Part shown: one piece after another, positions 1 through 64,000 of the stretch
How the letters are laid out: every line of letters starts with the position of its first letter
How positions within the stretch are numbered: position 1 is the stretch's first letter
Assembly: GCF_019649015.1 (NCBI RefSeq)
Contig: NZ_BLPI01000001.1
Span: 3,095,001 to 3,159,000, forward strand
Direction: 5' to 3'
DNA: 64,000 nt
DNA from: Agarivorans litoreus
Lineage (GTDB): Bacteria; Pseudomonadota; Gammaproteobacteria; Enterobacterales; Celerinatantimonadaceae
Made by a program: the position numbers and the translations under genes
The notes under the pieces: generated by a model
What the model saw: only the letters and a program-made list of their open reading frames with translations
Databases searched by the model: none
Told to the model about the DNA's origin: nothing

Positions 1-336
1 GGGGACGAAAAAGCCTGGCAGGCGATAATTCGAGAGTTTAACGAAGAAACCCACATTGAGGTGAAACAGCTATATAACGGCCAAATTCTTGAGCAGTTTT
101 TTGAAGCTAATGTAAACGTGATGCAAATTATTCCGGTATTTGTGGTGTTTTGCCCGGCTGAGCAGGCGGTAGTGTTGAACCATGAGCATAGTGAATTTCG
201 CTGGTGTAGCTTGCAAGAAGCCTGTGACTTAGTGCCATTTCCAAATCAGCGAGAAGTGTATCAACAGGTTTGGCAGAGCTTTGTTTTAAACAAACCCCAC
301 CCTTTGTTTGAGGTAGATATAAGCTCACTTAGTTAG
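1..336 (+). CDS. Nudix hydrolase, 5'-truncated
   Basis: The gene enters the window from the left in frame 1, so its start is missing. The first 19 codons carry the second half of a Nudix box: a glutamate, seven residues, then REFNEE and a hydrophobic residue three positions later. This is the metal-binding helix of enzymes that hydrolyse nucleoside diphosphates linked to another group. The usual glycine after EE is replaced by histidine, a tolerated variant. The rest (about 90 residues) has the beta-strand/helix spacing and a late WCSLQEA segment typical of the C-terminal part of small Nudix pyrophosphohydrolases. The substrate cannot be inferred. Confidence 0.8.
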   Translation, partial: GDEKAWQAIIREFNEETHIEVKQLYNGQILEQFFEANVNVMQIIPVFVVFCPAEQAVVLNHEHSEFRWCSLQEACDLVPFPNQREVYQQVWQSFVLNKPHPLFEVDISSLS

Positions 337-601
337 CGAATGAACCAGGTGCGGCAAGTATGGTTAATGATGATTCTTTGATTAACCATCTCTGCAAATG
401 TTAGTCTAAGTGTATGTTATTTATGAATTTGTACTATCTATTTGGCATGCGTTTAGTGCACTTGTAACTTGTTATGAAGATACTACAAATTTAGAGGTTT
501 TCCGTTCAAGTGAGCCTAAAGCATGGTTTTAATTAAGCTTTAGCGAATTGAGTTGTTCTGTTTTTGGGCGATGTTCGCTTCCTCATCTTATAGGTTTGTA
601 G

Positions 602-1216
602 ATGTATTTCTCTAAAGTATTACCTTTGTCTTGGTTGTTGTTACTTGCACTTAGTGGCTGTGGAGGCTCAAGCGATTCGCCAGAACCTCAGTCGGATGAA
701 GAGGTGACTCCGGTCAACCCAGTTGAGCCAACAGAACCAACAGCACCAGAGCAGCCCAATGAGCCGGTTGATCCAGATCCTAGTGAACCGGTAGATAATT
801 CATTACAAGCCAGTATGTTGCGCTTAGTTAATCAAGCACGCGGTGAAGGCCGTAATTGTGGCAGTACGTTTTTCCCGGCAGTTGCGCCTTTAAGCTCGAA
901 CCTGTCTTTGCAATTGGCTGCTGAAGAACACTCTAATAACATGGCTAACTATGACTTCTTTTCTCACACCGGCTTAGATGGCTCAAGCTCTGCTACTCGA
1001 GCTAGTGCTCAGGGCTACAGTTGGTCTTATGTGGGAGAAAACATCGCCGCTGGGCAGCGCTCGGTGGAGGCTGCAATGAATGGTTGGCTTCAAAGCAGTG
1101 GCCATTGTGCCAATATTATGAATGCGAACTACACCGAGTTAGGCGCCGCAAAGGCCGAAAATGCCAGCAGCAGTTATGGCATTTATTGGACTCAAGTTTT
1201 TGGTGCGCAGCGTTAG
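602..1216 (+). CDS. CAP/SCP-domain lipoprotein (YkwD-like)
   Basis: 204 residues. The N-terminus is a lipoprotein signal peptide with lipobox LSGC, so it should be anchored to a membrane through the cysteine at about residue 20. A linker rich in Pro, Glu and Asp (about residues 25-62) leads to a CAP domain (about 68-202) with the family landmarks: LVNQAR near its start, a central HTGLDG segment, GENIA, and GWLQSSGHCANIMN near the end, which provides the conserved His and Glu/Asn cavity residues. Two cysteines could form a disulphide. CAP proteins of bacteria are secreted with mostly unknown roles. The gene stands alone. The ribosome-binding site before the ATG is weak. Confidence 0.85.
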   Translation: MYFSKVLPLSWLLLLALSGCGGSSDSPEPQSDEEVTPVNPVEPTEPTAPEQPNEPVDPDPSEPVDNSLQASMLRLVNQARGEGRNCGSTFFPAVAPLSSNLSLQLAAEEHSNNMANYDFFSHTGLDGSSSATRASAQGYSWSYVGENIAAGQRSVEAAMNGWLQSSGHCANIMNANYTELGAAKAENASSSYGIYWTQVFGAQR

Positions 1217-1657
1217 TTAAGTTAGCGGCTTGATTGCTCCTAACAAATAGCTTGAAGTTAACCACCGTTAGAAATCATGCCGCTAATCTAGTTTGTCTCT
1301 GAACATGCTAAAGCACTATCTAAAATTGCCAAGAATAAATAAGGCTTTTAAAGCTGAACATATCGCCCTTTTGTTGTTTTGGTAAACATCAGTGGCTGCG
1401 CATTTATTGAGCGTTAAACTCTGAGAGTAAACAATTTTTAATCATACCTTTCCAAGTTTTTCGATTTTAGGTAAACCAATTTTGAGTATTGGTGGTTAAA
1501 TTGTGATCAAAGATCAACCAAAGTGAGAGTTTGGTTGCTAATATCATGATGTAAATATCAATAGCCTTGGTGTAGTCGTGGTGTGCAGTGGCAGATACTC
1601 GGGCTTTTATTTATAGCCAATGAGACTGGCTAATAACCATAAATACAAGGAATGACC
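1217..1657. other. Intergenic region, no gene seen
   Basis: About 440 bases, AT-rich, with stops in all frames and no convincing coding sequence, RNA or repeat. It must contain the promoter of the secreted sugar-binding-like gene that follows. Confidence 0.5.
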
Positions 1658-2176
1658 ATGAAATATCCACTTAAAAAAGCAGCTGTATTACCTGTATTAG
1701 TATTTGCTGGCGCAAGTTTGATGACGGGTACTGCGCTTGCAGAAACCATTCGGGTAGCTGCCGATAGTTTTGCCTATGCTAAAGGTGACTATGCCGACGG
1801 GCAGGCTAAGCCTGTTAGTACCTATACGATCAAGGGCAAAAAGGCGATTAACTACGTAAATAAAGGTGACCTAGTTGGTTACAACATCAATGTTGCGGAA
1901 AATGGTGTTTATGACTTGAGTTTTAATATTGCTACCGCAACCGCGCAGGGATCTGCGGTTGAGTTTCAAGTTAAACAAGATGGTAAGTGGGTATCCTACG
2001 GCGCAACAACTGTTAACGCAAAAGGTTGGGATAACTACAGTATTGTAAAAAGTGATGCTCAAATACCACTAAAAGCAGGCAGCCAAGAGGTGCGAGTATT
2101 AGGTGCTGGTAGTGATGATTGGCAGTGGAACTTACAGTATTTTGAACTTAACAAAATGGGTGAACTGGCCGAGTAA
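1658..2176 (+). CDS. Secreted carbohydrate-binding-like protein (CBM6-type fold)
   Basis: 172 residues. A Sec signal peptide ends at ALA|E about residue 30, and the mature part is a single beta-sandwich-like domain. Features resembling CBM6/CBM35 modules are the early AxxF segment, VGYNINV (compare the Y-x-V strand of CBM6), the VEFQV strand, and a terminal strand rich in Trp and aromatic residues (DDWQWNLQYFEL). No catalytic module is attached, so it may be a soluble sugar-binding protein or a periplasmic stress protein. Two ATGs are possible at 1652 and 1658; the second is preferred because AAGGA ends about six bases before it. The family assignment is inference from pattern only. Confidence 0.65.
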   Translation: MKYPLKKAAVLPVLVFAGASLMTGTALAETIRVAADSFAYAKGDYADGQAKPVSTYTIKGKKAINYVNKGDLVGYNINVAENGVYDLSFNIATATAQGSAVEFQVKQDGKWVSYGATTVNAKGWDNYSIVKSDAQIPLKAGSQEVRVLGAGSDDWQWNLQYFELNKMGELAE

Positions 2177-2198
2177 ACCCGTTTAAGCCATAGTTGTT

Positions 2199-2223
2199 AG
2201 GGCCATTTATTGGCCCTGTTTTA
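2199..2223 (+). terminator. Rho-independent terminator
   Basis: A 7-bp stem AGGGCCA/TGGCCCT with loop TTTAT followed by GTTTTA, 22 bases after the stop of the sugar-binding-like gene. It overlaps the 3' end of the convergent acyltransferase gene, so it may serve both. Confidence 0.7.
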
Positions 2224-3340
2224 GTTTGCTGATGCTACCTGGTGTAGCAGCTATGGTTTGCCATAGTGGTTTTATAAGTTTGTTTGAACATTGCTTAAGT
2301 AAAGTCGCAAACAACATGGGTAGCCCTAAGCCTGCTAACATGTAGAGCAACCAAGTATTTTCCGAACTATAATGGTTAAGTGCTGATATCTCGGTGCTGT
2401 CCATCAAACCTAGCCTTACCATAATTAAGTCTATCAACACAAAACACAGTAAGTGCATGGTCATAATGTCTTTAGAGTGCAGCCCAACAGTGCAGAGCCA
2501 AGTGCTTTTTCGGAGTAAACTTAGCATGTAGGCAACAGCCAGTAGACAATAAATGCCTATTAACGCCGAGCATAAATGAATTAGGTAGCCATTGGGGTAT
2601 TCACTCCAAGACATGCCTAATTCGCTAAAACTGCCGTTGGCCACAAAGGTAATAAGTATGCTTGCTGCGGCGCAAAACAAGGCCAAATTACCGAGTAATT
2701 TAAGGTAGGGGCGAAAGGCAAAACCTAGCGCCATAAAGCTTAAGCCTACACTGGTCTGTGTGGCTACGTTGAGATACCACTGAGAGCGGTCTGCATTGTA
2801 GATTGGCCCACCATAGTTTGCAGCTACAAAACCTAAACCAACCAAGCTCACCACCAACAGAGACTTAACCACGTGTGACTGTAAGTAAGCCCCCAACAAG
2901 CTAATGCTTACACGAAATATCAGGCTGGCCAAGCCATAACTTAAGATGAACCATGCCACCATGAACAGCGAATTATTATGGAAGTTGTAACGTAAGGGGA
3001 GGTGAAGCAACCACCAACCTTGCCCTAAACTAAGCACAATTTGGGTGTCTACATAGTGTTTTATCAGGCTAGTAAGCGCGGCAATAATGATGTACCAAAG
3101 CAGCAGGTATCCCAAATACTGCCTAAGCCACTTAGCACACCAGCTTTTTAGTGATGAGCTGATCGGCGTAGCCAATAGCCCACCAATAAAAAAGAACAAT
3201 GGCATGTGAAATAGGTAAACATGAAAGCTAGTGATGGGCGTCCAAGAATAGTGCCCCATAACCACGGCTATAATGCCTAATGCTTTGGCGTAACTGAAAA
3301 AAAGCGATTGCTGTTGGTTGAGGTTACAAGAGAGAGTCAA
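2207..3340 (-). CDS. Acyltransferase 3 family membrane protein
   Basis: 377 residues with about ten hydrophobic segments, the topology of the acyltransferase 3 family (OafA/NodX/fucose-4-O-acetylase-like). The N-terminal segment SYAKALGIIAVVMGHYSW holds the conserved His of the first membrane helix, and FHMPLFFFIGG follows, also typical. Members transfer acyl groups, usually acetyl, from the cytoplasmic side to sugars on the outer side of the inner membrane. The apparent start is TTG at 3340, with AAGGAA six bases upstream; no ATG occurs before the conserved region. The target is not known. The next gene on the other strand is also an acetyltransferase, but the two are divergent and not an operon. 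Confidence 0.8.
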   Translation of the reverse strand: MTLSCNLNQQQSLFFSYAKALGIIAVVMGHYSWTPITSFHVYLFHMPLFFFIGGLLATPISSSLKSWCAKWLRQYLGYLLLWYIIIAALTSLIKHYVDTQIVLSLGQGWWLLHLPLRYNFHNNSLFMVAWFILSYGLASLIFRVSISLLGAYLQSHVVKSLLVVSLVGLGFVAANYGGPIYNADRSQWYLNVATQTSVGLSFMALGFAFRPYLKLLGNLALFCAAASILITFVANGSFSELGMSWSEYPNGYLIHLCSALIGIYCLLAVAYMLSLLRKSTWLCTVGLHSKDIMTMHLLCFVLIDLIMVRLGLMDSTEISALNHYSSENTWLLYMLAGLGLPMLFATLLKQCSNKLIKPLWQTIAATPGSISKLKQGQ

Positions 3341-3834
3341 ACACTTTTCCTTATCGATTAGCTGCTTTATTGGCGCTAGATAGTTGGAATAGTAAGGTTT
3401 TTAGTCACTTAATTTTGTGATTGAACGCTTTCTTATTGTATTTGGTGAACCAATTTAATGCTTTTGTTAACAGGTTCAAGGTGTTTGCTGATTGTTTGAG
3501 TATTATTAGTTGATATTGTTAGTGCTACTGTTACTGCTTAGAGTGAATGCGAATGGGCCGTTCTAATAAGATAGGGCTTACTCCTAAAAACGTGTTCTTG
3601 CGATTTTTGGGGATGTGTTTGATGTTTTAACCGGCTAACTAAGCGCACCGCTAAAACACTTGATATTTGAACTCAGGTTGAGTTAAAAACAACTCCTTTT
3701 GTTACAGTTTTCTAGTTTATCAAGTGAGGTTTAGGCTTGTTTAGTTGAGCCTGTTCAACGAAATCTTGAGTGCGCTTTCTAGCAAATGTAAGTTCACTTA
3801 GTGTTACAGATTGGGCGTTAAGAGGTAGTTAGTG
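3341..3834. other. Intergenic region between divergent acyltransferase genes
   Basis: About 490 bases with no open reading frame of note. It lies between two divergent genes and must carry both promoters. No repeat or RNA structure was recognised. Confidence 0.5.
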
Positions 3835-4437
3835 ATGGCAAAGATAGACAAAAAGCACACTCAGCAAATTTACTATTTTGATGACGCGACTTTTGCAGAG
3901 CAAACCCAATGCCAAGAAGTGATTTACGATTACAACCATAGTCGGCCTTCCGAAATAGAACGACGTGCTAAGTTACTTAAACAGATTTTTGCTGAAGTGG
4001 GCGAAGATTGCATGATAGAGCCGCCATTGCAGGCCAACTGGGGAAAGCATACTCACTTAGGTAATAAGGTTTACGCTAACTTTAACCTCACCTTAGTAGA
4101 CGATACGCATATCTACATTGGCGATTACACCATGATTGGGCCCAATGTTACCTTAGCAACCGCAGGCCACCCAATACACCCTAAGCCACGCCAGCAAGCA
4201 GCGCAGTTTAATGTGCCCATTACTATTGGGCGTAATGTATGGATAGGTGCAAACTCGGTAGTATTGCCAGGCATTAGCATAGGTGAAAATAGTGTTATTG
4301 GGGCGGGCAGTGTGGTGACTAAAGATATACCTGCTAACGTGGTGGCAGTAGGTAACCCCTGTAAAGTATTGCGTGAGATTAGTGAGCGCGATAAGCAGTT
4401 TTATTACAAAAACTTAGCTTTTGAGGATGAACAATAA
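3835..4437 (+). CDS. Sugar O-acetyltransferase (maltose/galactoside acetyltransferase family)
   Basis: 200 residues. The N-terminal helical Mac domain (about 10-60) is followed by a left-handed beta-helix made of hexapeptide repeats. Landmarks of the LacA/Maa family are ANWGKHTHLGNKVYANFN, the catalytic-His segment ATAGHPIHP, the NVWIGANSVVLPG coil and the closing AVGNPCKVLREI. It should acetylate a sugar hydroxyl with acetyl-CoA in the cytoplasm, probably as a trimer. A GTG lies directly before the ATG at 3835; the ATG is preferred because AAGAGGT lies about eight bases upstream of it. The gene stands alone. Confidence 0.9.
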   Translation: MAKIDKKHTQQIYYFDDATFAEQTQCQEVIYDYNHSRPSEIERRAKLLKQIFAEVGEDCMIEPPLQANWGKHTHLGNKVYANFNLTLVDDTHIYIGDYTMIGPNVTLATAGHPIHPKPRQQAAQFNVPITIGRNVWIGANSVVLPGISIGENSVIGAGSVVTKDIPANVVAVGNPCKVLREISERDKQFYYKNLAFEDEQ

Positions 4438-4885
4438 CCTTCTCTTACTGGTGCCCCGAGCTTGGTTGTTTAAAGCTTGAATATTTAAGACTTGGATGCA
4501 GGCAGCAAGTTGAGCAAGGTCTAAATTAGCCAAAATGCCATGGTTTGCAGGGTTTCTGCAGTTGCTAAGTCAAGTTACTAGGCCAAATTAATCTGCAGGC
4601 CCTTATGGTTACTGTTGGTTGCTAACAAACCGTCTGAGACAGTGAGTACCACCGCGTAGCTACCGGCCGCTCCATAGTCGTGGTCAGCAGTAACGCCAGT
4701 GTCTGTATAACCATCACTAAAGTCCCATTGATAACTAAGAGTATTGTTTTCCGCATCGCTAGAGCTGCTAGCGTCGAAGCTGGCAGTTAAACCTTGGCTG
4801 CTTGCCCTGGCCTGCTTGTGGCTACATCCCATGGTGTTGCTGGATCTACGATTAAACCATGCGCCAATGCTTGGCTGGTGCCTAG

Positions 4886-5145
4886 GGTCTGTTGATCTTT
4901 GGTGTTGAAATTTTGTTCGAGATAAGCGGGCTTTAATCGCGGCGAGCACTTAGAAGCCTAGTGGGCTAAGCAAGAAGTGCTTAACAAAGAGTAAAGTTCG
5001 CTTATCCGAACCCTTCGGGCAGCATTTCTTAGCCATTTATTCAGCGTTAGCGAGTGATGATTAAGCCCACTTAACTGCACACTCACTGCCTTGCCTAAAT
5101 GGCTAATAAATTGCTGTAAAAACCATCAGCAAAGATCAACAGACC
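4886..5145. mobile_element. MITE-like element, copy 1 (260 bp)
   Basis: The ends are inverted repeats beginning GGTCTGTTGATCTTTG, and the element is bounded by CTAG on both sides (4882-4885 and 5146-5149). No open reading frame for a transposase is present. An internal imperfect inverted repeat, GATAAGCG-GG-CTTTA against TAAAG-TT-CGCTTATC, encloses a second stem GCACTT/AAGTGC. The 4-bp YTAR-type target and the GG-start ends resemble IS5-type elements, so it is probably moved by a transposase elsewhere in the genome. It lies within the signal-peptide region of the broken PKD-protein gene. Confidence 0.85.
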
Positions 5146-5149
5146 CTAG

Positions 5150-5409
5150 GGTCTGTTGATCTTTGGTGTTGAAATTTTGTTCGAGATAAGCGGGCTTTAA
5201 TCGCGGCGAGCACTTAGAAGCCTAGTGGGCTAAGCAAGAAGTGCTTAACAAAGAGTAAAGTTCGCTTATCCGAACCCTTCGGGCAGTATTTCTTAGCCAT
5301 TTATTCAGCGTTAGCGAGTGATGATTAAGCCCACTTAACTGCACACTCACTGCCTTGCCTAAATGGCTAATAAATTGCTGCAAAAACCATCAGCAAAGAT
5401 CAACAGACC
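5150..5409. mobile_element. MITE-like element, copy 2 (260 bp, tandem with copy 1)
   Basis: Same length, orientation and ends as copy 1, sharing the CTAG at 5146-5149 with it and followed by CTAG at 5410-5413. I see only two base differences between the copies (in the GGGCAG(C/T)ATT segment and in GCTG(T/C)AAAAACC), so the tandem arrangement is recent. Confidence 0.85.
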
Positions 5410-5446
5410 CTAGTAAACATAATGAAAGTACTAGCCTGTTAGTCAT

Positions 5447-5852
5447 GTTATTCCCTTTTGTTGTGAGTGAAATGAACACCAGCTTGAAGCCAGCGCGCAA
5501 CCTACCGTTACCAAGGCTGTTTGGTATTGTTTTAACCTTGGAAAAACTCAAATAACTACGATTACTCACTTCCGTAATGATTGTTGAGTTAATTAAGGAA
5601 CGTAGTTGAGCTTATTGCGCGATTCCAGAAATCTGTTGAAGCAAAACCTTAGTGAGCTTCGTTGGTAATTGATCATGTTGCCACTAATTACATTTTGTTA
5701 TTAAAAGAATCAATAGAGGAGGCGTAAGAGTGCAATGTTTGCTGCTGGTACTTGTTTGAGTGCTGGGATAAATCACATTTAGCAAATAAATTTTGAATGA
5801 TATTTAAGCAGGTATAAAAGGCTACAGCTTATACCGTATTGGGTATTCATTA
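5447..5852. other. Intergenic region upstream of the broken PKD-protein gene
   Basis: About 400 bases. The part next to 5446 holds the ribosome-binding site and probably the promoter of the broken gene on the minus strand. No other gene or repeat was recognised. Confidence 0.45.
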
Positions 5853-6635
5853 TTACTTAAGCATTAGAATACCGTTGTTGAGTTGGGCGTTTATATTGTG
5901 TTCTTGTTTGATTTTTTGGCGCCACTTTGTGGCTATTTGCTGCAGCTCCCCTTCTGCTTGCATGTCTTTAAAAGCCTGTTGCCATTGCTCTGCATTGTTA
6001 AACTGCTTAGACATCGCGATATACACAGCTTGCTGTTTGAGCTCTCTAAGTAAGGTAAAGCTACTTGGGTCTATGTCTAGTTCATTGGCAACAATCTGTA
6101 AACCGGTACTCTCATAAGCAATAGCGCTAATTCGTTTTCTTACTAACAATTGGATATTGAGCTTATGGCTACTGTTCACTGATAAGTTGCTCAAACCTTG
6201 CTGGGTAAGCCACTCGTGGCGAATATCTCCCTTAGTCACGCCAATCGTTGGGTAGTCGGCTAACTTTTCATAGGTTTGTGGGTTGCTTTTTAAGCCATAC
6301 AAGCCCCATGTTTTAATGAGAACCGGTCCAATCCAATTGAGCTTTTGATCGCGCTCAGCGTTACGGCTAAAGGAAAACAGCATGGTATTGTGGTTATGGT
6401 AAGCGGTTTTTAATGCTCGTGCTTCAGGTACTATTTCTAGCTTGGCTTCAATGTTTAAACGTTTCGCTAGAGAATAAACGATATCAACCACATAGCCTTG
6501 AATTTGGTCATCTTCATCTAGGTAGCTAGCGGGAGGTTCATTTACCGTAAGAAATCTAATCGGCGAGCTCGAAGCTACCGCCTGACTAAGGGTAAAGTGA
6601 ATAACAATTAGCGCAAATACCAAGGGTTTTAACAT
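5853..6635 (-). CDS. Periplasmic substrate-binding protein, SBP family 3
   Basis: 260 residues with a Sec signal peptide ending near AVASS. The mature protein has the order of the bacterial family-3 solute-binding domain: a first strand with FLTVNEPPASYLDEDDQIQGYVVDI, then a RLNIEAKLEIVPEARAL segment and a later hinge with YPTIGVTKGD. The proline-rich NEPPASY opening and the lone genomic setting, with no permease or ATPase nearby, fit the subgroup often found as orphan sensors or amino-acid-binding proteins in marine Gammaproteobacteria. The ligand is unknown. No clear ribosome-binding site precedes the ATG. Confidence 0.8.
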   Translation of the reverse strand: MLKPLVFALIVIHFTLSQAVASSSPIRFLTVNEPPASYLDEDDQIQGYVVDIVYSLAKRLNIEAKLEIVPEARALKTAYHNHNTMLFSFSRNAERDQKLNWIGPVLIKTWGLYGLKSNPQTYEKLADYPTIGVTKGDIRHEWLTQQGLSNLSVNSSHKLNIQLLVRKRISAIAYESTGLQIVANELDIDPSSFTLLRELKQQAVYIAMSKQFNNAEQWQQAFKDMQAEGELQQIATKWRQKIKQEHNINAQLNNGILMLK

Positions 6636-6846
6636 AGAGTGAACTGAGTGCTTGAATGGGCTAAGTGTAGTTCAAACTGTTGGCGGGAGCAGCCTAAATG
6701 ATCTGATGCTGCCAGTCTCCTATGGCCAAGGTAGGGTTGAGTGTAGCTAGTGACTATTTTGAGGGGGCTCCAGCTGTTTTGCATGTAAGGCCCAGAACGC
6801 TGTGATGCACCAGCGAACTATGCTTGGTGGGATGTAAGCTATTGCC

Positions 6847-8166
6847 TTAGCGTAGTTCAAACAGTTCGCTGTGAAAATGCTTAAGTGGGTAGCCGTAGTG
6901 AGCCAGTTGTTGTTGTAAGTTACTAGAGAATGCAACCGGTCCACAAAACCAAATCTTACGTTGCATTAAGTCTGCAACTTCGTTTACCAATTGCTCAGCG
7001 CTTAATAAAGCTTGGCGGCTGTTGTCGATAATTCTTAACTCTACCTCACTGCTCTGAGAGAGTTGCTGTAGCTCTTCAATTAACTTGGGTTCCAAGGTGT
7101 CACTGCAGTAATACAGTATCGCCTTAGGCGGATTATTCATGGTTTGACGTTGTTGTAAAATGGCGGTGAAAGCCGCTATACCGATGCCTCCAGCAATCCA
7201 CAATTGCGCTGCCGAGTCATTAAAGTCGAAGTGACCATAGGGGCCTTCTACTTTTAGATCTTGGCCGATGTTAAGGCGGCTTTTTAGGCTGGCGGTAAAA
7301 TCGCCTAGCTCTTTTATCAAGAAGCGAACTTGACCAGTGTTGGTATTAGTTGATGCAATGGTAAAGGGGTGTGGCTCTTCGCCCGGAAACCCAATAAACG
7401 CAAATTGCCCACTATTGTGACCATGCCAGTTGGGCACGCTTAGGCGTAAATCGACAACTTTATCTTGGGGTAGAAATCTAAAGTTAGCCACTGTGGCGGT
7501 GTGCTGCTTAGTTTTACCAATACGGCCAAACAAACTATATACCGCAGCAACACTGCCCACCCAAATTAACGCTAGACAGGCATACGTTATGGGGTACGGC
7601 CAATAGCTGTGTTTAATCAATATGGCGGAATGAAATGCTAATGCTAAAAACGCTAGCGACATGAGTTTGTGCGAATAACGAAACTCTTTGTACCTAATCA
7701 CCCCCACTAAGGCGACAACTGCTAGCACTACAAAGCTGTAAAAGGCTACTTCGCCTACTTGTTCAGCCAGTCCGCGTAAAGGACGCACTAGCGCATATAG
7801 TGAATCGGAATTATTGGGACCAGCGCCTCTAACGGGTTTGTCTAGTATCCCCGCTCTTACAAGTTGCTTAGGAATAATCGCCAGTAGCCAATGCACCACT
7901 GCTACTAATACCGAGGCGATGCCGAGGTGTTTGTGCAAACGGTAGGATTTGTCTAAGCCCTTGGTCAGCAACTCAATAAAGGGCAAGCGTAAGGCCAAAA
8001 GCATGGTAATACTCATTAAGCCCACTGCTAACATGCCGCTGTACTGAATGAGCGCCGAACGCCATTGAAAAAAGTTATCTGAAGAAAACAGATTGGGTTC
8101 TGCTTGTAGCCATAATCCAGTAATGGCGGCTAAGAGCAGTATTATAGTTGCAGTTGTTTTACGCAT
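6847..8166 (-). CDS. Ferric-reductase-like transmembrane flavoprotein (NOX/FRE type)
   Basis: 439 residues. The N-terminal half (about 1-215) has six or so membrane helices with paired histidines suited to bis-haem binding (RLHKHLG, AVVHWL, RYSHKLM, LAFHSA). The C-terminal half is a ferredoxin-NADP reductase module: an FAD site with HPFTIAS, a nucleotide site with WIAGGIGIAAF and a terminal WFCGP motif. Such proteins pass electrons from cytoplasmic NAD(P)H across the inner membrane to an acceptor such as ferric iron or oxygen. AAGG lies about eight bases before the ATG. No siderophore or iron genes are adjacent, so the acceptor is unknown. Confidence 0.85.
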   Translation of the reverse strand: MRKTTATIILLLAAITGLWLQAEPNLFSSDNFFQWRSALIQYSGMLAVGLMSITMLLALRLPFIELLTKGLDKSYRLHKHLGIASVLVAVVHWLLAIIPKQLVRAGILDKPVRGAGPNNSDSLYALVRPLRGLAEQVGEVAFYSFVVLAVVALVGVIRYKEFRYSHKLMSLAFLALAFHSAILIKHSYWPYPITYACLALIWVGSVAAVYSLFGRIGKTKQHTATVANFRFLPQDKVVDLRLSVPNWHGHNSGQFAFIGFPGEEPHPFTIASTNTNTGQVRFLIKELGDFTASLKSRLNIGQDLKVEGPYGHFDFNDSAAQLWIAGGIGIAAFTAILQQRQTMNNPPKAILYYCSDTLEPKLIEELQQLSQSSEVELRIIDNSRQALLSAEQLVNEVADLMQRKIWFCGPVAFSSNLQQQLAHYGYPLKHFHSELFELR

Positions 8167-8282
8167 GATTCGGCCTTACTCATCCTTTGCTAACAAGTAT
8201 AAAAAGGCCAGTCTTTAGTTAGGTAAAGCTAGGGTAAAGAAGTGTAAAGTCGCTGTTTGCATAGACGTGAAAAATGCAAAAC

Positions 8283-8318
8283 AAGCTAGATGAATAACCT
8301 AGGGTGTTCATCTAGCTT
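8283..8318 (-). terminator. Terminator of the quinone-oxidoreductase-like gene
   Basis: A perfect 12-bp stem (AAGCTAGATGAA paired with TTCATCTAGCTT) with a 12-base loop, followed on the minus strand by GTTTTGCATTTTT. It lies just downstream of the minus-strand gene ending at 8333. Confidence 0.75.
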
Positions 8319-8332
8319 GGGTGTTTAATAGG

Positions 8333-9331
8333 CTAAAACCCTTCCAACACAATTTTTCCTTTAGCCTTTTGCGACTCAATAAAGGCGTGAGCTTGTTTGA
8401 GGTTGTCGGCATTTATCTGGCCAAAGTGTTCACCTAAGGTACTTTTTATCTTCCCTTGATCAATGAGGGTAGCCACTTCGCTGAGTAACTCATGCTGTTT
8501 AATCATGTCTTCGGTTTGGAACATTGAGCGGGTATACATAAACTCCCAATGCAGCGAAATACTCTTACGTTTAAGCAGTTTTACATCTAACTCAGCTGGG
8601 TCATCAATTAAACCAAATTTTCCTTGTGGCTTAATCACTTTGACAATCTCGGCCATGTGTTGGTCGGTATTGTTTAAACTCACTACGTAGTCGATGTTGT
8701 TTTGCTCGGCTAACTCTTCACTTAAAGGATTGCGGTGATTAATGATTTGGTCGGCCCCCAATTCTTTTAACCAAGTCTGGGTTTCTGGTCGAGAGGCAGT
8801 GGCAATAACTTTAAGCTTGGTGAGCTGTTTAACCAACTGAACCATTATCGAGCCTACGCCGCCAGCAGCGCCAATAATCAAAATAGACTTTGGCTCAGTT
8901 TTACTCACTTGCAAGCGGTCGAATAGCATTTCCCAAGCGGTTAGCGCCGTAAGAGGCAAGGCGGCCGCATGTGCTGCTGGAATGCTAGTGGGTGCTAAGC
9001 TAACTATGCGTTCATCTACCAGTTGGTATTCGGCATTGCTGCCAGCGCGAGTTAAATCACCGGCATACCAGACTTTGTCACCTACTTTGAAAAGCTGGGC
9101 TTGGTCGCCAATTTGCTCCACGGTGCCTACCGCATCCCAGCCGATTACTTTCCATTGGCCTTGCTCGGCGGAGACATTGGCGCGAATTTTAGTATCAACA
9201 GGGTTTACCGAGATGGCTTCAACTTTTATTAATAAGTCTTTAGCACTGGCACTAGGCTTTGGCAGTTCAATATCTTGTAGTGATAAGTTCTCACTAATTG
9301 CTAGTGCTTGTTGGTAGGCTACAGCTTTCAT
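8333..9331 (-). CDS. Zinc-type alcohol dehydrogenase / quinone oxidoreductase family protein
   Basis: 332 residues of the medium-chain dehydrogenase/reductase superfamily. An N-terminal GroES-like domain (EAISVNPVDTKIR, GWDAVGTVEQIG, FKVGDKVWYAG) is followed by a Rossmann domain with the nucleotide motif GAAGGVGSI. The zinc-ligand cysteines of alcohol dehydrogenases are missing, as in quinone oxidoreductases. The NPVDTKIR signature marks the subgroup annotated as zinc-binding alcohol dehydrogenase family, which probably reduces quinones or enones with NADPH. An ATG at 9343 is also in frame, but the one at 9331 has GGAG six bases upstream and gives the usual MKAVAY start. Confidence 0.85.
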   Translation of the reverse strand: MKAVAYQQALAISENLSLQDIELPKPSASAKDLLIKVEAISVNPVDTKIRANVSAEQGQWKVIGWDAVGTVEQIGDQAQLFKVGDKVWYAGDLTRAGSNAEYQLVDERIVSLAPTSIPAAHAAALPLTALTAWEMLFDRLQVSKTEPKSILIIGAAGGVGSIMVQLVKQLTKLKVIATASRPETQTWLKELGADQIINHRNPLSEELAEQNNIDYVVSLNNTDQHMAEIVKVIKPQGKFGLIDDPAELDVKLLKRKSISLHWEFMYTRSMFQTEDMIKQHELLSEVATLIDQGKIKSTLGEHFGQINADNLKQAHAFIESQKAKGKIVLEGF

Positions 9332-9573
9332 TGGTGGCTCCATTAGGGCGAAAATCCAGATAACTCAGTGTAGTAGAGTTTGGTTGTAGGAAAAACACAG
9401 CTGCGATTAAATCACTTTCAATTTATTTTTGATAATCAGTGAGAGAAGATAACCAGCACTTAATTTGGGTTTTGGCTAGCTTACATCAAGTTATGCTTTC
9501 TAATAGCGTACTAAACTGTCGGTTATTTGAGCTAAGCCCAGCTTGTTTATGTAGATTTTACAAAGAGTTATTT

Positions 9574-10557
9574 ATGGAACACAATTGGCGCTTATGTGCA
9601 GCGCGCTTAAGCCGTTTTCCCACGCCAGTGGCAGGGCTTGCATTAGGGATAGCGAGCCTAGGCTTTGTCATTGAGTCTAGTTATAGCACCGAGGGCTTCG
9701 TTCAAGGGCTTTCCGCGCTGCTTGCAAGTATGCTGTTGGGCTTGCTGCTGCTAAGGTTTGTGTTGCACCCTAAAACGCTTATTCAAGATTTATCACACCC
9801 TGTTGTGGGCAGCGTTGCTCCTACTTTTGCTATGGCATTAATGCTAGTAAGCAATGCCGTTGCGCGTTATTTGCACCCTTTTGCTGGTAGTGTTCTTTGG
9901 CTATTGGCCATTGTTATCCATTTGGCTTTTTTAGCGGCCTTTTGTTACCACCGCAGCCGTCAATTTAATTGGACTGACATGGGGCCAAGCTGGTTTGTGC
10001 CGCCTGTGGGGATTATTGTGGCCGCACTTGCTTACCTTGGTCCGGTGCATGGCGTTTTATATTGGCTGGCGGTCGCTTGTTTATGGTTTGGTATGGCATG
10101 TTTTGCGATTATGTTACCGATGATGTTTTATCGGTTTATTTTCAAAGACAACATTGAGCAAGGCGCGCAGCCCACTATTGCCATTCTTGCCGCGCCTGCC
10201 AGTTTATCGATGGCCGGTTATTTGACTATTGAGCCTTCTCCATCAGCCTTGATAGTGTTGAGCTTGTTTGGCATTTCGCTATTGATGACCTTTACCGTTT
10301 ACCTGTCTTTTTTCAAATTATTGCGCTTACCTTTCTCTCCAGGCTATGCGGCATTTACCTTTCCTATGGTAATTGGCGCTAGCTGCATGTTTAAAACCGC
10401 AGACTTATTGAGTAGATGGGGAGTAAACGCTAGCTTGGTTGAAGAAGTGTTATGGTTGGCGCGTTTTGAGCTATTAATGGCAAGCCTAGTTGTCGCTTAC
10501 GTTAGCTTCAGGTTTATCTACTTCTTTGTATTTACGCGGCGCCATCAGCAGCTTTAG
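9574..10557 (+). CDS. SLAC1/TehA-type (TDT family) membrane transporter
   Basis: 327 residues with ten hydrophobic segments. The first, RFPTPVAGLALGIASLG, is the TehA/SLAC1 opening motif (FPTP near the first membrane helix). Later segments such as SWFVPPVGII and the FPMVIG near the ninth helix also match the family. These proteins are trimeric anion channels or dicarboxylate/tellurite-resistance exporters. The open frame begins at 9439, but the first 45 codons are not membrane-like; the ATG at 9574 has AAAGAG upstream and gives the family length. Confidence 0.85.
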   Translation: MEHNWRLCAARLSRFPTPVAGLALGIASLGFVIESSYSTEGFVQGLSALLASMLLGLLLLRFVLHPKTLIQDLSHPVVGSVAPTFAMALMLVSNAVARYLHPFAGSVLWLLAIVIHLAFLAAFCYHRSRQFNWTDMGPSWFVPPVGIIVAALAYLGPVHGVLYWLAVACLWFGMACFAIMLPMMFYRFIFKDNIEQGAQPTIAILAAPASLSMAGYLTIEPSPSALIVLSLFGISLLMTFTVYLSFFKLLRLPFSPGYAAFTFPMVIGASCMFKTADLLSRWGVNASLVEEVLWLARFELLMASLVVAYVSFRFIYFFVFTRRHQQL

Positions 10558-10587
10558 CGTTAAGCAAATCTAAACTCTTGCTCTAGG

Positions 10588-11865
10588 TTAAATTGCGCTA
10601 AAGAAGTAGCGGGCAGCTAGCTGGATCAGTTGTTCGTTGGTGTCTGCTTCTAGCCCGTGCAAGGCGCGCTGTGGCCGTTGGCTGTTTAGCCATTGGTATT
10701 CGCCACCTATAAACCAGTTTTTGTTTAACCTATATTGGTAGGCGAAGGTAAGGCCTTTGCCGCGCTCGTTATTGTCATCTAAGGGGGTGTTGTCGCGGTC
10801 GATGTTTTCAAAGGCTTCTGCCCGCAGGCTCACTCGGTGCTTCTTTTTAAAGTTGCGGGTGAGCATGGCAAAACCGTTGGCAAAGTCCATCTTTACAGCA
10901 TCTTGGCGATCGAGCGATTGCATCAAGGTGGAGCCGTTCATGTATTGCCACAATAGCTGCCACTGCTTGTTTATCCGCCATTTTCCACCTAAGTGAGCAA
11001 AGCGGGTTCGCCACGCGTAGTCTCCACCATCAATTAAGTAAGGTTTAGCCAGGTTATCGTAGTATCCCACTCTAAACAGGGTATGGCGTCTGATGCTCCA
11101 GTCCAAGTTAGTATAAAAGCCGGGGCGATGATCTATTTCTTTAAATGGGTTCGAACGGCGGGTTTGATCGGCTAATGCGGGTTGCAATGGTTCGGGGAAT
11201 GGGCGAGTTTCCCCCCATAAAGTTTGTCTCGAGCTACTTGTCCAGCCGTGCCAAGCTAATAAGGCTCCAGCTGGGTCGTTGGCCACAAACAGCATGCCGC
11301 TTACTGACAAGTTGTGTTGGGAGTTAGAAAATTTACCTAAGCGCTCTAGTTTGGCCTCGATGCCGGTGGTGCGAATTTCTTCTCCAACCCAAGTATTAAG
11401 AGTGGAGGCGTTTAAGGTGTATGGCGTTGCCCAGGCGGTGGCGGTGTTTTCTAAGGAAATACTCGGATACATAATGCCCGCTCGGCCCGACCAGCGAAGG
11501 CCACTCTCTGAGGGGAGACCTTTATAACTAAAAAAAGCCTCAGTAAAACCTAGCGCACTATCTTCTTGATCGAGCCAGCCATTTAAAACCAATTTGCCAG
11601 AGAAGCCGTTATCCCAGTGGGCGCTTAAATCTAAGCCTGCTTGAGCAACAGAAAGTTGGCTTCCATCAGAGTAGCCAAATTTGCCGTAGCCACCTTTTAC
11701 ATAGCTGTCACTGCTATCTACATGGCTAGCGCGTAAATCGAGGATCCCTCTGGCGCTATATTCCGCAGCCTTGGTGGGGTTTAGCGTAGCTGTTAGCATC
11801 AAACAGATGCTGAAAATAATTCCCTTATTCGGCAAACTCGATGCTCTCCTGAGCGAGTAATTCAT
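10588..11865 (-). CDS. Outer-membrane beta-barrel protein of unknown function
   Basis: About 425 residues: a signal peptide cleaved near PTKAAEYS, then alternating amphipathic strands with many aromatic residues, ending in QLAARYFFSAI with the aromatic-rich C-terminal strand of outer-membrane barrels. I do not recognise a specific porin family. It is the third gene of a unit with a cupredoxin-like protein and a GGDEF/EAL protein, and overlaps the latter. Two starts are plausible: ATG at 11865 (41-base overlap, weak ribosome-binding site) or TTG at 11835 (11-base overlap, AGGAG ten bases upstream). The TTG start gives a cleaner signal peptide. Confidence 0.65.
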   Translation of the reverse strand: MNYSLRRASSLPNKGIIFSICLMLTATLNPTKAAEYSARGILDLRASHVDSSDSYVKGGYGKFGYSDGSQLSVAQAGLDLSAHWDNGFSGKLVLNGWLDQEDSALGFTEAFFSYKGLPSESGLRWSGRAGIMYPSISLENTATAWATPYTLNASTLNTWVGEEIRTTGIEAKLERLGKFSNSQHNLSVSGMLFVANDPAGALLAWHGWTSSSRQTLWGETRPFPEPLQPALADQTRRSNPFKEIDHRPGFYTNLDWSIRRHTLFRVGYYDNLAKPYLIDGGDYAWRTRFAHLGGKWRINKQWQLLWQYMNGSTLMQSLDRQDAVKMDFANGFAMLTRNFKKKHRVSLRAEAFENIDRDNTPLDDNNERGKGLTFAYQYRLNKNWFIGGEYQWLNSQRPQRALHGLEADTNEQLIQLAARYFFSAI

Positions 11866-14143
11866 ACAATTCTTTAGCGGGTTTTGGGCGACTAATAAAG
11901 TAGCCTTGAGCTAAATTACACTTGGCTTTTTCCAGCCAACGCAAGCTCTCGATATCTTCAATACCCTCTGCTACTACACTTAAGCCCATGTTGTGCGCCA
12001 GCTCAATGGTCGACTTCACAATAATGGCATCGTCGGCATCAATGGCGAGCTTTTGTACAAAAGATTTATCAATTTTGAGCTCATGCACCGGTAGGCGTTT
12101 TAACTGAGCAAGGGACGAGTAACCGGTGCCGTAGTCATCAATAGACAATTTAAAGCCACGTTTTTTAAAGCGAGCCAACAAGGCTATCGCCGTTTCAGGG
12201 TCGTCAACTAACGCGCTCTCTGTGACTTCTAAGGTGAAGGATTCTGCTGCTAGTTGCTTGTTTTCGATATTCTGGCAAATGAAGCTATAAAAGCTATCGT
12301 CTTTTAGGTTTTCGCCAGAGATATTGATCGCGATGTTGACGTCGACACCTTTAACTTTCCAGGCCAGGCTTTGCGATAAGGCTTCTAAAAATACCCAGCG
12401 AGTGAGCGGGTTAATTTGCCCAGTATGTTCGGCAATTTCGATAAAGGCATCGGGTGGAACCATGCCTAACTCTGGGTGTTGCCAACGTACTAAAGCTTCT
12501 ACATGGGTGATTCTGTTAGCGGCAAAGCTAAACTTTGGCTGGTAGTGCAGGGTGAGCTGGTTATTTTGAATGGCCTTTTTAAGATCGTTAATTAGGCTTA
12601 AGCGTTCAACGGTATTGGTATCGGCACTTGGGTCGTAGATGTAACAATGGCTGCGCGCTTCTCGACAGTGATTTAAGGCCGCATCTGCTTTTTGCAGTAA
12701 CTCTTGCGGATTTTGACCATGCTCTGGAAATAAGGCTACACCTACATGCGTTTGCAGCTGTAGATGCATATCTTGAAAATTACAGCCTTCGTGCATTTGC
12801 ATACTAATAAGCTGCAAATGTTGTTGTACGTTGTCTCGGGTTACATTTGGCAGCAATACAATAAATTCATCGGCACCAATGTGGCACAGGTGGTGTTCGC
12901 TATTTAGTGCGCTTAGGCGTTTGCCGGCTTCTTTAATTAGCCGGTCGCCAGCTTGGTGGCCTAAGGTATCGTTTACTTGTTTTAGACGACAAATGTTTAA
13001 GTGGAACATCGCAAAGGGCAGTTTGCTGTCAGCTGTAAGTTGAGTAAGTTTATTGGCTAGCCAGTTACGGTTAGGTAGCTCGGTAAGCGGGTCGTGGTGC
13101 AAGCGATGATTAATCGCTTGTTCACGACTGAGTACTTGCTCTTGCATGCTATTAAACTCGCTGGCTAGTTGGCCAAGCTCGGTTCTGTCGTTTATCGATA
13201 CCGGCGTTTGATAATCACCAGTGGCCAGCCGTTTAGCTTGTTTCACTAGTAGTTTAATTGGCTTAGTAATGTCATCGGCAATCAGATAAGCCGCTACCAT
13301 AGAGCAGAACAGAGTGAGTGCGGTGAGCAGTAAAATTTGCACCCAACTTTGTTGAATAACTGCCACTAGATTGTCTCTAGAGCTATGCAGCACCACATAA
13401 AATGCACCGTCACCCGCTACGCTAAATTGTTGGTGTAGGGCTAGCACATCACTATTGCTTTGGCTCAGTAAGGCTTTGGCGCTAGCAAGGTTTGCATCGG
13501 TATTACTAGAACCTAGCAAAGACCACGTTTGTTGTTGCTGTAAGATAAAGTCGGTTTGTAAGCCGGTTTGGTTTAAAAAGCTTTCTGCTAAGGGCTTACC
13601 AATTTCATAACCAAATCCGGCCCAACCAATAATTGCTGGGCCACTTTTTATCGCCGAAAGATGCAGTTGGTAAAGCCGCTTGCCAATAGCGTAGTAGGGG
13701 GGAAGTTGGCCTTGCTGTAAGGCTGGCATAAAGGCAAAAGCTTGACCTTGCTGTTCACCCCTTACCACTTTGCTTTTTTGATTAGCTTGCTGGCTGTTTA
13801 CTAATTGCAGTTCAATCATGCCCGACGGCGTGACCACCATGGCTAAGTCTGCATTAATGCGTTTACCGTGATTATGCAAAGCAATCGCAACGCTGCGTTT
13901 GTCTTCACCAAATACACTTTTTAATCCGTAATCGTTGGTGACAGTTTCGGCAAAGCTGCTTAGGTAAAACCCTCGGCGATTAAACTCACTTTGAAACAGA
14001 GCGTTGGCTTTGCTTAACTGCGAGTCGATGGCAATTTTTTCTTTCAGCCTTAAGGAGTCGTAGGTAGACCAAAATGAGATCGCTTGAAGCAGTAACAATA
14101 GCGATACTATCAACAGTAGTATTTTGGTCTTTATGCTTTTCAT
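11825..14143 (-). CDS. Membrane GGDEF/EAL cyclic-di-GMP regulator with periplasmic sensor and HAMP
   Basis: 772 residues. A membrane helix at the N-terminus, a periplasmic sensor of about 240 residues, a second helix (about 270-290) and a HAMP segment (ITKPIKLLVKQAKRLATGDY) precede a GGDEF domain (RLHHDPLTELPNR onward) and an EAL domain. The GGDEF signature reads GADEF, so cyclase activity is uncertain. The EAL domain is intact: EALVRW, NISGENL, DDYGTGYSSL, VAEGIED. A net phosphodiesterase role is the simplest inference. The ATG at 14143 has AGGAG upstream; an in-frame TTG at 14158 does not. It begins 15 bases after the cupredoxin-like gene, so periplasmic copper or redox state could be its signal. 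Confidence 0.85.
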   Translation of the reverse strand: MKSIKTKILLLIVSLLLLLQAISFWSTYDSLRLKEKIAIDSQLSKANALFQSEFNRRGFYLSSFAETVTNDYGLKSVFGEDKRSVAIALHNHGKRINADLAMVVTPSGMIELQLVNSQQANQKSKVVRGEQQGQAFAFMPALQQGQLPPYYAIGKRLYQLHLSAIKSGPAIIGWAGFGYEIGKPLAESFLNQTGLQTDFILQQQQTWSLLGSSNTDANLASAKALLSQSNSDVLALHQQFSVAGDGAFYVVLHSSRDNLVAVIQQSWVQILLLTALTLFCSMVAAYLIADDITKPIKLLVKQAKRLATGDYQTPVSINDRTELGQLASEFNSMQEQVLSREQAINHRLHHDPLTELPNRNWLANKLTQLTADSKLPFAMFHLNICRLKQVNDTLGHQAGDRLIKEAGKRLSALNSEHHLCHIGADEFIVLLPNVTRDNVQQHLQLISMQMHEGCNFQDMHLQLQTHVGVALFPEHGQNPQELLQKADAALNHCREARSHCYIYDPSADTNTVERLSLINDLKKAIQNNQLTLHYQPKFSFAANRITHVEALVRWQHPELGMVPPDAFIEIAEHTGQINPLTRWVFLEALSQSLAWKVKGVDVNIAINISGENLKDDSFYSFICQNIENKQLAAESFTLEVTESALVDDPETAIALLARFKKRGFKLSIDDYGTGYSSLAQLKRLPVHELKIDKSFVQKLAIDADDAIIVKSTIELAHNMGLSVVAEGIEDIESLRWLEKAKCNLAQGYFISRPKPAKELYELLAQESIEFAE

Positions 14144-14158
14144 CGGCGCTCCTGCCAA

Positions 14159-14818
14159 TTAGTACTCTGAGAGAAAATCAAAATCATCCGGATTTTGCTG
14201 TTCTAGTTCTGCATCTTCTAAAGCGTTGGGCAAGCTAAGTGCTAGCTTACCATTGTCGTTAATGTTTATCTGTTGGCTAAGTTGTTGGTTAGCTGTTTTA
14301 AGCTCTGGATGCCAAACCACCAGTTGGTAGTTTCCCGCTGGTACAGCAGTAAATTCAACCATTCCTTGGGCGTTAGTTTTGTTAAACAAGGGCGTATCAA
14401 CTAGCAATAAATATGCGCCCATCCAGTCATGAATGTTACACCCCATAGGTACCACGCCGCTGTGGTCGAAGTCATGTTTGCTGTGGGTCTCCCCCGACTT
14501 GATTTGAAATGAAAACTTGTTATCACCAGCAGCAGAGTAGATGTGGTGGGTAATGTTGTCATCGTTATTAAAATCGACTTGGCTACCACGTTGCGCAACG
14601 CTGATGTAAGGCACAAAGGCTTTATCTCGCTGGCCTATCACAACGGTTTGTTGGTTTATCTCACTGAGTTGATGGCCCTGTGGCTCAAGATAAACCACCA
14701 CATTGGCGGCGGGGCTGCCATCGGGCTGGCTGAGGCTTAGCTGATAGCTAAAGCTTGAATTGGCAAGGCTCGAAAAGCTGAGAAGTATTAACGCTAAGCA
14801 GGTGACTATGTTTCTCAT
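14159..14818 (-). CDS. Periplasmic cupredoxin-like copper protein
   Basis: 219 residues with a Sec signal peptide ending near SLANSS. The mature part resembles the cupredoxin-like proteins annotated as methylamine utilisation proteins. Probable type-1 copper ligands are all present: THH in NDDNITHHIYS, then Cys, His and Met in GCNIHDWMGAYLL. A transthyretin-like segment (FTAVPAGNYQLVVWHPEL) follows, and the tail is acidic. It is the first gene of a unit with the GGDEF/EAL gene 15 bases downstream and the barrel protein after it. The ATG at 14818 has AAAGG six bases upstream and is preferred over that at 14824. Electron transfer or metal sensing for the regulator is inference. Confidence 0.8.
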   Translation of the reverse strand: MRNIVTCLALILLSFSSLANSSFSYQLSLSQPDGSPAANVVVYLEPQGHQLSEINQQTVVIGQRDKAFVPYISVAQRGSQVDFNNDDNITHHIYSAAGDNKFSFQIKSGETHSKHDFDHSGVVPMGCNIHDWMGAYLLLVDTPLFNKTNAQGMVEFTAVPAGNYQLVVWHPELKTANQQLSQQININDNGKLALSLPNALEDAELEQQNPDDFDFLSEY

Positions 14819-15044
14819 CGGCATCCTTTCGCCACATTACTGGTGGCTGATGAAATCTGTTGGTGGTTTGGTTCTAGTACTTAGACCTTAGCACTTAGCC
14901 AAATATTACAGCTTATTTGCTTGGGCATAACTGAGCTATTTAAGTGTAAGCACTTGGCAGTTGATTGAGCAGCAGAAATTGCGCTAAATGCAGCATAGTT
15001 AGCAAAAGCCCGAAGCAAATGAGTACCTTAGGCAGGTTGTGAGC

Positions 15045-15452
15045 TTAATCGTTGTTGCTTAATGCATGCAGGGCTGCGGCTCGGCGAGTTTCATGTTCAT
15101 TCATAAAGTAGCAGCGGTGGGTATAAGCAGAGGTTAGGGCTTTATGCTTATCTAGGTCTGGATAACGTTGGTCGTAACGCTCACTAAAGTTTAAGTATTG
15201 GCGATGGTTTAACTGCCTTACAGAGTTGGCTAACTCGCTAGGTACTTGATATTCGGCCACTAAAGCTTGGTAGTCTTGTTGATGTACCGCCACTCGAGAG
15301 TGGTTTTTTAAGTGTTTGGCAGCGGCCATACAAGCGGCGGCTTCGTTTAGTTCAAACATCATTTCTGCAGCCTGTGGTGGTAGCTCTTTGGCTTGAACGG
15401 TAAGTGCTAGGCCCGCGCTAAAAGCGACTAAAAGTAATTGGCGAAAGGTCAT
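15045..15452 (-). CDS. Small exported protein of unknown function
   Basis: 135 residues with a signal peptide (MTFRQLLLVAFSAGLALTVQA) and a mature helical part rich in Ala, His and Tyr with two cysteines (AAACMAAA and THRCYFMN), possibly a disulphide pair. I do not recognise a family. A TTG at 15470 is in frame, but the ATG at 15452, with AAGG about nine bases upstream, gives the correct signal peptide. It is divergent from the phosphoesterase gene. Confidence 0.6.
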   Translation of the reverse strand: MTFRQLLLVAFSAGLALTVQAKELPPQAAEMMFELNEAAACMAAAKHLKNHSRVAVHQQDYQALVAEYQVPSELANSVRQLNHRQYLNFSERYDQRYPDLDKHKALTSAYTHRCYFMNEHETRRAAALHALSNND

Positions 15453-15648
15453 GTAATTAGCCTTGAACAAGAGGTTTTAATAAGAATAAGGCAGCGTTAT
15501 AGAGGTCAATTATTAAATAAATATTACGGTTAGCACTTAATTTTAGTAATTGCTTTAATTAATAAAAATGAAATCTTAGTGTCATATTTTGAATTCAGTA
15601 TCCTCCGCCAAATCAACTAGATAACTGGCGAAATGGAGACATTACCTA

Positions 15649-17652
15649 ATGCCAAATTCAACTAAATCAGTCTTTCGCGCTACTTTGTGCGCTGCGGCAG
15701 TGAGCGCACTACTTAGTGCTTGTAACAGTGATAGCAATAATGACCAAGATACTTCAAGCCCAATTGTACCGGCACCGCTGTCTATTGGTCTGTTACCTGA
15801 TACTCAAGGCAATGGTTGGGAAGTAGCGCAACACCCCATGGAAGCAGTGTTGGCTAAGCACCAAGCACATGGCGTTGATTTGGTTATTCCGGTAGGTGAT
15901 TTAACCAATCACGGTTCAACAAAAGAATGGGCAGAGTGGCGGGAGGTTGCTGAGAAGTACCGTGAAGCTGGCATGGAGTTTTTGCCAGTAATGGGCAATC
16001 ACGAAACCAGCTGGGCTTACACGGTAGAATGGATTGAAAACATGCGTCACTACATTCCTGAAGACGCAGTTCACATGCCTAGTGCCGAGTGGCTTAACTA
16101 TTACATTATTCGTGAAAATGTATTGGTGATTGGCCTTGCTTATTACAACCTACCGATTGCCTTTGGCTGGATTAAAGATGTAGTTGCAGAACATGAAGGT
16201 AAGTTTGAACATGTGGTAATTGCCAGCCACGATGGCTTGATTGGCGCTAAGTATGGGCAAACCCGTGAGCAAATTGTACAGGGCACTAAAGATGATAATC
16301 GCCTGTTTGATATTCATAAAGAGATCCGAGAGTTATTTGCCGAAAAAGATGTCATTTGGGTGCAAGGACACGAGCACATGTATCAGCGCTCGCAAGTGCA
16401 TGCACGGGTATTAGGTTCTAATGATCCTGGTGGGCGCAATGCCGAACCGTTGGCATCTACCCCTAGTGGTGGTAATTACCGTATGCCATCTTATACCCAA
16501 ATTGTCAGTGGCAATGCTTCTTACAAGGGTTATGAATACCGTTATGGCGAACGCGAGCTGATTCAAGATGTGATTCAACACAAAATGGATAGCATGAGCA
16601 ATGGCTCGGAGCATTACGATGCCAACGCCGCCATGTTACATTTTGACGGTTCAAGAGTCGATTACCGCGCTTACTCGGCTCCTCATACCATTAAGGCCAA
16701 CAGTGATGGCCCTAAAGAATTGCTTGAGCCAAATTGGACCTTAATGGACAGCTTTAGCCGCAGTTCTAACCGTTGTGAGTCATTGATCTATCCAAACTCG
16801 ATACCCGATGATCAACGCCCAATTCTAAACCATATTGTTGAATACAAAACCGCCTCCTGTGTGGCTGATGACCAAAGTACGGCCAAGCTGTTAGGCGGCA
16901 CAAACAATACCTTTAATCGGGTAGATACCACCGAGCGAACCATGGGGTATACGGCAGGCTTTAACCGCGCCGAAACCATGAACGACATGATGCGTTTAAG
17001 CTACCAGTTCTTATTTACCAAGCATTCTTCTTGGGATGTAAATTTAAATGGTAATAACCGAGTAGTGCCTAACTACGATTCGATTCAACCTGATGAGTCT
17101 GGCGCAGAAACTGGCCATGTAGTGCTACCTGCCACCACCATCGACATGAAAAAACACCTCACTTTGAGTTGGATGCCGAAAGAGGCCGCTACGGTTTCTG
17201 ACGTGTTGCTAGTGAGTGGTACCCAAGTGCATGGTGGGGTTTATCAAAATGCCTACGGCGGTGAAGTAGATATTCGCACCATCGCCGGCCAGCCTGGCTC
17301 GCAACCCGATGGAACGGTTAAGCAACCAGTGGTCGATTTACCAAGTTATGCAACTCAAGCTTGGGATGTAGAACAGATCATTGCTGATCCATATGGCATT
17401 GAGTTCACAACCGAGAACTTGGCACAGGCAGAGAACTTAAACCTTGCTTGGAAAGCCGACGGTGAATGGCAAGCAGTAGCGGCATCTGAGTGTGTGCTCG
17501 ATTTGCCATGGGATGAAGACTACTTAACTAACCCTCCGGCACGTATTACCAGCTGTAGTGACCAACCCCTAGTTGGCTACGACAGCCAATATGGTGGACG
17601 CTGGTGGATGATCGCCCAGCAAGATGTAGAGCTAGCCTTAATTAATAAATAA
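15649..17652 (+). CDS. Calcineurin-like metallophosphoesterase lipoprotein
   Basis: 667 residues. The lipobox LLSAC places the acylated Cys at residue 25. The metallophosphoesterase motifs occur in order: PDTQG (51-54), GDLTNHG (83-89), GNHE (116-119), SHDG near 198 and GHEH near 242, so the two-metal site is complete. After about residue 330 there is a long C-terminal region of unknown fold with a CE-rich segment. It should hydrolyse a phosphate ester in the periplasm or at the cell surface. The gene after it encodes an exported ParB-like protein 69 bases downstream, with a hairpin between. Confidence 0.85.
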   Translation: MPNSTKSVFRATLCAAAVSALLSACNSDSNNDQDTSSPIVPAPLSIGLLPDTQGNGWEVAQHPMEAVLAKHQAHGVDLVIPVGDLTNHGSTKEWAEWREVAEKYREAGMEFLPVMGNHETSWAYTVEWIENMRHYIPEDAVHMPSAEWLNYYIIRENVLVIGLAYYNLPIAFGWIKDVVAEHEGKFEHVVIASHDGLIGAKYGQTREQIVQGTKDDNRLFDIHKEIRELFAEKDVIWVQGHEHMYQRSQVHARVLGSNDPGGRNAEPLASTPSGGNYRMPSYTQIVSGNASYKGYEYRYGERELIQDVIQHKMDSMSNGSEHYDANAAMLHFDGSRVDYRAYSAPHTIKANSDGPKELLEPNWTLMDSFSRSSNRCESLIYPNSIPDDQRPILNHIVEYKTASCVADDQSTAKLLGGTNNTFNRVDTTERTMGYTAGFNRAETMNDMMRLSYQFLFTKHSSWDVNLNGNNRVVPNYDSIQPDESGAETGHVVLPATTIDMKKHLTLSWMPKEAATVSDVLLVSGTQVHGGVYQNAYGGEVDIRTIAGQPGSQPDGTVKQPVVDLPSYATQAWDVEQIIADPYGIEFTTENLAQAENLNLAWKADGEWQAVAASECVLDLPWDEDYLTNPPARITSCSDQPLVGYDSQYGGRWWMIAQQDVELALINK

Positions 17653-17661
17653 GCATTAGCT

Positions 17662-17687
17662 ACGGGGCGCCAATGGCGTGGCCCCGT
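17662..17687 (+). terminator. Intergenic hairpin, possible weak terminator or attenuator
   Basis: A 7-bp stem ACGGGGC/GCCCCGT with an inner GCC/GGC pair, nine bases after the phosphoesterase stop. No T-run follows, so it may stabilise the upstream message rather than stop transcription fully. Confidence 0.4.
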
Positions 17688-17720
17688 GGCTTAATTCAAC
17701 AGTTTTAATGAGGAAGTATA

Positions 17721-18773
17721 GTGATTTTTAAAGCTTTAAAAACGGTCAAGACAGTGGCTATGGGGCTGTGTATTTCCGCTGGCTTAATAGGGTTTAATGC
17801 TCAAGCAGAGAACATTGATTACTTAAGTGCAATAAACAGTGACCTTAATGCCAGCCCTTTAACCTTTGCTAAAGGTGAACTTCGTTGGGCAAAGGTTGGA
17901 GATTTACGCCCAACCCAAGCTTTGATTGGTTATGACCAAGTAAATTATAAACTTGGCCGCTACCAAGCCGAGCCCAAAAAGATGTATGAAGAAATTTGTG
18001 AGTCTTACGGTGCTGGTGAAAAAAAGGTTAAGTGGAACGAGCAGTCTTCTCCATTAAAGCCGGGAAGCTTTAACTGCCCCTTGGCAATTGGTAGTGAAAC
18101 TGCAGAGATGAAAACCGCCATTATAGGGCCCGATGGTCACTTATATTTAACCGACGGCCACCATACCTTCTCTACTTTTATCGATATGGAGAATGGTGGG
18201 GCGAAAATGCCGGTGCTGATTAAAATTCAAGATAATTGGTCAACGAGCGAGAGTGATTCCATCGAGCAAGCTATGTCGCTGTTTTGGCAGCGCTTGGCAC
18301 AAACTAACAATAGCTGGCAATTTACCGCCAGTGGCGAAGCCATTTCTTATTTAAACATGCCGACTACACTCGGGCAGGATTCTTTATCCAACCAAGCTTT
18401 TAGAGCATTAGTTTATTTCGCGCGTGATATTAGCTGGGTGAAAAAGCAGGCCGAAGCGATTAACTTTTTAGAGTTTCATTGGGGTTATGAGCTAGCTAAA
18501 AGCATCTCTTTAGATGAACAACGCTTAGTTGAGCAGGCATACTATTTAAGCAAAATAGAAGAAGTTGCTAAGCAAATGCTAGCGTATGCTCCCGAGCAAG
18601 CTATTGCCAGCAGCGGCAGAAGCGCTAAACAGCTAGGGCAAAAGGCGGCTTGGGACAATAACAGTGATAAAACGCTACAGCAGCTGGTTTGCGGCTCGAA
18701 AAAAGGCCGCTTAGGTAAGTTAGGTTTTGCCTTAAGTTATAAGCAACCGAGTATAAGCTTGGAATGCAATTAA
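17721..18773 (+). CDS. Exported ParB-like (ParBc_2-type) protein
   Basis: 350 residues starting with GTG (GAGGAAG upstream) and a Sec signal peptide ending NAQA|E. The mature part carries a ParB/Srx-like core: LRPTQALIGYDQV (62-74), then YLTDGHHTF (142-150), the DGHHR-like motif of this family. ParB-type proteins normally act on DNA or nucleotides in the cytoplasm, so the signal peptide indicates a different role in the periplasm. The C-terminal 170 residues are helical and unassigned. The phosphoesterase gene lies just upstream on the same strand, and the two may be co-transcribed. Confidence 0.75.
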   Translation: MIFKALKTVKTVAMGLCISAGLIGFNAQAENIDYLSAINSDLNASPLTFAKGELRWAKVGDLRPTQALIGYDQVNYKLGRYQAEPKKMYEEICESYGAGEKKVKWNEQSSPLKPGSFNCPLAIGSETAEMKTAIIGPDGHLYLTDGHHTFSTFIDMENGGAKMPVLIKIQDNWSTSESDSIEQAMSLFWQRLAQTNNSWQFTASGEAISYLNMPTTLGQDSLSNQAFRALVYFARDISWVKKQAEAINFLEFHWGYELAKSISLDEQRLVEQAYYLSKIEEVAKQMLAYAPEQAIASSGRSAKQLGQKAAWDNNSDKTLQQLVCGSKKGRLGKLGFALSYKQPSISLECN

Positions 18774-18782
18774 ACGTGCAAT

Positions 18783-18812
18783 AAAAAAGCAAACCCAAGG
18801 GTTTGCTTTTTT
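18783..18812 (+). terminator. Bidirectional Rho-independent terminator
   Basis: A perfect 14-bp stem (AAAAAAGCAAACCC / GGGTTTGCTTTTTT) with a two-base loop. It ends the ParB-like gene and faces the minus-strand ankyrin gene, so it should act in both directions. Confidence 0.9.
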
Positions 18813-18817
18813 CAATT

Positions 18818-18895
18818 TTACTCAGGCTTACGTTTGCCTTTAATAAATTCTTCTAGAATTTCTAGGGTGAATTTACCCGTTTGTTTTAAGCGTTT
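18818..18895 (-). pseudogene. Duplicate 3' end of the small gene at 19945-20118
   Basis: The minus strand encodes KRLKQTGKFTLEILEEFI, ending GKRKPE and a stop. The intact small gene at 19945 ends LKRLEEAGELTPEILEEF, then MTGKRKPE and a stop at the same point. The two match along the last 25 or so codons at roughly 70 percent by eye. No start or upstream part is present. The ankyrin gene between them ends inside this fragment in another frame. Confidence 0.75.
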
Positions 18896-19845
18896 AATAA
18901 AAGTTCACGAATCATACCTTGAAGTTCAGCACCACCAAAGCTTGTAGATTCAAAAGTCATATCTATCGCTTTTTTTCCGTCTTTGTTTTCTAGGTTTATA
19001 TTTTGCGGATGATTTAACAAGCTCCTCACTATGGCTAAACGTCCAAATCGAACGGCATACATAAGAGGAGTCCAGCCATTGTTATCTTGATGTTCTAGAT
19101 TCGCTCCAGCCTCGAGCAGCACCCTTATAGTCATAGGTTTGTTGGTTGAAATTGCTAAACATAAAGCCGTTTGTCCTTTGGTATTTGTTGCATCTACCTT
19201 TACTCCTTGCTTTAACAGTTCGTAACTAATCTCTGAGGGACCGTAGTCTCCGCGACCTTCTAGACCTGCCAGTTGAGTGATAACATCATCGGAAATAAGT
19301 TCTGTTAGTTTAGTGTCTGTTAAGTGATCGAAAAAAGTGTAAAACACAACTTCGTCACCAGTGAGTATGGCATTAGTTATCGCTGTGTTTGCACTGAAAT
19401 CAACAATCGTCTGATTTGGATGTAACTCGAAAATAGCCTTTAACGTTTCGGTATGCCGGTAGGTAGCGGCCAAATGTAAAGCGGTTTGCCCTGTAGTCAA
19501 TTGGCCGTTGACCGCCAAGTATTGACCAAACAGCTTAATAAACTCGGCTTGTTTTCGATCTAATTTCTGATTTACATAGGCAGCATGTTTATTGGGTGAA
19601 ATAGCGCTTGCTAATGAAACATATTTTGCTTCTTGCAAAGAATTTGAAGCAATAAGGGAAGCAAATGCGGAGTGATCAAGCTCTTTAACAGCTTTAATTG
19701 CCTTGTGATTATTTGCTTTGTTTGAGTTTTGAAAAATCAGCGATGAATCGATTTCGCAGCATTGAGTGTTATGTGGAGTTGTGTGTTGGCAAGATATAAT
19801 TAGTGGCAATAATAAGAACAAGTAATACTGTTTAAGAGATCTCAT
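18886..19845 (-). CDS. Ankyrin-repeat lipoprotein
   Basis: 319 residues with lipobox LIISC (Cys at residue 19). The ankyrin repeats are clear in the middle and C-terminal part: GQTALHLAATYRHTETLKAI, GQTALCLAISTNKPMTIRVLLEAGANL and NGWTPLMYAVRFGRLAIVRSLL. Ankyrin arrays bind proteins, and periplasmic ones often guard catalase or act as immunity-type proteins; the partner here is unknown. Its last codons overlap a fragment of the small gene that lies intact upstream. The gene is more AT-rich than its neighbours by eye, which together with the flanking duplication suggests insertion. Confidence 0.85.
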   Translation of the reverse strand: MRSLKQYYLFLLLPLIISCQHTTPHNTQCCEIDSSLIFQNSNKANNHKAIKAVKELDHSAFASLIASNSLQEAKYVSLASAISPNKHAAYVNQKLDRKQAEFIKLFGQYLAVNGQLTTGQTALHLAATYRHTETLKAIFELHPNQTIVDFSANTAITNAILTGDEVVFYTFFDHLTDTKLTELISDDVITQLAGLEGRGDYGPSEISYELLKQGVKVDATNTKGQTALCLAISTNKPMTIRVLLEAGANLEHQDNNGWTPLMYAVRFGRLAIVRSLLNHPQNINLENKDGKKAIDMTFESTSFGGAELQGMIRELLLNA

Positions 19846-19944
19846 AGCTCATCCATGAATTATGAAAGTTTGTACACAATGGTAATGTAATAATGCTAGG
19901 TTTAAATGTAAGGCTCTAGCTGTGCCGTAGAGCCTTTCTTTCGA

Positions 19945-20118
19945 TTACTCCGGCTTGCGCTTACCTGTCATAAATTCTTCGAGAATTTCCGGAGTCAATT
20001 CACCGGCTTCTTCTAGGCGCTTTAGCTCCGCTACAATAAGCTTTTGCTCTTCCATTGATGGAACTGGAAGTTCAGGCTCTTTTTCGATGCCTTCTGGAAT
20101 GTTTAAATTATCTAACAT
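19945..20118 (-). CDS. Small conserved-looking protein of unknown function
   Basis: 57 residues, acidic N-terminal half with several prolines (PEGIEKEPELPVP), then a helical EEQKLIVAELKRLEEAGELT and a basic end GKRKPE. GAGAG lies about seven bases before the ATG at 20118; a longer frame to 20163 is not supported. A second copy of its last 25 codons lies 1127 bases downstream, beyond the ankyrin gene. The duplication argues that the frame is real. The family was not recognised. Confidence 0.6.
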   Translation of the reverse strand: MLDNLNIPEGIEKEPELPVPSMEEQKLIVAELKRLEEAGELTPEILEEFMTGKRKPE

Positions 20119-20287
20119 GGTGGCTCTCACGATAAAACTTAGTTGGACTAAGTATATCAGCAAATGGGCCTTTAGTTGCAGTGCTTGAAAACTGAAAAGT
20201 CACCCCTTGATGATCTAAATCATCACCTGCCTAGTAAGCATTAATATTGGATGAGTGCCTGATATGTAAGGAAGGGTGGGCCTGAGT

Positions 20288-20506
20288 ATGAAAAATCAAA
20301 TAAATCCCAAACGCTTACTGAATAGTAAATGGACTAAACAAGCGGTAGTGAACAAGCAAAAACACTTTATTGTGACAGAGCTAGAGATTGATGACTTACA
20401 AGCGGTGCAGCGCTGCGTGATTCAAGCGGTTTACAACCAGCAAGATTTTGAGATTGATTGGCGAGAGTTAAAAGATCGCAGCCATTGGCAGCAAGGTTGG
20501 AAGTAA
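20288..20506 (+). CDS. TIGR02450-type small tryptophan-rich protein
   Basis: 72 residues. The sequence INPKRLLNSKWT followed by KHFIVTELE, QRCVIQAVYN and the closing DWRELKDRSHWQQGWK matches the conserved Trp-rich family TIGR02450. The function of this family is unknown. A GTG at 20276 with AAGGAAGG just before it is an alternative start; the ATG at 20288 gives the usual length. Confidence 0.85.
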   Translation: MKNQINPKRLLNSKWTKQAVVNKQKHFIVTELEIDDLQAVQRCVIQAVYNQQDFEIDWRELKDRSHWQQGWK

Positions 20507-20510
20507 TAAA

Positions 20511-20537
20511 GTTAGGCACTAACTTACAGCGCCTAAC
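20511..20537. terminator. Hairpin between convergent genes
   Basis: A 7-bp stem GTTAGGC/GCCTAAC with a 13-base loop between the Trp-rich gene and ppiC. No strong T-run, so a weak terminator at best. Confidence 0.4.
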
Positions 20538-20546
20538 TAACATGCA

Positions 20547-20825
20547 TTAGCTACGGCTAGTGACTTCTAGCAAGTGATAACCAAACTGCGTTTTCACAGG
20601 GCCATGCACAGTATTTAGCGCTTCATTAAATACCACTGTATCAAACTCTGGCACCATATCGCCTTTATTAAACTCACCTAACTCGCCGCCATTTGCGCCA
20701 GATGGGCAGTTAGAATGCTGCTTGGCGATATCGGTAAATGCGGCTCCGCCTTCAATTTGGGCTTTTAGATCTAAACATTGTTGCTCGGTATCTACCAGAA
20801 TGTGGCGTGCGCTTGCTCTTGGCAT
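20547..20825 (-). CDS. ppiC: Parvulin-type peptidyl-prolyl isomerase PpiC
   Basis: 92 residues, the size of E. coli PpiC, with no signal peptide, so cytoplasmic. The parvulin landmarks are all visible: ASARHILV at the start, FTDIAKQHSNCPSGANGGELGEF in the middle and FGYHLLEV at the end. It catalyses cis-trans isomerisation of prolyl bonds. The ATG at 20825 has GAGG seven bases upstream; the open frame extends to 20930 but the extra 35 codons are not parvulin-like. Confidence 0.92.
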   Translation of the reverse strand: MPRASARHILVDTEQQCLDLKAQIEGGAAFTDIAKQHSNCPSGANGGELGEFNKGDMVPEFDTVVFNEALNTVHGPVKTQFGYHLLEVTSRS

Positions 20826-20933
20826 GAGATGTCCTCTGTAATTGTCGCTGTTGATGGCTAAACAGCAAGTACGGTAAATACTGCTTAGCTTGAAAGGGCA
20901 AATGTAGTGGTAAAGCTTAGTGTCTGTCAAATT

Positions 20934-20958
20934 GGGGAAGCACGCTTTGTGCTTCCCC
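20934..20958 (-). terminator. Hairpin downstream of the nitroreductase gene
   Basis: A perfect 10-bp stem GGGGAAGCAC/GTGCTTCCCC with a 5-base loop, ten bases after the nitroreductase stop on the minus strand. The following AATTTG is a poor T-run. Confidence 0.6.
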
Positions 20959-20967
20959 AGCCAAACT

Positions 20968-21627
20968 TTATAAAACGGTAATTACATCTTGTTCTGGCAG
21001 GCGTGCCTTTGGTAAGCCGTAGTTGTAGTCTTCGCCGTCGAGGTGGTAGCCAAGTGCTAAGGCAAAGTGGCAAACATGACCATCAAGCTCTTGCTCGAAT
21101 ATCTCGCCAATTAGCGCCGAATCCACGCCTTCCATTGGGGTAGAGGCTATGCCTAAACGCGCTAATACGTGCAAGGTGTTGCCTAATGCAATATAGGTTT
21201 GCGCCTTGGTCCAGTTACCGTTAAAGCCGGTTTCGTCAGTATTAGCTTCGGCAAAGCTGAATCCCCCATTAAGCATTGCGTCGTACATGTCGGCGGGTAA
21301 GTGGCCAGAGCTTACTTCTACGTCTACCACTTTACGGTAATCATCTTTGGTGAAGTTGGGATTGTGAGCAAACAAAATGATATGAGACGCTTCTTTTGCA
21401 TGTGCTTGATTAAACTGATGCATGTTGGCAAAACTATCGTGGAAGCGCTGCTTAGCAGCGTCGCTTTCAATAACAATAAATTTCCAAGGCTGCGAGTTAA
21501 TTGAAGAAGCCGATAAACGAATAGCTTCTTTTATCACCGTCATGTCTTCGGCTGAAATACGCTTTGATGCATCATATTTTTTAGCGGTGTAGCGGCTATT
21601 TAGATCGTTAATAATTGGGTGAGACAT
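20968..21627 (-). CDS. Oxygen-insensitive nitroreductase family protein (NfsB-like)
   Basis: 219 residues. The N-terminal RYTAKKYD and SASSINSQPWKFIVIE form the flavin-binding region of the nitroreductase fold, and the C-terminal half has GIASTPMEGVD and the end FALALGYHLDGEDYNYGLPKARLP. The SPSSxxxQPW-type motif points to the NfsB/NfnB subgroup, an FMN enzyme reducing nitroaromatics, quinones or flavins with NAD(P)H. The gene has its own terminator-like hairpin. Confidence 0.9.
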   Translation of the reverse strand: MSHPIINDLNSRYTAKKYDASKRISAEDMTVIKEAIRLSASSINSQPWKFIVIESDAAKQRFHDSFANMHQFNQAHAKEASHIILFAHNPNFTKDDYRKVVDVEVSSGHLPADMYDAMLNGGFSFAEANTDETGFNGNWTKAQTYIALGNTLHVLARLGIASTPMEGVDSALIGEIFEQELDGHVCHFALALGYHLDGEDYNYGLPKARLPEQDVITVL

Positions 21628-21834
21628 CGGGTAAGTCCTCGCTAAGCTTGTTTAGATAGGCGCATCTTACGAGGATCTGTTTTTAAGAAACAGAGGCGAA
21701 CTCTCCAATTATTATGGTGATTTTTGTCCATAATGGTGTTGAGTTGGTAAAGCGGTTAAGGTTTTTTATGGAAGCGTAATGGGGGTTTTTAAGAGACCCG
21801 TTTTGATTGATGAACATATTTTATTTAGCCGTAG

Positions 21835-21866
21835 AAACAAAAAGGCCGCTCAATTGCTTGAGCGGC
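21835..21866 (-). terminator. Terminator of the alpha-amylase gene
   Basis: A stem GCCGCTCAA/TTGAGCGGC with loop TTGC, followed on the minus strand by CTTTTTGTTTC, just after the amylase stop at 21890. Confidence 0.85.
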
Positions 21867-21889
21867 AAAGGATATAAAAGGCTATTGGA

Positions 21890-24800
21890 TTACATTGCTT
21901 CGATTAAGATCAGCCCTTCGCTGCCCGCATCAAAGCTAACAGTGCCATTGCTTACGGTGGCAATAGAGCCAGTGTAAGCGTTGCGCACGCTGCTGCCGTT
22001 GTCGAAGTAGCCAGCAACATTTACAGATACTGTACCTGAGCCATCTACCACTACAACAACATTGTTGCTTTCACCCGATACTGGGTTCGTCCAAGTACGT
22101 GCAAAAGCTTTGCCGTTAGACTGGCTAACAGCAATGTGTTGGCCGGCGCCTACTGCTGGGTTGTCACGACGGAATTGCCCCACTTTTTGCCAGTGTTGGT
22201 GAACGCTGTTACCCGCTTTGCTCCAGTCAATGCTTGAACGGCTGCCTTGGTCGGCATCTGAACCACCATCGCCATTTACCCGGCCAAGTTCATCACCGTA
22301 GAACACTTGCACACCACCTGGTAGTAGCAACAATGCTGTACCCGCACGTTTTTGACGGTTATCGTCGCCGTTGTAGAACACCGCGCCGGTATCGTGGCTG
22401 GAGATGTAGCTCAGTGCGTTCCAATCGCTAGAGCTGTTGATTTGATTTGCATAGTTGGCGAACTGACTGAGCATGGTGTCAGCGCTATCAATCATGCCAC
22501 CCACGGTGGTTTTGAAGTTGAAGTTAATCACTGAATCAAACTTCGCCGTGGTATGAATGTCTGATTGGTTGACCCCATGACCCCAAACTTCTGCGGTGGC
22601 CCAGAATGGTTCGCTCCAATTAGCACCCGGCGCATCGGGGTTGTTTTGACGCCATTCTTCAAGCGCAACGGTCGCTTGGTCTTTCAAGTAGGCCCAGTTG
22701 TCGTAGGTTACGTGTTTGGCGGTATCAACTCGGAAACCATCAATACCGTAGTCACGTACATATTGCACTAACCACTCAGTAATCCAATCGCGAACACGCT
22801 TAGTACCTTGGGCTTGGTAGTTACTTAGGTAGCCTTGACCAAAGGTAGATTTGTTGGCTAAGAACGGAGGAATACCCACTTGTTGAGTTGACTCGGTTTT
22901 AAAGTCTGGCAAGAAGGCTAAACACTTAGTTAAGTCGTCACCGCCACAACCATCGTAGCCAGGTAAACCAACACGTATCCAATCTTTACCCCACCAGTTC
23001 AACCATAGGTTCTCATCGCCATCGTAGTTGATGAAATCATGGTAGCCAAACCAGTTTTGACCATTGCTTGGTGTCCAATTTGGACCGGCAGTATCAGAGC
23101 CGTAGTTAAACTCATCCATGTCTTTTAGGGTGTTGTAACCTGCGTGGTTCATTACCACATCCATAACAACACGAATGCCTTGACTATGTGCTTTATCTAC
23201 AAAGGCTTTAAACTCTGCAGGTGTGCCCATGTTGGCATCAAGGTTGGTGTAATCTTGCACGTAGTAACCGTGGTAAGCGTAGTGAGCAAAGTCACCGTCG
23301 CTGCCGCCGCCTACAAAGCCATGAGCTTGTTCATAAGGTGCAGTTAACCAAATGGCGTTAATACCAAGATCGGTGAAGTAGCCTTCATCCAATTTAGCGG
23401 TTAAGCCAGCAATATCACCACCATGGAAAGTACCAATGTTTTTGCCTGTGGCATCAACACTTGGGCGACCATAAGAGTTGTTATTGCTTGAGTTACCATC
23501 GTTAAAACGGTCGGTAATAACAAAGTAAACGTTGGCGTTGTCCCATGTGAAATCAGACGCGGTTGGCTGCTCAACTTTGCTAATGGTGAAACATTGGTTA
23601 GCGTTGCTGTTTGCGTTTTCTGCATACAAACATAGCTGCATAGACTCACCAACGGCTAGGTTGCTACCAACCGAAATGGTTTCGCCATTGTTATACGCAA
23701 TACCGTTTACTGGGTCGCTACCGTCGGTAGTGTACAAACCACCGGTAACATCATCACCAGTAGCACCTAAGGTAATGCTTACTTCGTTAGTCCAGAAGGT
23801 GCTTACCGCGGGATCAATGCTTACTTTGGCATCATTGCTTGGTAAGTCACAGGTATCTGTCCAACTCTGAGTGCTAATGGTGTAACAGCCATCTTTATCG
23901 CGGAATAGATCATCCGTTTGGCTATTGCCTTGGTTGCTAAAGATAAGTTTGCTTGAGTCACTGTTCTCAAACTTAAACTCATGCCAGTTTTCACCTAGAG
24001 CTGTCATTGCATCACCAGGCCACGCTGTATCAGGCTCTGAGCCAGCCGGAAGAGCATCCCAGTGGTGAATTGATGGTGTCCATTCTGCTGGCGCGTTTAG
24101 ATAAACGGTAAAGCCAGTTTCGGGCGCTGCAATCTTGTTGTAGGTATAAGTTTGAATCACCGAACCTTGAGCATTGGCTACAAATACTTGTAACTCAACG
24201 GATTCACCCACAGCCAGCTCGCCACCAATATTGATGATGTCGCCATTGTTAAAGCTTACACCTTGGGTGCCACCAGTAGTACTGAGCGAATAACTACTAT
24301 CTGTAACGTTTTCGCCTTTGTAGCTTAAGGTTACTGCTAGCGTGTCGGTGCTAAAGTTGCTGCTGCCTGGGCTTACTGTGAGCTCAGGTTTAGTTTCAAT
24401 AATCACTACGTCAGCAGTAATGGCTTTGCTTGAAGCATCAAAACTGATGTTGTAGTTAGTATTGTCATCCACTTGGAAATCTTGGTTAGGGTAGTTCTCA
24501 CCCCAGCTACCGTTATCAGAACATGCAGCAACCTTAAAGCGTGCTGGGCTTTCTTCTCCGGCAAAGGCTTGTGTTAGCTCATATAAGCCAGTTGCTGAGT
24601 TAAGCGGCATTGGGGTTTGGCCCCAGCCATTTGGCGTACCACGGAAACACCATACTGCAGTCTCTTCGCCCGCAACGGTAATATCTACGCTGGCGGTATT
24701 GCTTACTGCACCGAGGTTGTCGGTAACTTGTAAGGTAACGGTTTCACTTTGGGTGAAGGTAACACTGATGGATTCTGTGGTTTCACCAGTGCTCCAGGAG

Positions 24801-25216
24801 TAGCTAGCAATGCTTCCATCGCTGTCGCTAGAGCCACTGGCCGAGAAGGTGATGCTAGTGCCAGCATCTACAGTTTGCGCATTTGCTGGTGAGATAACAG
24901 CAGTTGGCACTTGGTTACTATCACAGTTTGCTACCGATACTACGTCGATATTTTTGCTGTCACTGTAAAAGCTGATTTGGTAGCTACCGGCCGATACGCG
25001 GTAGTCTTGGTTAGGGTAGGCTTCTTGCCAATTTCCCCAACGGTCAATTTTAAAACGTGGGTCGTTATTGCCAAAGGTTTGGCAGGTTTGAAATTCTGTA
25101 CTAGATACCTGATCCATGGCGGTGGTTTGCCAGCCATTTGGCGTGCCACGGAACTCCCATTCTGCTTGAGCAGAAAGGGAGGCCGTTAACAAACCAAGGA
25201 GTACTACCTTGTTCAT
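21890..25216 (-). CDS. Secreted multidomain GH13 alpha-amylase
   Basis: 1108 residues with a signal peptide ending SAQA. In order: a module starting EFRGTPNGW (20-95), a PKD domain (104-182), a second FRGTPNGW module (188-275), an Ig-like repeat (285-365), a starch-binding-like module (370-458), another Ig-like repeat (465-548) and the GH13 catalytic domain (about 555-1015) with a C-terminal beta domain. Catalytic motifs are complete: DVVMNH (region I), GFRVDTAKH with the nucleophile Asp831, the acid Glu876 in ATAEVWG, and Asp942 in SSHDTG. The catalytic part resembles the periplasmic MalS group (GH13_19) by eye. It should hydrolyse alpha-1,4-glucans outside the cell. It stands alone, with a 510-base upstream gap. 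Confidence 0.92.
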   Translation of the reverse strand: MNKVVLLGLLTASLSAQAEWEFRGTPNGWQTTAMDQVSSTEFQTCQTFGNNDPRFKIDRWGNWQEAYPNQDYRVSAGSYQISFYSDSKNIDVVSVANCDSNQVPTAVISPANAQTVDAGTSITFSASGSSDSDGSIASYSWSTGETTESISVTFTQSETVTLQVTDNLGAVSNTASVDITVAGEETAVWCFRGTPNGWGQTPMPLNSATGLYELTQAFAGEESPARFKVAACSDNGSWGENYPNQDFQVDDNTNYNISFDASSKAITADVVIIETKPELTVSPGSSNFSTDTLAVTLSYKGENVTDSSYSLSTTGGTQGVSFNNGDIINIGGELAVGESVELQVFVANAQGSVIQTYTYNKIAAPETGFTVYLNAPAEWTPSIHHWDALPAGSEPDTAWPGDAMTALGENWHEFKFENSDSSKLIFSNQGNSQTDDLFRDKDGCYTISTQSWTDTCDLPSNDAKVSIDPAVSTFWTNEVSITLGATGDDVTGGLYTTDGSDPVNGIAYNNGETISVGSNLAVGESMQLCLYAENANSNANQCFTISKVEQPTASDFTWDNANVYFVITDRFNDGNSSNNNSYGRPSVDATGKNIGTFHGGDIAGLTAKLDEGYFTDLGINAIWLTAPYEQAHGFVGGGSDGDFAHYAYHGYYVQDYTNLDANMGTPAEFKAFVDKAHSQGIRVVMDVVMNHAGYNTLKDMDEFNYGSDTAGPNWTPSNGQNWFGYHDFINYDGDENLWLNWWGKDWIRVGLPGYDGCGGDDLTKCLAFLPDFKTESTQQVGIPPFLANKSTFGQGYLSNYQAQGTKRVRDWITEWLVQYVRDYGIDGFRVDTAKHVTYDNWAYLKDQATVALEEWRQNNPDAPGANWSEPFWATAEVWGHGVNQSDIHTTAKFDSVINFNFKTTVGGMIDSADTMLSQFANYANQINSSSDWNALSYISSHDTGAVFYNGDDNRQKRAGTALLLLPGGVQVFYGDELGRVNGDGGSDADQGSRSSIDWSKAGNSVHQHWQKVGQFRRDNPAVGAGQHIAVSQSNGKAFARTWTNPVSGESNNVVVVVDGSGTVSVNVAGYFDNGSSVRNAYTGSIATVSNGTVSFDAGSEGLILIEAM

Positions 25217-25726
25217 GTCATTTCCTTATTCGAGTTTATATTGTGATAGCCGTAGGCATATCAAGCTGTTAGCCAATGTTAAATGACTCTTCCTGGTCAT
25301 TTATTGCGCGACCATAACGCCGCTCGAATAAAAAATAGCCTTAAAAGTGAGCAAACTGAGGTGTTCATCAAATAAATATATTGTTTTTGTGATTGAAAAG
25401 GATTTCATTTTATTTGTCATATCAATCAATTATTTATATTCCGTTGATTATTGGAAAACTTTGCTTAAACCAGATAAGTCACTGCTAGGTGGGGTGTAAG
25501 CGACATTTTTGACAATTGGCTGAAAGTCGGAGGCTAAGACACAGAGCTATCCCTAGTCAGCGACAAGATTGAAGACAAATTCTTGGCGGAGCTTAAGCAT
25601 TTGAATTGCAAAAGATTAGGAGGCTAAATCGTTAATTAAAAGTGAGTTAATGCTGTTTTTTAGCTGTATAACTGAGTAATACGACTATTATTTATATTAT
25701 CTATAGTTGGTTTTGGTAATAGCTTT
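25217..25726. other. Divergent promoter region, amylase / Aer-like receptor
   Basis: About 510 bases without a coding sequence, separating two divergent genes. AT-rich tracts occur near 25375-25440. No clear operator or RNA element was recognised. Confidence 0.5.
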
Positions 25727-27259
25727 ATGGCAACGCTCAATCAAGAAGTTACTTTTGATAAATCGCTGCAACTGGTCTCAACCACCGATTTGCAAGGAGA
25801 TATCACTTACGCAAACGAGGCCTTTTGTGAGGTGGCGGGATACTCGCATGAAGAGTTGTTGGGGCAACACCATAATATTGTGCGCCACCCTGATATGCCC
25901 AAGGCCGCTTTTGCCGATTTATGGAAGAAGCTTAAAGCGGGTGAAGCGTGGCGAGGCATGGTAAAGAACCGCTGTAAAGATGGTCGCTATTATTGGGTAG
26001 ATGCTTACGTAACACCTCTCTATGAGGAAGGCCAGCATATTGGTTACCAGTCGGTGAGAGTATCGCCAAAATCAGAACACAAACAGCGAGCAGAGATGAT
26101 TTACCATAAGCTAAATAATGGTAAACATATTGAACCCTTATGGAGTGGCAGGTTAGCAAGAGTATGGGCGTCTGCCATTATTTTGCTGATGGGCTTACTG
26201 TGGGTGTCGATGAATATAGACAGTCGTTATGCCTTGCTAGAGTTGCTGTTTGTCGCTAGTTTATTTTTTCTTAATTTTAATGAGTTAGTCACAACGCCAT
26301 GGAAGCTCAATAAGCTTAAGCAATCGTTTGATAGCCCTAGCCGTTACATCTACGAAGGCACCGAGCTTTTTGATGTCGCTCGTTTTCATATTGGTTTATT
26401 GGAAGCGAGAATTAAAACCATACTTGGTCGCACAGCAGATTCAACCAAGCGCTTACAGATCCTTTCCAAAGAGCTCGCTACCATTTCTATCACTACCAGC
26501 AAGGCTGTCGACATTGAAACGGTAGAATTGGAGCAGTTATCTGCGGCCATTCATCAAATGTCGATGACCGCGTCAGAGATCAGCAATTCCACGGTAACCG
26601 CTACCGATAAAGTGGGTGAAACTCAAAAACACTGTGAGCAAACTCAATTCAATATGAGTGAAACGCGGCAGCAGGTAGAAACCTTGTCTGAGGACGTGCA
26701 ACAAGCAGCTAGCTTGGCTAAAGAGCTTACCGATGACGCAGATGGTATTGCTAAGGTGATGGAAGAAATCCAAGGCATTGCTTATCAAACTAATCTGCTA
26801 GCTTTAAATGCTGCCATTGAAGCTGCGCGAGCGGGGGAAAAGGGCCGAGGTTTTTCGGTGGTTGCCGATGAAGTAAGAGCGCTCTCTAATCGCACTCATC
26901 AAGCTACTGGTTTGATCGAGCAATCGGTGGAGAAGATGCAAAAAAGCTTGGCATCTTGGGAGGAAAGAATGACTCAGAGCAGCGGCCAGGCAGAGCAGTG
27001 TTTGCTTACCGCAAGTCGTAGCTCCGAGTTGGTGGCTGATATATCGAATATGATGAATGAGATATACGATGTCTCTACCACCATTTCAGTGGCAGCCGAA
27101 CAGCAGTCTGTAGTGAGTGCCAATATTTCGGAAAATGTGGCTAAAATTAGCCAGCTAAGCCAAGAAACCAAACAGCATGCCAGTGAACTACAATCCAGCA
27201 GCAGTGAGCTGGCCCAAAAGTCTAATGATATCGCTTCGCTGTCAGATATGTTTGCCTAA
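25727..27259 (+). CDS. Aer-like methyl-accepting chemotaxis receptor with N-terminal PAS domain
   Basis: 510 residues. A PAS domain (about 10-115) opens with [18 protein letters not shown] and has the Aer-like segments [21 protein letters not shown] and [13 protein letters not shown], the type that binds FAD in the aerotaxis receptor. Two adjacent membrane helices (about 145-185) form a short hairpin with no large periplasmic domain. A signalling domain follows with the conserved hairpin [20 protein letters not shown]. It should sense redox or oxygen status and control CheA. No che genes lie nearby. Its last four bases overlap the convergent DUF1330 gene. Confidence 0.9.
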
Positions 27260-27546
27260 ACGTCGTTACTGTAACTGCTAATATGTACCTCTGCAGCCCT
27301 ATCGCGCAGAGGTACAAGCGATTGATAAGACCGCGAATAATACCAGCTCTCTAGTTGTTCAACACTGTCAAATTTGATCACCACACTTTGCTCAAATTGG
27401 CTAGAACCCGCCAGTTGCTTATTCCATTGACCGCGTAGCAATACCTTGGCTTGATAGGGTGTTAAAGACTCGCCCACAGCCTTAACATATTGTTGCCAAA
27501 GAGTCGGATTTTTAATGTTAACTTGTCCCAACAAATACGCTGCCAT
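27256..27546 (-). CDS. DUF1330 domain protein
   Basis: 96 residues with the DUF1330 pattern: [20 protein letters not shown] at the start, the VLLRGQ strand, [17 protein letters not shown] in the middle and the [10 protein letters not shown] end. A ferredoxin-like fold is expected and the function is unknown. It overlaps the end of the Aer-like gene by four bases, tail to tail. Confidence 0.85.
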
Positions 27547-27670
27547 AATGCCTCAAAACTTGTTTTCCTTATTGCTTTTAAAACTAGCCTTAATATGCTC
27601 ACTTGGAAACCAATAAAATATCTAAATAAAGCCTAATGGTCTTTTCTCTAAGCGCTTGTATACTTTTGAT

Positions 27671-29590
27671 ATGAGTGAAGAAAATTTAGCACTGGTATTA
27701 GCCGGCCCAATCTTAAGACAAATCAGCACTACTAAGCTGAGCATGTGGATTGCCACCTCGCAAGCTATAGAGCTACAACTTAGCTTGCAAGCAGAGGGCA
27801 AGTCGCCGCAGTTGTTTGATCATCAGCTCATCATGCAAACTAGCCAATGCATTTGTGCTGGTGAGCGTCTTTATTATTACTTAATTGATCTAGAACTTAA
27901 GTCGGCTTTGCCTGTCGATACTTGGGTTAGCTACGATTTAGGCCTTATTAAAGCGGGTGAATCTGAGCCTTTAACATGGCGAGATTGGGCGCCAGAACTG
28001 GTGTATCCACCGCGCAGTTTACCGGGTTTTGTGGTACCTAATAAGGTAAAGCAAATGCTACATGGCTCATGCCGTAAACCGCACTTTGCTAGTGGTGATG
28101 GTTTGGTAAGAGCTGATGCTTGGTTGGCCGAACAAAAGTTAGATAACTGGCCAAGTTTGCTGATGCTAAGTGGCGATCAAGTCTACGCCGACGACGTTGC
28201 TACTCCCATGCTAGTCGCTATTCACCAGTTAATTGCCCGTTTAGGTTTGGCGAATGAGCCTTTTCAAGACAGTAAACTAGCCGCTAGCGAACAACTTCAT
28301 GCTCAAGGGCACTATTTATCGCGCCAAGAGTTATTGCCTAAAGAGGGAGTGGAACTGGCAGCCAATAAAGCTTTGTTTAGTGCGGTAAAGAAACCTATTT
28401 TCACCTCTGATCATGCTAACAATCATTTGATTTCTTTAGCCGAAATGCTCGCCATGTACTTGTTAGTGTGGTCACCCAGTGCGTGGACAGGCATAGAAAT
28501 GAACCTGCCCGACTCATTAAGTTTGGAGCAACTGGACGAGTTTGTTAAGCAGCGCGAAACCCTTGAAGGTTTTGTTGCGGGTTTAGCTAAAGTACAGCGC
28601 CTAATGGCACATTTGCCTTGCGCGATGATGTTTGATGACCATGATGTCACCGACGATTGGAATTTAACCGCAGCTTGGGAGCAAAGTGCCTACGGTCATC
28701 CCTTTTCTAAACGCATTATTGGCAACGCTTTAGTGGCCTATTTTCTATGCCAAGGTTGGGGCAATGCACCAGACAACTTTTCAGAGAAGCTGATGGGCGA
28801 ACTGCAAGCAAGCTTGTTGGCTCCTGGTGGTCAGCAGCATTTAGATTTAATCGATACGCTACTTGGCTACCCACAGTGGCATTACCATTGGGAGACCGAA
28901 CCTAAGTTATTGGTGTTGGATACCAGAACCCATCGCTGGCGCTCGGAGCGTAACCTTAATTCACCGTCGGGTTTGATGGATTGGGAAGCGCTTACCGATT
29001 TACAGCAGCAATTGATTGGCTTAGATAGCGTTATATTAGTGTCACCTGCACCGATGTTTGGGGTAAAGCTTATTGAAGTGATTCAGCGCCTATTCACCTT
29101 GGCAGGAAAACCGCTGCTGGTGGATGCAGAAAACTGGATGGCGCACCCTGGTTCGGCAAACGCGTTATTAAACTTATTTCGTCACCCGAAAACGCCACAG
29201 CACTTTGTGATTTTGTCTGGTGATGTGCATTACTCTTTTGCTTATCAAATTCAACTGCGTGGCAGAGAAGGGGGGCCCGATATTTGGCAAATTACTAGCA
29301 GCGGCATAAAAAACCAATTTCCCGAAGGCTTGCTTAATACCCTTGATCGGATTAATCGCTGGCTATATTCACCTCGTTCACCACTTAACTGGTTTACTCG
29401 TCGTAGACGAATGCGGATTGTGCCTCATCGACCAGAAAATGCTGCACGTGGTGAGCGCTTACTTAATGCTTCTGGCATTGGTTTGCTTAAGCTAAATAGT
29501 GATGGCTCTCCCAAGGCGGTGCTGCAATTAACCGCCAAGGGAGAGGCGGTGGCATTTGAAATGTCTGAGCAAGACGCGCGCTGGGAATAA
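27671..29590 (+). CDS. PhoD-like (alkaline phosphatase D family) phosphatase
   Basis: 639 residues, no signal peptide, so apparently cytoplasmic. Phosphatase motifs appear in order: the GSCRKPH segment, MLSGDQVYADDV, MMFDDHDVTDDWN and ILSGDVHYSFAY, the metal-binding Asp, Asn/Asp and His residues of the metallophosphatase fold as in PhoD. An N-terminal beta domain (about 1-125) precedes. The ATG at 27671 is the first ATG in frame; a TTG at 27656 is less likely. It lies 97 bases before the MMPL gene on the same strand, so it may belong to the same unit. The substrate is not known. Confidence 0.85.
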   Translation: MSEENLALVLAGPILRQISTTKLSMWIATSQAIELQLSLQAEGKSPQLFDHQLIMQTSQCICAGERLYYYLIDLELKSALPVDTWVSYDLGLIKAGESEPLTWRDWAPELVYPPRSLPGFVVPNKVKQMLHGSCRKPHFASGDGLVRADAWLAEQKLDNWPSLLMLSGDQVYADDVATPMLVAIHQLIARLGLANEPFQDSKLAASEQLHAQGHYLSRQELLPKEGVELAANKALFSAVKKPIFTSDHANNHLISLAEMLAMYLLVWSPSAWTGIEMNLPDSLSLEQLDEFVKQRETLEGFVAGLAKVQRLMAHLPCAMMFDDHDVTDDWNLTAAWEQSAYGHPFSKRIIGNALVAYFLCQGWGNAPDNFSEKLMGELQASLLAPGGQQHLDLIDTLLGYPQWHYHWETEPKLLVLDTRTHRWRSERNLNSPSGLMDWEALTDLQQQLIGLDSVILVSPAPMFGVKLIEVIQRLFTLAGKPLLVDAENWMAHPGSANALLNLFRHPKTPQHFVILSGDVHYSFAYQIQLRGREGGPDIWQITSSGIKNQFPEGLLNTLDRINRWLYSPRSPLNWFTRRRRMRIVPHRPENAARGERLLNASGIGLLKLNSDGSPKAVLQLTAKGEAVAFEMSEQDARWE

Positions 29591-29687
29591 ACCTTTTTTG
29601 TAACTGATTCATTTTTATTGAAAATAAATTGCGTGTTGCTTGGTCTAGTTAAACAGGTAGTTATTTTTAGTTAATAAAAGGCGGACT

Positions 29688-31793
29688 ATGCAGCAAACCA
29701 AGGCCACAAGGTTTATCCTAAGCATGCAACACGCTTGGGTAAAATTTGGCTGGCTGTTGCTGCTAATAGTTGCCTTAATGGGCTTACCCAAACTTAGCTT
29801 GCAACCCAGTATTCATGCCTATTTTTCCAAGAATGATCCAGAGCTTATTGCTTTAAGTAAATTTGAACAGCAGTTTGGTGCTGTTGCTAATCTTCAGGTT
29901 TTGCTCTTCGGCTCTCAAAGCTGGACCAGCCCAAATCAACTCGCTTTACTTCAGAGTATTAGTCAGCAGTTACTGCTACTTAAGGGAGTTGAAGCTGTTA
30001 GTCCAACAACCGAACTAGCCTTGCAATCGGCCTTACCTCCCACACTAGCAAAACAGCTAGTTAGCGAAGATGGTTTAAGTGTATTGCTTAGCCTAAATGT
30101 AGCGCCAAATATTGCGGAACAGGCGAAGCTTGTGCCAGAGTTTTTCTCGCTGCTTGATAATGTGCTGCAAGAGTTTGCAGCTGAAGGAGTCTCTTATCAA
30201 TACGCAGGAGAGCTAGCGCTAAGTCAGCAATATCTTAAGGTGTTAAAACATGATTTGAGCTGGTTTGCCCCTGCGCTGATCATCAGCTTTGCCTTGTTAT
30301 TTACTTTGGTTATTCGCAATCTGCGGTGGTTAGCTGCCATGGCCAGCTGCGCCTTATTTAGCTTGCTGCTTACGTTGGGGCTAAGTGGTTGGTTGGGTTT
30401 AAAATTGGCGGCGATTAGTGCTTTTATTCCCTTGGTGATAATTAGTCTCATCATGGCCTATTGCAGCCATTTATATTTTGCATGGCGAGAACAGTTAGTA
30501 GAGGGCAACGATAGCTATCAGGCTATATTGGGCGCTTTGGAGCACAAGTTCTCACCTTTGCTTTGGGGAGCATTAACCACTGCAGCAGGTTTCTTATTAT
30601 TGAATCTAAGCCCTTCCCCCCCGATTGCTGACTTTGGCTTAATGGTGGCATTTTCAGTGCTCATTAACGGCTTGGCCTGTTGCTCCCTGCTGCCTTGGTG
30701 GCTAAAAGGCATTACATATTCAAAAAATATAAACACAAAACAACCCGCTAAATTAATTAACTTTTCTCTTTTGCTTAAGTATCGACGCGTTATTTTGCTG
30801 GCCGCACTTGTTGTGAGCTTAGTGGCGGGGTGGGCGGTAAGTCAGCTGCGCTTTGACGATGATCCTTTAAACTACTTTAAAGCCGATAATGCTTTCTCTT
30901 TGAGCAGAGATAAGCTGCAGCAACAGTTTTTAGGTTTACATAGTGTGCGCTATCAGCTCAGCGAAGAGAGCGATGATCCTTTGGTTCGCTCAGAGCCATT
31001 AAGCCGATTGTTAAGCTACCTAAATCAGCAAGCTGAAGTTCGCCAAGTAAACAGCAAACACGATTGGTTAGATTGGTTTGCGCAAGACCCAACAGCAATT
31101 ATGAGTATGTCTACGGTGCAGCAAAGTGAGCTTGATCTAGCTAAACAGGCAGAGTTGCTCACGGTATGGTTACAGCCTTTAAGCAATCGCCAGCTTATTG
31201 AATTTGAGCAAGGTGTTGCACAGTGGGCGGCGGCTGAGCAAATCCAATTATCACCGGCTTATAGCAGCAACCTCATTTTTGCTAAGTTTAATCAAGCTAA
31301 TGGCCAAGCGATGTTGCTGTCTTTTAGCTTGGCGTTTTTGTTAGTGGCCTTGGTGGTGCTAGTGTTAAAACGCAGTGGGTACCTAATGGTGCTAGCACTG
31401 CTGGCTAACGCCATTCCGTTAGTATGGGTATTTGCTCTATGGCAACTATTTGGTCAACACTTAAGCTTAGGCAGCGCGGTGGTGATGGGCATGATGCTCG
31501 GCATTATTGTTGATGATAGTTTGCACATATTGCTTAAGGTTGATCCGGTGCGTGGTGGTGCCAAGCTGCAGCAAGGTATGGCTAGCATTACTCCCGCTTT
31601 GTTGCTCACTTCTGGAGCGCTAACGGTTGGTTTCGCCCTAGCTTATCTATCTGATTTTTTGCCTATTCAGCAAATGGGCTTGCTCTCAGCGCTTACCCTG
31701 TTATTAGCCTTGTTGGTGGACTTATTTATACTGCCTTTGTGTTTACCTCTTGCTAAAAGCCGCTTGTCAGCAGAGTTAGGGGGGCAGCCATGA
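29688..31793 (+). CDS. MMPL/RND-family membrane transporter
   Basis: 701 residues with two repeats of a membrane helix, a periplasmic loop of about 140-170 residues and a five-helix bundle, the architecture of RND lipid transporters (MMPL, HpnN-like). The second bundle has MGMMLGIIVDDSLHILL, where the acidic residues normally carry protons. The first has ISLIMAYCSHLYFAW at the same place. Such proteins move lipids or hydrophobic compounds out of the inner membrane. Its stop overlaps the start of the next gene (ATGA), and that one overlaps the KAS III gene, so the three are an operon. A lipid-like product made by the downstream enzymes would be its natural cargo. Confidence 0.88.
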   Translation: MQQTKATRFILSMQHAWVKFGWLLLLIVALMGLPKLSLQPSIHAYFSKNDPELIALSKFEQQFGAVANLQVLLFGSQSWTSPNQLALLQSISQQLLLLKGVEAVSPTTELALQSALPPTLAKQLVSEDGLSVLLSLNVAPNIAEQAKLVPEFFSLLDNVLQEFAAEGVSYQYAGELALSQQYLKVLKHDLSWFAPALIISFALLFTLVIRNLRWLAAMASCALFSLLLTLGLSGWLGLKLAAISAFIPLVIISLIMAYCSHLYFAWREQLVEGNDSYQAILGALEHKFSPLLWGALTTAAGFLLLNLSPSPPIADFGLMVAFSVLINGLACCSLLPWWLKGITYSKNINTKQPAKLINFSLLLKYRRVILLAALVVSLVAGWAVSQLRFDDDPLNYFKADNAFSLSRDKLQQQFLGLHSVRYQLSEESDDPLVRSEPLSRLLSYLNQQAEVRQVNSKHDWLDWFAQDPTAIMSMSTVQQSELDLAKQAELLTVWLQPLSNRQLIEFEQGVAQWAAAEQIQLSPAYSSNLIFAKFNQANGQAMLLSFSLAFLLVALVVLVLKRSGYLMVLALLANAIPLVWVFALWQLFGQHLSLGSAVVMGMMLGIIVDDSLHILLKVDPVRGGAKLQQGMASITPALLLTSGALTVGFALAYLSDFLPIQQMGLLSALTLLLALLVDLFILPLCLPLAKSRLSAELGGQP

Positions 31794-32500
31794 AACGACA
31801 TACTATGGGCAATTGTTTTGCCGCCAAGCTAGCGACACCGAGCTTAAACTTGCAGCACCCTATTGCTAGTTGGAGCAAACAATATGCAGGCCATCCTTTA
31901 GATTTTTCTTCAGCACATACCGAGGCGCTGGCGTTGTTGATGCCGTTATTGTTGTGTGGCGAACAATCGGCCCAATTGGTGTTTCAGCAGCAAGCGTTGC
32001 AATTAAGTCAGCAACAATGCGCCGATTCAGTATTAGCCTTAAATGAAGTAGAGGCAGATGAAGCGTGGCATGATGAAGCGCTACAAACGGTTTTTTCTCA
32101 ACTGCCAGAGCTTGCTGAACAGCATAAGGTTCGCCGTACCGCTCAGCGCTTTTATGCTGGCTTAGGCCGTAGCTTGAGTTTACAGCAACAGTTTGTGCGA
32201 ATTGCCAGTTTAGATGCCTGTGTAACCCAGCTGATGCAGTTGATTGAGCGCGGCAGTATTGGTCGTCATCATCCTTTTTCTTTGCTGTGCGGCTTAATTA
32301 AAAAAGACGAAGCCAAGCATGTGTATGTGAGCAAGCACTTTGCTCAGCATCTTGGGGCAAGTGTGAGTGACATGGCAGAGGAGCGTTTGTGGGTGCTTGG
32401 TGCATTAATGCAGCTGCTCAAACAGCAAGCCGATCAGTTTGAAATTATAGGCGTTGATTTGGATAAGTTAGAAAAAAGATTGGAGCTAAAATGGCAGTAA
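31790..32500 (+). CDS. Ferritin-like putative diiron protein
   Basis: 236 residues, mostly helical, no signal peptide and no family recognised by name. It carries two ExxH motifs 83 residues apart, Glu91-xx-His94 (ADEAWH) and Glu174-xx-His177 (KDEAKH), with further Glu at 58 and 153 at the right spacing. This is the E, ExxH, E, ExxH pattern of ferritin-like diiron oxygenases and desaturases. Location between an MMPL transporter (4-base overlap) and a KAS III enzyme (10-base overlap) suggests oxidation or desaturation of the acyl product. The pattern is read directly; the diiron role is inference. Confidence 0.7.
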   Translation: MKRHTMGNCFAAKLATPSLNLQHPIASWSKQYAGHPLDFSSAHTEALALLMPLLLCGEQSAQLVFQQQALQLSQQQCADSVLALNEVEADEAWHDEALQTVFSQLPELAEQHKVRRTAQRFYAGLGRSLSLQQQFVRIASLDACVTQLMQLIERGSIGRHHPFSLLCGLIKKDEAKHVYVSKHFAQHLGASVSDMAEERLWVLGALMQLLKQQADQFEIIGVDLDKLEKRLELKWQ

Positions 32501-33540
32501 AATTTGCAAGCCATTCATTAAACCTATTGGCGGCTAATTGGTTTGTGCCACATCAGCCGGTTGCTAATGAACAGTTGTTAGGCTACATGGCGGAGCAATG
32601 TGGTTGGCGCATGGCACGTAAAGCCCAAATTATTGCCAAACGTTTAGGGGTGGAGCGGCGCTTTTTAAGCCGCAGTTTTGCCCAGCCACGCAGTCAAGCT
32701 TCACCAACTGGCGTGGATATGGCAAAGCAGGTGTTACAGCAGTGCTTGCTGCAGTCGGATTTGCAGGTTGAGCAACTAGGGTATTTGTTAAGCCATACCT
32801 GTACGCCGCACACCCAAGTTCCGCCCAATGCAGCATGGTTGGCCGATGAGTTGGCGTATCACGGCGCTTATGCAGAGCTTCGCCAAGCCTGTACCGGTTT
32901 TGCCAATGGCTTGCAGCTAGCCAGCGCGTTATGTGCCGCAGACCAAGCGCCAGTGGCTATTGTGGGCAGTGAAACGGGCTCGGTGTATTTCGATTTAGAT
33001 AAGCAATTTGTCGATCAGCAACAGTTAGTGAATTTTGTGCAAATGGGGGACGGTTGTGGTGGGGTTATTGTTGGCCCGGCTAGCCAGCAGGAGCGACTAA
33101 TCAAAGACATTTATTTAGGGCAGATTGGTCATAACAAAGCTCCTGGCTTTTACTTAGATGCTGGCGCCGATAGCGTGGGTGAGGGCAATATGGCGCGCTT
33201 TCATCATAATATTACTCAGGTGAAGGAAACTGGCTCACAGTTGTTCGAATTAGGCTTAGAAGCAGTGCTGTCGCGGGGTTATCAACTCAGTGACTTTAGG
33301 TACATTTTGCCGCATCAAGCCAATGGCCATATCGATAAACTACTGAGCAAAGCGCTTAACTATCCAAAAGAACAAATCATTAATGATGCAAAATCATTCG
33401 GTAATCTTGGTTCGGCGGCTATTTGGTTAAGCTTTGCTCGCTTACTTGAGAATTGCCCCTTAGAGCCCGGAGACCAAGTATTGGTGTTAGGCGCAGAAGC
33501 GACAAAATACCTTTATGGTGGTTTTGTTTATCAGCATTAG
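32491..33540 (+). CDS. 3-oxoacyl-ACP synthase III (KAS III) family protein
   Basis: 349 residues of the FabH-type thiolase fold. The Cys-His-Asn triad is complete: Cys134 in RQACTGFANG, His275 in ILPHQANGH and Asn305 in SFGNLGSAA. SHTCTPHTQVPPNAAWLA and QMGDGCGGVIVG are also typical. The C-terminal glycine loop reads GAEATKYLYGGF rather than the usual FabH form, so it is probably a specialised condensing enzyme and not the housekeeping FabH. It condenses an acyl starter with a malonyl- or acyl-thioester. GGAG sits five bases before the ATG. It is the last gene of the MMPL unit. Confidence 0.9.
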   Translation: MAVKFASHSLNLLAANWFVPHQPVANEQLLGYMAEQCGWRMARKAQIIAKRLGVERRFLSRSFAQPRSQASPTGVDMAKQVLQQCLLQSDLQVEQLGYLLSHTCTPHTQVPPNAAWLADELAYHGAYAELRQACTGFANGLQLASALCAADQAPVAIVGSETGSVYFDLDKQFVDQQQLVNFVQMGDGCGGVIVGPASQQERLIKDIYLGQIGHNKAPGFYLDAGADSVGEGNMARFHHNITQVKETGSQLFELGLEAVLSRGYQLSDFRYILPHQANGHIDKLLSKALNYPKEQIINDAKSFGNLGSAAIWLSFARLLENCPLEPGDQVLVLGAEATKYLYGGFVYQH

Positions 33541-33758
33541 GGTTTTATTTGGCTGATTTTTTCTGTGAGTTAACGCGGTACTTGTTGTCTTATTCTGCGA
33601 GTAACTATCTCACTGTTTCATTCTGTTTCACTCTCTTTTGAAGTACTTCAATTTTTGCCAATTTAACTTAGGCTGAAAGCTAGGTTGCCCTTCACTAAGG
33701 GTAAGATTAAGCATTGTGAAAGTGAATTGATTTCAAAGTGTTTGAGGGTGGACAAAGT

Positions 33759-34448
33759 ATGCAAGTAGCAGGTAAATGGGCCTTAGTGACTGGGGCAAGT
33801 CGAGGCGTGGGTTTACGCATTGCCAAAGCATTAGCCGCTAAAGGTGCCAAAGTAATTGTGCACAGTCGAAGCTTGAGCGCATCGCAAAAAGTGGTAGATG
33901 AGATTACCCGCCTGCAAGGCTTTGCGGTTGCAGTTGAGGCCGAGCTGTCTGATAACCAAGCTTTAGCCAATTTGGTGACTCAAGTTAATCAATTAACTCA
34001 TCAATCTTTGACGGTGTTATATAACAATGCCGCAATTATGACCCCTTGGCGAGATGATGCCGTGGTTCCTGCCTCAGATTACGCCTTAAGCTTTCAAGTA
34101 AATTGCATTGCACCAGCACGTTTATGTGATGCCTTTTTACCGCAAATGAAGCAACAAGGTGAGGGGCGTATCGTTAATGTTACCTCTGGCATTGCCGACC
34201 AACCTCAGCTTATGGCTTATAGCTGTTCTAAAGCAGCCTTGGATCGTTATGTGCGCGACATGTTGCCTAGCTTAGCTGGCAGCGGTGTATTAATGAACTT
34301 AATGGATCCTGGCTGGTTGCAGACCGACTTAGGCGGAGAGCAAGCGCCTAATCATCCAGATTCAGTATTACCGGGCGCGTTAGTCCCGGTATTACTTGAT
34401 GATGAGGCCGGTAGTGGCCAGCTCTACTGCGCTCAGGATTACCGTTAA
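33759..34448 (+). CDS. Short-chain dehydrogenase/reductase
   Basis: 229 residues of the SDR fold. The cofactor motif TGASRGVG is at 11-18, NNAA marks the first strand junction, NVTSG holds the catalytic Ser, and YSCSK gives the catalytic Tyr and Lys. The end is LYCAQDYR. It should oxidise or reduce an alcohol/ketone with NAD(P). A GTG at 33738 is in frame, but the ATG at 33759 has GAGGGTGG about eight bases upstream. It follows the KAS III gene after 218 bases on the same strand; a role in the same pathway, for example reduction of a beta-keto product, is possible but not shown. Confidence 0.88.
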   Translation: MQVAGKWALVTGASRGVGLRIAKALAAKGAKVIVHSRSLSASQKVVDEITRLQGFAVAVEAELSDNQALANLVTQVNQLTHQSLTVLYNNAAIMTPWRDDAVVPASDYALSFQVNCIAPARLCDAFLPQMKQQGEGRIVNVTSGIADQPQLMAYSCSKAALDRYVRDMLPSLAGSGVLMNLMDPGWLQTDLGGEQAPNHPDSVLPGALVPVLLDDEAGSGQLYCAQDYR

Positions 34449-34450
34449 GT

Positions 34451-35629
34451 TCAAACCCCAAGTGTAGGTGGTAGGCGGCCTCGGCCGGTTTTTTCTTTGC
34501 TGGCTGTTATTAGCATATAAATACAGGTACTACTTAGCACCAAGGCAAAGTAGAGAGGTAAGCTTAACACAGAGCCTTGCAGTGCACCTGCTACTAGCGG
34601 ACCTGCTATTGAACCAACGCTGTAACTAATCAACATTAGCTCAGTAATTGCCACAATTTTGTCGACAGCTTCGTTGACGCAAGCCTGTGAAATAGCGATT
34701 GGATATATTGAGAATGCGGCGCCACCCAATACAAACAGGCTCGATGATAAAATCAACCAAGAATCGGCCATTGCAAGTGCTAGGGCCGCGAGTACTCCGG
34801 TAGCGGCCGCTAAGGCTTGTAACAGGGTTTTGTTAAAGCGCGCCGACAAATAGCTGCTTAATGGCTGCACCAACATACCGCCTAATATCAAGCTTGCCAT
34901 TAACAGGCCTACCTGTTCACTCCAGTGGGTTTGCGAATTTAAGTAGCTGGGTAGTAGTCCATAAATAGGCCCAAGCACCAGTCCTGAAACCATACAACCC
35001 AGTACGGCGGGTTTACTTAATCCGGCAAGGTCTTGAAACGATACACGGCTATGCTCGGTTTGCTGGGGACAGCCTTGACGATTAAATATTGGTGCTAACA
35101 CGGCTAAGGCTAAGAGGGCTGCAATACTTAAAAATGGTAACGAACCGCTTATGCCAAGCGGCTTAATCAATAATTGGCCTGCAGCACTGCCAGCATATAG
35201 GGTTAGCATGTAAATACCCAAGCGAGAGGCGCGTTGTTTGTCATCGTTAACCAATAATAACCAAGACTCAACTACTACAAAAATCCCTGCCGTTGCCGCG
35301 CCAGCTATTAGGCGCAAGGCAAGCCATGCACCGGCATACGGGAGCATCCACATTAACAATACAGTGCTTAGCAGCAGCAATAAACAGCTAATGAAGGCCG
35401 TCCGATGGCCAATAACTGCAATTAAGCGTTGCATCTGTAGCGCACCAAATAACAAGCCGGCGTAATAGGCACTAGCTAACCACGCACTTAGCGACAGTGG
35501 CAGCGCTAGCTCGCTTAAGGCTAGTGGCAATAGGCTCATTAAGTAGCCTGAAGCAACCGCAAATAAGCCTAAACCTAACAATGGGCTAAGGATCCCTGAG
35601 TTTGGCTGTTGCGCAGAATTGTTTAACAT
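34451..35629 (-). CDS. Major facilitator superfamily transporter
   Basis: 392 residues with twelve hydrophobic segments in two halves. The loop between helices 2 and 3 has the MFS form (GALQMQRLIAVIGHRTAF), and the fourth and fifth helices carry RLIAGAATAGIFVVVESWLL, a pattern of the YcaD/UMF-type MFS group. The substrate is unknown. The gene is convergent with the SDR gene, with two bases between the stops. Confidence 0.85.
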   Translation of the reverse strand: MLNNSAQQPNSGILSPLLGLGLFAVASGYLMSLLPLALSELALPLSLSAWLASAYYAGLLFGALQMQRLIAVIGHRTAFISCLLLLLSTVLLMWMLPYAGAWLALRLIAGAATAGIFVVVESWLLLVNDDKQRASRLGIYMLTLYAGSAAGQLLIKPLGISGSLPFLSIAALLALAVLAPIFNRQGCPQQTEHSRVSFQDLAGLSKPAVLGCMVSGLVLGPIYGLLPSYLNSQTHWSEQVGLLMASLILGGMLVQPLSSYLSARFNKTLLQALAAATGVLAALALAMADSWLILSSSLFVLGGAAFSIYPIAISQACVNEAVDKIVAITELMLISYSVGSIAGPLVAGALQGSVLSLPLYFALVLSSTCIYMLITASKEKTGRGRLPPTLGV

Positions 35630-35955
35630 GGAGTACCTACAAATAAATACGACTAATAGACAGTGCTTTATCCAAAGCCGCGCGATAATGTCAGTAACTT
35701 TGCTTACACTGAAACAAAGAATTTTTGTGGTAACGATAAGAAAGTTTTGCTAAGTTCCTAAAGATAGGTTTTCAATTTAACTTTTTGTTTATTAAAGGTT
35801 ATTTGTTGTTTTCGGGAAGTTTTTGTTAGTTGTGAAATAGATTGACGGAAGTGGGGTTTTCTTGCACATTTAAATAGCGAAAAAAGCTCAGCTTAGCTAA
35901 CTTTTTGTCGCGGAATATAGCCTGTAATATTTTTAGTTAAATTAGGTTAACAGCG
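35630..35955. other. Intergenic region upstream of the MFS gene
   Basis: About 325 bases, AT-rich, no coding sequence seen. It contains the MFS promoter on the minus strand and the promoter of the small gene at 35956 on the plus strand. Confidence 0.45.
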
Positions 35956-36129
35956 ATGAGATTTTCAAGATTTGATGATATTGATGAGTGGGAAGAAGAA
36001 GATAAAACCGCTCAGATTAAACACTCTAAAAAAGCCAAAAATAGTTCGCGTACTCGACGTAGAATAGACGAGTATCATGAGCAAAAACAGTTGGCTTCGT
36101 ATTTAACGGATTTTAGTTCATTCTCTTAA
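35956..36129 (+). CDS. Small acidic-basic protein, DUF3545/PA3496-like
   Basis: 57 residues: an acidic N-terminus (RFDDIDEWEEEDK), a Lys/Ser/Arg-rich middle and a helical end RRRIDEYHEQKQLASYL. The RRxIExxxExKxL pattern is that of small proteins annotated as DUF3545 or PA3496-like in related bacteria; I name these families from memory of the pattern. The ribosome-binding site is weak. A strong terminator lies 60 bases after the stop, which supports a real transcript. Confidence 0.55.
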   Translation: MRFSRFDDIDEWEEEDKTAQIKHSKKAKNSSRTRRRIDEYHEQKQLASYLTDFSSFS

Positions 36130-36188
36130 ATATGAATATTAGCGAAACAGCTAAGCTAGCCCGGTTTAGAGCCTAGCTATAAGAAGAT

Positions 36189-36211
36189 AACGCCACTAAT
36201 TTAGTGGCGTT
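36189..36211. terminator. Bidirectional Rho-independent terminator
   Basis: A perfect 11-bp stem AACGCCACTAA/TTAGTGGCGTT with a one-base loop between the convergent small gene and the DUF2750 gene. Confidence 0.85.
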
Positions 36212-36222
36212 TCTGTTATGGT

Positions 36223-36573
36223 TTATGCGTCATCTTCGGCCAGTTGTTTGGCTAAAGTAAAGGCTTCGATTTCTTCACCTACTAAGTTCTCATCTAAGTC
36301 TATGGCCACCAATACTTTGTCTTCATCAAGACTTGGTAACCATTCTTCAAAAAACGCTTCAAGTTTAACGGCTACTGGCTGATAGCTCGCCCAATCTTCA
36401 ATACATAAGGCTTGCGCATTTGCTTGCTTAGAAAATAGCGGCATTACGTCGGTGGCTTCAAATTCGATGGAATCGACCACTACAAATTCATCATCGGCGC
36501 TAAGCACCCAAAGCTCTCCTGCAGCAATTACTGCTTGGCTAAAGGCTGATAGATTTGTTTCTGAAGTAGACAT
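36223..36573 (-). CDS. DUF2750 domain protein
   Basis: 116 residues, very acidic. The sequence FSQAVIAAGELWVL, PLFSKQANAQALCIEDWASYQPVAVKLEAFFEEWLPSL and the following DEDKVLVAID match the DUF2750 family, of unknown function. The start at 36573 has CGGAG seven bases upstream; an upstream ATG at 36621 lacks one. It precedes no other gene on its strand. Confidence 0.85.
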   Translation of the reverse strand: MSTSETNLSAFSQAVIAAGELWVLSADDEFVVVDSIEFEATDVMPLFSKQANAQALCIEDWASYQPVAVKLEAFFEEWLPSLDEDKVLVAIDLDENLVGEEIEAFTLAKQLAEDDA

Positions 36574-36643
36574 GTTTTGCTCCGATTTAAGTAATACTGG
36601 ATCCTTGCCCATTGTTGGCAATTAGGCAATGTTTATCGATGAA

Positions 36644-37867
36644 TTATTTGTGGCGCTTGTTATTGCTTAAGGCGCGTTGTCGGGCTTTGCGTTTTTGAAC
36701 CGAGCGCGAATTACGTTTGTTAGAGGGTGTTGGCTGGTTTAAATCGGGCTCAAAGCCAGGATACCATTGCTGAGGTAATCGGCGGTCGAGTTGGGCTTCT
36801 AAGTCGTGCAGTAAGTGTTCGTCGTCAACACTCAACAATGTGATGGCAATGCCGCTTTGCCCTGCGCGACCAGTACGGCCAATGCGGTGGGTATAGTCTT
36901 CGTTTTTGTAAGGTAGCTCTAGGTTGATAACACAGGGCATATTTTTAATATCTATCCCCCGAGCCGCTACATCAGTTGCGACTAAGAGGCGTATTTCGGA
37001 AGCCTTAAATTTAACTAAATTTTGTTCGCGGGCGGCTTGGCTTAAGTCTCCATGTAATGCTGCAGCGCTTATATGTTTTTGAATCAGCTGTTTTACCAGT
37101 TTATCCACGTCTTGTTTGGTGCGGCAAAATACCAAGGCTTGTTGCCAACTGGCTTTTTTAGCTAGCTGACAAAGCAATGCGGCTTTTTTATCTTGGTCGA
37201 CGTTGTAAACGCGTTCTTCTATTTTTGCTGCCTTGCTATGAGCTTTGGCAATATCTAGTTGTTTGGCTTGGTTTAACCAAGGTTTAGCAAAGCGGTAAAT
37301 GCCCGCATCTAACGTAGCGGAGAACAGCATGGTTTGACGCTGCTGCGGTAAATACTTGAATAGGGCTCTTAATTCATCTTTAAAGCCAAGGTCGAGCATG
37401 CGATCGGCTTCGTCTAATACCAAATGTTGTAAGTGTTTTAAGTCACAGGAGCCGCGCTTTAGGTGATCTAACATTCGGCCTGGAGTCGCTACCACTATGT
37501 TGCAGGCTTGCTTAAGAGCTAATTGCTGCTTTTCAATGCTTACGCCGCCATACACCAAGGCGCAATTAAGCTCGCAGCCTTTGGCGTAGCTTTCTAGGTT
37601 TTGGTGCACTTGCTGAGCCAGCTCACGAGTAGGCGTGATGATTAAGGCTTGGGTATGGTGAGTACGCGCTTGCTGGCTAAGAGCTTGCAATATAGGCAAG
37701 CAAAACGCCGCGGTTTTGCCGGTGCCGGTTTGGGCACAAGCCATTAAATCATGACCAGCCAACGCCAGAGGAATGGCTTGCTGTTGAATCTCGCTAGCTT
37801 GTTGGTAGCCCAAAGCACTAAGGTTTTTAAGTAGCTTAGGGTTGAGAGGCAGTTGGCTAAATGTCAT
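36644..37867 (-). CDS. DEAD-box RNA helicase, RhlE-like
   Basis: 407 residues. The helicase core carries the Q-motif region with QQQAIPLALAG, AQTGTGKT (motif I), PTRELAQQ, TPGRMLDHL, DEAD (motif II), SAT (motif III), and ATDVAARGIDI and HRIGRTGRAGQSG in the second domain. The C-terminal tail is short and basic (SKRNSRSVQKRKARQR), as in RhlE. It unwinds structured RNA in ribosome assembly or mRNA decay. The gene stands alone, transcribed from the divergent gap upstream. Confidence 0.93.
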   Translation of the reverse strand: MTFSQLPLNPKLLKNLSALGYQQASEIQQQAIPLALAGHDLMACAQTGTGKTAAFCLPILQALSQQARTHHTQALIITPTRELAQQVHQNLESYAKGCELNCALVYGGVSIEKQQLALKQACNIVVATPGRMLDHLKRGSCDLKHLQHLVLDEADRMLDLGFKDELRALFKYLPQQRQTMLFSATLDAGIYRFAKPWLNQAKQLDIAKAHSKAAKIEERVYNVDQDKKAALLCQLAKKASWQQALVFCRTKQDVDKLVKQLIQKHISAAALHGDLSQAAREQNLVKFKASEIRLLVATDVAARGIDIKNMPCVINLELPYKNEDYTHRIGRTGRAGQSGIAITLLSVDDEHLLHDLEAQLDRRLPQQWYPGFEPDLNQPTPSNKRNSRSVQKRKARQRALSNNKRHK

Positions 37868-38260
37868 TGGTTCTTAAAACACGCTAATTGAGGCTGGGTT
37901 AAGTATACCTAATCGCTCGCAAAGCTACTGGCTTTTGTTTTGATTAGAGCGGGGTCGCTTCGCTAAGTGAAGCACTCCCCTCCTTGAGATAAATAAGTGT
38001 ATGAGCTGGCTCACAAAATCACCGCTTGTCTCTGTTTTTAGACAATAATTCCCGAGAAAATCATCAATAAGTAGTTTGGTATTACAAATGTTGGTATGGG
38101 AAGGCCAATGCAGGGATTAATCCAACAAAGATTGGAGTAAAACTAGCCTGATTTATTTGTGTTATAAGATTACTTATTTGCAGCTTGGGAGTGCCAACAA
38201 TAGGCTGCAGTTTGCTATCGAAAAGAGACAGTACGGTAAACAAAAATAAGGAAATTGAAC
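37868..38260. other. Divergent promoter region
   Basis: About 390 bases between the helicase gene and the secreted beta-sandwich gene. No coding sequence, terminator or repeat was recognised; both promoters should lie here. Confidence 0.45.
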
Positions 38261-38761
38261 ATGTTAAAACGAGTACTATCGATACTCTGTGGGTGTGTAT
38301 GCTCACTGGTAGTTAGCCAAGCCGCTGTGGCCAAGGTTTTGGTGCTTAATCCTGATTTTGAGCAGGGCTGGTATGGCTGGAAGAAGTCCGGTTCAACCGC
38401 GATGTCAGGCCAAGGGCGCGATGATGAATCGTCTGCCAAAATAACCGATGAAAGTGGCCGTTTTGAGCAAGAAGTAACTGTGCGACCCAATACCGATTAT
38501 ACCTTGGCAGTATTTTTGAAAGGCTCTGGACAAATAGGGGTGACGGTAACAACCGAAGCCACCGAAGAACAAAAGCGCATTAACAAGTTTCAAGAGTTCT
38601 CCATCCAAACCTATGCGGACGATGATTACCATGGTGATTGGGAAGTAATTGAAGTCGATTTCAACAGCGGTATTAGCGATAAGGTCACCATATTTGGTGC
38701 TTATCGAAAAGGTGGGCAAGGTCGCTTCGATCGCATTAGAGTAAAGCCTAAGCGTGATTAG
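38261..38761 (+). CDS. Secreted carbohydrate-binding-like protein (CBM_4_9-type fold)
   Basis: 166 residues with a signal peptide ending AAVA|K. The mature domain opens with VLNPDFEQGWYGWKKSGS, the N-terminal strand of CBM4/9-like jelly rolls, and continues with FEQEVTVRPNTDYTLAVFLKGSG and a late GAYRKGGQGRFDRIRV strand. No catalytic module is attached. The start ATG at 38261 has AAGGAAA about eight bases upstream; a TTG at 38255 is also in frame. A role as a free sugar-binding protein is inferred from fold alone. Confidence 0.7.
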   Translation: MLKRVLSILCGCVCSLVVSQAAVAKVLVLNPDFEQGWYGWKKSGSTAMSGQGRDDESSAKITDESGRFEQEVTVRPNTDYTLAVFLKGSGQIGVTVTTEATEEQKRINKFQEFSIQTYADDDYHGDWEVIEVDFNSGISDKVTIFGAYRKGGQGRFDRIRVKPKRD

Positions 38762-38803
38762 TAGCTTTGTGTTGACTACCTTTTTTGTTATCTCGCACGT
38801 CGC

Positions 38804-39079
38804 TTAGCGGCGCTTTAAACTGCCATCGTTACTCGGTGTTGGATTAGGGCGCCAAACATTACGTAAGCGCTGTAAGATGTGCTCGGGAATGTCTTTCGAG
38901 CACTCTAGGTTTATTTGACGACCTCGGCGCATCCCGTAGATTTTGCCTTTAATTGCTTGGGCACTGCGCTGTACCAGCTTAATCTCTCGAATAAAATACT
39001 CTGGTACTTGCCCTTTGCTTACCTCTACTCGAATACCATCTACTTTAATTACAAATTGTGCACTGATCGCTTTTAACAT
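38804..39079 (-). CDS. DUF3634-like small protein
   Basis: 91 residues. The pattern FVIKVDGIRVEVSKGQVP, IREIKLVQRS, GKIYGMRRGRQINLECSKDIP and RLRNVWRP fits the small DUF3634 family of Alteromonadales and Vibrionales, whose function is unknown. The protein is basic. Start ATG at 39079 with AGGTG just before it; a GTG at 39085 is also possible. Confidence 0.75.
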   Translation of the reverse strand: MLKAISAQFVIKVDGIRVEVSKGQVPEYFIREIKLVQRSAQAIKGKIYGMRRGRQINLECSKDIPEHILQRLRNVWRPNPTPSNDGSLKRR

Positions 39080-39313
39080 CTTCACCTACTACTGCTAACT
39101 TACCCATCTAGTTAGATTTTTAATCATAAAATAATACGTGGTCATTTGCTATTTAGCTTAACTGAACGCGCTAGCTACTTTCACAAAACCTCAAGTTTGC
39201 TTAGCACTTTAATCTAATGTTTTGCTCTGGCTAACTCGAGTTTGCAGCTTAGCTAAATTGCTTAGTAAAGGCTTCGTTACTACCTTTAAAGCTCTTGTTA
39301 AAAACTTAGGGTT

Positions 39314-39757
39314 ATGAATATGGGTGATTTAACACGTGGTAAGTCATTTGTTTATTTAGCTTTACTTACAGCAGTACTGTTTGCTCAGTTGACTTGGGCG
39401 CAAACTAAAGCCCCTGAGGGCGCTAGCGTATATATCATTTCTCCTGCCAACGGCGCGATGGTGAGCAATCCAGTGACTGTGAGTTTTGGCCTAAAGGGGA
39501 TGGGTGTAGCGCCAGCAGGAATTGATAAAGCTAATACCGGGCATCATCATTTACTGATTGATGTGGCTGAGCTTCCTGCGCTGGATATGCCCGTGCCAGC
39601 CGATGCTCAACATATACATTTTGGTGGCGGACAAACCGAAACCACTATTGAGTTAGCACCTGGTGAGCATACCTTACAATTGTTGTTAGGTGATATGACC
39701 CACATCCCTCATTCTCCGCCAATTCTATCTGAGAAAATAACCATTACCGTGAAATAA
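39314..39757 (+). CDS. Exported DUF4399 protein
   Basis: 147 residues with a signal peptide ending WAQT. The conserved core has NTGHHHLLIDV, HIHFGGGQTETTIELAPGEHTLQLLLGD and HIPHSPPILSEKI, the DUF4399 signature with its many histidines, possibly metal-binding. Proteins with this domain are widespread in marine bacteria and often misnamed RodA. The function is unknown. Two starts at 39314 and 39320 are possible. Confidence 0.85.
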   Translation: MNMGDLTRGKSFVYLALLTAVLFAQLTWAQTKAPEGASVYIISPANGAMVSNPVTVSFGLKGMGVAPAGIDKANTGHHHLLIDVAELPALDMPVPADAQHIHFGGGQTETTIELAPGEHTLQLLLGDMTHIPHSPPILSEKITITVK

Positions 39758-39828
39758 GCTTGTCACTGATTAGTTAATCAAGCACAGTGCTGGGGGGCTT
39801 ATCTTTCGAGCTGATTTTTGCAGCCAAA

Positions 39829-39968
39829 AATGCTGCCCGAAGGGTTCAGATAAGCGGACTTTACTCTTTGTTAGCACTTCTTGCTTAACCCACTAGGCTT
39901 CTAAGTGCTCGCCGCGATTAAAGCCCGCTTATCTCGAACAAAATTTCAACACCAAAGATCAACAGACC
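39829..39968. mobile_element. MITE-like element, copy 3 (truncated, inverted orientation)
   Basis: The right end is the inverted-repeat end of copies 1 and 2 (AAAGATCAACAGACC) and the sequence is homologous to them from about 39829 to 39968. The target at the right is CTAA (39969-39972), another YTAR-type site. The left end is missing. The internal stem is preserved: where copies 1 and 2 have TTCGCTTATC, this copy has TCCGCTTATC, which improves pairing with GATAAGCGGG. Confidence 0.8.
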
Positions 39969-39970
39969 CT

Positions 39971-39976
39971 AAGGAG
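39971..39976 (+). promoter_or_regulatory. Ribosome-binding site AAGGAG that decides an ATT start
   Basis: AAGGAG sits five bases before ATT at 39982 and directly abuts (and overlaps) the CTAA target of MITE copy 3. No ATG, GTG or TTG stands at that spacing. Confidence 0.6.
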
Positions 39977-39981
39977 TAGGC

Positions 39982-40902
39982 ATTAAAATTCTCAGTTTGA
40001 ATCTACTTAATTACTTAGCTCCTCCCTATGCGGCATATGAGTTCGACAATATTTTGGACTCGCAACAATGGCAGCAAAAACAAGCTTGGTTAAGTAGAAT
40101 AATTGTCTTAGCTGATGCCGATGTGATGGCTTTTCAGGAAGTTTTTAGCGCAGACGCGTTGGCTGAGCAATGTAAAAGCCTTGGCTACCCGCACTTTTTA
40201 TCTACACCCAGTAGCCTCGACGAGTCTAGCTATGTTTACCGCAAACCGGGTTTAGCGCTGGCTAGCAAATATCCGCTGCGTAGTGGCAGCCTTTATAATC
40301 CTAACCACTTGAACACTTTTAGTCGTGCTCCGTTAATTGCAAAAGTTAAGTTGCCAGAAATAGGCTGGATTAAAGCTTATGTGGTTCATCTCAAATCTAA
40401 GCGGCCTATCTTAGATGAAGATCTAGTGGGTAAGCCTAGTGATATTGATGAATACATGGGCCGCTGGCAGTCTGATACCTTGCGAGCCCAAGAAGTAAGT
40501 CTATTGATGCAGGATATTTTAAGTTGTCGTAAGCATAAGCTCGAGGCAGTAATGATGCTGGGAGACTTTAATGATGACCTATCTCAAGGTGCGCTTAGCC
40601 ATGTATTCGACTTGCCTTTAGTGCAGCATGATGAAATAGAACAGCACTGGCGAATGCATGACAGTTTCACCTTAAGCCAAAGTGACCAGCCACGTTCCGC
40701 CACGCATTATTGGGGCGGACAAGGCAGTGTATTAGATTACATTTTGCTATCTGGAGAGTTTTCTCCTGATTATCAACAGCAGTTGGCAGAAGTAGTGGCT
40801 TATCACTGTTTTGACCGCCACCTCACTCACGCAGACTATGCCTTAGATAGCCAAGCAAGTGATCATGCAGCGGTTATGGTTGAACTGAGCGCAAGGGATT
40901 AA
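39982..40902 (+). CDS. Endonuclease/exonuclease/phosphatase family protein with apparent ATT start
   Basis: 306 residues. Read from the ATT at 39982 it begins IKILSLNLLNYLAPPYAAYEF, the usual start of this family, with a methionine expected where ATT stands. The frame is closed by TAA at 39970-39972, so no upstream start exists; a TTG at 39997 is the next alternative but would remove the first strand and has no ribosome-binding site. Motifs of the fold: FQEVF (metal Glu), GDFNDD, and SDHAAV (catalytic His). It should hydrolyse a phosphodiester or a sugar phosphate. Its stop overlaps the stop of the ABC1-kinase tail copy on the other strand. A MITE lies immediately upstream. Confidence 0.8.
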   Translation: MKILSLNLLNYLAPPYAAYEFDNILDSQQWQQKQAWLSRIIVLADADVMAFQEVFSADALAEQCKSLGYPHFLSTPSSLDESSYVYRKPGLALASKYPLRSGSLYNPNHLNTFSRAPLIAKVKLPEIGWIKAYVVHLKSKRPILDEDLVGKPSDIDEYMGRWQSDTLRAQEVSLLMQDILSCRKHKLEAVMMLGDFNDDLSQGALSHVFDLPLVQHDEIEQHWRMHDSFTLSQSDQPRSATHYWGGQGSVLDYILLSGEFSPDYQQQLAEVVAYHCFDRHLTHADYALDSQASDHAAVMVELSARD

Positions 40903-41092
40903 TGCTCTAATCTATAAGGCTTATACAGCTGCTGTAAGTTTACTTTGGCGTTTAGCCTGCTTGCCAGTAAATACATGCCAGCAATTTTTCGGTGTATTAA
41001 CAGCACGTCGATAGTGGCTGGAGGGGATAGCTGCCAGTGGGAATGAGTTTCACCAAGCTTATGTCCATTAGGCTGTAATGATTGAACTGAGC
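40899..41092 (-). pseudogene. ABC1-kinase 3' tail, copy A
   Basis: The minus strand reads QPNGHKLGETHSHW, then TIDVLLIHRKIAGMYLLASR, LNAKVNLQQL, YKPYRLEH and stop. This is the C-terminal end of an ABC1-family kinase without the kinase domain. The stop overlaps that of the endonuclease-like gene by two bases. Confidence 0.75.
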
Positions 41093-41100
41093 GCTAAGGC

Positions 41101-41294
41101 TTAGTGCGCTAGCCGATAAGGCTCAAATATCTGTTGTAAGTTTACTTTGGCGTTTAGTCGGCTTGCCAGTAAATACATGCCAGCAATTTTTCGGTGGATT
41201 AACAGCACGTAGATAAGGGCAGGAAGGTGTCGGTGCCAGTGGGAATGAGTTTCACCAAGCTTATGTCCATTAGGCTGTAATGATTGAACTGAGC
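41101..41294 (-). pseudogene. ABC1-kinase 3' tail, copy B
   Basis: The minus strand reads SVQSLQPNGHKLGETHSHW, HRHLPALIY, VLLIHRKIAGMYLLASR, LNAKVNLQQI, FEPYRLAH and stop. The region upstream of SVQS meets a stop at the unit boundary, so no full gene can be made. Confidence 0.75.
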
Positions 41295-41302
41295 GCTAAG
41301 GC

Positions 41303-42598
41303 TTAATTGTCCAGCCGATAAGGCTCAAACAGCTGTTGTAAGTTTACTTTGGCGTTTAGTCGGCTTGCCAGTAAATACATGCCACCAATTTTTCGGTGGA
41401 TTAACAGCACGTCGATAGGCGGGGTGTGCCAGTAGTCATGTTCATAACTAAGTGCCATGCCTGCTTCGCGTAGTTCTTTAGCCAGTGGTGAGTTTGCAAA
41501 GTTGTAGTCGCCAGCGTACTTAAGCGGTTGTATCACCATTTGCAACATGCTGTTTAGGGTGGCTATTTGGCGCTCGGTACTGTTTGAGTTAACAAAACCG
41601 AGTTGCTCTAAGGCGCTTAAATCTAGAGTAAATGGCTGCGCCAATGCGCTACTTAAAAGCTTGCGATAACCCTGGCTAATGTGTGGGGGTATTTGCCGAG
41701 TTGCGCCAAAATCTAACAAAACAATTTTATTTGATTGTGTTGAATACAGGTAGTTGGCAAAGTTGGGATCGGTTTGCATTAGGCCAAACTGAAACAGCTC
41801 CATCATCAATAGTTTGAACAAGTTATGCATGACTTGGTCACGTAATGCTTGAGGCTGATGTTGCAGCTGATCGATGGCTTCTCCTTCATGATGACTCATG
41901 GTGAGAATGTTACTGGTACTTAAATGGCCAAATAGCTCAGGTAATTCAAATTCCGAATGCTTAGCCAGTTTAGCTTGATATTGGCGCAGATACTCGGCTT
42001 CTTGAAGGTAATCTGCTTCTTGGTGAAGCTGTAGTTTGGCGTCTTGAAGAATTTGCTGATAATCAAACTGCTTGGGCAAAATCCCGCTGATATTGAGCAG
42101 GCTTACAACGTTGTCAACGTCACTGTCGATGCTGCCTTTAACGCCAGGATATTGAATTTTAATCGCGACTCTTTGTTGTTCGGATAAGTAAGCGCTGTGT
42201 ACTTGTCCAATAGAAGCCGCAGCTATTGGCTGCAAAGAAAACTGTTTAAATTGTTGCTGCCAGTTTTCTCCCCATTCATTGAGCAACACTTGGCTAAGCT
42301 GACCAATTGGCATTGGGTCCGCATCTGCGCGCAAACGCGCTAACAGCTCACTCACTTCTTTAGGAAGCATCTCTCCAGCATCCATCGACATAAGTTGGCC
42401 AACCTTCATGGCTGCACCACGAAGTTTTGCCAGCTGGTCGGCCACCCGTTTTACATTGTTGGGGGTAAGTAGTATTTCGTTTAGTTTTGGGCGTTTGCCT
42501 GCTGCTAATCGGGCTGCGCCTTCTGCCAGCATGCCTCCTGCTACACGCGAGGCTAAAGACCCTAGTTTTCCTAAGCGGGCAATGCGCGAACTGGGCAC
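41303..42598 (-). CDS. ABC1/UbiB-family protein kinase-like (ADCK-type) protein
   Basis: 431 residues. The ABC1 landmarks are present: the KxGQ motif (GAAMKVGQLMS), the Ala-rich loop AAASIGQVH, the ATP-site Lys in VAIKIQYPGV, the catalytic TDPNFANYL and the metal-binding LLDFGATRQI. Members support ubiquinone biosynthesis or lipid homeostasis through an ATPase activity. The gene lacks the C-terminal membrane helices of UbiB, so it is a soluble relative and not ubiB itself. Its C-terminal end differs from the two tail copies downstream at GMALSYEHDYWHTPP, where they have QPNGHKLGETHSHW. Confidence 0.88.
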   Translation of the reverse strand: MPSSRIARLGKLGSLASRVAGGMLAEGAARLAAGKRPKLNEILLTPNNVKRVADQLAKLRGAAMKVGQLMSMDAGEMLPKEVSELLARLRADADPMPIGQLSQVLLNEWGENWQQQFKQFSLQPIAAASIGQVHSAYLSEQQRVAIKIQYPGVKGSIDSDVDNVVSLLNISGILPKQFDYQQILQDAKLQLHQEADYLQEAEYLRQYQAKLAKHSEFELPELFGHLSTSNILTMSHHEGEAIDQLQHQPQALRDQVMHNLFKLLMMELFQFGLMQTDPNFANYLYSTQSNKIVLLDFGATRQIPPHISQGYRKLLSSALAQPFTLDLSALEQLGFVNSNSTERQIATLNSMLQMVIQPLKYAGDYNFANSPLAKELREAGMALSYEHDYWHTPPIDVLLIHRKIGGMYLLASRLNAKVNLQQLFEPYRLDN

Positions 42599-42868
42599 TT
42601 TAGAGGCTTTATTGTTATCTGAGTGGCTGATAATGCTTTATCTCTAATGTTAGGTTACTGCTTAAGTTTACGTCGAAAAGGTGTTTATGGATCTATATCT
42701 ACCGTATTGATTCCACGTTGTTATTTAGCTGGCTTTTCAATTTACCAATGCACTCATGGTTAATTAAATTATTACTATTCAATGTCTTATGTTGATTTTT
42801 ATAACTTGGCTCGCTGCTTGCTGTATCCCAATTAAATGGTGTTATTTGCAAATTGCAAGAGAGGCTTT

Positions 42869-43525
42869 ATGAGAATCCTATTGATGTGTATATGCTGCTT
42901 ACCCTTGGTAAGCCAAGCTGGAATTATTAGCAACGGTAGTTTTGAGCAAAATGATGTTCGTTATGGCGGCTGGAGTTTTTTTGCCAGCGAGGATGTAGTT
43001 GGTTGGCAGGGACACAATATCGAAATTTGGGATAACTTGTTCAATATTCAAGCGGCGCATGGGCAACAGTTTATTGAGCTAAACGCACACTGTTCTGGCA
43101 AAGGCAAAAAGGCTTGCCAACCCGGCAAGTACCATATTTACCAAGACTTTATTACCGAACCTGGAGCGAAATATCGTTTTGGTTTGGACTATCGTGCACG
43201 CACTAACAAGCCAGAGGCCTTTACTGTGAGCATTCAAGATAGCAGTGGCAGCGAGGTATTTGAGCAAGTTATTGATGATCATAACGCTAGCTCTTGGCGA
43301 AACTTTTCTGGTGACTTTGTTGCAAGCGATTCCTTATCACGGATCCGTTTCGACTCTATGGTAAATGGTTCCTTGGGTAACCTTATCGACAATGTATATG
43401 TAGAAGTTATTCCGCTTAGTGGTTTTAGCGCAGCGGCTTTTTCAGTATCAGAGCCAGTGACAATTGTGCTGTTCATTTTTGCCTTGGCGCTGCTTATTGT
43501 CACCAGAAAACCTAAGCAATCTTAA
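42869..43525 (+). CDS. Secreted beta-sandwich protein with PEP-CTERM-like tail
   Basis: 218 residues. Signal peptide ending SQAG, then a jelly-roll domain with ISNGSFEQNDV, YGGWSFF, GWQGHNIEIW, LNAHCSGKGKKACQPG, IYQDF and GLDYRAR, resembling CBM4/9 or DUF642-type modules. The C-terminus has SEP followed by a hydrophobic helix and the basic VTRKPKQS, the layout of a PEP-CTERM sorting signal (with SEP in place of PEP), which would have it cleaved by an exosortase. The ATG at 42869 has AGAGAGG four bases upstream; the longer frame from 42836 does not. Confidence 0.75.
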   Translation: MRILLMCICCLPLVSQAGIISNGSFEQNDVRYGGWSFFASEDVVGWQGHNIEIWDNLFNIQAAHGQQFIELNAHCSGKGKKACQPGKYHIYQDFITEPGAKYRFGLDYRARTNKPEAFTVSIQDSSGSEVFEQVIDDHNASSWRNFSGDFVASDSLSRIRFDSMVNGSLGNLIDNVYVEVIPLSGFSAAAFSVSEPVTIVLFIFALALLIVTRKPKQS

Positions 43526-43587
43526 ACCGAGCTTCGCTGTATTTAATCAGCAGCTTGTGCATCGACGATTGGTGGTAACAACAATGA

Positions 43588-43613
43588 AAGGGGAGACTAA
43601 TGTCTCCCCTTTT
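43588..43613. terminator. Bidirectional Rho-independent terminator
   Basis: An 8-bp stem GGGGAGAC/GTCTCCCC with loop TAAT, preceded by AAA and followed by TTTT, between two convergent genes. Confidence 0.9.
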
Positions 43614-43638
43614 ATTGATTAGCGAAGTGGTTAAAGCA

Positions 43639-44592
43639 TTAACGCTTTAGGTAGGCTTGCAGTAACTCACCACCGGTTGCGGCATTTAACGGTTTGAAAA
43701 TAAATCCTTGGATGCCTTGCTCTTGGCAGGCGTCAACCACATTGCTGTCGGTGACCGAAGAGAGCATTACGATGGGTGTTTGTTTATCCAGCTGGCGCAT
43801 TTGGCCCAGTGCTTTGTCGCCATTTAAGCGATTCATTACCACATCCATAAATACAAATTCGGGTTTATGCTCTGTTAATGCGGCTACTGCACTGTCGCCG
43901 TCATCTGCTTCAATAACGTTGTTATAACCAATGCCAGCAAGAATGCGTTTCATGGCTTTGCGGATCAATGGGCTGTCATCCACTGTCATAATTAGCGCGT
44001 CTTTAGCTAAGGTTTCACCAGTGGTAGGTGGAGCAACAATACAAGCGTCAGAATTGAAAACCGCTTCTTGGTAGTCGTTTTGTTGATTTAGCTCGCGTAC
44101 TAACAAGTTGAAGTAATAGCGGCCAACACCTTCTACATGCACTGGCACAGTAACAATTTGTTGTACGCCTTCTAAGTAACGGCTCATGTCAGCTAAATCA
44201 AGAGCAACATGGGGGCTGGCAAACTCAAAGCCCAAGTTGTGTTTTTGTAGAATATGGGTAGCACGACCCACAATGGTATTGCCCCATTCTTCAAGGGCTG
44301 CAACTAGGTCGTCATCTAAGCTTTCGCTACTACTTGCTTCTCCTACTAAGGATTGTTGCACTGCTTGACCAATTGCTACGGCGGTTTCTTGATAATGGTG
44401 CATGAGCACCACGCCATCTAGCTGGCCTTGCATGTCAGAACAAACGGCATAACCTTTAAAGCGGAAGTCTTCAACATTATCGATAAATGGTTCATCGGCG
44501 CGGCCATCAAGGCCGGTCATTAGCTTAAGGCTCTGTAAAGATTCTTGGATGAAAGGATGGAGAATAATTTTATGAATGGTTTCTACTGTCAT
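43639..44592 (-). CDS. CheX-like phosphatase fused to a receiver domain
   Basis: 317 residues. The N-terminal part (about 1-170) resembles the CheC/CheX phosphatase fold: LEEWGNTIVGRA has the ExxN active-site pattern of these CheY-P phosphatases. The C-terminal part (about 190-317) is a receiver domain with IMTVDDSPLIRKA, the phosphoacceptor Asp in FVFMDVVMN, the Thr/Ser site MLSSV and the Lys in FKPL. A fused phosphatase and receiver could dephosphorylate its own receiver or a partner. The ATG at 44592 has AAGGA six bases upstream; the frame extends to 44652 without one. No che operon is adjacent. Confidence 0.8.
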   Translation of the reverse strand: MTVETIHKIILHPFIQESLQSLKLMTGLDGRADEPFIDNVEDFRFKGYAVCSDMQGQLDGVVLMHHYQETAVAIGQAVQQSLVGEASSSESLDDDLVAALEEWGNTIVGRATHILQKHNLGFEFASPHVALDLADMSRYLEGVQQIVTVPVHVEGVGRYYFNLLVRELNQQNDYQEAVFNSDACIVAPPTTGETLAKDALIMTVDDSPLIRKAMKRILAGIGYNNVIEADDGDSAVAALTEHKPEFVFMDVVMNRLNGDKALGQMRQLDKQTPIVMLSSVTDSNVVDACQEQGIQGFIFKPLNAATGGELLQAYLKR

Positions 44593-44783
44593 AATTTTCC
44601 TTTTTAATAGACTTAAGCTGAATTGGCTTACTCTTCCTAGAGTATTTGTCATATCTTTGATAGCGAGAAACCACTCTAGGCAAGAAGCTATAGCGATTCA
44701 AGCAGTCTGATCAAATGTGCGATCCCTGACCAATAATGGCGAGGATTGAGTTAATGGAATACAACACAGATTAAGGAATCCCC

Positions 44784-45149
44784 ATGCCACACTGCGTAAT
44801 AGAATGCCCAGCTGATTTAGCCCGCATAGTCAATTTTGATGTTTTGGTGGAAGCGGTACACGACGCGGCCGATGCTAGTGGCCTGTTTTCACCTGGCGAT
44901 GTAAAAGCGCGCTTAGTGTTAGCCAACCATTATCGAGTAGGTGGTAAGCGAGCCCCTTATGTACATACCGAAGTGCAAATTCTAAGTGGCCGCAGTGAGC
45001 TACAAAAGAAAGCCTTGGCCAATGATATTGCTCGCGCTGTGTGTGAATTATTGCCCAGTGTTGACATGATCTCAGTGGAAGTACGTGATATTGCCGTTCA
45101 AGCCTATGCTAATCGTGCAAGTTTAACCGCCTTGAGTGAGGCAGTATAA
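44784..45149 (+). CDS. 5-carboxymethyl-2-hydroxymuconate isomerase family protein
   Basis: 121 residues. The N-terminus MPHCVIECPADL places the catalytic Pro at position 2 (Pro1 after Met removal), as in HpcD/CHMI, a tautomerase-superfamily enzyme of homoprotocatechuate breakdown. The rest follows the family: ASGLFSPGDVKARL, YVHTEVQILSGRS and the terminal VEVRDI. None of the other genes of that pathway are near, so the substrate may differ. It precedes the palindromic element and fdhD. Confidence 0.85.
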   Translation: MPHCVIECPADLARIVNFDVLVEAVHDAADASGLFSPGDVKARLVLANHYRVGGKRAPYVHTEVQILSGRSELQKKALANDIARAVCELLPSVDMISVEVRDIAVQAYANRASLTALSEAV

Positions 45150-45240
45150 GCCGCACAGTTTGGAACATCTGTAAGCAAAGTTCTGGCCTTGCGCCAGGCT
45201 TTTGATTAGGCTGAATATTCGGCAATAACTGCCGAGAGTT

Positions 45241-45408
45241 GTTATACCAATAACACTAAGTAAGTGAGCAGAAACAACGCAGAAAAAATACTTGAGAATA
45301 AGGCAGAATTTTTCGATAAGTGGTTATTCTACAGTCAAAAATTCTAATGCAGTTATCAAGTATTTTAGCCAGATAGAATGAACAGTTACTTAGTACGATT
45401 GGTATTAC
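45241..45408. repeat. 168-bp palindromic MITE-like element upstream of fdhD
   Basis: The two ends are inverted copies: left GTTATACCAATAACACTAAG and right, read on the other strand, GTAATACCAATCGTACTAAG; both continue TAA. The interior is also an imperfect palindrome (AAAATACTTGA and GAATTTTT on both arms), so the whole element could fold on itself. TATACCAAT-type ends are common in repeats of marine Gammaproteobacteria, as I recall. It has no coding sequence. The element ends about ten bases before the AGGAG of fdhD. Confidence 0.75.
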
Positions 45409-45427
45409 CCCTTTAAGTAGGAGCGAA

Positions 45428-46372
45428 ATGCTAAAGCCTAAGCAACAACATTCGAATCTTGGATTGGCAGTCCTGCAAGAACTTAGCGCTAAAGCTAAGG
45501 CTAGCTTGCATACAGGCATTCAGCGCTTTTCTGCTCAAGCTGTGTGTTCCACACAAATTAAGCATGATTGTTTAGCGATAGAAGAGCCCTTGCAGCTTTC
45601 TTTGCAATGGTTTTGCCAACGCACCAATCAATATCAGCAGCGGCCACTTAGTCTTACCATGCGCACACCTGGGAACGACGTGGCCTTGGTTCTAGGCTTT
45701 TTGCAAAGCCAAAATATTATAGAGTCACTAAACGACATAGACGATATTCGCTTTGCTCAAGGGGCTACGGCTGCGCAAGTTGAAGATTACAATCACCTAG
45801 AGATACAACTCAATCGACAACGCCAATTTGACTGGGCGGCACTAGAGCGTAATTTTGCCAGCTATTCAAGTTGTGGTTTGTGTGGTGCTAGCTCTGTTAA
45901 GGCCTTGGCTTTAAATCAGCAGCCAGAATTAGACATGCAAGAAGAGTGGCTAGCCGCATCACTTATTTATCAGTTGCCTAGCTTGCTACAAGAACATCAG
46001 CCCTTGTTTAAGCAAAGTGGTGCGGTGCATGGTGTAGGTGTTTGGGCTGATGGCAAGTTCCTTAGTGTTGCCGAAGATATCGGTAGGCACAATGCATTAG
46101 ATAAAGCGTTAGGCCAATTGCTGTTGGAGTCTCAACAGGCGGCTTGCAGCGTTTTGGTATTAAGTGGTCGAGTGAGTTTTGAGTTAATGCAAAAAGCGCT
46201 GATTGCCAATATACCGGTAGTGGTGGCGGTTGGAGCTCCTTCTAGCTTGGCATTATCGGTAGCAAAACAATTTAATATCACCTTAATTGGCTTCACTAAA
46301 GACAGCCAATTTAATGTTTATCACGCTCCATGGCGAATAAGTAAAGAGGGTGGGTCCCAGCATGAGTCATAA
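45428..46372 (+). CDS. fdhD: Formate dehydrogenase accessory sulfurtransferase FdhD
   Basis: 314 residues. The signature SCGLCGAS contains the two catalytic cysteines that pass sulphur to the molybdenum cofactor of formate dehydrogenase. The conserved MRTPGNDVALVLGFLQS, SGAVHGVGVW, VAEDIGRHNALDKALG and SGRVSFELMQKAL segments are all present. Its 3' end overlaps the start of the molybdopterin oxidoreductase gene, so the pair is co-expressed and FdhD probably matures that enzyme. AGGAG lies before the ATG at 45428; a palindromic element fills the promoter side. Confidence 0.93.
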   Translation: MLKPKQQHSNLGLAVLQELSAKAKASLHTGIQRFSAQAVCSTQIKHDCLAIEEPLQLSLQWFCQRTNQYQQRPLSLTMRTPGNDVALVLGFLQSQNIIESLNDIDDIRFAQGATAAQVEDYNHLEIQLNRQRQFDWAALERNFASYSSCGLCGASSVKALALNQQPELDMQEEWLAASLIYQLPSLLQEHQPLFKQSGAVHGVGVWADGKFLSVAEDIGRHNALDKALGQLLLESQQAACSVLVLSGRVSFELMQKALIANIPVVVAVGAPSSLALSVAKQFNITLIGFTKDSQFNVYHAPWRISKEGGSQHES

Positions 46373-48668
46373 ACCTTATCAAGGTGCTGCCGGAGGTTGG
46401 GCTGCCTTAGCTAGCACCGCGAAGCATCTCGTAAAAAGCGAAAATGTAGCTAAAAATCTCAAGAATTTGCTCAATACCAATCAAGACCATGGCTTTGACT
46501 GCCCCGGTTGTGCGTGGGGTGAAAAGGCACACAAAGCCACTTTTCGCTTCTGTGAAAATGGTGCAAAAGCAGTTAACTGGGAAGCGTCTTCCAAGCGGGT
46601 TGACGCTAGCTTTTTCGCCCAGCACTCGGTGCAGTGGTTAGCCAAGCAAAGTGACTACTTTTTGGAGTACCAAGGGCGCTTAGCCGAGCCAGTGGTTTTT
46701 GCGCCGGGCAGTGACCATTATCAAGCCATCTCATGGGATGATGCCTTTAAGTTGATAGCAGAGCACCTACATCAGTTAGTCAGCCCCGACCAAGCTGAAT
46801 TTTATACCTCTGGGCGAGCCAGTAACGAAGCGGCATTTTTATATCAGTTGTTTGTACGCCGTTATGGCACCAACAATTTTCCTGATTGTTCCAATATGTG
46901 CCACGAAGCCAGTGGTCATGCGCTTACTGCCAGTATTGGCATAGGTAAGGGCACGGTTACCATAGAAGATTTTGAGCTGGCCGATGCGATCTTTTTGTTT
47001 GGGCAAAACCCCGGCACTAACCATCCTAGAATGCTTGAAACCTTGGCTCACGCCACGCAACGTGGTGCAAAAGTGGTGGCCTTTAATAATCTTAAAGAGC
47101 GCGGCTTAGAGCGCTTTGCCAATCCTCAAAAGCCGGTAGAAATGCTGGGTGGAGCTGCCAGCCCAACAACGAGTCACTATTTCACGCCAAAACTTGGCGG
47201 CGATATGGCGGCGGTTCGTGGCATAGTAAAAATACTGTTGGAACGTCATCAACAAGCTTTACGCCATGGTGATAGCGTGTTTAACCAAGCGTTTATTGAA
47301 CAGCACTCGCAGGGAATTGAAGCATACTTAATTGAGGTTGAACAAAGCTCTTGGCAGCATATTGAACAGCAATCGGGGCTTAGCCAAGCGCAGCTAGAAA
47401 GTGTTGCCGATATTTATCAGCAGTCGGAGCGAGTCATTATCGCTTGGGCCATGGGAATTACTCAGCATAAACACTCGGTGGCAACGATAAACGAAATCAC
47501 TAACTTGCAGTTATTGTTTGGCCAAATAGGTAAAGAGGGGGCAGGTGTTTGTCCGGTGCGTGGCCATTCAAATGTGCAAGGTGACCGGACCATGGGCATT
47601 AACGAAAAACCCAACGCAGCATTTCTGAAACGTATTGAAGATGTGTTTGGCTTTACCCCACCAAGCAAATCCGGTCACAACGTCGTGCAGGCCATTGAAG
47701 CAATGTTAACCGGCCAGAGCAAAGTATTTATTGGCTTAGGTGGCAATTTGGTGGCTGCAGCGCCAGATACCGGCCTAAGTGAGCAAGCGTTAGCAAACTG
47801 TGAGCTTACCGTGAGCATTGCCACCAAGCTTAATCGTACCCACGTAACACCGGGGAAATACTCACTTATTTTGCCTTGCCTTGGTCGCACCGATGTCGAT
47901 ATGCAAGCTGCGGGGCCACAAAAAGTAACTGTTGAAGACTCATTCTCTATGGTGCATGCCTCTGCCGGTTTGGTGGATGAAAGTGCCGATGATATGCGCT
48001 CTGAGCCGGCGATTATTGCTGGCATTGCTAACGCTGTATTAGGGGCGTCACCTATCGACTGGTTAGCTTGCGTGCAAGACTATGACAATATTCGTGACTA
48101 TATCGAGCAGACCATTCCAGGTTTTGAGCACTTTAATCAACGAATACAGCAGCCTGGTGGTTTTTACCTAGGAAATAGTGCGCGGCGTAGAGAGTGGAAT
48201 ACTGCGACCGCCAAAGCCCAGTTTATTAGTCATCCTCTGCCTGATGATGTTTTACCCGCCGAAGTGCGCGCATTAAGTGAAGACCGAGTATTAGTGTTGC
48301 AAACCTTGCGGTCGCATGACCAATACAACACCACCATTTATGGTTTTGAAGACCGTTATCGTGGCATTCATAACGAACGTAAAGTACTACTGATTAATCC
48401 GAAAGACATTCAAGCTTTAGGTTTTACAGAAGGCGCATTGGTGGATATAGAAACGCTCTGGCCCGATGCAGTAGAGCGCAAGGTGAGTGGTTTTAAGTTG
48501 ATTGCCTATGACATTCCTCAGGGCAATGCGGCGGCTTATTTCCCCGAGGCAAACCCTTTGGTGCCATTAGCGAGTAAAGGGGATTTTAGTGATACGCCAA
48601 CCTCTAAGTCGGTCGCCATAGTGTTGAGTGCCTCTAAGCAAACGCCAATAGATATAGCGCAGGCTTAA
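46362..48668 (+). CDS. Molybdopterin oxidoreductase, YdeP/FdhA-like
   Basis: 768 residues. The opening HKPYQGAAGGWAAL and FDCPGCAWGEK are typical of the YdeP-type formate-dehydrogenase-like family (TIGR01701). The molybdenum-ligand region has CSNMCHEASGHAL, with a Cys at the expected position, and the cofactor-binding segments TSGRASNEAAF, FGQNPGTNHPR and GQIGKEGAGVCPVRGHSNVQGDR follow. The C-terminal domain is the usual beta barrel. It overlaps fdhD by 11 bases and needs FdhD-type sulphuration. The physiological substrate is not certain; no electron-carrier subunits are near. A GTG at 46350 is an alternative start. Confidence 0.9.
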   Translation: MSHKPYQGAAGGWAALASTAKHLVKSENVAKNLKNLLNTNQDHGFDCPGCAWGEKAHKATFRFCENGAKAVNWEASSKRVDASFFAQHSVQWLAKQSDYFLEYQGRLAEPVVFAPGSDHYQAISWDDAFKLIAEHLHQLVSPDQAEFYTSGRASNEAAFLYQLFVRRYGTNNFPDCSNMCHEASGHALTASIGIGKGTVTIEDFELADAIFLFGQNPGTNHPRMLETLAHATQRGAKVVAFNNLKERGLERFANPQKPVEMLGGAASPTTSHYFTPKLGGDMAAVRGIVKILLERHQQALRHGDSVFNQAFIEQHSQGIEAYLIEVEQSSWQHIEQQSGLSQAQLESVADIYQQSERVIIAWAMGITQHKHSVATINEITNLQLLFGQIGKEGAGVCPVRGHSNVQGDRTMGINEKPNAAFLKRIEDVFGFTPPSKSGHNVVQAIEAMLTGQSKVFIGLGGNLVAAAPDTGLSEQALANCELTVSIATKLNRTHVTPGKYSLILPCLGRTDVDMQAAGPQKVTVEDSFSMVHASAGLVDESADDMRSEPAIIAGIANAVLGASPIDWLACVQDYDNIRDYIEQTIPGFEHFNQRIQQPGGFYLGNSARRREWNTATAKAQFISHPLPDDVLPAEVRALSEDRVLVLQTLRSHDQYNTTIYGFEDRYRGIHNERKVLLINPKDIQALGFTEGALVDIETLWPDAVERKVSGFKLIAYDIPQGNAAAYFPEANPLVPLASKGDFSDTPTSKSVAIVLSASKQTPIDIAQA

Positions 48669-50566
48669 GATTCGGCCAATAACTTAGGGGCTTGCTCAGC
48701 GCTAATCAGTTGTTCAACTTGGTCAATAGGCAAGGGTTTAGCAAAGTAATAGCCTTGCAGGTAGTCCACCCCAAGGCTGCGCAGAGTATTCATTTGGCTT
48801 TGGGTTTCTATGCCCTCAGCCACTACCGAGTAGTTTAGGGCCTTGGCCATGTGCATTACCGCAGTAATAATGGCATAGCCATTGGTATCAATACGCTCCA
48901 CAAAAGAGCGGTCAATTTTAACAATATTTACCGCTAAATCTTGCATGATGGATAGCGAAGAATAACCAGTACCAAAATCGTCAATCGATACTTTTACTCC
49001 TTTGTCTTGCAGCGCTTTAATTTGCTCGGCCAATAAACCAATGTCGCTGGTAAATACCGATTCGGTCATTTCGATATGCAGCAACTCCGGTGCCAACTGA
49101 CTGCTTTGTAGAGCGGCTTCTACAATGTCTACAAAATCATCATCTTCTAATTGAGCCACCGAGACATTCACACAAATGGCGATGGGGTGGCGCTGCGCCC
49201 ATCTGCTGGCGGTTTGACACGCCTGCTCCAATACCCATTGGCCAATGTTTCTAATCAAGCCATATTGTTCGGCAATACTAATAAATTCATCGGGCGGGAT
49301 CATCTCATCATTCAAGCGCCAGCGCAGCAGAGCCTCAAAGGAGACTATTTGGCAATTATTAGCGTCAATGATCGGTTGATAGACCAAATGCAGCTGATCT
49401 TTATCTACTGCTTGGCTTAAACCATCTTTTAACAGTAATTCACGGTGAATTTGTTTTTCTAACTGGTCTGAGAACACGCCAACCGTAGAGGGCGCTCGCT
49501 TTTTCTGGGCGTACATTGCGGTATCGGCAAGACGAATTAGGCTGTGTTCATTTTTTGAATGTTGTGGATAAAGCGCGATGCCCACCGTTGCACCAACTGA
49601 CAAACGATTATTGGCAAAGGTATATGCTGCAGATAGGGTTTGAATAATCTCTTCTGAGCGGCTTATCGCGAGGGATTCATCGCAATCTTCTATAGCCAGT
49701 AAAAACTCATCACCACCCCAGCGGCATAGCAGTTGATGATTATGACAAAGGTGTTTTAGGCGCTGCGCGGTATTATTTAATACTTGATCGCCAGTATCGT
49801 GCCCAATAGCATCGTTAATCTTTTTAAAGCCATCTAAGTCGATAAACAATACCGCTAATGACTGGTGATGTTGTTTGGCCTCGAGTAGGCGAAGCTTTAA
49901 GTGCTGCAAAAAGGCAGTGCGATTAAATAAACCGGTGAGAGGGTCTAAGTTCGACAGTTCATAAATGGTACGGGTACGCCTCTCTACCTTTTCTTCCATG
50001 TGATGAACCAGCACTGCATTTTGGTTTTTTAGTTGTACCGCTTGGGCAGTAAACTCGGCAGTTTTCTTCGCGATAACCAGCATTACAATGCCAAATAATA
50101 TGCCGAGTATCCCCAACATTTGTCGCTCGTAAATGTCAGAGAACAGTAAACCTACAGAGGGTGGAGCCAGTAAGATAAATGCATAAGCCATCGCTGTATA
50201 CTTATGCCCTGCTAACACCGTGGCAGAGCCGCCGGCCATGGCAGAAATAATTATAATGTGAGTGCTTAAATCGATATCACCACTAAGTGGATTAGAAATC
50301 ACTTTGAGAATATAAACTGACCACATTACAGCGGTAATGTTTGCGCCTAATATGAAACGCCGAATGGCTTTTCTTCCGTTAAAAGTCTTATGTTGTTCGC
50401 GGTGTTTCCATACTCGCCAATCCAGCAATCGAATAAGTAACAAACTTGTCATTACTATCCACCAGGCGTATTTAAATTGTTGAGTTCCGTCAATGTTGAA
50501 GGCAAAAACTAAAAAACTGGATGCGATTATCGAGATTAAAATGCCAGAAAACGCATTGCCATACAA
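48665..50566 (-). CDS. Membrane GGDEF/EAL cyclic-di-GMP protein
   Basis: 633 residues. The N-terminal 175 residues hold about five membrane helices with short loops (MASE-like), then a coiled linker (about 180-205) and a GGDEF domain with an intact RWGGDEF, followed by an EAL domain with EALLRWR, NVSVAQL, DDFGTGYSSL and VAEGIETQ. Both activities look possible, unlike the 11.8-kb protein whose cyclase motif is changed. It is tail to tail with the oxidoreductase gene, overlapping it by four bases. The signal is unknown. Confidence 0.9.
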   Translation of the reverse strand: MYGNAFSGILISIIASSFLVFAFNIDGTQQFKYAWWIVMTSLLLIRLLDWRVWKHREQHKTFNGRKAIRRFILGANITAVMWSVYILKVISNPLSGDIDLSTHIIIISAMAGGSATVLAGHKYTAMAYAFILLAPPSVGLLFSDIYERQMLGILGILFGIVMLVIAKKTAEFTAQAVQLKNQNAVLVHHMEEKVERRTRTIYELSNLDPLTGLFNRTAFLQHLKLRLLEAKQHHQSLAVLFIDLDGFKKINDAIGHDTGDQVLNNTAQRLKHLCHNHQLLCRWGGDEFLLAIEDCDESLAISRSEEIIQTLSAAYTFANNRLSVGATVGIALYPQHSKNEHSLIRLADTAMYAQKKRAPSTVGVFSDQLEKQIHRELLLKDGLSQAVDKDQLHLVYQPIIDANNCQIVSFEALLRWRLNDEMIPPDEFISIAEQYGLIRNIGQWVLEQACQTASRWAQRHPIAICVNVSVAQLEDDDFVDIVEAALQSSQLAPELLHIEMTESVFTSDIGLLAEQIKALQDKGVKVSIDDFGTGYSSLSIMQDLAVNIVKIDRSFVERIDTNGYAIITAVMHMAKALNYSVVAEGIETQSQMNTLRSLGVDYLQGYYFAKPLPIDQVEQLISAEQAPKLLAES

Positions 50567-51043
50567 CAGGTTGGCTCTATCTCTTTCGTTACACTGTTTT
50601 AATTGTTTATTGTCGATAAGGATTACCTTGCTAAACCTAGTTGTCTGCTAGCTCAATTGACCAATGTATTGGCTTAGAGCGTGCCTAAATGGTTTACGTA
50701 TTTTCTTTTGGCCACCGTTGAATCAAATGAGTTAGCTGCTTGCAGTAAAGCATAGCTAAGGATCCCTAGAATCTACTAATTAGCAGGTAGATAAAGTATG
50801 CAAAACATAGAGCTAGCTTAAGTTTTATCTGTTGTGTGTTTGTTCACGGTCCTTAAAAAGTGCGTTAGCTTAACTGAAGCGAGTTGTTTATTGGTCTGAA
50901 AAAGCCAAAAATATTGTCAAATTTAATGTTGTGAAAAACGTGGTTTCTTGGTGTTACATGCTTTTTATACTAGAGGCTTTACTGCGAGCAGTGAGCTGGA
51001 TACATTGGGTTAATAAATCACTTTTGTGTAGAGTATAGTTTTT
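50567..51043. other. Divergent promoter region
   Basis: About 480 bases between the GGDEF/EAL gene and the LysR gene. No gene, terminator or repeat was recognised. The GTG-starting LysR gene has only a weak ribosome-binding site here. Confidence 0.45.
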
Positions 51044-51991
51044 GTGAATATTAGAAAGGTCGATTTAAACCTACTCGTTTACTTAAATGTGTTGCTAGAA
51101 GAGCGCAATGTTTCGCGAGCAGCCAGCAAGTTAGCGCTTACTCAACCTACCATGAGCAATGCCCTTAAACGCCTTAGAGAGCTGTTTGATGATCCTCTAC
51201 TGGTGCGCACCGCAGAGGGCATGACGCCCACCGAAAAAGCCACCAAGTTAAAGCCAGAAATTGTAAGCTTATTAAGCATGGCCGAGAAGATCACTCAGCC
51301 AGATAAGGATTTTTCGCCCGAGCAAAGCAGCGTGACTTTTCGAATAATGTGTAACGACTACATAGAAGCAACCTTGTTGGCGCCTTTTATTCAAAGTGTG
51401 CTTAGTAGTGCGCCCAAAATTAACTTTGATATTTATGCGCCTGGTGATATTCGTTTAGGTGACATGGAAAAAGGCCAGATAGATTTAGCCATTAATCGCT
51501 TTACCAGCTTGCCAAAAACCTTTCACCAATCAAGCATTTGGCGCGATAACTTTTGCTGCTTGGTACATAAAGACCATCCTTATGTAGACCACTTAGATTT
51601 ACCCAGTTATTTAGCGGCCGAGCATGTTTGGTTAAATCGAGCAGGCTGGGGCGCAGAAACCAGTATTGGCAATCAAGCCGCCAGCCAAAAGTTGGGGTGG
51701 GTAGATGAGGCCTTGGCGCAGTTAGAACAAGTTCGTAATATTCGGGTGTATACACGCCATTATGCGCTGGCAGGTTTATTGGTGGCTCAGCCTCAGCTGG
51801 TGGCTACATTGCCGCGCCGACAAGCCATGCTGTATAAAGACAGCCCCGATTTGCGCATTGTTAGAGTGCCTTTTCAAATTGTACCTATCGAGACCAAAAT
51901 GATTTGGAGCCCCTTGTTACAACACTCTAAAGCCCACCAATGGTTGCGCCGTTCACTTACTGAGTTTTCAACTACGGTGTTGGATCGCTAG
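51044..51991 (+). CDS. LysR-family transcriptional regulator
   Basis: 315 residues starting with GTG. The N-terminal winged helix-turn-helix reads NLLVYLNVLLEERNVSRAASKLALTQPTMSNALKRLRELFDDPLLVR, a standard LysR domain of the NodD/LinR-like group. A ligand-binding domain follows (about 90-300). The regulated genes are not identified; the gene downstream is a hypothetical protein and the divergent one is the GGDEF/EAL gene. Confidence 0.92.
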   Translation: MNIRKVDLNLLVYLNVLLEERNVSRAASKLALTQPTMSNALKRLRELFDDPLLVRTAEGMTPTEKATKLKPEIVSLLSMAEKITQPDKDFSPEQSSVTFRIMCNDYIEATLLAPFIQSVLSSAPKINFDIYAPGDIRLGDMEKGQIDLAINRFTSLPKTFHQSSIWRDNFCCLVHKDHPYVDHLDLPSYLAAEHVWLNRAGWGAETSIGNQAASQKLGWVDEALAQLEQVRNIRVYTRHYALAGLLVAQPQLVATLPRRQAMLYKDSPDLRIVRVPFQIVPIETKMIWSPLLQHSKAHQWLRRSLTEFSTTVLDR

Positions 51992-52191
51992 TGTACGGCT
52001 GATGAATTCACACTTCTGGAAATAGCAAAATAAGGGTTTTAGCCTACTACTATTCATTAAATCTATAGTTTGTATTGAAAACTACAATTTCATTTTATTT
52101 TGGTGGCGCGCTATCTTGAAGTTGAGGCTTAGCTAAACGGCTTACTTAGCCAATAAAACAATAACAAAACACCACCAGAAGGAATTTGACC

Positions 52192-52755
52192 ATGAATACA
52201 ACACAACAAAGCGGTCAAGGTTACCAACACAAAGACAACCTATTTATTGACGCTCCCCTTGCGACATTTATTGAGCAAAAATTGCTAGGCAACAATACTG
52301 CCGATGCGGCTCAGTTTTTTGAAGCGCTGTCTGTCTTGGTAGAAGAATTTGGTGGAACTTACCGTAAACTAAACCAGAGCTGCCAAGAGATGGCCTGTGA
52401 AATCCACTTAAAGCAGTGCCAAGCCAGCGCTGAGAAGCCTAGCACAATCAATATCAGCCATGGCAGCAGCAAAGCCATTTTAGATGAATACAGCTGCGCC
52501 ATCCCAAGCTGTTTATTGGATGTGTTAACCACAACGGTAATTGCTAACAAGCAAGATATGATGCTATCGCTTAGCACCACCAATCAAGCTGAAGCAGAGT
52601 TAATGGAAGCGGTGTTTGCTCGCGCGCATTGTTTAATGGGCTTCGGTTCGCAACATATAGATGTGATTCGCCCAGTAGACAATGTAGCCTGTATTGCTCA
52701 AGCACGTAAACGTGCTGAATACCACGATACCGAAGCTATGGTGAGCCATGGTTAA
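52192..52755 (+). CDS. Hypothetical cytoplasmic protein
   Basis: 187 residues, no signal peptide or membrane segment, seven cysteines. No family recognised. Helical in the first 60 residues (FIEQKLLGNNTADAAQFFEALSVLVEEFG), then mixed, ending ARKRAEYHDTEAMVSHG. The start is the ATG at 52192 with AGAAGGAAT upstream. A terminator follows at 52964. It may be regulated by the LysR gene just upstream on the same strand, 200 bases away. Confidence 0.6.
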   Translation: MNTTQQSGQGYQHKDNLFIDAPLATFIEQKLLGNNTADAAQFFEALSVLVEEFGGTYRKLNQSCQEMACEIHLKQCQASAEKPSTINISHGSSKAILDEYSCAIPSCLLDVLTTTVIANKQDMMLSLSTTNQAEAELMEAVFARAHCLMGFGSQHIDVIRPVDNVACIAQARKRAEYHDTEAMVSHG

Positions 52756-52963
52756 GCCTTGCTTAGAGTTTGTAAAAGCCTAGCTTTAGCTTGGCTTTTA
52801 CTTGTTATGGCTATTCTTGCTAGCTAAGTGGCAACACCCTTGGTTGACATTAATCCAGATATCGATAAACATTGGCTTATGAGTATATTATTTAGCCATT
52901 TTTCAGCACGAATTATCATCATTCCTTAGGAATGGTGGGTTTGCTAATGTGCTTAAAATTTAG

Positions 52964-52988
52964 AAACCCGCCCTTGAGGCGGGTTTTC
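52964..52988 (+). terminator. Rho-independent terminator
   Basis: A 9-bp stem AAACCCGCC/GGCGGGTTT with a 5-base loop (CTTGA) and a following TCTATTTCT. It lies between the hypothetical protein gene and the P-loop gene, 35 bases before the latter's ATG. Confidence 0.8.
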
Positions 52989-53022
52989 TATTTCTGCCTC
53001 TGGGGTATTTTGGGGAGGTAAT

Positions 53023-53532
53023 ATGAAAAAAGTAGCGATATTTGGAAAACCAGGCAGCGGCAAGTCAACCTTAAGCAAGGGCTTGGCCCAAGCAACGCAT
53101 CTCGAGTTGCACGCTTTGGACTCCATCTTATTCAAGCCTGATGGCAGCCAAATAGAGCGCCAAGTTTATGATCAAAAGCATCGTGCGATATTACATTCAG
53201 ACAGCTGGATAATAGACGGCTTTGGACCAATTTCTTCTTTTTATGAGCGTCTTGAGGTTGCCGATACGCTTATTTACATCAATTTGCCTTATTCAGTGAG
53301 TTACTGGCTGGTGACTAAACGGCTACTAAAAGGCTTATTGGTTAAACCAGCTGGTTGGCCTAGTGGTAGCTCGGTGATTAAGGGAACGCTGCAGAGCTAT
53401 AAAACCTTGAAGCTCTGCCCTAGGTTTTGGAATGATGATTTTATGCAGAAGCTACAAACCATAGCTAAGGGCAAAAAGCTTTATGTGATTCGTTCAATCG
53501 AGGAATTAAACCGCTTTGTTGAACAAGTCTAA
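53023..53532 (+). CDS. P-loop nucleotide kinase-like protein
   Basis: 169 residues. The Walker A motif GKPGSGKST is at 8-16, and the segment WIIDGFG (about 65) resembles the second conserved strand of adenylate-kinase-like proteins annotated as topology modulation protein (FlaR). The substrate is unknown. GGGGAGG lies six bases before the ATG. It is followed at once by a duplicate of the icd 3' end on the other strand, and so may have been the original neighbour of icd. Confidence 0.8.
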   Translation: MKKVAIFGKPGSGKSTLSKGLAQATHLELHALDSILFKPDGSQIERQVYDQKHRAILHSDSWIIDGFGPISSFYERLEVADTLIYINLPYSVSYWLVTKRLLKGLLVKPAGWPSGSSVIKGTLQSYKTLKLCPRFWNDDFMQKLQTIAKGKKLYVIRSIEELNRFVEQV

Positions 53533-53540
53533 AAATACCC

Positions 53541-53646
53541 GTTTAGCTGCTCATGTGTTTGATCACTTCATCGCCAAAGGCAGAGCAGCTTACTTCGGTA
53601 GCATTGTCGAACATTCGAGCAAAGTTCTAAGCAACGGTGTTGGTGC
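53541..53646 (-). pseudogene. Duplicate 3' end of icd
   Basis: From 53541 the sequence is identical to the icd end (from 56853) for 70 bases, including the stop codon, then matches more loosely for about 36 more bases toward the gene interior. It lies in direct orientation 3312 bases from the intact icd end. It contains only the last 30 or so codons. Confidence 0.85.
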
Positions 53647-54302
53647 ATTGGCTAGGTAGCTGTCATCCAAGCAATATGCTATTCCAGCGTTTGAGTGTAA
53701 TAATTACCTGCCAAATTAGCTGTCTGGCGTTATCCAGTGTGTTCTTATTGTTCACCAGTATTGCGAAGGGAGTTTAGTCATCATATCTAATGAGATATCA
53801 GCTTTTTTAGCTGGGGCTGACCATCGCTGCTTAAAAAAGCCTGTACCGTTAGAAGAGGGATCAATTTAATCCTCTGTTATCTGGATATGTACTTAATAGA
53901 CCAAAGTATCTACTGAGGTAATTATTAAAGTTACCAGTTGAAATTAACGGCAATTATTGTCGAACTATCTCGGAGGCTAAAGGAGATAGAGTAGCCCACT
54001 TTAGGTCGAAGAGTTAATTAGGGGGCTTTAAGCCTAACTCAGAATTATGGTTTGAATCTGTGAACAATACCCAAAGGGACCACGTATTTCTGAGTTTAGT
54101 GTCGTGGTTACTGTTTGAAATGCTACTACAAGTGCTTATAAGCAGTTTATTTTGTTCGGTATTCAGAGCCTTTAAATCGTGCTACCAAAGACTGACATTA
54201 GTGATTTGTTTGGTCGTTAAGTATGTTAGCTTTGCCCTAATGATAGATAAACGATACATCAGCGACGCTACCTGATAGGTACTCATCGTTGCTGGATTAA
54301 GC
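53647..54302. other. Unassigned region between the icd fragment and the chemoreceptor
   Basis: About 650 bases. An imperfect hairpin with AGCTTTTTTAGC and GCTTAAAAAAGC arms lies near 53802-53842, possibly a terminator. A 71-codon frame at 54060-54275 starting with GTG shows hydrophobic content but no ribosome-binding site and no recognisable family, so I do not call it a gene. Otherwise empty. Confidence 0.5.
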
Positions 54303-56672
54303 TCAGCTGTTTTCTTCTGGGTTAGCTGCTCGTACTTTTTCACGCCGTTGACTAGAAAAATCATTATCGGTGACTTGAAAACTGTTGGTTAGTTCTAATA
54401 GCCGTTCACCCAGTTTACTGATATCGGCACTAACATGATCACATAAGTGAATAGACTCTAAGGTGCTATCGAAGCTTGCGTCCATTTGTTGAAAATTGTC
54501 AGATACACCTGTTAGGGATTGAAGTTGCCGCTGAATCGCGGAGTCGATGCTTAGTACATATTTTTCGATTGTGGCTATGGCGGTTTCAATGTCGCCCCAG
54601 CTGCTTTGTGTTTGATTAACTTTTAGCGAGCATTCTTCCGTTGAGGCTAGCCCTTGCTCCATGATGTTCGTTACCTGAGTGGTACTGAGGGTAATTTTAT
54701 TTACGATGGTCGTGACATCGTCTACTGACTCTTTAGTTCGTGATGCTAGCCCTCTCACCTCGTCGGCAACCACGGCAAATCCTCTTCCCATCTCTCCTGC
54801 TCGAGCGGCTTCAATGGAGGCGTTTAAGGCTAATAGGTTGGTTTGCTCAGCAATACCTTTGATTACATCAACAATTCTGACAATTTCATCGGTATCTGTT
54901 TCTAGTTTGGTTACCGCAGACGAGGTACTAACAATGTTTTGCTTTAGTGTCGCCATTTTGTTTGCTGTAGAAACTACTGTATCACGACCAATGGTGATTT
55001 CTCCGGTGGCGTGTTCGGCTGCTGATTTTATATTGTTAAGTTCTTGGGTGACGGTGTGGCTACTTTTTAAGGCTAAAGTAAGTTGTTCGCGGAGGTTTTC
55101 CGATTGTTCTTGGGTGTTTTTGGCATAACCCGAGAGTGAATCGTTAATGTCTTTAACGTCTTCAGACATCGGGGCCATCCTAATAATTGAACCCATTAAT
55201 TTAGAATAAGTTTGATCTAAATAACCGATAAACTGATTAACTCCTTTGGCTAGTGTTGATATTTCATCGTCACCTTTTTCTGCAAGTCGAATTCTAAGAT
55301 CTCCTTGCCCCGATGAGAGTTGGCTGACTGTAGTGAGCATTTTCCTGACTGGCGCAGTGATTGTTTTCGCCAGTAACCAACCTACTAAACTGGCAATGAC
55401 TAAGGCGGCAATGGCTAAGCTAATTAAACTACTAATGGTTTTTTCTTGTATTTTTGCGGCTAAAAGCAAGGCTTCACTTTCATCCATTTCACTTAGTACG
55501 CTCCAGCTTACGCCCTCAATAGATAAAGGTTGGTAAGCTGACACAACACTTACTCCGCGATAATCATCAAACACTGCGGTACCGGTTTTTCCGCCAAGCA
55601 CCGCTCGACTGCCTTGGGTATCTATTTTTTGTAGGCCCATAGAGGTTTTTTCAGCTTTAATCTTCTTGATGAGTTGTTCGGGCATGCCCAATGTTTTCAT
55701 TGCAGTTAAGTAGGCGGAGAGATCTTCAATTAAGAAGCGCGCATCAGAGCGCATTAAACCGTCTGCACCAATTAGGTAGGTTTCTCCACTATCACCTAAA
55801 CCTGATGTTTTCCATCTATGGTCATGGGTCATAATGTTATTTAGCCGGTCGATAGGCATTTGGAAAATCAATACGCCGAGTAAACTATTGTTTGCCATAA
55901 TAGGGCTTGCGATAAAGGCTGCTTGGGCATCATAAGAAGGGGGATAGGCAGAAAAATCGGTTAAAGCGGTTTGCTTGGTTTGTAATACTCGCTTGAACAC
56001 TTGAGCAATGTTGGTGTTTTGGTATGGGCCGTCTAACAAGGATGTTGCAAAATCGAGTTCTTTAAACACTGAATAAACAATGTAGCCATTATCGGGCTCG
56101 ACTAAAAATACATCATAGTAACCAAACTCTTGTTGGAAATGATGAATAGCTGAATGATACTTGGCATGAGCTTGTGCGTAGGCATTGGTTTCGTTAATGA
56201 TAATGAGTTGGTCTTTACTGCCTAGTGGAGCCGGGTTATTGGCAATAAATATTTGCTGAAACTCTTTACTACGTTGCGAAAGTTGCTTAAATGCCTGACT
56301 TGCCGGAGAAGACTCTCCTGGGTTGTGCTTGCGGTATTCGGTCGCAAACTCTTGATTATAGTACTGCTCTAAAGTTTGATTTGATGTGTTATTTAGAGGG
56401 CGCTCGAAAAAGGCCTTCTTAAACTGCGTCATTGCCTCTTGATACATTAAGTTACTTGCTGAGGTTTCTATTTGCCCTCGTATCGTTTCAAAATAACCTT
56501 CTACCTGTTTAGCCACCTGATTACGGTTGGAAATGAGTTGATTTTCAGCGTTAGCCAATAATAACTTTTTCGATTCTGCGATAGTAATTCCACCAAGAAT
56601 TATGCAGCTAGTAATGACAAAGATTACTGTAAGTGCAGAGGTACTAAGTAACAGCTTGGATTGTAACTTCAT
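54303..56672 (-). CDS. Methyl-accepting chemotaxis protein with double-Cache sensor
   Basis: 789 residues. A membrane helix at 8-30, a periplasmic sensor (about 35-400) of dCache_1 type with segments such as [20 protein letters not shown] and [15 protein letters not shown], a second helix (about 405-430), a HAMP segment ([20 protein letters not shown]) and a signalling domain with [21 protein letters not shown]. It lies between a duplicate of the icd 3' end and icd, and may be the cargo of an insertion. Ligand unknown; dCache sensors bind small metabolites. Confidence 0.92.
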
Positions 56673-56854
56673 ATCAACAGTCTTATAAAATTATTAGGTT
56701 TATCATAAAGTTTAGTGCTGTTTTTTTTAAACCAGCAAGCGTGAAACACGGCTAATTGTGATGCAAGTCAAACAGTAGACTATTCTCTTAAATTTTGCTT
56801 TAAGCAAAGCTTCGCGTGTTGAGAGGCTCTGCTTGGTTGATGACAGCAGAGTGT

Positions 56855-58114
56855 TTAGCTGCTCATGTGTTTGATCACTTCATCGCCAAAGGCAGAGCAG
56901 CTTACTTCGGTAGCATTGTCGATCATCCGAGCAAAGTCGTAAGTGACGGTGCGTGCGCCAATGGCACCGTCTACGCCTTGGCTAATCAGGTCGGCTGCTT
57001 CTATCCAACCGATGTGTTTTAGCATCATTTGCGCGCATAAAATAATAGAGCAGGGGTTTACTTTATCTTGTCCAGCTAAGCGGGGAACGGTGCCATGTGT
57101 GGGTTCAAAAAAGGCTACTTCGCTACTCATATTAGCGCCAGGTGCAATGCCAATTCCTCCTACATGGGCAGCTAATGCGTCGGCCAGTAAATCTCCATTT
57201 TGATTCATGGTAGCAATGACATCGTAAAGCTCTGGGTGCAAGGTCACCTGCTGGAACATACTATCGGCAATAATGTCTTTGACCACTAGCGGGGCTTGGC
57301 CGTCGTCTCGCGGGATCTCCAACCAATAGCCGTTGCTGTGGGTTTGAGCACCAAATTCTTCTTGGGCTAATTGGTAACCCCAATTTTTAAAGGCGCCTTC
57401 GGTAAATTTCATGATGTTACCCTTGTGCACTAGAGTAACGGAGTCGCGTTGGTGGTCTAATGCGTATTGAATCGCATGGCGGATCAACCGTTTTGAGCCT
57501 TGCTCCGAGATATGTTTTATCCCTATGCCACACTCTTCACTAAAGCGCATTTTTGTTACGCCCATCTCTTGTTGAAGGAAGTCGATTACTCGCTCTGCTC
57601 CAGGGCTGCCGGCTTTCCATTCGATGCCGCTGTATATGTCTTCAGAGTTCTCTCTAAATACCACCATGTCGGTTAGCTCAGGATTTTTAAGTGGTGAGGG
57701 CACCCCTTGAAACCAACGAATCGGACGAATATTTACAAACAGATCCATCTCTTGACGCAGGGATATATTGAGCGAGCGAAAGCCGCCACCAATCGGTGTA
57801 GTAAGTGGCCCTTTAATGGCTACTTTATGCTCACGGATTGCACCTAGTGTTTCTTGTGGAAACCAGTCGCCATCGTACATGTTGGCGGCCTTTTCTCCAT
57901 TAAAGACTTCCATCCACATAATTTTTCGTTGTTGGCCATAGGCTTTGGCAACGGCGGCATCAACCACTTTTAACATCACTGGAGTAATGTCTACTCCCAC
58001 GCCATCACCTTCTATGTAGGTGATAATGGGTTTGTCGGGAACCTGTAATTCTTGCTGCTGGTTAAGGCTTATTTTCTCTCCGCCAGCGGGTACACGAATA
58101 TGTTGATATGGCAT
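56855..58114 (-). CDS. icd: Isocitrate dehydrogenase (NADP-type)
   Basis: 419 residues, the length of the homodimeric E. coli enzyme. Substrate-binding residues are kept: Ser114 (the AceK phosphorylation site) in [10 protein letters not shown], the active-site Tyr161 in YSGIEW and Lys231. The coenzyme-binding segment after HGTVP reads [10 protein letters not shown], where E. coli has [10 protein letters not shown]: Lys344 is Arg345 here and Tyr345 is Leu346, while Tyr392 and Arg396 are kept. So NADP use is likely but not certain. It catalyses isocitrate to 2-oxoglutarate in the TCA cycle. The last 70 bases of the gene have an identical second copy at 53541. Confidence 0.95.
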
Positions 58115-58250
58115 GTAGAGCCTAAAAGTAACGAGTGCTTAGTTTTACTTTACTTGGCTAGTTAAAGAGGGGCAACGCTGTGTGTAGTAAGAAGTGACCT
58201 AGTGTGGATTTAAGCTAAAAGAAACGGCTAGCTGCTCGTTTGCTAGCTAG

Positions 58251-58301
58251 GGGCTGTTTATCTTTTACAAAAAAAATTTAACCGCGAAAGATAAACAACC
58301 C
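58251..58301. repeat. 51-bp inverted repeat flanked by CTAG and TTAG
   Basis: The arms GGGCTGTTTATCTTT and (other strand) GGGTTGTTTATCTTT are nearly identical and are flanked by CTAG and TTAG, YTAR-type sites like those of the MITE-like family. The arms also resemble that family's ends (GGGTCTGTTGATCTTT). It may be a miniature element or serve as the terminator of the xylanase gene, whose stop lies 14 bases away. Confidence 0.55.
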
Positions 58302-58314
58302 TTAGCCTTACTCT

Positions 58315-59412
58315 CTATTTTAGTTCGTTGGCTACACCTTCAATGGCAGGTTTCTGCTCAAGGCTGCTGTTAAACAACAGTGGCCAATCATTGTGGCCGG
58401 TAAAGTGAGGGATCCAGCTGTCAGCGTCACTTACACCCCAAACCGTAATGCCGCCGCGTAAATTAGCAGGTACGTTGTCGTAATAGGCTTTGATGATTTC
58501 TTGGTAACGTAATTTTTGCTCTTCGGCCATAGCGGCAGTAAAAGTATTTCGGTCACCGTTTGGATTCATTTTTATATCAAGCTCGGTAATTTTTACCTTT
58601 AAGCCTTTCGCCACTACTTTGGCAAAAGAAGTGCCGATGGCTTGAGCACTTGGCCAATCGTAGTTAACGTGCATTTGAAAGCCAACTCCATCAATGGGAA
58701 TGTCATCGGCAAGTAACTCATCGGCCATTCTTAGTACCGAGGCTAGCTTAGCTCCGTCGTCTTCGATGTTGTAATCGTTATAATAAAGCTCAACACCCGA
58801 ATCTGCAGCGTGAGCCATCTTAAATGCTTCGGGGATGAAATTTTTACCTAAGTTTTGGTACCAAGGGCTGTTTCGATAAGGTGCAAAGCCGCCAGAGCTG
58901 CTGTCATCAAACGCTTCGTTTACCACATCCCAACTTACTACACGGCCTTTAAAGTGATCGGCCACGGTGCTTACGTGGCTATCCATCATAGTGAGCCAGT
59001 CACCTTGATAGTTCTCCATCCAGCTAGGCATTTGTGAGTGCCACACTAAAGCATGAGCATGTACTGTAATATTGTTGTCGAGTGCCCAATCCACAAGCTT
59101 ATCAGCATCTTGAAAAGTGAAATCGCCTTGGCGAGGCTGTATGTATGCCGATTTCATGATGTTTTCAGCAGTGATCTGATCAAAATGTTGAATAACAACA
59201 TCCTGCAATTCTGGGCGTGTTTCAATACCGTTGTTAAATTGGCCTTCGTATCCCGCAGGAACTGCTGCTCCCATATAAGTAGAGCTTAGTGCTTTTAGGC
59301 TTTCTATCTGTGGGATATTAATAGGGACTTCTGGTTCTGAGCCGCCACCTCCGCAGCCTATTAACGTAATAGATACAGCGGTTGAAAGTAGGGCTGATGG
59401 CAAAATACGCAT
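58315..59412 (-). CDS. GH10 endo-1,4-beta-xylanase lipoprotein
   Basis: 365 residues with lipobox LIGC (Cys20), so probably anchored in a membrane, followed by a short Gly/Pro linker. The rest is a single GH10 TIM barrel: AHALVWHSQMPSWM, the acid/base Glu166 in WDVVNEAFDD, YYNDYNIED, and the nucleophile Glu277 in KITELDIKM, then GGITVWGVSDADSW. It should cleave xylan to oligosaccharides outside or in the periplasm. No CBM is attached. It is divergent from the LamB-type porin with a shared 550-base promoter region that has a LacI-type operator-like palindrome, so the two are likely co-regulated. Confidence 0.93.
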   Translation of the reverse strand: MRILPSALLSTAVSITLIGCGGGGSEPEVPINIPQIESLKALSSTYMGAAVPAGYEGQFNNGIETRPELQDVVIQHFDQITAENIMKSAYIQPRQGDFTFQDADKLVDWALDNNITVHAHALVWHSQMPSWMENYQGDWLTMMDSHVSTVADHFKGRVVSWDVVNEAFDDSSSGGFAPYRNSPWYQNLGKNFIPEAFKMAHAADSGVELYYNDYNIEDDGAKLASVLRMADELLADDIPIDGVGFQMHVNYDWPSAQAIGTSFAKVVAKGLKVKITELDIKMNPNGDRNTFTAAMAEEQKLRYQEIIKAYYDNVPANLRGGITVWGVSDADSWIPHFTGHNDWPLLFNSSLEQKPAIEGVANELK

Positions 59413-59966
59413 AAATATTCCTTCATGTTTATTTACGTTAATAACAACGCAGAGTTAAAGCAGTCACTTGCTTCAAATGGGGGTTATTAAATCAGATTAA
59501 AGCGCTTTCACGCGATTGTTAAAAACATTAATTGTCTTATAGAAAATAGTTTTTGTGATCTAGCCTTGATAAGGCTGGTTGTTATTATTTCCTTTTAATT
59601 CAGTGTCTTATCTGTTTTTTGCAAGGTGGGCTACAATGTGCTGATTTAGTATGCAGGAACGTTGTTTCGCCTAATTTGTTTCCGCTGAATACTTTAGCCT
59701 ATGCTTCTATTTTGCTCATCATGGGTTTTTATTTCATAAAATCACTTTTATTTGTGATTTTAGTCTTCAGTTTGGGTAATTTTTATTGATTTATTTTTTT
59801 ACAGTTATTGCTGTTATTTTTGTGATCTCAATCTTTGGTAAGGTTTTCATGCGTGACATTGCTCTCAATAATGTCGATTATTTGGAGTTATATTCTATCC
59901 GCCTGCCGTTGTAACTATTTTGGCAGAATAAAAATATAAAATAATTATTATTTCAGGAGTTTTTAA
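59413..59966. other. Shared divergent promoter region, xylanase / LamB-type porin
   Basis: About 550 bases with AT-rich tracts and one operator-like palindrome at 59497. No coding sequence. AGGAG lies seven bases before the porin ATG. Confidence 0.6.
59497..59510. promoter_or_regulatory. LacI-family operator-like palindrome
   Basis: TTAAAGCGCTTTCA, a 14-bp near-palindrome with a central AGCGCT, resembling the sites of LacI/GalR-type repressors. It lies 85 bases upstream of the xylanase start on the minus strand. Confidence 0.55.
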
Positions 59967-61229
59967 ATGAATGTGAAAGCGCTTACATCTGCGGTGGCAA
60001 TCGCACTTACTTGTTCTCCCTTCGCTAGTGCTGCAGAAGATGAGATTAATTCTGAGCAATTTCAACAGGTTAAAGATCTTCAGCCGATCGTTTTGGATCC
60101 TGAGTTTGTGGTTGAAGAGGGCATTATATTTTCAGGTTATGCCCGATACGGTTTGCATTACTCAGATGATTTTCAAAAGTATGTTCAAGCAGAAGGTGAG
60201 TTAGCGGGTCGGGCTGCAGGTCGTTTAGGTAACGAAACCAATGGTGGCGAATTCCAATTTGCTAAGGCCTTCCAAAGTGATAGTGGTGCCATTTGGGATG
60301 TTGTGTTAATGCTAGAAAATTGGTGGAAAGCACCAGATGAATATGGAGATATAGCACTTAAAAAATTCTATGCAGGTGGAACCAACATTTTTGAATCCCA
60401 ACCTAATGCGTATATTTGGGCGGGACGAGACTTCCACCAGCGACCACAACAGGGTTTAAACGATTACTTTTGGATGACCCATGATGGCCAAGGTGGTGGT
60501 ATTTACAATCTTGAGTTAGGCGATATGGCCAAGTTAGACTTTTCGGTAGTTGGTCAGGTTGACGGGCCAGGAGATAATGGTAACTATGCCTTAACCTCTA
60601 AGTTACATGCTCTGCAGTTAGCAGATTCAGTATCTTTAAGTTTCCTATTCAACTATGGTTTTGAAAGTGACCAGTATGATGATAACGGCGTTATTAAAAA
60701 CGAAGATAAGATCAATGCTTACCACTTAGCCGCTGTTTTAGACCAAAAATGGTCCAAAGGTCGCAACCAGTTTATTGCTCGGCATGCAGACAATGCTGAT
60801 GCCAGTGTATTTGATAAAACAGATGATTTAACTACATTGTATTTGAGTTTAGAAGGCGCGGTTAACTTTAACGAGCAAGTCGCTTTAGAGTATTTAGGAG
60901 CCTACCATAATTACGATGCCAACTCAGCTGAGGATGACCGTACCAACTATAGTGCTATTGTTCGTCCTATGTACAATTGGAACGAAACTCACTCTACTTG
61001 GCTAGAAGCGGGTTACTCGGTGGTTGATTACGACCAAGGTGGTAAGAACACTGCGTGGAAGGTAACACTATCGCAAAACGTAACGATTAATGCATTTGCT
61101 AATGCCCGCCCAATGCTGCGTTTCTACGCTACAACTGGCCGAGCAGATAATCAGGTTCGTAGTAATGAATCGATAGAAGCTAAGCAAGATACTTTAGCTT
61201 TAGGCGCAATGTTTGAGTCTTGGTGGTAG
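59967..61229 (+). CDS. LamB-type maltoporin-family carbohydrate porin
   Basis: 420 residues with a signal peptide ending ASAAED. The mature N-terminus has FSGYARYGLHYSDDF, the LamB family start (compare DFHGYARSG), then GRLGNETNGGEFQFAK and IWAGRDFHQRPQQGLNDYFW, which match the conserved first strands and loops, and the C-terminal GAMFESWW ends in an aromatic residue as required for outer-membrane barrel assembly. Trimeric porins of this family pass oligosaccharides. Position next to a xylanase suggests xylo-oligosaccharides rather than maltodextrins; that is inference. A second operator-like palindrome lies in the first codons. Confidence 0.88.
   Translation: MNVKALTSAVAIALTCSPFASAAEDEINSEQFQQVKDLQPIVLDPEFVVEEGIIFSGYARYGLHYSDDFQKYVQAEGELAGRAAGRLGNETNGGEFQFAKAFQSDSGAIWDVVLMLENWWKAPDEYGDIALKKFYAGGTNIFESQPNAYIWAGRDFHQRPQQGLNDYFWMTHDGQGGGIYNLELGDMAKLDFSVVGQVDGPGDNGNYALTSKLHALQLADSVSLSFLFNYGFESDQYDDNGVIKNEDKINAYHLAAVLDQKWSKGRNQFIARHADNADASVFDKTDDLTTLYLSLEGAVNFNEQVALEYLGAYHNYDANSAEDDRTNYSAIVRPMYNWNETHSTWLEAGYSVVDYDQGGKNTAWKVTLSQNVTINAFANARPMLRFYATTGRADNQVRSNESIEAKQDTLALGAMFESWW
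59974..59987. promoter_or_regulatory. Second LacI-family operator-like palindrome, inside the porin start
   Basis: TGAAAGCGCTTACA, a near-palindrome with the same centre as the site at 59497, located in codons 3-7 of the porin. A repressor bound here could block the beginning of transcription or act with the distant site by looping. Confidence 0.5.
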
Positions 61230-61279
61230 GCCACTAGATTAGCCATCTAATAATTTTACTTACTGTGTATTTGAGTTTT

Positions 61280-61305
61280 GGCGCAGCTTGGCTGCGCCCT
61301 TTTTG
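61280..61305 (+). terminator. Terminator of the porin gene
   Basis: An 8-bp stem GGCGCAGC/GCTGCGCC with a 3-base loop and CTTTTTG, directly before the convergent fadD end at 61306. Confidence 0.92.
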
Positions 61306-62967
61306 TTAGCGTAACTCGCGACGTAAAATTTTACCTACATTGGTTTTAGGCAACTCTTCACGATATACAATGTCTTTAGGCATTTTGTAGCCAGTGAGGT
61401 GTTTTCGGCAGTGTTTTTTTATTTCATCTCGGCTAATCCGCGCATTACACACTACGAACAAGCGAATACGTTCGCCGGTTACGTCGTCTGGCACACCTAC
61501 TGCGGCCGCCTCAATAATCGCAGGGTGCAAGGTGGCAACTTCTTCAATTTCACTTGGGAACACATTGAAGCCAGAGACTAATATCATGTCTTTTTTTCGG
61601 TCTTCAATAAAGAAATAGCCCTGTTCATCCATCCTGCCAATATCACCAGATTTGATCCAGCCGTCCTCAGTCATTACATTGCTAGTTTCTTCTGGTTGCT
61701 TCCAATAGCCACGCATTACTTGTGGGCCTTTTATTTGCAGCTCGCCTACACCACCAGCATCTAGTTCGTTGCCTGCTTCGTCAACAACTCTAATTTGAGT
61801 ACTAGGCATCGGTACCCCGATCGAGGGGATAAAGGCTTGTTGTTGATGGGTACCTGCAGCCACAACTGGCGAACACTCGGTAAGTCCATACCCTTCAATA
61901 ATTGGCATTTGGGTAAGCTCTTGCCATTGTTCGGCGATGTGCTTTTGGGTAGCCATGCCGCCGGCAATGGTAAAACGCGCTTTAGAGAAATCTAACTGCC
62001 TAAATCCTGAGTGATTGAGTAAACCATTAAACAGCGTATTTAGACCAAATATCATGGTAAACGGATACTTTCGCAGGTCGTTTACAAAGCTATTAAGATC
62101 TCGTGGGTTGGTTATCAACAAGTTATTGCCGCCAATGTAAATGATGAACATCATGCTCACGGTATTGGCAAAAATGTGATAAAGCGGCAGCGGTGTTACC
62201 GCATGCTCTTTATCAAACAAGGTGCGCGGCCCAAAGTGATAGTAAACTTGAATAACATTAGCTAACACATTGCGGTGAGTTAACATAGCCCCTTTTGCTA
62301 CACCCGTTGTGCCGCCGGTATATTGCAAGTAAGCAATATCATCACTATTTAGCTGCGGCTTTTGGTAGGCCATTGTTTTGCCTTGGGTTAAAGCGCGACG
62401 CATTGAAATGGCACCTGGCAAGTTGTACTTCGGCACCATTTTTTTTACGTATTTGACCACAAAATTCACTAGAGTGCGTTTATGCACAGCCAGTTGGTCG
62501 CCAATACGAGTAAGAATAATGTGTTTAACTTTGGTGTCTTTGATGACTTGCTGAAGGCTATTCCCAAAGTTTGTAACAGCCACAATTGCAGTAGCTTCTG
62601 AGTCACAAAGTTGATGTTTTAGCTCACGCGGCGTGTAAAGCGGGTTGACATTTACCACCACTAAACCGGCACGCAGTGCACCATATAGCGCAATAGGGTA
62701 TTGCAACACATTTGGCATCATTAAGGCGATACGCTCGCCGGGTTTCATGGCTAACTCTTGCTGCAGATAAGCGGCAAAGGCGAGCGATTTTTGGTCTAGC
62801 TCTTGATAAGTGAGACTTTGACCCATGTTGACAAAAGCTGTTTGTTTAGGAAATTTTTTACAGCTGTGTTCAAACAATTCCAGTAAGTTTTCAAATTGCT
62901 CTGTATTTATTTCAGCTGGTACATCATCGGGGTAGCTTTTTAACCAAGGTTGGTCTGATGAATTCAT
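61306..62967 (-). CDS. fadD: Long-chain fatty acyl-CoA synthetase FadD
   Basis: 553 residues of the adenylate-forming (ANL) superfamily. The P-loop YTGGTTGVAKGAML, GYGLTECSPV (A5), SGDIGRMDEQGYFFIEDR (A7-A8), the hinge GFNVFPSEIE and the catalytic Lys in NVGKILRREL (A10) are all present. It activates long-chain fatty acids to acyl-CoA at the inner membrane. The length and the N-terminal FENLLELFEHSCKKFPKQTAF fit FadD. GAGG lies about seven bases before the ATG. Confidence 0.93.
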   Translation of the reverse strand: MNSSDQPWLKSYPDDVPAEINTEQFENLLELFEHSCKKFPKQTAFVNMGQSLTYQELDQKSLAFAAYLQQELAMKPGERIALMMPNVLQYPIALYGALRAGLVVVNVNPLYTPRELKHQLCDSEATAIVAVTNFGNSLQQVIKDTKVKHIILTRIGDQLAVHKRTLVNFVVKYVKKMVPKYNLPGAISMRRALTQGKTMAYQKPQLNSDDIAYLQYTGGTTGVAKGAMLTHRNVLANVIQVYYHFGPRTLFDKEHAVTPLPLYHIFANTVSMMFIIYIGGNNLLITNPRDLNSFVNDLRKYPFTMIFGLNTLFNGLLNHSGFRQLDFSKARFTIAGGMATQKHIAEQWQELTQMPIIEGYGLTECSPVVAAGTHQQQAFIPSIGVPMPSTQIRVVDEAGNELDAGGVGELQIKGPQVMRGYWKQPEETSNVMTEDGWIKSGDIGRMDEQGYFFIEDRKKDMILVSGFNVFPSEIEEVATLHPAIIEAAAVGVPDDVTGERIRLFVVCNARISRDEIKKHCRKHLTGYKMPKDIVYREELPKTNVGKILRRELR

Positions 62968-63871
62968 ATTCTATCCTCACCCACTATTTGGCATGTTTAA
63001 TACTGTTTGGTTAACAAGTTTGTTTTACCAAGCAGATAAAATACTGTTTCGGGGCATATCTATTTTTTGCCGCAAGGTTAGCTGATTGGTGTCATAAACC
63101 CTAGTGCATTTTTGCGATTCGTTGAGCTAAATCATTAGCCAATTTCTTCAAGTAACCAGTTTTGTGGATGAAGTGGCAATAAGTGATGGAATTATTTGAA
63201 GCTAGCGAAGTCTTTGAAGTCTTTGAATGATGGAGAGTGAGTTTTCTCACTAGCAAAGCCTAAACGAACAATGGGAGTGATATTTAGGCGCTGCATTAGT
63301 ACTTAGTCATTTTCTTGCTGTGTTTGAGTGATGATGTTGTTAGCAACAACCTGCACTTCTGCTACTTTTCGTTTTAAATCGTCTGTGGCAAATTTGTTTA
63401 AGTTATTGCATGACGCTGCCAAAGTGATACCTATTCTAATCATATCTAAAGTATTGCCTATGAGAATGTCCTCTGCTTGTCGGCTTTAGCTATGCTGCTA
63501 ACGCGTGCTTGCAGTTTAAATTGATAAAGCGACACTAAAAACTCTCTTTGGGATGTAAATTATATCTCTAAGTTTGTATGTGACTCATTTCATCTAAACG
63601 GTGTTTAATTATGAATATTTTGGCTTTTTAATCAGGTTTAAGTGGGGTTTGTGAGATAAAATTCTATAACTTAGTTGTCGTCGAGTTTACAGAGGTAGTG
63701 AGTGAGGACTTGGATTGCTAGGTTTGGTTGTTGCTCTTTTCGCCAAGCAATGTCTCAGTGCCAATGTTTTTTGCTCATCCCTCTCCCCCAAAACTCGCTA
63801 AGCTGTTGTTGTGCAAACAACGGCTCGCATAAATAGCGACGCAAAATAGCCTAAGCTAAATCTGTTTTTAC
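62968..63871. other. Mostly empty region downstream of the fadD promoter
   Basis: About 900 bases with no clear gene. The best frame is at 63303-63443 on the minus strand, 46 codons from ATG, predicted KRKVAEVQVVANNI and QQEND end; it may be the remnant of a helical protein, and I do not call it a gene. The left part holds the fadD promoter. No repeat was recognised. Confidence 0.45.
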
Positions 63872-64000
63872 TCATTTGATAATTGGTTGACTATTGCTGG
63901 CGCGAGTTAAACGGTGGCTAATAGTTTGAGAACTCGCTAAACCCAACTGATTGACAAAGTTGAAGCCGATTTGTCTAAGCTGGCGTAGCTCTTGCTCTAG
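63872..64000 (-). CDS. C-terminal end of an unidentified gene, truncated by the window edge
   Basis: An open frame on the minus strand runs from the edge to TGA at 63872 and gives 42 residues, starting LEQELRQLRQIGFNF and continuing with a SSQTISHRLTRASNS segment. It reads like the helical C-terminus of a larger protein, but is too short to identify. Confidence 0.35.
   Translation of the reverse strand, partial: LEQELRQLRQIGFNFVNQLGLASSQTISHRLTRASNSQPIIK

Follow-up and report, generated by a model that had tools for sequence, protein, structure and literature searches.

The window, a 64,000-nucleotide stretch of the Agarivorans litoreus genome, carries, in a decayed AA10 LPMO gene, two tandem copies of a 262-bp element that share one TA and split the signal-peptide sequence. 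This element is a member of a previously unlabelled family, present in many Proteobacteria, whose folded shape with two arms is conserved while its sequence changes. MITEs are usually regarded as decaying insertion-sequence leftovers. Here, the occurrence in many genera, the near-constant length and the strong compensatory evolution imply a function for the interior, probably in the form of folded DNA. The features of the window are listed in the Table.

Table. Features of the window (R1, covariance model; G002, relative of the same genus with an intact AA10 gene)
Feature	Position	Strand	Basis or remark
5' fragment of interrupted AA10 gene, with start codon and first half of signal peptide	5413..5446	-	sequence, alignment to G002
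Continuation: remaining signal peptide and mature HGLIVDP, as far as deletion 1	4841..4882	-	alignment to G002
Element copy 1 (262 bp) with terminal inverted repeats and two hairpin arms	4885..5146	+	R1 247 bits, E 5e-69
Element copy 2, 262 bp, oriented as copy 1, 260/262 identical (99.2%)	5149..5410	+	R1 247 bits
Left outer TA of the target duplication, in CTAG 4882-4885	4883..4884	.	flanks, empty sites
TA common to both copies, CCCTAGGG junction	5147..5148	.	sequence
Right outer TA of the target duplication, in CTAG 5410-5413	5411..5412	.	flanks, empty sites
Deletion 1 junction, GATCCA/GCAACACC	4840..4841	-	198 bp lost, reading frame kept; G002 protein residues 27-92
Deletion 2 junction	4805..4806	-	661 bp lost between GCAAGC repeats; reading frame shifted, with stop TAA at 4787-4789
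Deletion 3 junction	4605..4606	-	~363 bp between CAGTARCCA repeats; CBM2 removed
PKD-domain remnant, out of frame with signal peptide	4614..4811	-	PKD_4 E 1e-17
Third element copy, internally shortened, 178 bp	39792..39969	-	R1 149 bits, E 1e-40

On the minus strand, a start codon at 5446, preceded by AAAAGGGAATAAC, opens a signal-peptide frame that runs to the CTAG at 5410-5413 and continues in the same frame past the CTAG at 4882-4885. Joining the flanks yields MTNRLVLSLCLLGTSQALA/HGLIVDPATPW, as an earlier, sequence-only reading had proposed, and the intervening MITE-like copies are, as it had also noticed, direct tandem repeats with a 264-bp period (the 262-bp element plus TA) and 99% identity. 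The empty site that this reading anticipated in related genomes was found in G002, where TTATGTCTACTAGGAACCAGC is continuous through CTAG and aligns gap-free with the window flanks once the two elements, along with one TA, are taken out. The further claim that excision restores the gene did not hold, as the joined frame reads MTNRLVLSLCLLGTSQALAHGLIVDPATPWDVATSRPGQAAKV and stops, owing to other deletions. Judging from the sequence, excision would give back the signal peptide only; the gene, which has three more deletions including one that shifts the frame, would stay dead.

The target had been read as the signal-peptide part of a gene for a secreted protein with a PKD domain, and its HG...DP mature start as that of an AA10 LPMO that has lost its catalytic domain; intact relatives agree on both points. 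Three relatives of the genus (G002, G004 and G006) have an uninterrupted 500-aa AA10 gene, and a domain search of the intact proteins identifies LPMO_10 (E 1e-35), Big_9, PKD_4 and CBM_2. These orthologues are assigned to AA10 by their LPMO_10 domain and by the N-terminal His that follows the signal peptide. In the G002 protein, LPMO_10 occupies residues 20-217, followed by the Ig-like Big_9, PKD_4 and CBM_2. Relative to G002, the AA10 catalytic domain of the window copy is largely deleted, and HGLIVDPATPW fuses parts that lie 66 residues apart in the G002 protein because of the 198-bp in-frame deletion. An AA10 reading frame was not found at the corresponding locus of another relative, G001, where an arylsulfatase-like gene stands instead, and one scan of genome contigs with the PKD fragment returned distant PKD proteins only. 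Separately, we observed that relatives have an arylsulfatase-like gene adjoining an acetyltransferase (L051 and L052), that G006 holds both the arylsulfatase-like gene and the AA10 gene, and that the window locus is without an intact copy of either. The AA10 gene itself is an ordinary example of carbohydrate-enzyme loss.

The 262-bp element has the hallmarks of a MITE: terminal inverted repeats (26-27 bp including flanking bases, 92-93% complementary), a TA target duplication, no transposase and multiple copies. The sequence-only reading had taken the 4-bp CTAG as the duplicated target. Across about 28 copies, the flanks follow the pattern YTA/GGG...CCC/TAR; because the outer bases often differ between the two sides, the actual duplication is TA (2 bp), with a preference for YTAR. 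Additionally, for four other copies, the flanks joined through a single TA correspond to empty sites at the targets CTAG, TTAG and CTAA in G001, G002 or G006. The element is repeated in its own genome (G000) far beyond chance, with at least 41 copies at 97% identity or more and, at up to two mismatches, 73 + 75 matches to its ends. The same genome gave 129 covariance-model matches, some of which are counted on both strands on account of the element's near symmetry, so that matches outnumber elements in copy-rich genomes. It also holds older-looking lineages of the folded element (L026:308-570, L110:294-557 and L128) that are 65-68% identical to the window copy.

Two origins of the tandem pair were weighed, a local duplication of one insertion and a second insertion into the flanking CTAG. 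The variant G175, present in 8 of 55 copies, is common to both tandem copies, which favors duplication. Set against this, each tandem copy has one more variant that is seen elsewhere in the family (7/55 and 4/55), and CCCTAGGG holds a preferred insertion target. We regard local duplication as a reasonable possibility that falls somewhat short of an even chance.

BLAST relatives that are 66-72% identical and of near-equal length occur on Vibrio and Pseudoalteromonas replicons and in Catenovulum. A covariance model built from a 19-member alignment (R1) matched 10 of the 12 genomes of the family, 77 of 198 genomes of the order (26 of 79 genera) and 27 of the 369 in the class sample. A second model (R2) comprised 47 members, with class-level R1 matches added, and the phylum counts obtained with it are thus partly iterative: 122 of 398 genomes matched across 58 of 212 genera, and most sampled genomes gave none. 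Roughly 100 of the 122 R2-positive genomes fall below E 1e-10. Throughout, the relatives keep a near-constant length of 259-267 bp, and distant members bear other terminal repeats (GGGCCTGTTAACACTA, GGGTCTGTTCCCGTTT and GGGCGTGTCGTCATGA). Hosts represented by plasmid records include Methylophaga, Azotobacter, Halomonas and Pseudomonas aeruginosa, mostly with partial matches. Copy number ranges within one genus from none detected (G005) to about 100 (G000-G002). Phages gave no match to the element, and Rfam 15 gave no credible one, only sub-threshold miRNA noise; a t44 match lies outside the element and is unrelated. A description of the 262-bp element was not found in Rfam 15 or in the open papers searched.

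Across Pseudomonadota, the fold of the element has been kept by compensatory change. The window copy folds far better than its shuffles (z -9.4 and -8.7 on its two strands), and a Pseudoalteromonas copy gave z values of -6.6 and -7.3. The 19-member alignment is nearly gapless, and its fold consists of a terminal stem and two arms. Counting pairs as though related sequences were independent, we found double compensatory changes at 36 of 72 pairs among these 19 members and compensatory changes at 61 of 68 pairs among 47 diverse members, in which 93.1% of cells are paired, compared to 69.8% when shuffled and 36-41% with slid partners, and double-change cells number 737 versus 209. When 18 distant members were aligned alone with MAFFT, the de novo fold had the same three-helix plan, with 58 of 78 pairs covarying. 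Each arm displays the motif CAAGGC...AACGC around an internal loop, and the CAAGGC and AACGC of both arms, together with CCC...GGG between the arms, are kept while the stem letters vary.

Several shortened forms were also noted. Internally deleted copies of 125-181 bp (L102, L097 and L099) keep both ends and have one arm partly or wholly gone; such copies are useful natural tests of the arm requirement. A 53-bp mini-element at window positions 58250-58302, with ends GGGGCTGTTTATCTTT, has the end type of the 262-bp family and is without arms.

Recent copies behave differently from the family as a whole, with 120 pair-breaking changes, 41 wobble changes and 12 double changes. Since pairs are broken freely after insertion, the pairing appears to be kept by long-term selection, not by immediate repair, and the excess of pair-breaking changes fits a course in which copies decay once inserted and the fold is retained only in lineages that propagate. 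This observation bears on another view, in which the element is an ordinary MITE, a deletion remnant of an IS whose palindromic shape results incidentally from inverted repeats and is maintained by template-switch correction in the absence of selection. Template switching can correct hairpins, and terminal repeats with a TA duplication are typical of MITEs. Nevertheless, pair-breaking single changes predominate in recent copies, both the near-constant 259-267 bp and the unpaired motifs are conserved phylum-wide, and the IS with matching ends has no interior similarity to the element. The ordinary-MITE reading is already disfavoured, and we judge it quite improbable.

Either DNA or RNA could be the molecule that folds. 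In a transcript, G.U is tolerated on the strand itself, and the opposite strand would show A.C at the same place. In three data sets the G.T and A.C mismatches number 77:70, 21:21 and, within the recent family, 41:44, and the element resembles its own reverse complement. Both features suggest a role of the fold at the DNA level, or on both strands, and the apparent target of selection is a DNA hairpin or cruciform and not one transcript, although transcription of both strands would equally result in symmetric mismatch counts. We also considered that the fold may function as RNA, with the element spreading a structured RNA that is transcribed from it (an sRNA, a terminator or a stability element). 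Its predicted RNA fold is very stable, and published repeats, including Yersinia ERIC, act as RNA hairpins (PMC2267715). A transcript should tolerate G.U better, whereas G.T and A.C are equally common; moreover, the fold is about equally good on either strand and the element has no Rfam match as a structured RNA. A role as RNA is unlikely in our estimation.

A likely mobilizer is an IS5-family transposase. The sister-genus genome G011 (40 model matches) contains TA-flanked relics of such transposases, 855-867 bp long and typed as DUF4096 and NCBIfam transpos_IS5_3, with stops or frameshifts in the copies. One end of this IS is identical to the window element over 17/17 bp, and blastn detects no similarity between them beyond the ends. 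It is because of these common ends of about 17 bp that we infer an IS5-family mobilizer. An intact or functional transposase with the element's ends was not found. PF13340 was not found in G000-G003 or G006, and PF01609 was not found in G001 and G002, although these carry 78 and 103 model matches. PF01609 IS loci of the genus were rejected as mobilizers, as element ends were on the IS in 0 of 30 loci examined.

Taken together, we propose a DNA transposon of 262 bp that is non-coding and non-autonomous, inserts at YTAR and duplicates TA. An IS5-family (DUF4096) transposase recognizing its ends of about 17 bp most likely mobilizes it in trans. The element's interior is a conserved module, unlike an IS deletion remnant, and the terminal repeats are predicted to pair as a stem around the two hairpin arms. 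We hypothesize that the arms probably serve as binding sites for a protein on which the element's propagation depends, for example the transposase complex or a host factor that acts in replication or binds DNA structures. This explanation, as a whole, strikes us as probable. A broader proposal, which we offer tentatively and hold to be less likely true than false, is a Pseudomonadota-wide superfamily in which the two-armed DNA fold is the functional unit, terminal repeats are exchanged to ride different IS5-like transposases and the arms bind a conserved factor. The covariance model and the arm motifs provide a comparative handle on what propagates such elements.

Among known systems, integron attC sites have an R-box consensus to which the arm motifs, compared by eye, show no apparent fit. 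The ERIC/IRU repeats of Enterobacteriaceae and Vibrionaceae are similarly short, non-coding and multi-copy, with a long palindromic fold and no transposase of their own. However, ERIC has 127 bp and forms one long stem-loop (PMC2267715), whereas our element has 259-267 bp, two arms and a terminal stem, and is not an ERIC. Pae-1 of Pseudomonas aeruginosa, an 84-bp double-hairpin repeat (PMC2267715), resembles it in having two adjacent stem-loops, a likeness drawn from its description, and is much shorter than the element's ~262 bp. With the IS relics of the related genus, which belong to the DUF4096 subgroup of the IS5 family, the element shares TA flanks and the 17-bp end GGGTCTGTTGATCTTTG, but it is without a transposase gene or interior similarity. 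Finally, MITEPsy1 is 100 bp long with a 4-nt duplication and ends GGAAGGTCTGAAAAAGCC (PMC3189936); it is alike in its terminal inverted repeats, its CTAG/YTAA-type target and its suspected IS5-family mobilizer (PMC3189936), whereas the element described here has a TA duplication, other ends and an interior that is conserved phylum-wide.

Follow-up and report, generated by a model that had tools for sequence, protein, structure and literature searches.

Three overlapping genes of Agarivorans litoreus, encoding an MMPL exporter, a ferritin-like diiron oxidase candidate and a KAS III-type condensing enzyme, form a real conserved unit that is strictly co-occurring and co-inherited. The trio spans positions 29688-33540 of the window, which is the whole 64,000-nucleotide stretch of DNA analysed here. 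The structural model gives the protein encoded by the middle gene a ferritin-like four-helix fold, and all six residues of a diiron-type ligand set are in place; the trio probably makes and exports an oxidised fatty-acid product. We regard it as reasonably likely that the three genes constitute a horizontally mobile lipid biosynthesis-and-export cassette, in which condensation, oxidation and export are combined.

Layout, conservation and neighbours of the gene trio

All three genes lie on the plus strand. The first (29688-31793) encodes an MMPL/RND-type (HAE3/HpnN-like) exporter of 701 residues, assigned from its open reading frame, Pfam match and profile scores. The second (31790-32500) encodes the diiron oxidase candidate of 236 residues, referred to below as the middle protein, and was assigned from its open reading frame, homologue alignment, AlphaFold model and fold matches. 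The third (32491-33540) encodes a KAS III-type condensing enzyme of 349 residues, which is not the housekeeping FabH, as judged from its open reading frame, Pfam matches and alignment. The open reading frame coordinates confirm the overlaps that had been reported to join the genes, namely 4 bases between the MMPL and middle genes and 10 bases between the middle and KAS III genes, and the latter overlap was also found in Agarivorans, Shewanella, Psychromonas and Paraferrimonas loci. No gene for an acyl carrier protein, a ligase or a reductase is present within the trio unit. A promoter and terminator scan gave nothing above the level of shuffled sequence, and a PLSDB search for plasmid carriage gave no match.

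The same trio was found in other genomes, a search for which the original prediction had proposed as a check. A scan with the middle protein as query, covering 84,980 species genomes, recovered 27 loci, which is a lower bound because the scan requires short exact motifs, and all of them are gammaproteobacterial judging by name. The KAS III gene lies directly downstream of the diiron gene in every one of these 27 named species loci, and in 23 of them the MMPL gene lies directly upstream, giving the order MMPL-diiron-KAS III; Agarivorans sp. Toyoura001 (L017) is the closest of the named relatives that carry this trio. The MMPL gene is absent from the remaining four loci (two Psychromonas, Vibrio sinus and one Moritella), and export through this pump is therefore not obligatory. 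A survey of 99 related genomes found both the middle protein and a trio-type KAS III, defined by E<1e-60, in the identical 10, and neither of them in the other 89. The distance matrices of the three proteins are congruent over 20 loci, with Mantel r values of 0.906, 0.941 and 0.917 and none of 2000 permutations reaching an r as high as that observed. The trio arrangement is far beyond chance, and the conserved pairing, the co-occurrence and the congruent matrices thus rule out a trio that is absent from all relatives. No paper describing it was found in the open-licence literature.

The trio loci occupy different genomic sites, with flanking genes that vary from genus to genus, and the presence of the trio inside genera is patchy. 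From the differing flanks and this patchy presence we infer that the trio has spread horizontally. A PhoD gene located 98 bases upstream and an SDR gene located downstream had been proposed as possible members of the same pathway; their positions were verified, but their membership was not upheld, as descent does not link them to the trio. In one genome of the same genus (G003), PhoD and SDR lie side by side without an intervening trio, and the trio of that genome is about 2.8 Mb away. In a second, trio-less genome of the genus (G006), the window's chemoreceptor, PhoD and MFS genes directly follow one another without the trio or SDR in between, the SDR gene lying 33 kb away, and in a further genome (G007) both PhoD and SDR are present and the trio is absent. 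PhoD and SDR are therefore bystanders, and both were rejected as pathway members. The trio itself aside, the sole neighbour that recurs across many lineages is a YHS-domain gene. A YHS-domain (PF04945) lipoprotein gene lies divergently upstream of the trio at six loci (L033, L034, L036, L038, L040 and L042), and at L041 it is co-directional and 27 bases upstream of the MMPL gene. YHS homologues occur in 10 of 10 trio-bearing relatives, six of which belong to one genus, versus 24 of the 89 others.

The middle protein and its predicted metal site

For the middle protein, neither Pfam nor NCBIfam nor a single-sequence search of the PDB gave a match, and a search of PDB sequences with its profile returned only one designed diiron protein (3.5e-5) plus chance matches. 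By the measure of Pfam and NCBIfam, it is the putative founder of an undescribed protein family. Six residues are invariant across 28 homologues in the alignment and, together with the model, define the predicted metal ligands, all encoded on the plus strand: E58 (codon 31961-31963) on helix 41-73, the E91xxH94 pair (codons 32060-32071) on helix 78-102, D142 (codon 32213-32215) on helix 131-153, and the E174xxH177 pair (codons 32309-32320) on helix 162-187. The two ExxH motifs claimed in the original prediction are both present. Two extra glutamates had been claimed as well, one of which is E58, whereas the other is the aspartate D142. With an aspartate as the fourth carboxylate, the predicted metal site may differ.

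A structure prediction, likewise proposed at the outset, gave a confident ferritin-like four-helix fold (mean pLDDT 94.3, pTM 0.91), a helical bundle in which the six predicted ligand residues are placed on four helices. Fold and invariant ligand residues together therefore argue, at that level, for a putative four-helix metal site. When the model was compared with known structures by Foldseek and VIA-align, the top entries were R2-like ligand-binding oxidases and cyanobacterial aldehyde-deformylating oxygenases (cADOs). The best VIA match is the aldehyde-deformylating oxygenase 5ux2 (Z 18.6, rmsd 3.1, 192 aligned residues), and R2-like ligand-binding oxidases and RNR R2 follow the cADOs with VIA Z of about 17. 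The folds of COQ7, MiaE and rubrerythrin are absent among the VIA matches listed, which excludes none of these folds. Helical bundles easily reach high fold scores. The middle protein would be expected to bind iron and, by analogy with these oxidases, might perform O2 chemistry on an acyl chain.

It resembles cADO (PF11266) in fold (about 190 of 220 residues at Z 18.6), in size and in its Glu/ExxH/acid/ExxH bundle, and differs from it in having only about 15% identity, no family match and an Asp for the third-helix Glu. At the sequence level, five of the six positions of the cADO ligand pattern (E, ExxH, E, ExxH) are matched, the third-helix ligand being Asp, and the first helix carries GEQ as in cADO. 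Comparison by hhalign with a single cADO sequence, that of S. elongatus cADO (identical to 4quw), gave a probability of 1.2%, which is not significant; it is thus from fold similarity that an acyl-oxidase function is suggested. PF11266 itself did not match the window protein and is not among the families listed for its 27 homologues, and no match was found genome-wide at E<=0.1. The likeness to R2lox, the site of which is a diiron/MnFe carboxylate, also lies in the fold (Z about 17), and the middle protein differs in being shorter, with 10-12% identity, and in belonging to a different operon.

Could the trio then be a hydrocarbon route of the cyanobacterial type, in which the diiron protein would act as an aldehyde-deformylating oxygenase converting fatty aldehydes to alkanes that the MMPL protein exports? 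The leading position of the cADOs by VIA Z and the GEQ on the first helix are what this scheme would predict. The unmatched PF11266 and the aspartate in place of the third-helix Glu are not. In the cyanobacterial alkane pathway, acyl-ACP reductase provides the feed, and no such enzyme (TIGR04058) exceeded the cut-off in five trio-bearing genomes; the partners of the middle protein differ accordingly, being a KAS III and an MMPL protein without the reductase. With the reductase missing and the KAS III left without a role, a plain alkane pathway is therefore less likely, and we consider it quite improbable.

It is also very unlikely that the middle protein is a co-transcribed iron-storage or peroxide-scavenging (rubrerythrin-like) protein standing outside the pathway. 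Weak Rubrerythrin and DUF455 matches in a few of its homologues are consistent with such a role, but across 27 loci and 10 genomes the protein is strictly paired with a single type of KAS III, and cADO and R2-like oxidases head its fold list.

A precedent for oxidation of a carrier-bound chain is BioE of Elizabethkingia and Chlamydia, a ferritin-like, cADO-like diiron oxygenase with the ligands E, ExxH, E and ExxH that acts on long-chain acyl-ACP (PMC12915131). A cADO-like ferritin-fold diiron oxygenase can therefore act directly on acyl-ACP (PMC12915131). As likened by description, the middle protein shares with BioE an E/ExxH/acid/ExxH diiron-type site and a cADO-like fold, and differs in its Asp ligand, in its KAS III and MMPL partners and in having no biotin linkage in a host that has BioC. 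Since BioZ is in turn a KAS III (PMC12915131), the trio might be imagined as a route to a biotin precursor, in which the diiron protein would cut acyl-ACP, at C7-C8 as expected of a BioE, to yield pimeloyl-ACP. Against this, the genome encodes its own BioC over the cut-off, the neighbour listings show no biotin genes by the trio, and an MMPL exporter would be senseless for a vitamin precursor, so that we give this explanation hardly any credence.

The condensing enzyme and the exporter

The KAS III protein matched ACP_syn_III (1.4e-8) and ACP_syn_III_C (2.1e-16) in Pfam. Its catalytic triad is complete, as had been claimed: C134 (codon 32890-32892), aligned to C112 of FabH, and H275 (33313-33315) and N305 (33403-33405), placed by the same FabH alignment, are all encoded on the plus strand and invariant in 24 homologues. 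It is the third KAS III in the genome, the housekeeping fabH being elsewhere, in a plsX-fabH-fabD cluster, and the genome's own FabH and a further KAS III stand at 23 and 28% identity to it. The trio enzyme scores below the curated FabH cut-offs (110.8 vs 249 bits for NF006829; 95.7 vs 292 for TIGR00747). Members of the trio family are 45-83% identical to one another and lie below every curated FabH cut-off.

Relative to E. coli FabH, whose residues at these positions are also carried by the FabH of the A. litoreus genome, W32 is replaced in the trio family with no Trp in any member, R151 is replaced by Leu or Met, R249 by His or Tyr, and F87 by Val or Leu. In FabH, W32 and R151 form the CoA-adenine clamp, R249 serves in ACP docking and F87 is the gate. 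The trio enzyme thus has the KAS III fold and Cys-His-Asn triad of FabH and AbyA1, and differs from FabH in lacking the W32/R151 clamp and the R249 docking residue, and from both in a distinctive C-terminal GAEATKYLYGGF motif. The replacement of clamp and gate residues, with the triad kept, suggests that the enzyme probably retains condensing chemistry and probably uses a different acyl donor, larger than acetyl-CoA.

The closest PDB entry is AbyA1 both by profile, where it scores 114.8 bits and the runner-up, a FabH, 107.1, and by fold (Z 37.2, with entries within about 2 being near-tied); PqsD and StlD come after it in the fold list. AbyA1 condenses an acyl-ACP in forming a tetronate, and these relatives, along with the patchy occurrence of the trio within genera, would fit a signal or secondary-metabolite route in the style of tetronates, quinolones or alkylresorcinols, where the KAS III would make a small signal, the diiron protein modify it and the pump secrete it. 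We think this unlikely, since FabH scores nearly as high (107 vs 115 bits) and the neighbour listings show no conserved regulator, glyceryl-ACP or tailoring genes adjoining the trio. As for OleA, within the trio flanks only YHS recurs, without recurrent oleBCD neighbours. A link to polyunsaturated fatty acids (Pfa) was considered because the hosts of the trio include Shewanella, Moritella and Psychromonas; it is disfavoured, PfaA being below the cut-off in six trio-bearing Agarivorans and in another genome with the trio, G060.

The exporter matched MMPL (PF03176) at 2.2e-12, with 47 bits against a cut-off of 20.5. Its best profile scores were obtained with the HAE3 and HpnN models, under their cut-offs, so that its profile similarity is to lipid and hopanoid exporters of this type. 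Like HpnN/HAE3 transporters, it has the two-half MMPL architecture and the Asp-Asp motif of TM10 (GIIVDDSLH in the window protein); unlike them, it lacks the TM4 aspartate. The TM10 DD[ST] is kept in 22 of 22 trio MMPLs and the TM4 aspartate is absent from the same 22, whereas the other MMPL protein of the genome has both aspartates. Lacking this residue, the trio pump may operate with a one-sided proton relay, as judged from its sequence.

A proposed route to an exported acyl product

We propose that the KAS III would couple an acyl thioester of medium or long chain length with a second unit, which may be malonyl or some other nucleophile. Using O2, the diiron protein would oxidise the acyl chain by hydroxylation, desaturation or cleavage, either ahead of the condensation or following it, and the MMPL pump would extract the completed amphiphile from the inner membrane. 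The original prediction was of an undescribed lipid or hydrocarbon pathway. The unit is conserved, the ligand set is complete and the top folds are a hydrocarbon-forming oxygenase and ligand-binding oxidases, and the data are best read as an undescribed acyl-lipid pathway that includes export. A hydrocarbon product is not sustained: no acyl-ACP reductase exceeded its cut-off in five trio-bearing genomes, and the middle protein does not match PF11266. More specifically, and as a tentative possibility, a new family of diiron oxygenases would work directly with a dedicated KAS III to generate oxidised acyl products of a new class, which a dedicated MMPL pump having a one-sided proton relay would export.

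Two enzymes and one pump make up the trio, a compact unit that lends itself to genetic work and whose diiron protein falls into no named family. The hosts of the trio are culturable marine bacteria, namely Agarivorans, Shewanella and Psychromonas, with Moritella having the enzyme pair only. If the proposed pathway is true, these bacteria would possess a new reaction of acyl chains that depends on O2, together with a new lipid for export.

Aspartates of the trio MMPL proteins

The aspartate of TM4 is missing from every MMPL protein of the trio, in the window (29688-31793) and in 22 homologous loci, and the Asp-Asp pair of TM10 is kept across the same family. In one MAG locus (L040:7785-9957) the MMPL gene is in two ORFs, from either a frameshift or an assembly error. 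The window's own genome carries a second MMPL gene (L058:4544-6886, at about 3.272 Mb of C1), located within a co-directional cluster together with genes for what we take to be an outer-membrane-lipoprotein-sorting-like protein and a DUF1302-like protein.

A trio-free site within the genus

Compared with window 25727-35629, the region G006:C1:1618000-1626000, from a genome of the same genus that has no trio, carries the genes for the chemoreceptor, PhoD and MFS directly one after another, and its PhoD C-terminus is unlike that in the window. It looks as though the trio and the SDR gene had been deleted from this site, or had never been inserted.

A YHS-domain lipoprotein gene beside the trio

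In seven loci from several lineages, the trio is flanked by a gene for a lipoprotein with a YHS domain (PF04945), which is divergent from the trio in six (L033:7052-7513, L034:7017-7454, L036:6965-7477, L040:7056-7493, L042:6813-7304 and L038) and co-directional, 27 bases upstream, in the seventh (L041:7275-7712). This lipoprotein is possibly a metal-related accessory protein.
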